Below are positions 1 through 29,245 of a stretch of 29,245 nucleotides of DNA, one piece after another. Both the position numbers and the translations under genes were made by a program. Source of the stretch: a virus; the IMG/VR virus record IMGVR_UViG_3300025687_000218, positions 1 through 29,245 of that record; one strand, written 5' to 3'. The notes beneath the pieces are model-generated. The model was not told where the DNA came from and searched no databases. It saw only the letters and a program-made list of their open reading frames with translations. The number at the start of each line of letters is the position of its first letter. Positions within the stretch are counted from its first letter, which is position 1.

Positions 1-157
1 TCAGATTGAGATGGCATGCGGTGAGCATGACGAGATCATGGATGCTGTGCGCAGATCAGATACATTCACTCAAGTCAGTGAAGATTACATGGACGATGAA
101 TATGCCGATGAAGATTATTCAGAAGGATATGCAGGCTATGTATATCAAGATATGAAT
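1..157. repeat. Terminal direct repeat, left copy
   Basis: Bases 1-157 match 29089-29245 except at positions 29 (G here, A in the right copy) and 31 (C here, T there). A direct repeat exactly at both ends of a sequence is the usual sign of a circular or terminally redundant phage genome read past its starting point. The unit length is then 29,088 bp. A genuine physical terminal repeat is the alternative, but the repeat lies inside one open gene, which favours circular permutation. Confidence 0.9.
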
Positions 158-163
158 GACTAA
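1..163 (+). CDS. 3' part of small acidic junction-spanning protein
   Basis: This is the C-terminal part of a gene that begins at 28970, on the other side of the assembly junction. The reading frame enters at base 2 and stops at 161-163 (TAA). Joined with the other end, the protein is about 93 residues. The tail of the protein is very acidic and tyrosine-rich, with repeated D, E and Y and motifs such as DDEYADEDYSEGYAGYVYQD. It ends 15 bases before the portal gene, so it is probably co-transcribed with it. No function is recognised. The codon at 29-31 is GAC (Asp) here, but AAT (Asn) in the copy at 29117-29119. Confidence 0.75.
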   Translation, partial: QIEMACGEHDEIMDAVRRSDTFTQVSEDYMDDEYADEDYSEGYAGYVYQDMND

Positions 164-178
164 CATCGGAAACAATAT

Positions 179-1783
179 ATGAATGCCCACGAACTTATAA
201 AGAAAAATCCAATATATAACGCTACCTTTGAACAGATGCTTGCTCTACAGTATGGCTATCTAGGTGGCTATGTGTTTAAAACATATGTGCGTAAGAAAAG
301 ACCAAGTGAAGATAGCAATCTTTACATCGATCTTGTAAAAAATACAGTAGCACAACCTATCTGCCGTTACATCGTTGACACTATCAACGATGTTTTGTTT
401 GAGCCAGGTGTCAAGCGCGATATCAGATTCGCTACGCCTGCTGGCGCATACATCGATCCAAAGAACACAGAATGGGCAGAACTATTTTTATTAGACGCAG
501 ACCTCAACAATAGAAACCTGAATGGTTTCATGGAACAAGTCGGTGATCTAACTAGCATCTATGGTCATTGCTGGGTGTTCGTCGATATGCCTAAAGAAGA
601 TGAAGGCAATCTAGGTAGACCATATGTTGTAGCATTGAATCCATTGAATGTCTGGGACTGGGAGTGGGAACAGTTCGGCGGCAAGCCAATGGTCAAATAT
701 GTCAAAGTATTAGAAAGCGAAGACCATGAGAATTATTACATCAAATGCTATCATCTTGGTACAGAAGAATATCCAAGTTATTGGAGAAGTTACAAAGTAG
801 GTAAGAATGTCGCTAAAGGTGACGTAGAAGTTATCGGTGAAGGTGTCTATCCAGCAGGCATGGCTATACCTGGATTCATAGTCTATGGTCGCCGTGATCC
901 AAGAAGCATCGATGTTGGCGTGAGCGATATTGACTCAGCAGTAGACGCACAACGCGAACTATACAAACTAGAATGCGAAGCATATACTGCCATACAGTTC
1001 GCACACACTATCATACGCGCAGACAAAGGCGTGAGCATTCCAGTACATGCTGGTGCTATCGTCAGAGCAAGCGAAGGTCAAGTCAGCGCGATACCTATCG
1101 ATACTGGTGATGTTGATAAGATCATAGCAAAGCAAGATCATATCTTACAACATATTGAAGCATTGACAGGTCTTGGTGGATTGCGTAATAGCAAGAATCA
1201 GATCGCGTCAGGCGTAGCCATCATAGAGGAACGAAAAACATTACATAGACTCGCAAAGAGCAAAGCCCGCTTGATGGAAGTTGCTGAAGAATTGATCTTT
1301 ACCTACGCTGCTAGATTCATGGGTATGCGTTGGGCAGGAGAAGTGATCTATAACACAGATTACGAAGCACATGATACAAATTATAGATTAGCATTGATCG
1401 AAAAAGCCAAATCATTGGTACAAGGTAATGCTATCGTTGATAACCTTGTGGTCAAAGAGATCATCGCTATGTTAGCACCTGATGAGAAGGTTGCTCAATA
1501 CGAGCAAGCATATATCGATACGATCACAGATCCACAAGTAAAAGAATTGATGACACAAGACGCGGAACAAGTATTGAGCCGTGATCTTGGAAGTCAGATC
1601 GTCACTCCAGAAGACTTTGGTGAAAATCAAGCAGTCTATGGTGATGATACAGAATATGATAGTGGCGAAGCCTATGATATTGATGATCAAGGCATCGGCA
1701 CTCCAGTAACATATACTGGACAATCATACTATACCCAACAGGCTATTGCTACTCAGTTAACTGGTATCAATACTGGAAGGTAA
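179..1783 (+). CDS. Portal protein
   Basis: The product is a 534-residue protein predicted to form the dodecameric portal ring at one capsid vertex, through which DNA is packaged and to which the neck attaches. The N-terminal half carries the alpha/beta pattern of siphovirus portals, with conserved-looking stretches such as VAQPICRYIVDTINDVLFEP and a segment near residue 125 (GDLTSIYGHCWVFVDMP). A long helical region with QIASGVAIIEERKTLHRL follows around residues 340-360. Length fits the family (400-550). The ATG at 179 has only a weak GGAAA ribosome site. Across the circular junction it follows the terminase block, and scaffold and capsid genes come next, which is the classical head-gene order. 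The acidic tail after residue 480 is not distinctive. Confidence 0.85.
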   Translation: MNAHELIKKNPIYNATFEQMLALQYGYLGGYVFKTYVRKKRPSEDSNLYIDLVKNTVAQPICRYIVDTINDVLFEPGVKRDIRFATPAGAYIDPKNTEWAELFLLDADLNNRNLNGFMEQVGDLTSIYGHCWVFVDMPKEDEGNLGRPYVVALNPLNVWDWEWEQFGGKPMVKYVKVLESEDHENYYIKCYHLGTEEYPSYWRSYKVGKNVAKGDVEVIGEGVYPAGMAIPGFIVYGRRDPRSIDVGVSDIDSAVDAQRELYKLECEAYTAIQFAHTIIRADKGVSIPVHAGAIVRASEGQVSAIPIDTGDVDKIIAKQDHILQHIEALTGLGGLRNSKNQIASGVAIIEERKTLHRLAKSKARLMEVAEELIFTYAARFMGMRWAGEVIYNTDYEAHDTNYRLALIEKAKSLVQGNAIVDNLVVKEIIAMLAPDEKVAQYEQAYIDTITDPQVKELMTQDAEQVLSRDLGSQIVTPEDFGENQAVYGDDTEYDSGEAYDIDDQGIGTPVTYTGQSYYTQQAIATQLTGINTGR

Positions 1784-1816
1784 TTTCGTTTGTTACGATA
1801 TAACTAAGAGGAAATT

Positions 1817-2599
1817 ATGACAGAAGAAACTTTCGTTGGCAACGATACAGCCCCTGAAGCAGAACAGGGTACAAATGATGCCGTTGATGGAAAAGTAAAC
1901 CCAGGTGCTATACGCAAAAGCACTACAAGTTCAATATTGAACGCATTGTCACAAGCAAGCGGTCAACATTTTGAAAGTGTAGAAGCAGCATTAGCATACG
2001 TGGCACGTACTTCAAGTCAGCGTAGCGGTGGCAACGTACAGCCAGTGGAATCAGAACCTGCTGATGATACACGCATGGGGCGTGATGTGGGTGATGATAA
2101 TACTGATCTACGCGAACAGTTCATGAAACTACAACGCAATCTCGCTCAAAAAGATAGAGCATTGCGTATGAAGGAGTTAGACACTGAGATATTACGCAAT
2201 ATGGGCGATAGATTTGATCCTGACCTTCAGGATTATGCTTTACAAAAAATAAAGTCAAATCTACAGTTTAAGCGTGATGGATCATATGCTATCATTAATT
2301 CAAAGGGTCAGGAACGTTATGGCATGGACGGTAATCCATTAACAATAAGAGGCTTGATTGATGAAGTCGCTAAAGGTAACCCTAAGTTACTGAAAGGTGG
2401 CAGTCAGACAAGCGGTTCTGGATTGCGTCCAGGACAGAATCAGTTCGCAGGTGCGCCATTAGATCAGATACCAGACTATAGCAAAGATCCTGCTGCTTTC
2501 AACGCATGGGCAGCAAAGATGGGCTTAGGTAAAGGTGTAGGATTGAAGGCACAGACTGTGAGTGCGACTGTCAGTACACAAGCCAGAAAAGTATTATAA
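1817..2599 (+). CDS. Probable capsid scaffolding protein
   Basis: This 260-residue protein lies between portal and major capsid genes, where scaffolds or capsid proteases usually sit. The N-terminus is acidic and low in complexity (residues 1-35). A predicted helical or coiled-coil section rich in charged residues follows at about 95-135 (REQFMKLQRNLAQKDRALRM). The C-terminal third is Gly, Ser and Lys rich and basic, as expected for a scaffold segment contacting the capsid shell. I see no protease motif. A GAGG ribosome site lies 6 bases before the ATG. The assignment rests on position and composition rather than on a recognised domain. Confidence 0.6.
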   Translation: MTEETFVGNDTAPEAEQGTNDAVDGKVNPGAIRKSTTSSILNALSQASGQHFESVEAALAYVARTSSQRSGGNVQPVESEPADDTRMGRDVGDDNTDLREQFMKLQRNLAQKDRALRMKELDTEILRNMGDRFDPDLQDYALQKIKSNLQFKRDGSYAIINSKGQERYGMDGNPLTIRGLIDEVAKGNPKLLKGGSQTSGSGLRPGQNQFAGAPLDQIPDYSKDPAAFNAWAAKMGLGKGVGLKAQTVSATVSTQARKVL

Positions 2600-2621
2600 C
2601 GCCAACTAAAGGAGAATTATC

Positions 2622-3671
2622 ATGGCTTATATATTAGGTGGTGGCAACAATGAAGCCGATGGTTTCACAACTGCTATCGCAAATTTCGCTCTACGTGCCA
2701 TGCACGAAAGCACTGGTCTAGTAGAGTTCACACAAGTTGTTGCCCCAAATCAGGGTAATCAATACTTGGTACCAAACTTCGCACCAATCACATATCAAGA
2801 CTACACTCCAGTTAATGGAGACGGTGGTTTTGCTTCAGGTGGTGCCGTTGAACAGAATCCTTCACTAGGACAAGGTTCAATCACAGCAACTCCAGCAGTC
2901 GCAGCAACAGCATTTGACGTATTCTACGCATGGACTACATCATTTGAACTAGCAGCAACTCTAGGTGCTGAACTTGGTGAATCATATGGTGAAAAAGTCG
3001 ATGCCCGCGTTTGCGCAGCATTCTTAGATTTCAAAGCCACACCAAGCAACAGTAACTATTCACCAACACCTGCTGACGGTTTCGCACGTCCAACACAATT
3101 GGGCGCAATGGAACTATTAGCCGCTGGTGATACAGCAGGTACTTGGACTGATGGCTTCACTGCTAACAGTGTTCTAGGACTTGTTCGTAACGTAAAGCAA
3201 AACTACAAAGTAGCCCGTCTACCAGGCACTCCAATCATCGTATTGGACAGCAATGGTAACGCAGCAACAGTATCAGCAACTCCAGTAGGACAAGAAGGTT
3301 CTTCATTGAATCGTATGCTTGCTGAATTGACTGGTGGTGCTGTTTCTCAATCAGGTGGATCAAACTTGTCAGCACTCGGTAACGAGTTGTTGTCAACTGG
3401 TCGCATCGAGAGCGTGTACGGATGTGCTGTGATCTTCACAACATTCCTACCAAGCGCAACTCGCACTGTAGCAGCCACAACTTCATTATCAGTATTGGTA
3501 GGTGGATACTTCCACGAGACTGCGATCTTCACAGTCCTCAAAGAAGGTCTACAGATCAAGATGGGTGAGAAGCCAGGCGGACTACAAATGTGGTTGACTG
3601 GTCTTGCTTATATGGGTGCAGGTGTTGCCGATAAGCGTCGTGGTGGAGCAATCAATATCGTTCAAGCCTAA
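2622..3671 (+). CDS. Major capsid protein
   Basis: This 349-residue protein directly follows the scaffold candidate and is preceded by a strong AAGGAG ribosome site 9 bases before its ATG. It starts with an N-terminal helix containing FALRAMHESTGLVEFTQVV. Internal stretches include TAFDVFYAWTTSFELAATLG and a C-terminal segment ending in ADKRRGGAINIVQA. Size, position and strong translation signal fit a HK97-fold shell protein. There is no long cleavable N-terminal delta domain. The fold is inferred from context and size, since I cannot align it to a structure. Confidence 0.85.
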   Translation: MAYILGGGNNEADGFTTAIANFALRAMHESTGLVEFTQVVAPNQGNQYLVPNFAPITYQDYTPVNGDGGFASGGAVEQNPSLGQGSITATPAVAATAFDVFYAWTTSFELAATLGAELGESYGEKVDARVCAAFLDFKATPSNSNYSPTPADGFARPTQLGAMELLAAGDTAGTWTDGFTANSVLGLVRNVKQNYKVARLPGTPIIVLDSNGNAATVSATPVGQEGSSLNRMLAELTGGAVSQSGGSNLSALGNELLSTGRIESVYGCAVIFTTFLPSATRTVAATTSLSVLVGGYFHETAIFTVLKEGLQIKMGEKPGGLQMWLTGLAYMGAGVADKRRGGAINIVQA

Positions 3672-3701
3672 TCGTTTGAATTAGTATAGGGAACAAATAA
3701 T

Positions 3702-4229
3702 ATGTCAGTACCATATCAAAGAGTTAGCAACGCAACTGTATCAGATATCATATTTTATGATCCTGCGGCAGAAAGGCGCGCAAGTCAAATGAATGTTAAT
3801 TGGGATGTCTACTTCAAAGTAGGTAGTCAAGAGATCCTGTATCAACTAGAATTTGGCTGGTGGCCAAAGTATTGTGATACTGTATTAGGTGCGACATATT
3901 ACACTAACTTACCTAATGGTGCGCTTATCTCAGCATTCAATCCAAGTTTGCTCATCAAAAATGATCAGACTTTGATACGCCTTGACACGTTCATGGCAGT
4001 CAAGATTTTCTACGAGAGCATTGTATCAGACGTAGCAAACGTTAATGATGTTGACAGAGCAAACTATGATCATGCTCTCCGTAGATATATGACTGAATGG
4101 GAAAAGGCACTACAGTTGATGAACTTCTATGATCTGAACCAAGACGCTCCTAACGGTCCAACGACTAAGTTAGAAGAGAACTGGACAGCAGACGTAGATT
4201 ACTTCAACAACGACAGGAGATATTTCTGA
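3702..4229 (+). CDS. Head-tail connector or neck protein candidate
   Basis: This 175-residue protein follows the major capsid gene, the usual place for head completion or adaptor proteins. It is rich in aromatic residues, with a WGWWPKY-like patch (FGWWPKYC) near residue 53. A helical segment at about 110-145 (YDHALRRYMTEWEKALQLMN) resembles the helices of adaptor proteins. No named family is recognised. The stop codon overlaps the next start as TGATG, so the two products are probably made together. A decoration or minor capsid protein is the alternative. Confidence 0.5.
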   Translation: MSVPYQRVSNATVSDIIFYDPAAERRASQMNVNWDVYFKVGSQEILYQLEFGWWPKYCDTVLGATYYTNLPNGALISAFNPSLLIKNDQTLIRLDTFMAVKIFYESIVSDVANVNDVDRANYDHALRRYMTEWEKALQLMNFYDLNQDAPNGPTTKLEENWTADVDYFNNDRRYF

Positions 4230-4651
4230 TGCCAAGTGGACACCAACCATTTTTAGTGAAGGAGACTGTCATTGAATATATGCGAGAGGTCTGTAATAAA
4301 CTTACACCTATCGTAGAAGTCACTGGCACATATCCAAGCACTGATGATATTGTTCCATTTGGTGTCTATGTTCGCGATTGTCATCCAGTTTCAAGAGAAT
4401 TGAATCAGGGTGCTATCACGAACTGCGGAAAAATCTACACTGTGACAGATGAGTTTGAGATATTGTATGTCTCATTCCAAGATGACCCACAGAGTATTGT
4501 CGTATTAGGTGCGATAAATGATCTTGCTGCTGACACTGTTATTTTTGATGGTTACATCACTGTGACTTTCACAAAAACAGAAGTATTAGGCAATCGTAGT
4601 GAAAAGCATACCTATACATTCAACATGACTAGATTGGATTTTAATGATTGA
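4229..4651 (+). CDS. Head completion or tail terminator candidate
   Basis: This 140-residue, mostly beta protein is translated from an ATG overlapping the upstream stop, with an AGGAG site 8 bases before it. It lies immediately upstream of the probable tail-tube gene. In lambda-like and HK97-like phages that slot usually holds the tail terminator or head-tail joining protein, which caps the tail tube and docks it to the head. The strand pattern (EFEILYVSFQDDP, then YITVTFTKTEVLG) would suit such a small alpha/beta or beta protein. I do not recognise a specific family. Confidence 0.5.
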   Translation: MPSGHQPFLVKETVIEYMREVCNKLTPIVEVTGTYPSTDDIVPFGVYVRDCHPVSRELNQGAITNCGKIYTVTDEFEILYVSFQDDPQSIVVLGAINDLAADTVIFDGYITVTFTKTEVLGNRSEKHTYTFNMTRLDFND

Positions 4652-4678
4652 TGCCAACAAACTTATAGGAGAAACACA

Positions 4679-5206
4679 ATGGCACGCATAACAGTAAATG
4701 AGACTGGTACACAGCCTCTATTGATCATATCAACTGATGTTGCTAATGGCAACATTCAGACTGGTAATATCGTAGGTGCTAACGCATTATCAGTAGGATG
4801 TCTACAAGATATCACAATCACCAGCAGTACTGGCGTGTTCAGTTGGACAGATTTCTGTTCAGTGGATATAAACAAACTACCAACTCCAGCAGATAACGAA
4901 ATCGCTACTAATGTCGTCATCGACGATGAGAAGTATTTCGGAAATAGTTCTGCCGCAGGCAACAGTGCTGCGAATCTTGGAATGGCAAGTTTGAGCCAGA
5001 ACAAAGTAGAGGTACAGTTCCTAGTTGTATGGAACAATGATGACCTCGCTAACGTTGTAAATGGTGGTCAATCAAACGGAACTTATTGGACTTCAGGTGT
5101 CGGCTACGTCACAAGCCTAGCCCCAACTGTAAGCCCAGAAGCCCCTGTTTGGGTCACACCGATGACACTCGCTGTCGACGGTACCATGTACAATGGTAAT
5201 GGTTGA
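4679..5206 (+). CDS. Probable major tail (tube) protein
   Basis: This 175-residue protein, with a strong AGGAG ribosome site, sits between the neck genes and the tail chaperones, the standard place for the tube subunit. It is beta-rich and low in charge, with a C-terminal Gly/Asn-rich end. A short hairpin overlaps its stop codon and a strong intrinsic terminator follows at once. This is common after highly expressed capsid and tube genes, because it limits read-through into assembly genes needed in small amounts. No sheath gene accompanies it, supporting a non-contractile tail. A decoration protein is the main alternative. Confidence 0.6.
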   Translation: MARITVNETGTQPLLIISTDVANGNIQTGNIVGANALSVGCLQDITITSSTGVFSWTDFCSVDINKLPTPADNEIATNVVIDDEKYFGNSSAAGNSAANLGMASLSQNKVEVQFLVVWNNDDLANVVNGGQSNGTYWTSGVGYVTSLAPTVSPEAPVWVTPMTLAVDGTMYNGNG

Positions 5207-5228
5207 TATTTTGTAATATCAAAAATAT

Positions 5229-5258
5229 GGAGAGAGGTAGAGATATCTCTCTCCTTTT
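5229..5258 (+). terminator. Rho-independent terminator after tail-tube gene
   Basis: Bases 5229-5254 form an 11-bp stem (GGAGAGAGGTA with TATCTCTCTCC, one G-T pair) closed by a GAGA tetraloop of the GNRA type, followed by TTTT. A smaller hairpin (GATATT, loop TTGT, AATATC, 5205-5220) overlaps the stop codon just upstream. Together they separate the head and tube transcription unit from the chaperone and tail-assembly genes. Confidence 0.85.
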
Positions 5259-5275
5259 ATATTGGAGAACAAATC

Positions 5276-5455
5276 ATGAGCAACGACTGGCTCGACAATG
5301 ATTACGATAAACTACGCAGCCTCTTAGCAGATGAGGCAAAGATGATGCCTATATTAGACAATATGATGGCATCTATAAAACAACTCAAGGCGAAACAAGC
5401 ATTTCGCATAGCATTGATTAATCAACTGATTGAAAGTCATGAAGATAATCAATAA
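5276..5455 (+). CDS. Small hypothetical protein (59 aa)
   Basis: This short open frame starts with an ATG behind a clear TTGGAG ribosome site, 9 bases upstream, and ends at TAA 5453-5455. The product is a mostly helical, charged protein (MSNDWLDNDYDKLRSLLADE at its start), without a signal peptide or membrane segment. It lies between the tail-tube terminator and the tail chaperones, so it may be an accessory tail assembly protein, but nothing in it identifies a function. Its stop codon overlaps the ATAAATA box of the next promoter candidate. Confidence 0.65.
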   Translation: MSNDWLDNDYDKLRSLLADEAKMMPILDNMMASIKQLKAKQAFRIALINQLIESHEDNQ

Positions 5456-5463
5456 ATATTAAT
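5451..5463 (+). promoter_or_regulatory. T4-late-like promoter box before tail chaperones
   Basis: AATAAATATTAAT at 5451-5463 resembles the T4 late promoter TATAAATACTATT and lies 28 bases before the chaperone start. With T4 spacing, +1 would be at 5464. It follows the terminator at 5229-5258, so it could restart transcription of the tail genes. It overlaps a TAA stop codon, which raises the chance of coincidence. Confidence 0.45.
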
Positions 5464-5485
5464 ATAACAAACGAAGGACTAACAA

Positions 5486-5830
5486 ATGAACATTAAGAAA
5501 TACGCAAGCAAACCAACACTTATAGAAATAGTTTTAGATGATAAGGATCTTGTTGAACGATACAATGAACCTATCACATTTTATACCTATGATGTCGTAG
5601 GTATGTCAACTTATTTTGAATTTTTTAACGCACGCTCAAATAACGAATTTACTAATCTAGATAAGATGATGAAAGCCATGATCTTGGATAAAGATGGTAA
5701 AAAAGTATTAGCAGATGATGAAGATTTACCTATCGATATCGCAGCAGCAGCGATTAACAAGATCGGTGAAATCTTGGGAAAGTCACTGAGCAAGACATCG
5801 ACCCAAGAAGTTGGGAAACATCAAGAATGA
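5486..5830 (+). CDS. Tail assembly chaperone G-like
   Basis: This 114-residue acidic protein matches lambda gpG in size, position (just before the tape measure region) and translation mechanism. It is predicted to coat the tape measure protein during tail assembly and is not expected in the finished virion. Codon 98-99 (GGA AAG) lies in a GGGAAAG heptamer at 5776-5782 in the correct phase for -1 slippage, so a minority of ribosomes should continue into the next frame and make a 185-residue G-T fusion. The unshifted product has 15 more residues after the slip point. The ribosome site is GAAGGA, 11 bases before the ATG. Confidence 0.85.
   Translation: MNIKKYASKPTLIEIVLDDKDLVERYNEPITFYTYDVVGMSTYFEFFNARSNNEFTNLDKMMKAMILDKDGKKVLADDEDLPIDIAAAAINKIGEILGKSLSKTSTQEVGKHQE
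5776..5782 (+). promoter_or_regulatory. Programmed -1 frameshift site (GGGAAAG)
   Basis: The heptamer is phased as G GGA AAG in the G frame, exactly the X XXY YYZ arrangement needed for -1 slippage, and is the same heptamer used by lambda G/GT. After slipping, the frame reads GTC ACT GAG and stays open through 5827 into the downstream 71-codon ORF up to 6042. A second GGGAAAC at 5813-5819 is out of phase and is not the site. Confidence 0.92.
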
Positions 5831-6042
5831 TCACTATAGGTCGCATGGCAGAAAGATATCATATGTTACCACATCAAGTGGAACAGAATGCCACGACCTA
5901 TGATCTCATGATTGCTGATGTTCTTGCTACATATGAACGATATGAGCAAAGTAAAAAATCAGGTAAATATGATCCAGGTGTATACAAGTATACTACTGAA
6001 GAATTGATGGCAATAAACGAGAGGGCTAAAATTGGCAAGTAA
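5827..6042 (+). CDS. Tail chaperone T domain (made as G-T frameshift fusion)
   Basis: The frame containing this ORF is open from the slippery site at 5776-5782, so the likely product is a fusion: 99 residues from G, then 86 residues read from 5782 to 6039 (185 residues in total). The linker begins VTEQDIDPRSWETSR and flows into ITIGRMAERYHMLPHQVEQN. In lambda the T domain recruits the tail-tube protein to the tape measure. An internal ATG at 5827 overlaps the G stop as ATGA, so a separate 71-residue product is possible, but it lacks its own ribosome site. The T domain is helical (HQVEQNATTYDLMIADVLATYERY). Confidence 0.8.
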   Translation: MITIGRMAERYHMLPHQVEQNATTYDLMIADVLATYERYEQSKKSGKYDPGVYKYTTEELMAINERAKIGK

Positions 6043-6358
6043 CTGCGTCAGAAGATTGAATAAAGTACTTGAGGTTCTTGATGAAAAGAACATCAGTACC
6101 GTCGCCTATGACGCATTTAAAGACAATACACCAGTAGGTGACCCTAATAGATGGAAAACAAAATATAAACCAAAAAATTACAAACCAGGTAATGCTAGAC
6201 GCAAGACAGTTTTAAAGAACAATGAGATACAAGCAAATTATCCATATGCTCAACGTCTTGAAGAAGGATATAGTAGTCAAGCACCAAAAGGTATGACAGA
6301 ACCTACCTTAGAAAAAGTGCGCGATTATGTCTATCAACAGTTAGGGATTAAAATATAA
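6032..6358 (+). CDS. HK97 gp10-like tail completion/connector protein
   Basis: This 108-residue basic protein has the hallmarks of HK97 gp10-like proteins: an early TPVGDPNRWK stretch (residues 35-44), a basic middle rich in K, R and N, and YPYAQRLEEGYSSQAPKGM (residues 71-89) before a C-terminal helix. In HK97-type phages this protein takes part in head-tail joining or tail completion. The start is TTG at 6032, because a GAGAGG site sits about 7 bases upstream and no ATG lies nearby. It overlaps the chaperone stop and the tape measure ATG (TAATG). Its place between chaperone and tape measure is unusual, since it normally lies upstream of the tail-tube gene. Confidence 0.65.
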   Translation: MASNCVRRLNKVLEVLDEKNISTVAYDAFKDNTPVGDPNRWKTKYKPKNYKPGNARRKTVLKNNEIQANYPYAQRLEEGYSSQAPKGMTEPTLEKVRDYVYQQLGIKI

Positions 6359-8580
6359 TGGCTACAGTAGACAATTATAAAATCAAAGTTACCGTCGATG
6401 GTCAAGACAAGATCATCGATCTAAACGAAGAAATTGAAAATCTTGGTACCAATATCGGTAAAACTGCTGCTGCCGGCATCGCTGCGTTCTCAGCATTAGC
6501 GATAAGCGCAGTCAATATGGCTGCCGATATGGACAGTTTGAGCAAAGCGACTGGTATAGCGACAGGTGATCTTTATAATCTAGGTAGAGCATTAGAGATA
6601 AGTGGCGGACAGTTTGATGATGCTGGAAAACTATTCCAAGCATTCGCTAGATCATTGGGACAAGTAGAACGCGGTAGCGAAGAAGCCATAGATGCTTTCA
6701 CAAAACTCGGTGTATCTAAACAAGAACTTGAGACATTAAGCGATGAAGCATTATTTAATCGCGTGATACAAGGTCTTGCTGGAATGGAAAATGGATTTGA
6801 AAAAACTCAAATCGCCATGGCAATATTAGGAAAAGGTGCTGCTGGATTAGAGTTTGATAAACTCGCAGCAAATCTTAACAAAGCAAGTGATCCAGAATTA
6901 GCAAGACGATTTGAACTCGCAGCAGATGCTTTGGATAATATAAGCATAGCGTTCCGTGAGTTACAGTTGGTAGCATTACAAGTCATCACACCAATATTAG
7001 AAAAGTTAGCAGAGTTTGAGTTCACAGCAGAAGACGCACGAAAAGCGATACAAGTATTAGGCGCGTTGATAGCGGCAGCATTCGCAGCAAGCGTTATTGC
7101 TAACATGTCTAAAATTATTAGTCTATTCCAGACTATGGGTCAAACTATAAAAAGAGTTGCTACAGTACAAGCATTTTTGACAGCATTGACCGGTAAAGGA
7201 TTAGCATTAGTAGCAGCAGCAGGTGTTGCTGCCACTGGAGCATATATCGCGCTTGGTAAAGCGATGGAAGAGGCTGCTGATGAAAAAGAAAGACTAGAAG
7301 GAGATACAGCAGCACCAGGAACACCAGATACAGGTGGTGGAAGAACTGTTGGACAAAGTCCAGAAGAAAAAGCATTAGAATCATTAAAAGCGCAAACTGT
7401 AGAGATGCGCAGAAAAAATGATGAAGCAAACAAATATCAAAGACTGATCAATAGTACGATAGGTTTATCTGAGCGTGAAGCCAATCTAATAAAAAGTACT
7501 GCCGATCTTGAAAGATCAGCAGCAAATGAAAAAATGGCTATTCAAAAACAGATTGATATTGAACTCAGCAAAGGTAAGGATACTAATCAGGAGATTGTCG
7601 CTGAATTACAAAAACAACTTGTTGAAGTTGATAAACAACTTGGTATACAGAAACAATTAAAACAAGAAGAATTAACAAGATTAGACCAACAAAAACAGAT
7701 AACACAAGAGATAAATCGTCAGGCAACCATAGAACAATTTAATCAAGACGTAAGATCACAAAAATTAAAAGATGATTTATTACAAGAAAAACTTAGAGGT
7801 GAGTTAACTCAAAGACAATATAAGATAGCATTAGAACTAGAAAATGCTTTATATAAATTTGAACAGCAACGCATCAATTTAGCAAAACAACGCGCAATAT
7901 TAGGTACTGGAATTACAGATCAAGAAAAAGCGGATTTAGATACTTTAGAAAGTTTAAATGAAACCCGTTATAGAAATGAACTAGCGAGAATAGCGCAACT
8001 AGAAGGTATAGAGACTAACAGAATAAATGATTATGCTGCCGGAACCATAAATGCTTTAGAACAAATATCACAAGCATTTGAACCATATAAAATGGCACAA
8101 GATGCTGTCATGATGACATGGAATAAGATAGGTAGTGCTATTGATAACTTTATAGAAACAGGTAAATTTAAATTTAAAGATTTTGCGGCAAGCATAATCG
8201 CTGATCTTGCTAAAATGATAGCCAAAGCACTTATTTTCAAATATATTTTTGAACCAATCATGGGTGCTTTAGGATTAAGTATTCCTGGTAGAGCAGCAGG
8301 TGGACCGGTAAAAGGTAATCAACCATACATTGTTGGTGAGAAAGGTCCAGAACTCTTTGTACCAAAATCAGCAGGAACTGTCATACCAAATAATAAATTA
8401 GGTATGGCTACACAAGCAGAAGGTACTGGACAAGTCAACGCACCTATCACTAACAACTATATCACCAATAATATCAATGCTGTCGATGCTAAATCAGTAG
8501 CACAACTATTCTCAGAGAATCGCAAGACGTTATTGGGAGCAGTCGCCACAGCACAACGTGAGATGCCTTACATGGCATGA
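6358..8580 (+). CDS. Tail tape measure protein
   Basis: At 740 residues this is the largest protein in the tail-assembly block and follows the chaperones, as expected. Near the N-terminus an Ala-rich hydrophobic segment lies at about residues 36-56. Two more lie near 231-250 (VLGALIAAAFAASVIANM) and 276-297. Residues 340-560 are charged and predicted coiled coil (many Q, K, E and L). The C-terminus has a typical tape-measure motif, GNQPYIVGEKGPELFVPKSA, around 652-671. The protein sets tail length. At about 0.15 nm per residue it would give a tail near 110 nm, which is a family rule of thumb rather than a measurement. The ATG overlaps the upstream stop. Confidence 0.92.
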   Translation: MATVDNYKIKVTVDGQDKIIDLNEEIENLGTNIGKTAAAGIAAFSALAISAVNMAADMDSLSKATGIATGDLYNLGRALEISGGQFDDAGKLFQAFARSLGQVERGSEEAIDAFTKLGVSKQELETLSDEALFNRVIQGLAGMENGFEKTQIAMAILGKGAAGLEFDKLAANLNKASDPELARRFELAADALDNISIAFRELQLVALQVITPILEKLAEFEFTAEDARKAIQVLGALIAAAFAASVIANMSKIISLFQTMGQTIKRVATVQAFLTALTGKGLALVAAAGVAATGAYIALGKAMEEAADEKERLEGDTAAPGTPDTGGGRTVGQSPEEKALESLKAQTVEMRRKNDEANKYQRLINSTIGLSEREANLIKSTADLERSAANEKMAIQKQIDIELSKGKDTNQEIVAELQKQLVEVDKQLGIQKQLKQEELTRLDQQKQITQEINRQATIEQFNQDVRSQKLKDDLLQEKLRGELTQRQYKIALELENALYKFEQQRINLAKQRAILGTGITDQEKADLDTLESLNETRYRNELARIAQLEGIETNRINDYAAGTINALEQISQAFEPYKMAQDAVMMTWNKIGSAIDNFIETGKFKFKDFAASIIADLAKMIAKALIFKYIFEPIMGALGLSIPGRAAGGPVKGNQPYIVGEKGPELFVPKSAGTVIPNNKLGMATQAEGTGQVNAPITNNYITNNINAVDAKSVAQLFSENRKTLLGAVATAQREMPYMA

Positions 8581-8592
8581 TGAGGAAATAAA

Positions 8593-9279
8593 ATGTCAGG
8601 ATTACAGACCATCATAGATAATTGTAACGGCATCACGATTAATCGTCGTAAAGTCGTTGGAATACAAATCACACGCAACGAGATACCTCGCGTGAGCCTA
8701 ACACCAACTAGACAACCATGGCGCTTCACGTTAGATATGCCAAGTAGTTTTAGATATAACGAAGCGCGTAGTTTGATCGAAGCGATTGATACACTAGATC
8801 GTGTGACTCCAGAAATAATCACATTCAGCAACAATGCTTGCTTGAGTTGGATATTTAGATATCAAGGAACTATGAATACTAGTCAGATCAATGGTATAAC
8901 AGTACAAAGTTTTACTGGTAATCAGTTAGTATTACAGAATCTTCCTGCTATAGCAAGCACTAGAGTCTTATTTGAACCAAATGATCTCATACAGATCGGT
9001 ACGCATACATTTCCATTCACTAGTACAACACGCATAACTCGTGGTACAAGTGCTACGGTAACTATCACAACTAACAGACCAAACATCATATCAACTAGTG
9101 TTGTAGGTGATAATATCACAGTAGGTAACAGTTGTGATTTCTATATGTTCTGTCCAAACATGCCAACATATAAATTGATACCAGGTGGTTATGTAAGATC
9201 AGGAACAACGACAGTCAATAACGCATACATAGAATGGAGTGATGCGTTTGAACTATATGAGTATGTAGGTACAGCATAA
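8593..9279 (+). CDS. Distal/minor tail protein candidate
   Basis: This 228-residue beta-rich protein follows the tape measure and has a GAGG site 8 bases before its ATG. In siphoviruses this slot holds the distal tail or minor tail protein that closes the tube and carries the tip. Visible features include an N-terminal strand pattern (GITINRRKVVGIQITRNE) with a PWRFTLDMPS segment at about 38-47. Strand-rich, Thr-rich repeats follow in the middle (FPFTSTTRITRGTSATVTIT). There are no enzymatic motifs. Its stop overlaps the next ATG (TAATG), linking it tightly to the following tail gene. Confidence 0.6.
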   Translation: MSGLQTIIDNCNGITINRRKVVGIQITRNEIPRVSLTPTRQPWRFTLDMPSSFRYNEARSLIEAIDTLDRVTPEIITFSNNACLSWIFRYQGTMNTSQINGITVQSFTGNQLVLQNLPAIASTRVLFEPNDLIQIGTHTFPFTSTTRITRGTSATVTITTNRPNIISTSVVGDNITVGNSCDFYMFCPNMPTYKLIPGGYVRSGTTTVNNAYIEWSDAFELYEYVGTA

Positions 9280-9959
9280 TGGATATCATACCAGAAGTCG
9301 GTAATAATGCTACAGAGATAACGAATGCTGAGTTTGTCAAACTTACCATATACAATGAATTTGGTAACACGGCAAACACAAATGTTTATACTTTTAGTAG
9401 TAGTTACAAAGAAGAAACTATAGCAAATACTGTCTATGATCCACTTGGTGGATTGTTAGCAGTTGGTGCGCAGAATCGTGATCTACGTGTGACGGCTGGT
9501 GATACGACCATATCATTGAGCGGCGTAAGTGGCAACAGCATATTCATCGTGTTAGACAAGAAGATACGCGGTAGCGAACTAGAGATATTGCGTGGATTCT
9601 ATGATGCCAATATGAATCTAACAAATACATATCAACGTTTTACTGGTATCGTGACTAGTTACAACATTAGTGAAGATCGCGAAGAATTAGAAGATACCTT
9701 TACCATATCATTGAACGCAAGCAGTTATAAGATCGTGCTTGAAAATCGTATCGCAGGAAGAAAGACAAACAAGGAAAGTTGGCGATACTTTGATAGCAAC
9801 GATGCTAGCATGGATCAAGTCTATAGCATCGCTGGAGTACAATTTGATTTCGGACAAGATCCTAAAGGTAAGACTACTGTACCAGGATATGGTAGCGGTG
9901 GCGGTGGCGGAGGATTCCCACCAGGATTCGATCCTACTAGAGGTTTAAATCAGAACTAA
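9279..9959 (+). CDS. Minor tail/tip protein
   Basis: This 226-residue protein is translated from an ATG overlapping the previous stop, and its own stop overlaps the next start (TAATG). The core is beta-rich, with FTGIVTSYNISEDREELEDT around residues 126-145 and SLNASSYKIVLENRIAGRKT at 147-166. This resembles the hub-proximal minor tail proteins of marine siphoviruses. A glycine run (SGGGGGG) near residue 208 precedes a proline-rich end, possibly a flexible linker. No catalytic motif is seen, and the role in the tip is inferred from position. Confidence 0.55.
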   Translation: MDIIPEVGNNATEITNAEFVKLTIYNEFGNTANTNVYTFSSSYKEETIANTVYDPLGGLLAVGAQNRDLRVTAGDTTISLSGVSGNSIFIVLDKKIRGSELEILRGFYDANMNLTNTYQRFTGIVTSYNISEDREELEDTFTISLNASSYKIVLENRIAGRKTNKESWRYFDSNDASMDQVYSIAGVQFDFGQDPKGKTTVPGYGSGGGGGGFPPGFDPTRGLNQN

Positions 9960-10414
9960 TGAACATTAGATTAGCAAATAAATTCGATCAACCAGAGATA
10001 CTTGAGATGCTACGTCATTTCAGGGAACAGACGCCTATTGAAGATATCAAACATTGTGATAATGCTGAATATATCAGTTCGCTTTATCATGCTTTACTTA
10101 TAGGTGGCGGCATAGCATTAGTCTGTGAGATCAATGACAAGATCGTAGGCATGATCTTAGGTATCATCGAACAGAGCATATGGGATCCTGATAAGTTTTT
10201 ATTGCGTGAACTTGTTTATTGGGTAGAACCAGAAGCGCGTGGTACCACTGCTGGTTACAGATTGTTGAAAGAATACAACAAACTAGCAGAACAACTCAAA
10301 GAACAAAAACGCATACAGATGTATACCATGACCAAGATGGTCAATAGCCCAGATATTGACTTTAATCGTTTTGGTTATAGGAAGATCGAAGAAGTATGGG
10401 TAGCAGGAGCATAA
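9959..10414 (+). CDS. GNAT-family N-acetyltransferase-like protein
   Basis: This 151-residue protein has the GNAT order of elements. An N-terminal strand-helix (IRLANKFDQPEILEMLRHF) is followed by central strands IALVCEINDKIVGMILGIIE and VYWVEPEARGTTAGYRLLKEY at 87-107. The R-G-T-T-A-G run at 94-99 fits the acetyl-CoA pyrophosphate-binding loop (R-x-x-G-x-G/A). The family transfers acetyl groups to amines; the substrate here is unknown. The gene lies between a minor tail gene and the gpJ-like gene, with overlapping starts and stops, so it is part of the tail operon. It may act on virion proteins or on a host target, or be a non-catalytic tail assembly factor. Confidence 0.75.
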   Translation: MNIRLANKFDQPEILEMLRHFREQTPIEDIKHCDNAEYISSLYHALLIGGGIALVCEINDKIVGMILGIIEQSIWDPDKFLLRELVYWVEPEARGTTAGYRLLKEYNKLAEQLKEQKRIQMYTMTKMVNSPDIDFNRFGYRKIEEVWVAGA

Positions 10415-10415
10415 C

Positions 10416-13259
10416 ATGGGTATAGTATCAGCAATCGTAGCAGCAGTAGCAAAGATAACGATTGGCGCAGTCGTCAAGTTCGTAGCAGGTACTATATTGA
10501 GCATAGGTGTCAGCCGCCTCATGGCAAAACGTGCTATGAAGAAAGCAAGTGCCGGTGGAGATGGTGGCGCACGTATACAGTTACCACCTGCTACAGACAA
10601 TAAACTACCTGTAGTTTATGGATCAGCATTCGTCAGCGGACCTATCACTGATGCTAAACTAAGCACAGACCAAAAGACTATGTGGTACGTTGTTGCGTTA
10701 GCAGAACATAGTGATGATCAAGGTGGCGGTGGTGGCACTTATACTTTTGATACAAGCAATATCTATTATGATGGTAAACTAGTAACCTTTTCTGGTGGTA
10801 CTGCGCAAGTAGCAAGTTTGACTGTCAATAATCAAGGTACATCGCAGATCGATACCAGAGTCAATGGTAAATTATTCATTTACTTGTTTACTAATGGTAG
10901 CAGCAGTGGCGTGAATACAGGTGGTCAAAGTGCCATCACGATATTACAAGATAGCCAGATACCAGCAGCACAACGTTGGACATCTGATCATACTATGACC
11001 AATACATGTTTTGCTATCGTCAAAGTAATCTATAACACTGACGCTGGTACTACTAATCTTGGTGCTATAGCATGTAAGATCACAAATAGTTTAACTAAGC
11101 CCGGCGAATGTTTAAAAGATTACATGCTCAATACACGTTATGGTGCTGCGATACCATTAGCACGTATCGATACTGATAGTCTTGACGATCTTGACACATA
11201 TAGCGATCAGAATATCACATACGTACCAGTTGGTGGTGGTAGTGCCACACAAGCACGATATCGCATCAATGGACCATTAGACACAGCAAATGATTGTTTG
11301 ACTAACTTACAGGTATTAGTTGATGCTTGCGATAGTTGGTTACAATATAGCGAACTAAGTGGTAAATGGAAAGTAGTCATCAATAAACCATATGATGTTG
11401 CTCCAAATGCTGAGACATTAGGTGATCTATTCTTAGTTGATAGTAGTAATCTTGTAGGTGGTATCACGATCAATCCTGTCGATCTAAATGAGACTTATAA
11501 CGAAGTAGAAGTCGCATATCCAAACAAGAATATTAAAGATCAGACTGATTTCCAAGTACTAGAACTCGAGGATTATCAAGCGACATTATTGAGTCCTAAT
11601 GAAGCGATCAATAGATTGAACGTACAGTTGCCTGTAGTCAATGAAGCAGTACAAGCAAAATATTTAGCAGTGCGCAGATTATTACAGAGTCGCGAAGATT
11701 TGATCATCGTGTTCCGCACTGACTATAGCGGCATACAAGTATTAGCAGGTGACATCATACGTGTCACACATCCAGTATATGGTTGGACTGATAAGTTGTT
11801 CCGTGTCAGCAACGTAGCAGAAGAAAAATATAGTGACGGTACGCTTGGTGCTCAGTTAGTAGCATTTGAGTATAATGGTACGATATACAATGACAATGCT
11901 ATCGAAGATTATATACCAGCATTCAATACAGGTTTGACTGATCCAAACATCATCAGTCAACCTGGAACACCAAACGTAGCATTGAATAGCGATGCTACAG
12001 GATTAGTGACAAGTTTCAATATAGAATCATGGGTACCTGATGAAGGATCTGTGATGTATATGGATTTTAACTATGGTAATACGAGCAACGTAGAAGAACA
12101 TGAACGTTTGCGTACAGTAAGCACTGGTGGTGGATTACCATATGTTAATAGCGATAGCGCGAATGCTGTCTATACTACATTGGCTATAGATGTCAATGAT
12201 TTACCTGCTGGTAACTATTACTTTAGTACTACAGCAAGAAATGATTTTGCTGGTAGGGTCAGTAATGCTACAGCAGGAGCATTTAACTGGGCTGGCGCGA
12301 ATGTCAGAGAATATGATCCAAATACAGGTAATGGTGGTATCATAGGTAATCAGATACAACCAAATACGGTTACCGGAAATAACATCGCTACTTATACGGT
12401 CACTGGTAATAATATTGCTAATAATACTATCACTGGCAACAATATCGCAAACTATACTATCACAAGCAATAACTTAAGCAATACTGGTGCTGCTGGTAGT
12501 TATTCTTATGCTAATATTACTATTGATAATGCGGGTAGAGTCATAGCAGCAGCCAATGGTAACATAAGTGGTGGTAACGGTGTAGTCGTATTCAGTCCAG
12601 ATCAACAAGTTGGTAGTGGTGGCATATTAAACGTATGGACTAGCACAAGCAGATTATCAAGCAATACTTATAATATCGTTGGTGGTAGACAATATGAAGT
12701 CAATCCAAATACTGGTGGTATCACTAGCAATACTTGGAGTCCAAGTTTACCAAATGATTACAATCCATGGTATTACAACACTTCAAGCACTACAAATGGA
12801 TTTAACGCGAATAGCACCGCAATATTCAGTCCAGCAAACGCAGCATTACAAGAGATAGGAATATTTGATACTAGTAATGTTTTCACAAGCGATGGTGTTT
12901 ATGGTTGGATACGTGTGATCAGCAGTGCTGTATCCGCCGATAGTTTACCAGCATTCATTGCCACTGTAGAGATGATCAGTCCAACATCACAGACTATACA
13001 GATCATAGGTGGCGCAGATTATGTTTATACAAATACAACTACATATCAATCATTCGTTGATTATAGCAGCGTGAAAAATGTGACATTGTCCGCAAATGTA
13101 CCGCATTTTGAGACGATATGTTATGTACCAGAAAGTCAACCAACACCACCTAGTGGAAATATTGATATAACTGGTGTATTCGTAGCAGTCAGAAATCCAA
13201 ACAGTGGAACTGATTTATACATACCAGCAAGAGCAAGGGCATTTTTCAGGAATCAATAA
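10416..13259 (+). CDS. Tail tip attachment/host specificity protein, gpJ-like
   Basis: This 947-residue protein is predicted to form the tail tip or central fibre that contacts the host. The N-terminus has hydrophobic Ala/Val-rich segments (residues 1-32), then KLPVVYGSAFVSGPITDA at 63-80, a pattern typical of lambda gpJ relatives. The next roughly 400 residues are the conserved J-like core (TKPGECLKDYMLNTRYGAAI and EAVQAKYLAVRRLLQSREDL). A fibronectin-like beta segment follows at about 507-605 (QPGTPNVALNSDATG). Four 10-residue TVTGNNIANY-type repeats then lead to a C-terminal beta domain that probably forms the variable tip. Translation uses an AGGAG site inside the preceding gene. Confidence 0.85.
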   Translation: MGIVSAIVAAVAKITIGAVVKFVAGTILSIGVSRLMAKRAMKKASAGGDGGARIQLPPATDNKLPVVYGSAFVSGPITDAKLSTDQKTMWYVVALAEHSDDQGGGGGTYTFDTSNIYYDGKLVTFSGGTAQVASLTVNNQGTSQIDTRVNGKLFIYLFTNGSSSGVNTGGQSAITILQDSQIPAAQRWTSDHTMTNTCFAIVKVIYNTDAGTTNLGAIACKITNSLTKPGECLKDYMLNTRYGAAIPLARIDTDSLDDLDTYSDQNITYVPVGGGSATQARYRINGPLDTANDCLTNLQVLVDACDSWLQYSELSGKWKVVINKPYDVAPNAETLGDLFLVDSSNLVGGITINPVDLNETYNEVEVAYPNKNIKDQTDFQVLELEDYQATLLSPNEAINRLNVQLPVVNEAVQAKYLAVRRLLQSREDLIIVFRTDYSGIQVLAGDIIRVTHPVYGWTDKLFRVSNVAEEKYSDGTLGAQLVAFEYNGTIYNDNAIEDYIPAFNTGLTDPNIISQPGTPNVALNSDATGLVTSFNIESWVPDEGSVMYMDFNYGNTSNVEEHERLRTVSTGGGLPYVNSDSANAVYTTLAIDVNDLPAGNYYFSTTARNDFAGRVSNATAGAFNWAGANVREYDPNTGNGGIIGNQIQPNTVTGNNIATYTVTGNNIANNTITGNNIANYTITSNNLSNTGAAGSYSYANITIDNAGRVIAAANGNISGGNGVVVFSPDQQVGSGGILNVWTSTSRLSSNTYNIVGGRQYEVNPNTGGITSNTWSPSLPNDYNPWYYNTSSTTNGFNANSTAIFSPANAALQEIGIFDTSNVFTSDGVYGWIRVISSAVSADSLPAFIATVEMISPTSQTIQIIGGADYVYTNTTTYQSFVDYSSVKNVTLSANVPHFETICYVPESQPTPPSGNIDITGVFVAVRNPNSGTDLYIPARARAFFRNQ
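12366..12485 (+). repeat. Four tandem 30-base coding repeats in tip protein
   Basis: Four in-frame 30-base units encode TVTGNNIATY, TVTGNNIANN, TITGNNIANY and TITSNNLSNT. This TxTxNNI pattern is typical of phage fibre shafts, where each unit adds a rung to a trimeric beta structure. The DNA copies have diverged at wobble positions, so the array is not a recent slippage product. Confidence 0.8.
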
Positions 13260-13271
13260 TTTGTATTATTG
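13254..13271 (+). terminator. Stop-overlapping hairpin with TTGT loop
   Basis: CAATAAT, loop TTGT, ATTATTG forms a perfect 7-bp hairpin overlapping the TAA stop of the tip gene. The stem is AT-only and no T-run follows directly, so it is a weak terminator or an mRNA 3'-end stabiliser at best. A similar TTGT-loop hairpin overlaps the tail-tube stop at 5205-5220. Confidence 0.35.
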
Positions 13272-13284
13272 AATAAATATTATA
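13272..13284 (+). promoter_or_regulatory. T4-late-like promoter box before fibre genes
   Basis: AATAAATATTATA at 13272-13284 differs from TATAAATACTATT at few positions. It lies in the 40-base gap before the fibre gene at 13300, giving a predicted +1 at 13285. An AGGAAT-type ribosome site follows. It is a good candidate for driving the fibre cluster. Confidence 0.55.
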
Positions 13285-13299
13285 TAGGAATCAAAGATC

Positions 13300-13797
13300 A
13301 TGAGTTTACTATTAAACGGCGCGAAGACAATGACTATAGCAGGCACCGAGATGCAGGTGCTAGAAATCTATACAGGTGAAGCATATACATTACCACTTAA
13401 TTTTGTTGACAGCACTGGTAATGCTGCTAATGCTAATGTTCCTAATGCTTGGATATTAGATACATCAGCAAAGTTTTATACAGTTGATACGGTGACATAT
13501 CCAACACCAGATAGTGTTGATCTTGGCAATATAACATTAAATAGTCCACAACCAAATGCTAATGCTTACACATTATTAGCAGATTGGAGCAATATTGATG
13601 CTGGTACTGGATATCTATATATAGGCAACAATATAACGAACAGCGGTAATAATACACCTAATATCAACTTAGCAAATACAACTGCTAATAGTACATTAGT
13701 CATTGTTACATTGACAGTAACAAGAGAAAGCACAGCCAATAGTTCATTAGATAATATAAACAAAGAACCTATAGGTTTCATAGTAAGGTACCAATAA
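13300..13797 (+). CDS. Small tail fibre/baseplate-type beta protein
   Basis: This 165-residue protein is Asn-, Thr- and Ala-rich and beta-rich, the composition of fibre-associated proteins in this cluster. It opens with MSLLLNGAKTMTIAGTEMQV, and YTGEAYTLPLNFVDSTGNAA follows at about residues 24-43. It ends one base before the next ATG. No enzyme motif is present. It may be an adaptor joining longer fibres to the tip, but the sequence does not settle this. Its start follows the promoter-like box at 13272. Confidence 0.5.
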   Translation: MSLLLNGAKTMTIAGTEMQVLEIYTGEAYTLPLNFVDSTGNAANANVPNAWILDTSAKFYTVDTVTYPTPDSVDLGNITLNSPQPNANAYTLLADWSNIDAGTGYLYIGNNITNSGNNTPNINLANTTANSTLVIVTLTVTRESTANSSLDNINKEPIGFIVRYQ

Positions 13798-13798
13798 C

Positions 13799-14809
13799 AT
13801 GTCAGAAATCAACGCAAATATTGTCGTTGAACCGATTACACTGACTGTTTTACAACAAGATCCCGGTGTAACTGTAACGACTGATCCAATATCATTAAAC
13901 ATTTATGCTGCTGGAGGTACTACACCTGGCGGTAATGTAGGTGAGATTCAATATAATGCTGGTGGATTTTTAGATGGTATACCAACAGCAACATTTACTG
14001 CCGGTAACCTAAGTTTAGGAAATATAGCAAATCTAAAAATAGTTGGTGGTACTAATGGTTACTTTTTACAAACTGATGGAAGTGGCAATCTAACATTTGT
14101 ACCAGGTACAGCAAATATCACAGGTAATGGTACTAGTGCTGGTTCTAATAATCAAATACAGTTAAGTGATGGAACTGGTAACTTTAAGGCAGCGACTGGT
14201 TTTAGTTTAGATACAGCGAGCAATGTTTTTAATGCTCCTGGTGATGCCAATATAGTAGGAAATCTATCAGCAAACATTGTTATCGGTAACAGTGCTAATA
14301 TTGTTGGTAATATTAATGCTGGTAATGGTATTTTTGGTAATGTGACTGTCAACACAGTATTAAATGGTAATATAGGTAACTTTACAGGAAACCTAATATC
14401 TACTGGTACAACAAAGATACAACAAGCATTAGAAAAAATCACTGCTAATACTACTGCTGCTACTGGAACTATAAACTTTGATGTATTAAATCAAGCCATA
14501 TTGTTTAATACTAGCAATGCTAGCGCAAACTTTACATTAAACATACGCGGCAATGCTACCGAAGCATTAAACAGTGTTATGTCAAGTAATCAAAGTATCA
14601 CTCTACGATTTATAAACACAAACGGTAACGTAGGATATTATGCCAATGTATACCAGATAGATGGTTCTAACATTACACCAAAATGGGTAAGTAATGTAGG
14701 ACCACCTAGCATAGGTACAGTAAATGGTATAGATGTTTATGATTTTGAGATTATAAAAACTGCCGCTAATACATATACTGTTTTAGGTATTCAGATAGGA
14801 TATACTTAA
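13799..14809 (+). CDS. Tail fibre protein with beta-repeat shaft
   Basis: This 336-residue protein carries irregular beta repeats rich in G, N, A and I, for example SANIVIGNSANIVGNINAGN around residues 156-175. They suggest a parallel beta-helix or trimeric fibre shaft. A segment with GGNVGEIQYNAGGFLDG near residues 43-59 is a common fibre element in aquatic phages. The C-terminal part (about 215-336) looks globular and may be the receptor-contacting head. The gene overlaps its downstream neighbour by one base (TAATG), so fibre proteins here are translationally coupled. Confidence 0.7.
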   Translation: MSEINANIVVEPITLTVLQQDPGVTVTTDPISLNIYAAGGTTPGGNVGEIQYNAGGFLDGIPTATFTAGNLSLGNIANLKIVGGTNGYFLQTDGSGNLTFVPGTANITGNGTSAGSNNQIQLSDGTGNFKAATGFSLDTASNVFNAPGDANIVGNLSANIVIGNSANIVGNINAGNGIFGNVTVNTVLNGNIGNFTGNLISTGTTKIQQALEKITANTTAATGTINFDVLNQAILFNTSNASANFTLNIRGNATEALNSVMSSNQSITLRFINTNGNVGYYANVYQIDGSNITPKWVSNVGPPSIGTVNGIDVYDFEIIKTAANTYTVLGIQIGYT

Positions 14810-16221
14810 TGCCTGTAATAGGAACTTCTGGATCTTTAGCGATAGTTAAAGCATTAAATGTTGGTGCTCCAGTCAAATATTGGATCTTACAGTTAAATGA
14901 TGCTGATTATCTTATTCAAAACTTAGTTATAACGGATAACAATCAGATAATATCAACATCTTATAATTCTAGCACTACAAACAAAATATATGTTATAAAA
15001 ACTAACCAAGCAACTGGATTACCTATAATAACACAAGAAACAAATGTTGTAAGTCCTAAAACTTTCATGCAGGATGGTCCTATAACTATTGCTGACAATA
15101 AGGTTTTTGCTGCTCCGCATTTTGATATTCCATTCGGATTAGGAGGTAATAGTTCAGCAGGTACATTGATAACAAGCATTGATTTAAATGTACAAGATTA
15201 TTACGATGATTCTGCTAATGTCTTTGGTCCTACAGGTAATTCTGTAAACTATAGAAGAGCATGGTCAATATTGGCAAATTCTGTTTCTGATTATTGGATA
15301 GCAGGTGTTATCAATGAAAGATCAAATGCTAACGCTAATCTGTTTAAAGCATATCTTACCAATTTTAACTCAAATACAAAAGTAACGACAAAAGTATTTT
15401 CAGATCCTCAACCAGCATCACAAGGTATATTCAGTCAAATGAAATATACTGATGATGGTAATATTGTTTTATTCACATCTTATGGTACTGCGAATAGCGT
15501 TAACCAGTTTACATCTGTTTACAAATATGATGTAGCGAATGGTAATATAGCATGGGAAAATAGATATCCTAGAGCAAATACTCAGCAAATAAATGGTAGC
15601 GTTATAGATGGTAAAGATGGTTATATATATGCTACATTTGCTGTAGGTTTTAATGCTAATGCTACTAATCAAGGATTATACCTATATAAGTATAATGCTA
15701 ATAATGGATCTACTATATTTTCTAAAAAACTTAGCAACTCAAGTGGATTTGCTAATAGTCGTATTTCTACAAATTATACTGGTAATATTTATTTAGGGGT
15801 TTATAACGCAGGAGGAGCACCTCGATTACAATATATTATAGACCTAGATACTAACGGTAATATAAACTACCAAAGAAGTATATCTAATGTTAACGATCTT
15901 TATGGTTGTGAGTATAAAAATCAAAACTTGTATTTGATAGGTGATGCTAGAAGTCCAACTGGAAATGTTACTACTAGAAGCGCCACTTATCTTAAATTAC
16001 CTGCTGATGGAACAATATTAGGTACAGGAACTTATAACGTACACGCAAATCTTTCTATCGTATATTCTAACTCAAATGTATTCACAAGCAATACAGGAAG
16101 TATTGCTACAGTATTACCAACATCATTTACTGTAGGAAATGCTATCAGTACTCCTTATATAACTTTGACACCTAGTGTAAACTCATCAATACTGACTACA
16201 ACTTATATTGATATTACATAA
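14809..16221 (+). CDS. Beta-propeller-like virion/receptor-binding protein
   Basis: This 470-residue protein contains irregular repeats of PQQ/WD-like strands, such as VYKYDVANGNIAWENRYP, LYLYKYNANNGSTIFSKKL and YIIDLDTNGNINYQRSIS. Each has the strand-turn-strand layout of a beta-propeller blade. The protein probably contacts host glycans or proteins, an inference from its place among fibre genes. Base use looks more AT-rich than in flanking genes (many TCT, GCT and ATA codons), which may reflect recent acquisition or rapid exchange of the adsorption module. Its TAA stop overlaps the promoter-like box at 16217. Confidence 0.55.
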   Translation: MPVIGTSGSLAIVKALNVGAPVKYWILQLNDADYLIQNLVITDNNQIISTSYNSSTTNKIYVIKTNQATGLPIITQETNVVSPKTFMQDGPITIADNKVFAAPHFDIPFGLGGNSSAGTLITSIDLNVQDYYDDSANVFGPTGNSVNYRRAWSILANSVSDYWIAGVINERSNANANLFKAYLTNFNSNTKVTTKVFSDPQPASQGIFSQMKYTDDGNIVLFTSYGTANSVNQFTSVYKYDVANGNIAWENRYPRANTQQINGSVIDGKDGYIYATFAVGFNANATNQGLYLYKYNANNGSTIFSKKLSNSSGFANSRISTNYTGNIYLGVYNAGGAPRLQYIIDLDTNGNINYQRSISNVNDLYGCEYKNQNLYLIGDARSPTGNVTTRSATYLKLPADGTILGTGTYNVHANLSIVYSNSNVFTSNTGSIATVLPTSFTVGNAISTPYITLTPSVNSSILTTTYIDIT

Positions 16222-16229
16222 ATAGATTT
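16217..16229 (+). promoter_or_regulatory. T4-late-like promoter box
   Basis: CATAAATAGATTT at 16217-16229 overlaps the stop of the propeller-like gene. Its predicted +1 is near 16230, four bases before the leader hairpin at 16234-16264. It would drive the last fibre genes from 16286 onwards. Confidence 0.45.
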
Positions 16230-16233
16230 ATAC

Positions 16234-16264
16234 ACCTTAGACTTGCGAGATAGCATACTAAGGT
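16234..16264 (+). promoter_or_regulatory. Leader hairpin before 16286 gene
   Basis: ACCTTAG (16234-16240) and CTAAGGT (16258-16264) are perfect inverse complements separated by 17 bases. If transcription starts at the predicted +1 near 16230, this hairpin forms the very 5' end of the mRNA. Such 5' hairpins often protect phage mRNAs from decay. The ribosome site (GAGG/GGAG) remains free downstream. Confidence 0.45.
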
Positions 16265-16285
16265 CAACAACGCGAGGAAGCGGAG

Positions 16286-20150
<3,865 letters not shown>

Positions 20151-20151
<1 letters not shown>

Positions 20152-20363
20152 TGGAAAGTCTAATAGCGTGGGTAAAGGCATTACCTGGTTGGTTATCCAC
20201 GTTATTTGACGTATTGTTGATCACTGTGATTTTCGTCACAGCGTTCACATTGATACTTGGAGTATGGCTTGGATTCTGTATCACACGCAAGCGCATGAAC
20301 AGCATTGTAGAGTTACAGTTCTTACCACCCAAGATAACATTTAAAGATAAGCAACCTGAATAA
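20151..20363 (+). CDS. Small single-pass membrane protein, holin-like candidate
   Basis: This 70-residue protein has an amphipathic N-terminus (MESLIAWVKALPGWLSTLFD), one clear membrane segment at about residues 21-44 (VLLITVIFVTAFTLILGVWL) and a basic, polar C-terminus. Its place at the end of the fibre cluster is a common site for lysis genes, so a holin or spanin-like role is possible. No endolysin lies beside it, which weakens that view. The ATG overlaps the upstream stop (TAATG), and the stop codon overlaps the promoter-like box at 20359. Confidence 0.65.
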
Positions 20364-20371
20364 ATACACTA
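20359..20371 (+). promoter_or_regulatory. T4-late-like promoter before predicted RNA
   Basis: AATAAATACACTA at 20359-20371 resembles TATAAATACTATT. With T4 late spacing, where the last A of the box is at -6, +1 falls on 20372. That is the first base of an 11-bp inverted repeat closing the RNA predicted downstream, and no coding frame follows, which supports RNA-only output. Confidence 0.55.
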
Positions 20372-20465
20372 GTGAGATGACGTTACTTTCTATAGTTCGT
20401 CTCTAATAGTACTTACAATCTACGCCATAGGTTGTGCCGTTAAAATCGTCATCTCACACTTTTTA
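20372..20465 (+). ncRNA. Predicted small structured RNA (about 90 nt)
   Basis: GTGAGATGACG (20372-20382) pairs perfectly with CGTCATCTCAC (20447-20457), enclosing 64 bases. Inside, ACAATC (20415-20420) pairs with GGTTGT (20430-20435), with one G-U pair. ACACTTTTTATTT follows the closing stem and could end transcription. The predicted start of the upstream promoter-like box coincides with the first base of the stem. No ORF spans it. It could be a regulatory or packaging-type RNA, but its function is unknown. A simple long-loop terminator is the alternative reading. Confidence 0.55.
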
Positions 20466-20466
20466 T

Positions 20467-20496
20467 TTGACTACATTATCTCATATAAATATATTT
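20467..20496 (+). promoter_or_regulatory. Overlapping sigma70-like and T4-late-like promoter
   Basis: TTGACT (20467-20472) lies 17 bases before TATATT (20490-20495), and TATAAATATATTT (20484-20496) overlaps the latter. Either reading gives a start near 20497, only about 30 bases upstream of the terminator at 20526. Most transcripts from it would be short unless that terminator is controlled. The stretch is very AT-rich, so chance matches are possible. Confidence 0.35.
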
Positions 20497-20525
20497 GTTA
20501 ATCATATAAAATATATCCTTACTGT

Positions 20526-20562
20526 AGCCCGATACGATTAAAAGTATTGGGCTTTTTATTTT
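20526..20562 (+). terminator. Rho-independent terminator before methyltransferase gene
   Basis: AGCCCGATAC (20526-20535) pairs with GTATTGGGCT (20544-20553), with one G-U pair and an 8-base loop, followed by TTTTATTTT. It is a textbook intrinsic terminator closing the fibre transcription unit and isolating the methyltransferase gene, whose promoter-like box begins at its end. Confidence 0.9.
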
Positions 20563-20574
20563 GTAAATACTATA
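20562..20574 (+). promoter_or_regulatory. T4-late-like box touching a start codon
   Basis: TGTAAATACTATA at 20562-20574 matches TATAAATACTATT except at the second and last positions. Predicted +1 is at 20575, inside the ATG at 20574-20576, so the mRNA may be leaderless. No Shine-Dalgarno sequence precedes this start. Confidence 0.5.
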
Positions 20575-21086
20575 TGGAACTAAAATATAGGCACGATATA
20601 GTCAAACTAGTCAAACATCAAGGTATAGGTATAGAACTTGGTGTCGCTAAGGGCGAGTTCGCAGAACGCATACTTAAATCAAATCATCTTAGTGAGTTTC
20701 ACGGTGTAGACAAATATGATGATCACCACAATGAGCAAGAATACCAAAATACATTGAAACGATTGATGGTATATAAGAACTATACATTACATCGCATGTA
20801 TTTCCATGAAGCATTAGAATTATTTCCAGACAATCATTTTGATTTCATCTACATAGATGGATATGCCCATACTGGACAAGACAATGGTAAGACACTATAT
20901 GATTGGTATGGTAAATGTAAACACAATGGTATATTTGCTGGTGATGACTATACACCACAATACCAAAAGACTATAGACAGTGTAAACAAGTTCGTGAAAG
21001 AACATGATTTAGAACTACATGTTATAAACTGTAGCGAAAATACCGTATGGAGTAGAAATCCTACATGGTACGTGGTCAAGAGATAG
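20574..21086 (+). CDS. Class I SAM-dependent methyltransferase
   Basis: This 170-residue protein carries a Rossmann-type methyltransferase core. Motif I, GIELGVAKGEFAERI, lies at 18-33, the acidic residue after strand 2 is in GVDKYDD (44-50), FDFIYIDGYAHTG is at 89-101 and an NGIFAGDDY strand-turn at 118-126. This layout matches the Methyltransf_24 and TylF-like families, which often methylate sugars or small molecules. The start is ATG 20574: a longer frame from TTG at 20547 would run through the terminator hairpin. It may belong functionally with the glycosyltransferase-like genes further on, as a glycan-modifying enzyme; this is inference. Confidence 0.8.
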   Translation: MELKYRHDIVKLVKHQGIGIELGVAKGEFAERILKSNHLSEFHGVDKYDDHHNEQEYQNTLKRLMVYKNYTLHRMYFHEALELFPDNHFDFIYIDGYAHTGQDNGKTLYDWYGKCKHNGIFAGDDYTPQYQKTIDSVNKFVKEHDLELHVINCSENTVWSRNPTWYVVKR

Positions 21087-21310
21087 TACCCCGAATCGGA
21101 GCCCGTTCGGGATCACACGGGAAAAAAACCTAGATGTACCACCTAGGGAACTCCTGCTACTGCTTACCGAGAAGCATCATTATTATTTAAGTTGAGATGT
21201 AGTAGTTCGTCTACTCGGGAGGCCCTAGCGTATCGGCGTCAGATACGTTGCCACCAAGAGGATTGCCTTAGTTATGCGAGTATGTTACGATACTCTTCAG
21301 TTTCCGTAGC

Positions 21311-21487
21311 CTAGCGGTTGCGCATCAACCCAGACATCTCAATGATATTTAAGATTGTGAAGTTATTACATTTTGTCTTGCGAAATAGGTTACATTCCGC
21401 ATCGTCAACATCTTTAGCACCAACGATCTGTTCCTTGTTGGTGTCATCATCGTCATGATCTGTATATTGTATCAGATATTGTGGCAT
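21311..21487 (-). CDS. Small minus-strand protein (58 aa), probable
   Basis: Reading from ATG at 21487 leftwards, the protein starts MPQYLIQYTDHDDDDTNKEQ and continues IVGAKDVDDAECNLFRKTKC to a strand-like end (FTILNIIEM). The order strand, acidic turn, 'AKDVDDAE' helix and final strand matches small conserved phage proteins of the 'visible in marine T4-like phages' type, so it looks like a real fold. A TTG start at 21520 would add 11 residues. Neither start has a clear ribosome site. It would be the only minus-strand gene, and it sits inside the hairpin-rich region, so a chance ORF remains possible. Confidence 0.45.
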   Translation of the reverse strand: MPQYLIQYTDHDDDDTNKEQIVGAKDVDDAECNLFRKTKCNNFTILNIIEMSGLMRNR

Positions 21488-21540
21488 AAGATAAAAGCCG
21501 ATTCGCGCACACCTCGGCAAACAGTGTAATGAAGGCTAAG

Positions 21541-21612
21541 TACTAACCTCGCGCTAAAATGATCAACATAATATTGGAGTGAATGAGCGCGTTGATCATT
21601 TAATAGTTAGTA
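21541..21612. repeat. Compound inverted repeat
   Basis: An outer 7-bp stem (TACTAAC 21541-21547 with GTTAGTA 21606-21612) encloses a perfect 11-bp stem (AAATGATCAAC 21557-21567 with GTTGATCATTT 21591-21601) and a 23-base loop containing GGAGTGAATGAGCGC. It is the most extensive symmetric structure in the non-coding region. It could be an RNA domain, a protein-binding palindrome or part of an origin. Confidence 0.75.
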
Positions 21613-21693
21613 TACATGACTTATCTATCAAAGCAAGCATTTTTGGTAAAATAGCCAAAAACACACCTTATTCCATACTTTTTTATTGGATCG

Positions 21694-21706
21694 TGTAAAT
21701 AGTACT
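21694..21706 (+). promoter_or_regulatory. T4-late-like box inside non-coding region
   Basis: TGTAAATAGTACT at 21694-21706 keeps the TAAATA core and predicts +1 at 21707. No ORF follows for 540 bases, but several hairpins and a strong terminator-like stem at 22086 do. It may start a non-coding RNA of about 400 nt. Confidence 0.35.
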
Positions 21707-22085
21707 AGATACTAATACGAACTATAACACGGTTCAACTGCTGGATCCTAGAGTATACAAATACTGACAATATAAGGATCTGGGTCGTAGAAATACGATA
21801 GACGACACAGCAAGTCAAAGTTATAAACCATGTAAACATTGGTCACAGATGCTAACAGGCGTTATTAATCATAACGATACTATTGGATTATAGTAACAAC
21901 TGAACCCAAAAACAAACTGTGATGTCATTGATGATGGCAACGATGAATGGATAAAGTATGTGCTGTTTTACATCCATGGTCCTGGCCGTGTGTTCCCGCT
22001 CACGGGCAGTGAGTGAGTAACAAAAATAATAAAAATATTTTTATATGTATTTGGTCTGTTTTGGTTGACCTGAGTACACAAGTCA

Positions 22086-22140
22086 GTGATGAATGAAGAG
22101 GTCGCTTTCGCTCCCTCTTTTCATTCATCACAGATTTTTA
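22086..22140 (+). terminator. Strong terminator-like hairpin
   Basis: GTGATGAATGAAGAGG (22086-22101) pairs with CCTCTTTTCATTCATCAC (22114-22131), leaving a two-base bulge and a loop around TCGCTTTCGCT. CAGATTTTTATATT follows. The long stem and T-run fit an intrinsic terminator for transcripts crossing the non-coding region. It also shields the downstream promoter at 22212 from read-through. Confidence 0.7.
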
Positions 22141-22151
22141 TATTAATAATT

Positions 22152-22180
22152 TATGGGGTGCGATTTGATCGCAGCCCATA
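22152..22180. repeat. Hairpin with TTG loop
   Basis: TATGGGGTGCGAT pairs with ATCGCAGCCCATA, with one G-G mismatch and a 3-base TTG loop. No T-run follows. It lies between the terminator and the consensus promoter, so it could be an operator-like palindrome or the end of an RNA element. Confidence 0.6.
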
Positions 22181-22211
22181 GATGACTAACATCTGTTGGT
22201 CTCCTTTCTGT

Positions 22212-22240
22212 TTGACATGTAATTTCTTTTCTATTATTAT
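22212..22240 (+). promoter_or_regulatory. Consensus sigma70 promoter, probably early
   Basis: TTGACA (22212-22217), a 17-base spacer and TATTAT (22235-22240) match the bacterial sigma70 consensus at 11 of 12 positions. The ATG of the next gene is at 22247, seven bases after the -10 box, so transcription should begin at or beside the A of ATG, giving a leaderless message. This is the best host-type promoter seen in the window and is likely used early in infection. Confidence 0.8.
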
Positions 22241-22246
22241 CAAGAA

Positions 22247-22708
22247 ATGAAACAAATAGAACTAATTCATGGCAAACATAGCATATCTCTTATACCTCAG
22301 CAATCAGGTAAGACACATGTAGCACGTATTTTTTGTCATACATGTCAGAAATACCTGAATTGGGCTAGTAAAGACATGTATAGGTATTGGTGTAAAAATA
22401 ATTATAAGTCAATGGAGTTAAGTGATTTCTACCAAGATTTTGATAGAAATGGAGATAAAACACCTAAACCAGATATCTTATACATACCAAAAAAAGAAAC
22501 GATAGTTTGGCTAGATGTGAGTTACATAGAAAAAGACAATGCCAAAAACCATGGGGCAAGATGGAGCCCCGGTCATAAGAGTTGGTATACCCACACAGGT
22601 AACCCTGACCTTGAAAGTCTCATGCGTTATGTTAGGGTAGAAGATATGGCAGAGATATATGAATATATCAATAGTAAAGGCAATGATTTTGCTTACTATG
22701 ATAAATAA
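22247..22708 (+). CDS. CxxC-motif protein with DUF5710-like domain
   Basis: This 153-residue protein joins two parts. Residues 17-50 (LIPQQSGKTHVARIFCHTCQ onwards) have a CxxC knuckle with a following YLNWASKD, a pattern common in small phage proteins. Residues 84-117 (TIVWLDVSYIEKDNAKNHGA then RWSPGHKSWY) fit the DUF5710-like motif 'LDVPxxEKDxAKxxGARWxxxxKxWY', thought to occur in nucleic-acid-related enzymes. It is the first gene behind the consensus promoter and has no ribosome site, suggesting leaderless translation. An early DNA- or RNA-binding role is plausible but unproven. Confidence 0.65.
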   Translation: MKQIELIHGKHSISLIPQQSGKTHVARIFCHTCQKYLNWASKDMYRYWCKNNYKSMELSDFYQDFDRNGDKTPKPDILYIPKKETIVWLDVSYIEKDNAKNHGARWSPGHKSWYTHTGNPDLESLMRYVRVEDMAEIYEYINSKGNDFAYYDK

Positions 22709-22712
22709 TATT
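22700..22712 (+). promoter_or_regulatory. T4-late-like box before 22727 gene
   Basis: GATAAATAATATT at 22700-22712 overlaps the TAA stop of the upstream gene and predicts +1 at 22713, just before a TAGGAGACG ribosome site. The transcript leader would be about 14 bases. Confidence 0.4.
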
Positions 22713-22726
22713 AGGAGACGAAACAA

Positions 22727-23155
22727 ATGGCAAAACAAATCAACTACGACCCGAAAACAACTAACGCACGTACTCAATATAACAAGATTGATGTTAATGA
22801 TATGGCATTTGTACAGGGAGAACTTGTCAGATATATGGCATTGATGAGCGAACTCAAACGTCATAGGAACCGTGACATACAGAATATCATCAATCAATGG
22901 TATACTAAAAAGACAAGAACATTACCAAAATCAAGTACTGGCGAGAATAGTCCTGAGACATTCATCAGTGGCTTATTGAATAATCTGATGTTTGGAACAC
23001 AGAATGATCTTAGTCAAGTACAGATGGACGCATTAGAGAACATCAGTGCGAACATGGAACTTGTCTATGATGCTGTCAAAGGACTACAGTTACAACCAAA
23101 TAGTCCTGACATAGAAAAGATTGAGTTCAGGCAAAGATTGTTTACGCTGACTTGA
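22727..23155 (+). CDS. Hypothetical protein (142 aa)
   Basis: The product is a mostly helical, soluble protein with no recognised domain. It opens MAKQINYDPKTTNARTQYNK, contains helical segments at about 26-60 (MAFVQGELVRYMALMSELKR) and a second helical half (LSQVQMDALENISANMELVY). A good GGAGAC ribosome site precedes the ATG. It lies in the accessory block with a zinc-knuckle protein downstream. An 8-bp inverted repeat (AAAGATTG 23133-23140, CAATCTTT 23164-23171) flanks its stop and may act as a weak terminator. Confidence 0.7.
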   Translation: MAKQINYDPKTTNARTQYNKIDVNDMAFVQGELVRYMALMSELKRHRNRDIQNIINQWYTKKTRTLPKSSTGENSPETFISGLLNNLMFGTQNDLSQVQMDALENISANMELVYDAVKGLQLQPNSPDIEKIEFRQRLFTLT

Positions 23156-23192
23156 TCAACAATCAATCTTTCATCTTAAGTTATTCATCTTC

Positions 23193-23205
23193 TATAAATA
23201 CAATA
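23193..23205 (+). promoter_or_regulatory. Best T4-late-like promoter, leaderless gene start
   Basis: TATAAATACAATA at 23193-23205 matches the T4 late consensus TATAAATACTATT at 11 of 13 positions, including the full TATAAATA box. Predicted +1 is 23206, inside the ATG at 23205-23207. The same geometry (TAAATAC, two bases, TATGG or ATATGG) occurs at 20562. Confidence 0.6.
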
Positions 23206-23396
23206 TGGATGATGATGAAATATTGTCAATACTAGGCAAACTATACACACGCAAGCGCAATGGTTGGTTTATCACTGGTTATAGATGTCCTTTCTGTAAT
23301 AAACATTACCATACACTACGCAAAGAATTGTATAGTCATGTTAGATCATGCGAAGGACCTAAAGACAAGAAAACTTATTACACAGATGAGGATTGA
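23205..23396 (+). CDS. Small C2HC zinc-finger protein
   Basis: This 63-residue protein has C28, C31, H45 and C49 in the spacing C-x2-C-x13-H-x3-C (YRCPFCNKHYHTLRKELYSH), a likely zinc-binding knuckle. The N-terminus is acidic and the C-terminus charged. Such small finger proteins in phages can act as transcription or nuclease cofactors, but no specific role is shown. There is no ribosome site before its ATG, and the promoter-like box places +1 at the start codon, so it may be translated from a leaderless mRNA. The stop is two bases before the next start. Confidence 0.7.
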   Translation: MDDDEILSILGKLYTRKRNGWFITGYRCPFCNKHYHTLRKELYSHVRSCEGPKDKKTYYTDED

Positions 23397-23398
23397 AC

Positions 23399-23542
23399 AT
23401 GCCAGTACATGAAGTCAGAAATAAAAGTGGTAAGATCATAGGATACAGGTACGGACAGACCGGTAAACTCTACAAAAAGCGTGAAGACGCAGAGAAACAA
23501 GCCCGTGCGATTTATGCTAGTGGATATAGAGAAAAGCAATAG
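23399..23542 (+). CDS. Small basic conserved phage protein (47 aa)
   Basis: This short frame runs from ATG 23399 to TAG 23540-23542. The product opens MPVHEVRNKSGKIIGYRYGQ and ends with an AEKQARAIYASGYREK helix. The order 'GYRYGxxGKLYKKREDAExQxRAIYASGY' is a pattern found in many short phage proteins of unknown function, often near structural or packaging genes. Its end overlaps the next gene by 29 bases. It has no obvious ribosome site, so it is probably translated by coupling with the zinc-finger gene two bases upstream. Confidence 0.7.
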   Translation: MPVHEVRNKSGKIIGYRYGQTGKLYKKREDAEKQARAIYASGYREKQ

Positions 23543-24128
23543 CGCCTGCGTGATAGGTAATGGTCTCAGTCGTGTAGTCTTTGACTTACATGAGATACAT
23601 GCCGTCATGACTACCTATGGATGTAACGCATTGTATAGAGATTTCATGCCAGACTATCTGATCAGTCTAGATCAACACATGGTTGGTGAGATATTAGACA
23701 AGCGTGTACATTATCAGACAAAGTTCTATACGCAATATAGCCAGAAATGTAGAAATAGGATGAACAACGGAGAACCTATAAATTTCGTCACGCAAGATCA
23801 ATTTATAGGTGATAGCGGTAGTGGTGCTATCAGATTAGCAGCACAGAATGGTCATAAGACCATATACATGATAGGATTCGATTATACAGGGCATACTACC
23901 AAGATAGAGAACGTATATCATGGTACACCTAACTATAGCGCAGGTCCTATCACCATGAGTTGCGAATATTTGTTGCGCCAGTTTGAATCACGATTGAATC
24001 ACCATGTACAGACATATAGTGATGTTAAGTTCATACATGTACGTCATGGTAATCATCTGATCTGTAAGCAAAAGAATTTCACAGCCATATCAAGGGAACA
24101 ATTCAACGACTTATTAGGAGAATATTAA
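23514..24128 (+). CDS. GNG-motif protein, GT42/DUF115-like (copy 1)
   Basis: From ATG 23514 this is a 204-residue protein; a GTG at 23481 would add 11 residues. The N-terminal strand-loop CVIGNGLSRVVFDLHEI, then YGCNALYRDFMPDYLISLD and the later DSGSGAIRLAAQNGHKTIYM plus IGFDY follow the order seen in CstI/CstII-type GT42 sialyltransferases and DUF115 proteins (GNGPSL, CNxxY, SGxxA, GxDF). A sugar-nucleotide-binding Rossmann fold is therefore plausible. It is a paralogue of the 25130 protein, and both share all these blocks. The substrate is unknown, and a non-enzymatic function is possible. Confidence 0.6.
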   Translation: MLVDIEKSNSACVIGNGLSRVVFDLHEIHAVMTTYGCNALYRDFMPDYLISLDQHMVGEILDKRVHYQTKFYTQYSQKCRNRMNNGEPINFVTQDQFIGDSGSGAIRLAAQNGHKTIYMIGFDYTGHTTKIENVYHGTPNYSAGPITMSCEYLLRQFESRLNHHVQTYSDVKFIHVRHGNHLICKQKNFTAISREQFNDLLGEY

Positions 24129-24386
24129 ATGAACAGATATGTGTTACACAAAGCAGAAGACGGCATCGTATGGGTCAGCATACAACCATTGATGCAGGAT
24201 GTCTTAGAAGCATTAGACAAAGCAAAGAACATCAAGACAGATGGTCTTGATGACGATGACAAGAAAGGTGTAGATTTCACCGTGTTGACCATGGAGGGAG
24301 TCTATCAGTTCTTAGGCAGTTTATTGACAGAAGCAAACTTAAAAGAACTTGTAGAAAAAGAAGATAAAAAGAAGGAGTTACACTGA
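24129..24386 (+). CDS. Small hypothetical protein (85 aa)
   Basis: The product is a charged, mostly helical protein beginning MNRYVLHKAEDGIVWVSIQP. An acidic loop with DGLDDDDKKG lies near residues 39-48, and the C-terminus is K/E rich. No domain is recognised. The ATG directly follows the stop of the upstream gene and has an AGGAGAATATTAA ribosome site. Its stop overlaps the next start as TGATG. It lies in the run of genes leading to the terminase pair. Confidence 0.65.
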   Translation: MNRYVLHKAEDGIVWVSIQPLMQDVLEALDKAKNIKTDGLDDDDKKGVDFTVLTMEGVYQFLGSLLTEANLKELVEKEDKKKELH

Positions 24387-24760
24387 TGTTGCTCAATGAT
24401 CTTTATAATCGCAAGTTCGATAATAAGAAAGTCAATATCATGAACAAGATGGTCACCGAACTCAGCATCTATATGAACGAGACTGAGTTAGATCGTTGTA
24501 TGGACTTCATGTTTCAGATTGAGACTAGCAAGTTCGATATCAATCCAACAGTTGGTGACTGTCAATCACAGTTAAGATTAATATTAGGAAGTGATCGCTA
24601 TGAAGAAATCGTTAGCAAATGGAAAGAAAACAATCAAAAAATATTATCAGTCTTTGGTACGCTCAAGTACAAAAGTAAAAAAGACACTACTGACAAAACT
24701 CTTTACGATGGCTTGGATCCAGAAGATGATCCAAATGACTGGGAAAAAATCTATGTATAA
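24386..24760 (+). CDS. Hypothetical protein (124 aa)
   Basis: This 124-residue helical protein begins MLLNDLYNRKFDNKKVNIMN and ends in an acidic DGLDPEDDPNDWEKIYV. Its ATG overlaps the upstream stop, with an AAGGAG site 10 bases before. No known family is recognised. It precedes the terminase small subunit candidate by a 67-base gap that holds a tiny Lys/Pro-rich frame. Confidence 0.65.
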   Translation: MLLNDLYNRKFDNKKVNIMNKMVTELSIYMNETELDRCMDFMFQIETSKFDINPTVGDCQSQLRLILGSDRYEEIVSKWKENNQKILSVFGTLKYKSKKDTTDKTLYDGLDPEDDPNDWEKIYV

Positions 24761-24800
24761 ACCAAAGAAACCAAAACCAAGACCTAAAAAATCAATATGA
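24753..24800 (+). CDS. Tiny Lys/Pro-rich peptide (15 aa), doubtful
   Basis: A 15-codon frame, MYKPKKPKPRPKKSI, overlaps the end of the upstream gene and stops at TGA 24798. Very short basic Lys/Pro peptides do occur beside packaging genes in some phages, and this one is a clean K-P pattern. It has no clear ribosome site, so it may simply be noise. Confidence 0.25.
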   Translation: MYKPKKPKPRPKKSI

Positions 24801-24827
24801 TTTATAAAAGCGATGGGAGCATTATAA

Positions 24828-25172
24828 ATGTCAGAAGAAGTAAAGAAGAACTGGGGCGGGAAACGAGCGGGATCGGGTCGCAAGAAAGGCATGATACAGA
24901 AACTATCAGGCAGCGAACTATTGAAACAGATACAGAGAACGACTGGCAAAAGGTTCGAGCAATTATTGGCTGAGCATTACCGCGATAGTTTTTTGCGTGA
25001 AGACTGGCAAGCAGTGCGTGACTATGAAAAGACCATACTCAGCAAAGTCATAGCAGACAAAGTTGATGTGACTAGCAATGGTGAGAGCATAGCACCAACA
25101 TATACATTCAAAGAGAAGGAATTACCTGATTGGAACAATTTACCAGTAACGATAACGACAAAACAAAAATAG
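24828..25172 (+). CDS. Terminase small subunit (putative)
   Basis: This 114-residue protein starts with a basic, glycine-rich KNWGGKRAGSGRKKGMI segment (residues 7-23), typical of the N-terminal DNA-binding part of many phage small terminases. A helical middle (SELLKQIQRTTGKRFEQLLA) follows, and the end has the common 'VDVTSNGES' turn at about 78-86. The small subunit recognises viral DNA and feeds it to the large subunit. A GGGAG ribosome site is present. It is separated from the large terminase gene by two genes, which is unusual. Confidence 0.7.
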   Translation: MSEEVKKNWGGKRAGSGRKKGMIQKLSGSELLKQIQRTTGKRFEQLLAEHYRDSFLREDWQAVRDYEKTILSKVIADKVDVTSNGESIAPTYTFKEKELPDWNNLPVTITTKQK

Positions 25173-25879
25173 CATTTGTTTTAGGTAATGGTCGTAGCAG
25201 ATTGAGTTTTGACATCGGTAAGTTGTCAAAATATGGTACTGTATATGGTTGTAATCGCATCTATGATCATCTATTTCCAGACTATCTAGTTGCCGTTGAC
25301 AAAGCAATGATAGACATGCTGTTATTGGATGACATACAAAAGAAAACAAAAATCGTCATCGATAAACGCATATATGACAAACATTATGGTAACACTAGAT
25401 CATTAGATCATATTGATCCATTTGTTCATGGTATCATAGATAGCGGTAATCTAGCCTGTATGTTAGCAGCACAACATGGACATACTCAAGTATTCATGAT
25501 TGGATTCGACTATATCAGCCAAGATGGTTATCACAATAATGTCTATAGCGGTAAGAAACCATATAAAGACAAACATCAAACACATACGTTACCGATCAGC
25601 GTAGAGAATTGGTATAAGAAATGCCAGATCGTCATCAATAGATATGATAAGGTTTTATTCGCACGTATCAATAATAATGATTATGTGCCACCTATACAAG
25701 CATTGAACTTTGTCAATCTTTTACCAGAAGATTTCGATAAATTGTTTCCAGATATCTATGATTGTGATATCAACATACCACGATCATATAAACCAATAAT
25801 CGATAAATTACCTAAGCGCGGCGGGCGTGTCATGATACAAGCACCCTTGACACATGGAATGGTCAGATGGAAAAAATAG
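25130..25879 (+). CDS. GNG-motif protein, GT42/DUF115-like (copy 2)
   Basis: The 249-residue product starts at TTG 25130, supported by an AGAAGGA site about 11 bases upstream and the lack of any ATG before the first conserved block. Visible blocks are IAFVLGNGRSRLSFDIGKL, YGCNRIYDHLFPDYLVAVD, IDSGNLACMLAAQHGHTQVF and MIGFDY, the same series as in the 23514 protein. They resemble CstI/CstII (GT42) and DUF115 proteins that bind CMP-sugars. The gene overlaps the terminase small subunit by 43 bases and the glycosyltransferase gene by 13, suggesting a shared transcript. The activity is inferred, not shown. Confidence 0.6.
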   Translation: MEQFTSNDNDKTKIAFVLGNGRSRLSFDIGKLSKYGTVYGCNRIYDHLFPDYLVAVDKAMIDMLLLDDIQKKTKIVIDKRIYDKHYGNTRSLDHIDPFVHGIIDSGNLACMLAAQHGHTQVFMIGFDYISQDGYHNNVYSGKKPYKDKHQTHTLPISVENWYKKCQIVINRYDKVLFARINNNDYVPPIQALNFVNLLPEDFDKLFPDIYDCDINIPRSYKPIIDKLPKRGGRVMIQAPLTHGMVRWKK

Positions 25880-26526
25880 TCAACATCATCACTGTCAAGC
25901 ATGGAACTAAGTATGGGCCAGAATACGTTAACAAGATGTATAACATGGTCTATCGTAACATCACTATGCCGTTCCGTTTTTATTGCGTGACTGATGATAG
26001 TCATGGATTAGAAAAAAACATAAGACCTGTCATGCTGCCAGAAGATTATCTTTACAAGGGCTGGTGGTGTAAACCATATATCTTTAAGACAGGATTGTTT
26101 AAAGATGGTGTCAATTTCTATATCGATCTAGATATGGTGATCTTGCGCAACATAGATTGTTTCATGACACACATGCCTGGGCAATTTATTGGATTGCGTA
26201 ACTATCTATATCTGCGCGAGAACCATGACGGACATCAGAGCCTAGCGAGCGGTATTATGCGCTGGGAGAACAACACATACAACATGATACATGAACGTCT
26301 ACAACGCGATGATACCATAGTTCAGAGTTATCACGGTGATCAAGATTATATATGGCATTATCATAGACATGACATCAAGTTCTATCCAGATGAATGGACT
26401 ATGAGTTATAAATGGGATCATGTCAGAGATTTTAAAGTATTACCTACAACAAAAATATTAGTGTTTCACGGTGAACCAAGACCGCATCAAGTCACTGATG
26501 AAATCGTGTTGGATAATTGGATATGA
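25867..26526 (+). CDS. Glycosyltransferase-like protein
   Basis: This 219-residue protein has the layout of small GT-A glycosyltransferases. VNIITVKHGTKYGPEYVNKM lies at its start. RFYCVTDD (37-44), KGWWCKPYIFKTGLF (64-78) and the metal-binding FYIDLDMVI with D87-x-D89 follow. A late LASGIMRWE block and an HGDQDYIWHY block are also present. The family transfers sugars from nucleotide donors. It sits between the GNG-motif gene and the large terminase, overlapping both. Targets could be host surface glycans, virion proteins or modified DNA bases. Confidence 0.75.
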   Translation: MEKIVNIITVKHGTKYGPEYVNKMYNMVYRNITMPFRFYCVTDDSHGLEKNIRPVMLPEDYLYKGWWCKPYIFKTGLFKDGVNFYIDLDMVILRNIDCFMTHMPGQFIGLRNYLYLRENHDGHQSLASGIMRWENNTYNMIHERLQRDDTIVQSYHGDQDYIWHYHRHDIKFYPDEWTMSYKWDHVRDFKVLPTTKILVFHGEPRPHQVTDEIVLDNWI

Positions 26527-27959
26527 ATGTCGATCTAGAACTATATGGCGAGCAAGCGACATTATTGCGCGACATGCTTGATAGTGACAAGCATTGTATA
26601 CATATCGTGCCTGTAGGTAGTGGTAAGACGTTCTTAGCAAGCATCGCATTACCAATATTCGCATCAAATGAAAAATACCATAAGGGCAAAGATATCATAT
26701 ATTCTGCGCCTACTGGTGCTATGATCAAATCACTTATATGGGAACCATTAAAAAAGAGTTGTATAAATTATTATAATTTGCGTGATGGTATCGACATCAA
26801 CAACAGCGAACTTACCATAAGATTTCCAAATGGTGTGTTCATACGTTGTAAATCAGCAGAACAACGTGAGAACTTACGCGGTCTGAACGTTGGCGTATGG
26901 ATCGCTGACGAAGCGGCATTATACACAAGTGATACACTACAAGAGATAACCAACAGACTTAGACCCAGCGTAGGTCAACCAGACTCAGCAGGTAGATTGG
27001 TCGTGATATCGACACCAAACGGTGCGGGACCATTATATGATCTATTCAAGATGGCTCTTGATAGACCAGAGAAATACATCGTGCGTCATTTCAATTATGA
27101 GCAGATGCGCTCAGGTAATCTAGATTACATCAATGAACAAAAAAGAATATTGAGCCCATTAAAGTTTGCGCAAGACTATCTATGTGCTTGGGAAAGTGTC
27201 GCTGATCAGTTTTATTATACTTTCAACCTACATAAACATACAGTTGATGAGATAGTAGATCGTAATGGTGATCTATATACGTTCCATGACTTTAACAAGC
27301 GCGTGATGTGCGCTATAGTCGCGCAAGTCATAAAAGCAGGTGAAGAAGATGGTAAGATTGAGATACTTAAAAGTTATGCGATTCCGGATTGCTCAACTGA
27401 AGGCATCGCTGATGCGATACGCCGTGACTTTCCGAAACGACGCATTAGTTCAATCATTGACATGTCAGGCACACAAGTCAATAGGGATACGACAAGCCCT
27501 TTCGGAATCACAGATCGTATCATTCTTGAGAAATATGGTTTTTCCATCGTCAACTCAAGAAAGAGTAATCCTCTTGTTAGTGATACTGATAACACATGTA
27601 ATTCCTTTATTAATAGGAATGGATTGGTAATAAAGAAAGACGATAAATACTTATTAGAAGCGTTACAGACTTATCACTTTGAAGATGGTAGTCGCAAACG
27701 CTTAGTCAAATATACTGAGCAAAAGTACGCTCATATAGACGGCTTAGGAGACGCACTGAGATATGGCATACATCATTTGTTCCCTATCACATATGGACAG
27801 AGTTTTCCAGAATATGTTGGTATGGATCCAAGATATGCTAGGGCAAACGATCCAGCAAACAAATACTTGCCAGACAGTCCATTATATCCAGGCGGACCTA
27901 GTTGGGAAGAAATCGTTAATGGTGAAGAAAATAATCAAGATTACATGGTTTGGGAATAA
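26523..27959 (+). CDS. Terminase large subunit
   Basis: The 478-residue protein is the DNA-packaging motor and nuclease. The ATPase domain shows Walker A PVGSGKTF (30-37), Walker B VGVWIADEAA with D129-E130, and motif III VISTPNG (161-167). The nuclease domain starts with FHDFNKRV (D256), continues with a SIIDMSG strand and ends with a DGLGDALRYGIHHLF helix, whose aspartates are likely metal ligands. It docks on the portal made by the gene across the junction. The chosen ATG overlaps the upstream stop (ATGA); a TTG at 26517 would add only two residues. Length is typical of the family. Confidence 0.95.
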   Translation: MNVDLELYGEQATLLRDMLDSDKHCIHIVPVGSGKTFLASIALPIFASNEKYHKGKDIIYSAPTGAMIKSLIWEPLKKSCINYYNLRDGIDINNSELTIRFPNGVFIRCKSAEQRENLRGLNVGVWIADEAALYTSDTLQEITNRLRPSVGQPDSAGRLVVISTPNGAGPLYDLFKMALDRPEKYIVRHFNYEQMRSGNLDYINEQKRILSPLKFAQDYLCAWESVADQFYYTFNLHKHTVDEIVDRNGDLYTFHDFNKRVMCAIVAQVIKAGEEDGKIEILKSYAIPDCSTEGIADAIRRDFPKRRISSIIDMSGTQVNRDTTSPFGITDRIILEKYGFSIVNSRKSNPLVSDTDNTCNSFINRNGLVIKKDDKYLLEALQTYHFEDGSRKRLVKYTEQKYAHIDGLGDALRYGIHHLFPITYGQSFPEYVGMDPRYARANDPANKYLPDSPLYPGGPSWEEIVNGEENNQDYMVWE

Positions 27960-27962
27960 CAA

Positions 27963-28490
27963 ATGAAAAAGTACGATATCATATTATGCGATCCACCCTG
28001 GGATTATAAAGGTCAAAAGCAACATGCTGGAAAAGGAAAAAATGATACAGGTGGTGCTATCAAACATTATCCTACCATGACGGTAAAGGAAATGATAAAA
28101 CAAATCAATGTCATACAATATGCCAAAAAAGATTGTTTATTATTCATGTGGACTACATGGCCACATCTTGATCAAGCGATAGAACTAGGTCGTGGATGGG
28201 GCTTTAGATATGTACACACGCCATTTATCTGGAACAAATGTAAGACAAATCCTGGATATTATACGTTGACACAGACAGAACCAGTATTGTGTTTTAAAGT
28301 AGGTAAAATACCTACACCACGCGGTGCTAGAAATATAAGACAACTAGTAGAGGTACCTAGAACAAGACATAGCGAAAAACCTCAAGTAATTAATGCTTTA
28401 ATTGATATGATGTTCCCTACACAAGATAAACTTGAGATGTTTGCTAGACGCAAATATAATGATTGGGATGTATGGGGCAATGAAGTTTAA
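27963..28490 (+). CDS. MT-A70-family adenine methyltransferase
   Basis: This 175-residue protein begins with a strand leading into the catalytic DPPW motif at 10-13 (YDIILCDPPWDYKG). YPTMTVKEM, a CLLFMWTT strand and the late PRTRHSEKPQVINALIDMMF block follow, which together define the MT-A70 family of N6-adenine methyltransferases. In phages such enzymes usually methylate adenines in DNA, which can protect against host restriction or mark DNA for packaging. It lies three bases after the terminase stop and next to an HNH endonuclease gene. No partner restriction enzyme or target-recognition domain is evident, so the target sequence is unknown. Confidence 0.88.
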   Translation: MKKYDIILCDPPWDYKGQKQHAGKGKNDTGGAIKHYPTMTVKEMIKQINVIQYAKKDCLLFMWTTWPHLDQAIELGRGWGFRYVHTPFIWNKCKTNPGYYTLTQTEPVLCFKVGKIPTPRGARNIRQLVEVPRTRHSEKPQVINALIDMMFPTQDKLEMFARRKYNDWDVWGNEV

Positions 28491-28505
28491 AAGGAGACGA
28501 CTATA

Positions 28506-28946
28506 ATGATTACACCAGTATATGATAGATTGATAAGAAGGATACGCAAGACTAAATCAGGTTGTTGGGAATGGATGGGCGCGACCAACAACGCAGGATA
28601 TGGATTCATACGAGATGAACCACGTTTTACATGTGGTATGATCACAGTACATCGTGTGATGGCAAGACATGTAGGTTTCGATATTGAAAATAATGAGATA
28701 CAACATAAATGCTTGAATAAAATATGTGTCAATCCTCATCATCTGACTACAGGAACTGTCCGTGATCGTAGCGACAGGGTTTTGAAAAAATACGGTCACA
28801 AATACATGTATCCTAAAAAGACATACATCACATGCGAACATTGTAATGGTACAAGTTATTTCGCATGGTTCAGTAGACAGCACAAAGATTGCTATCCTGG
28901 CATGTTACAAAGTATACATGAAAACTTACACAAAAAGCATAAATAA
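28506..28946 (+). CDS. HNH endonuclease
   Basis: This 146-residue protein has the HNH_3-like pattern found in phage homing-type nucleases. An early SGCWEWMGATNNAGYGFIRD block precedes VHRV (H49), then EIQHKCLNKICVNPHHL (H67, N72, H79). A C-terminal CxxC (ITCEHCNG) may bind zinc. HNH enzymes beside terminases assist packaging in some phages; others are free-standing homing endonucleases. A strong AAGGAGACG ribosome site lies 11 bases before the ATG. The stop overlaps the promoter-like box at 28938. Confidence 0.85.
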   Translation: MITPVYDRLIRRIRKTKSGCWEWMGATNNAGYGFIRDEPRFTCGMITVHRVMARHVGFDIENNEIQHKCLNKICVNPHHLTTGTVRDRSDRVLKKYGHKYMYPKKTYITCEHCNGTSYFAWFSRQHKDCYPGMLQSIHENLHKKHK

Positions 28947-28950
28947 TTAA
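28938..28950 (+). promoter_or_regulatory. T4-late-like box before junction gene
   Basis: CATAAATAATTAA at 28938-28950 keeps the ATAAATA core and predicts +1 at 28951, followed by a GGAGAC ribosome site and the ATG at 28970. It would drive the small acidic gene and, across the junction, the portal and head genes. It overlaps the HNH stop codon, so chance is possible. Confidence 0.4.
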
Positions 28951-28969
28951 CACATATGGAGACACGACC

Positions 28970-29245
28970 ATGTTGGATATCGTAAACGAAGTCTATTCAT
29001 TGATGAAGGAATATGTTCCCAGTGAAAGCCTAGATGATGCGGCAGATGATGTCGTGAACCATCTCATGGATATGGGATATAGCGCCAATCAGATTGAGAT
29101 GGCATGCGGTGAGCATAATGAGATCATGGATGCTGTGCGCAGATCAGATACATTCACTCAAGTCAGTGAAGATTACATGGACGATGAATATGCCGATGAA
29201 GATTATTCAGAAGGATATGCAGGCTATGTATATCAAGATATGAAT
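28970..29245 (+). CDS. 5' part of small acidic junction-spanning protein
   Basis: The gene starts at ATG 28970 with a GGAGACACGACC ribosome site and runs off the window end. Its remainder is at 1-163, giving about 93 residues. Residues 15-55 (YVPSESLDDAADDVVNHLMD, then MGYSANQIEMACGEHNEIMD) resemble a three-helix UBA-like fold with the MGY loop seen in UBA domains, though this is only a pattern match. The C-terminal half is acidic and tyrosine-rich. It sits between the HNH gene and the portal gene, so a packaging or head-assembly accessory role is possible. Confidence 0.75.
   Translation, partial: MLDIVNEVYSLMKEYVPSESLDDAADDVVNHLMDMGYSANQIEMACGEHNEIMDAVRRSDTFTQVSEDYMDDEYADEDYSEGYAGYVYQDMN
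29089..29245. repeat. Terminal direct repeat, right copy
   Basis: This copy matches bases 1-157 except at 29117 (A rather than G) and 29119 (T rather than C), both in one codon. It shows the sequence closes on itself. Confidence 0.9.

Follow-up and report, generated by a model that had tools for sequence, protein, structure and literature searches.

An apparently undescribed array of pseudoknot modules and other conserved structured elements in an intergenic gap of an uncultured tailed phage

Introduction

Among the structured RNAs encoded by phages, GOLLD RNA is often found near tRNA genes. GOLLD and ROOL are each one RNA of 600–800 bases, whereas the array described here consists of loose modules of ~45–100 bases with genes between them. 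Like the array, GOLLD and ROOL are pseudoknot-rich, conserved, phage-encoded RNAs of obscure function, and ROOL RNA forms a nanocage of identical chains (PMC12286853). STAXI (RF01728) consists of two or three tandem copies of a pseudoknot, which may act as RNA or as DNA (PMC2864571). The manA and wcaG motifs (RF01745 and RF01761) are candidate cis-regulatory structured RNAs found in phage 5′ leaders (PMC2864571).

We analysed an IMG/VR virus record that is 29,245 bases long and is referred to in full as the window. It contains portal, tape measure, tail fibre and terminase genes, and the related terminases found in named phages are all less than 60% identical to that of the window. Between a methyltransferase-like gene that ends at 21086 and a DUF5710 gene that starts at 22247 lies a gap of 1,160 bases (21087–22246), and positions 21088–21650 of this gap are an array of pseudoknot modules. 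STAXI is the closest known kind. The two are alike in having tandem pseudoknots, which are modules A and B in the window and modules A, B and C in the relatives L048, L090 and L158. However, STAXI repeats frequently carry UUCG tetraloops, none of which was noted by eye in the array modules, and STAXI was reported from Enterobacteriales, whereas the array modules often stand ahead of the start codons of varied small phage genes. The RF01728 model matched none of eight records (the window and seven relatives) at E ≤ 10. The modules share with manA and wcaG the character of candidate leader RNAs of phages, but they have no Rfam match here, are repeated and recur before unrelated genes.

Materials and Methods

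Relatives (L numbers) were ~80 contigs collected from IMG/VR through searches with the terminase and neighbouring genes, and were drawn mainly from one phage group. A few match the window almost exactly in parts and are uninformative on conservation. Useful homologues for the left half of the gap were L023, L031, L048, L090 and L158, with L013, L025, L027, L030, L032 and others contributing single modules; for the right half the sole useful homologue was L023. Covariation counts were restricted to module B, because a MAFFT alignment of all module types together misplaces the stems. The module covariance model came from a single building round. Perfect helices were counted in 15 regions, i.e., 12 array regions from the window and its relatives, plus block C and the hairpins of the window.

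Results and Discussion

Composition of the gap

The gap is the only one of at least 350 bases in the window. The original prediction that almost all other gaps are shorter than 70 bases is roughly correct, although gaps of 279 and 183 bases also occur. No ATG-start ORF of at least 60 aa lies between 21086 and 22247. The description of the gap as mostly non-coding missed a minus-strand ATG ORF of 58 codons (21487–21311), however, and is probably not quite right, since this ORF is placed like the genes that follow modules in the relatives.

Comparison with the relatives revealed that base pairs rather than codons are conserved in the gap, and the sequences support a conserved structured phage RNA over a decayed gene. 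The proposal of a large phage RNA stands insofar as a structured RNA that covaries in related phages is present, but neither the suggested kinship with GOLLD or ROOL nor a single 1-kb RNA could be upheld. The gap is instead a set of distinct elements that probably lie on both strands and enclose a small ORF. Screening with Rfam, which had been advised for GOLLD, ROOL and other large RNAs, returned no match to any of these models; at gathering score nothing in the window matched, and on 20360–22400 no credible match was found up to E = 10, the low-stringency matches there being to eukaryotic families at chance level. The GOLLD and ROOL models also had no match in L158, the relative with the most complete array. 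No tRNA gene was found in the window, and membership of either family was rejected. When the whole region and the arrays of two relatives were searched against 50,697 phage records, only short, chance-like matches were returned. Judged against Rfam 15 and open-access papers, the RNA feature of the gap is real and apparently undescribed.

Of the smaller features first described, the GAAA-loop hairpin (TCGTA-GAAA-TACGA, 21785–21798) and the compound inverted repeat (22086–22131) are present, and so are structures corresponding to the roughly eleven stems, most of which are individually unexceptional against chance. A promoter-like box at 21694 was not among the matches of the promoter scan, for which better candidates are found at 21647–21609 on the minus strand and at 22212–22240 on the plus strand, and the inverted repeat taken for a strong terminator-like hairpin at the end of the region is no clear terminator. 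The folding energy of 21087–22000 was only moderately unusual (z ~ −2.0 for the plus strand and ~ −3.2 for the minus strand, 20 shuffles), with the largest excess found at 22020–22240 (z ~ −7). Perfect helices numbered 40, compared to 10.2 ± 3.4 in dinucleotide shuffles of the 15 regions. This comparative evidence is much stronger than the folding energy.

Structure and covariation of the pseudoknot module

The left half of the gap contains the following parts:

21088–21154, minus strand: module A, with S1 CCCGA/TCGGG (21090–21111), S2 CCCGT/ACGGG (21102–21121) and a possible S3 GGAG/CTCC
21192–21342, minus strand: domain 2b, closed by TTGAGATGT/ACATCTCAA, with the hairpins AGTAG/CTACT and GGTTG/CAACC
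21311–21487, minus strand: possible small gene of 58 aa (MPQYLIQYTDHDDDD...), with its ATG 9 bases past module B
21488–21554, minus strand: module B, with S1 GCCGA/TCGGC, S2 ACAC/GTGT and a possible S3 GCGC/GCGC, followed by TTTT
21557–21601, minus strand: terminal hairpin of the array, AAATGATCAAC/GTTGATCATTT, an 11-bp perfect inverted repeat
21609–21647, minus strand: leftward early promoter candidate, ACCAAAAATGC-TTGCTT-16-TATACT

Read as RNA in the preferred sense, the parts of a module follow the order S3a, inner hairpin P4, S2a, a few bases, S1a, S2b, S3b, AA(A) and S1b. S1 is a hairpin of 4–8 pairs, the loop of which pairs with upstream sequence. S1 and S2 together reached a covariation score of 0.291 in 13 distinct module B copies, compared to 0.122 ± 0.023 in shuffled controls, none of which (0 of 500) was as high, and the score did not exceed 0.085 when the partners were slid. 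S1 alone scored 0.359 against 0.099 ± 0.031 in 17 covariance-model copies, the alignment of which was fitted to the model. When S2 was tested independently of hand-picked pairs, the combined p for 32 modules was 1.6e-6, an inexact value given that the modules are related by descent; tables of hand-picked pairs were left out of the evidence. With the same unbiased test and the same inexactness from common descent, p for S3 was 0.0023, which lends S3 weak support. The changes in S3 (GCGCA/UGCGC, GCACA/UGUGC and GCACU/AGUGC) are consistent with compensation, and one copy has an 8-pair version, GUUGCGCA/UGCGCAAC. The S2 pair of module C was unsupported. A module is a short GC-rich hairpin that takes part in a well-supported pseudoknot, with S3 as a suspected further pseudoknot. 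An HDV-like ribozyme topology was considered and rejected, as the loop lengths differ from those of the known fold and the catalytic joining segment is absent.

The topology of module A is common to L023, L031, L048, L090 and L158, where its S2 pairs differ (CTTG/CAAG and CACAT/ATGTG). The covariance model matched module B of the window at 21487–21528 (E 1.1e-6), the window being among the sequences from which the model was built. The terminal hairpin keeps its pairing in relatives with other sequence, i.e., TGCTTAC/GTAAGCA, GATTGAC/GTCAATC and TGATCACC/GGTGATCA. Domain 2b is homologous to L090 682–527 (76%, E 2e-24 by blastn; 1e-48 by nhmmer with L090 in the profile), and its stems show the compensatory changes TTTAGATGT/ACATCTAAA, AATAG/CTATT and GAGTG/CACTC. 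Domain 2 is of two types without evident similarity to each other, 2a (L158, L023, L030 and L032) and 2b (the window and L090). The loop pairing of domain 2a also covaries, being GTGC/GCAC in L030 and L032 and GTCTG/CAGAC in L023.

Distribution and strand of the array

About 33 module copies were listed from 14 phage contigs, and two more were added later. The module B model had 18 matches in the fetched loci and was found in 14 of 30 whole records of relatives; among the sequences searched, its matches were confined to the related phage group. A pattern for the array core had two matches in Prevotella among GTDB genomes, which is about chance level, and the module model missed both loci. One copy that was absent from model building, in L172 (a locus in the record behind L038), is flanked by a stop codon and an ATG and has the expected S3 pair and inner hairpin. 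The order of the array is A-domain 2-B-C in L158 and L090, and the same but without domain 2 in L048; in L023, C is followed by A-domain 2a-B, and in L031, A is followed by a minus-strand gene and B-C. Clusters of small minus-strand genes encoding about 50–170 aa separate the late from the rightward early genes in L023 (2544–2699), L025, L013, L031, L048, L090 and L158; at most one such gene is retained in the window.

In the window, the minus strand is the likely strand of the array. This is favoured by three agreeing clues, i.e., the promoter, the ORF starts after modules and the end pair of S2. A promoter of the form [A/G]CC[C/A]..AA-TTG-N16/17-TATAAT stands at the same right-end place in L013, L031, L041, L048 and L158, and its TATACT variant in L032 and the window (21647–21609); region 21602–21653 is 75% identical to L048 1449–1500. 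The type CCCA..-TTG-N16/17-TATAAT is also seen elsewhere in related phages (L071 3135, L082 4135 and 4502, L089 5480), so that it probably serves these phages as a general early promoter. Read in the minus sense, S2 ends in a G-U pair in 7 copies and in an A-U pair in 5; in the opposite sense these would be A.C mismatches. Modules occur in both early operons of the relatives, and the copies in the rightward operon (L006, L025, L030, L031, L087, L089 and L172) have reversed orientation, following transcription. A plus-strand array RNA, considered from the order of the parts, was rejected in view of the promoter, the positions of the start codons and the G-U/A-U pair. It should be noted that an unbiased count of wobble helices gave 8 of the A.C type (minus-strand G-U) against 4.8 ± 1.9 expected, and 5 of the G.T type against 4.9. 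With this slight excess of A.C and none of G.T, wobble pairs do not settle the strand and would also be compatible with a structure that acts as DNA. In L023, a strong plus-strand terminator just past module B suggests plus-strand transcription at that site.

The right half of the gap

The following elements were recognized to the right of the array:

21716–22019, plus strand: block C, of 300 bases, with the GNRA-loop hairpin given above
22086–22131, no strand assigned: hairpin D, with a 12-bp stem
22152–22180, no strand assigned: hairpin E, TATGGG..TTG..CCCATA, with a 13-position stem
22184–22201, no strand assigned: hairpin F, GACTAAC ATCT GTTGGTC, a terminator-like match of the scan
22212–22240, plus strand: rightward early promoter candidate, TTGACA-17-TATTAT, with 11 of 12 consensus matches

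Block C is 88.9% identical to L023 3518–3858, whereas identity is ~72–77% in almost all remaining aligned stretches of these genomes, the exceptions being a few short stretches of 42–67 bases at 79–88%; with block C known from two sequences, this identity fits recent exchange and selection alike. Stop codons occur in all six frames of block C in both the window and L023. The plus strand gives the better consensus fold (−70.7, against −58.6 for the minus strand), in which 12 changed pairs are kept, two of them having changed on both sides. The hairpin loop reads GAAA in the window and GTAA in L023, both of which are GNRA. These observations on two sequences suggest that block C is probably a plus-strand RNA. 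A search of viral contigs for the pattern ACACGGTTCAACTGC yielded no further homologue of block C, and the two matches that were inspected (L136 and L145) look coding.

Block C could alternatively be a replication origin or packaging site that owes its identity with L023 to recent exchange, which would be compatible with any reading of the array. In favour of this are its place between divergent early promoters, an identity far above that of the remaining parts of both genomes, and the fact that only two copies are known. Against this, the GNRA loop is conserved and the plus-strand fold is the better one; moreover, no iteron families were found in 20360–22400 and the cumulative GC skew rises throughout the window without a turn. 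We regard this alternative as possible but somewhat doubtful for block C, and the replication origin first proposed for the gap as a whole drew no support from iterons or skew.

The three hairpins (22086–22201) stand just upstream of the rightward promoter candidate, which is itself just ahead of the DUF5710 ATG (22247), with its predicted transcript start almost at the ATG. Hairpin D has an 11-bp stem in the same place in L023, where 10 of the 11 pairs are changed and all are paired. In hairpin E, 3 of 13 positions are changed in L023, again all paired, with two full compensations. The counterpart of hairpin F in L023 is CTAGCA TTCA TGCTGG.

Genes behind the modules and proposed function

An ORF starts within 60 bases past the module in 18 of 33 modules. 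In 16 of the 33 the distance is 2–33 bases, and these modules stand right before start codons in the sense of transcription, as cis-acting leader or intercistronic RNAs do. A Shine-Dalgarno-like word precedes only 1 of the 16 genes right behind modules, compared to 20 of the 29 other genes of the window (p 5e-5). The genes behind modules belong to several families, which makes a gene-specific riboswitch unlikely. In the window, the 58-aa ORF occupies the location of such genes in relatives and is without a Shine-Dalgarno sequence; it had no homologue among the phages and relatives searched. Because modules recur shortly ahead of start codons without a Shine-Dalgarno sequence, the function best supported by the sequences would be a general cis-acting role on the downstream gene, at translation start or by attenuation.

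We infer that in this uncultured tailed phage the gap may be a control region that separates the leftward from the rightward early operons. The left half would be transcribed from the minus strand as an early transcript that starts at ~21602, runs through the terminal hairpin, module B, the 58-aa ORF, domain 2b and module A, and may end at the inner hairpin and U-run of module A; this inner hairpin with its U7 (21147–21122) resembles a minus-strand terminator in the terminator scan. About half of the module copies of the relatives, i.e., those a few bases before start codons without a Shine-Dalgarno sequence, would act on the gene directly downstream, and arrays without genes would be remnants after the loss of accessory genes. 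The right half would be separate, with a plus-strand RNA (block C) and three hairpins ahead of the rightward promoter. Covariation, structure, recurrence and position of the modules are shown by the sequences, and the strand of the array, its transcription and a cis-acting function are inferred from them. Speaking against this explanation are the modules of L030 and L032 that are not directly followed by a gene, the U-tract right after S1 in five modules, which could be plain terminators, and the 58-aa ORF, for which no homologue was found. This combination is our best explanation of the whole, and we give it about an even chance of being correct.

An unlikely reading of the array is that it is an independent, trans-acting non-coding RNA, small and ornate and GOLLD- or ROOL-like in spirit, to which the neighbouring genes are incidental. 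The A-domain 2a-B-C array of L158 spans ~450 bases in which no gene is evident, domain 2a and module C persist in L030 and L032 where no gene follows them directly, the loop pairing within domain 2a covaries, and the inner hairpin and U-run of module A could terminate such an RNA. However, lone modules stand a few bases ahead of the start codons of unrelated genes, the order and number of domains vary freely, and the array is interrupted by minus-strand genes in L031 and probably in the window.

It is quite improbable that the modules act as DNA, i.e., as single-stranded hairpins or pseudoknots for cassette recombination, replication or single-strand promoters. The authors of the STAXI report considered single-stranded DNA (PMC2864571), the helices here are, with few exceptions, perfect Watson-Crick helices in which G.T is not in excess and A.C only slightly so, and the modules occupy intergenic space beside differing genes. 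But S2 retains a G-U/A-U pair in the transcribed sense, the orientation tracks transcription in both operons, and a recombination core like RYYYAAC/GTTRRRY was not seen by eye; integron attC sites were rejected by the absence of the GTTRRRY core. An equally small probability is assigned to intrinsic terminators of the ordinary kind, or to bidirectional transcript ends located between convergent units. In favour of this reading, at least 4 U follow S1 directly in 5 of 33 modules (winB, L023B, L031m, L048B and L090B). Against it, most modules lack a U-tract, many stand just ahead of a start codon of the same operon, and the conserved loop sequence and upstream pairing are not needed by a terminator.

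Returning to a cis-acting role, a bolder version of it is that a portable pseudoknot module replaces the Shine-Dalgarno sequence and regulates new early genes that lack one, with module and gene together forming mobile cassettes. We hold this to be a long shot. If it is true, newly acquired early genes of phages would be translated without a Shine-Dalgarno sequence and under pseudoknot control. In any case, the many modules before unrelated genes that lack a Shine-Dalgarno sequence offer a direct test of whether phage pseudoknots control or replace ordinary translation start. The apparently undescribed, well-covarying module would join the few known repeated pseudoknot RNAs, and element 0 and block C are two further candidates.

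Element 0 and other elements near the gap

Element 0 (20364–20560), a structured RNA of the plus strand, lies outside the gap, directly after a 70-aa holin-like gene:

20372–20457, plus strand: element 0, an outer stem GTGAGATGACG/CGTCATCTCAC around the hairpin CAATCTA-CGCCA-TAGGTTG, then a terminator at 20526–20553

The GCCATAG loop is conserved while the outer stems differ in L025, L030, L031, L032, L048, L057, L060, L090 and L158. The G-U pairs support the plus strand, as helices of the one-G.T type numbered 4 (0.5 expected) and those of the one-A.C type 0 (0.6 expected). In the window, element 0 matched no Rfam family.

A COG2908 RNA (RF02939) is located between element 0 and the array in four relatives, above the cut-off in L031, L048 and L090 and below it in L158. 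It is absent from the window, and its plus-strand structure is unlike that of the array. Its occurrence in these phages indicates that the motif is phage-borne, at least here. The sites are:

L031 1006–1050: COG2908 RNA
L048 865–909: COG2908 RNA
L090 1081–1037: COG2908 RNA
L158 5334–5379: COG2908 RNA, below the cut-off

The inverted motifs AATCAATGACTTACGTAA...TTGATTTTATTAGG, which were not noticed in the window, are repeated in the divergent region of relatives, at L025 1430–1590, L027 400–450 and 1200–1270, L030 3060–3260, L031 3340–3560 and L048 2040–2260, and are possible operators or a possible origin.
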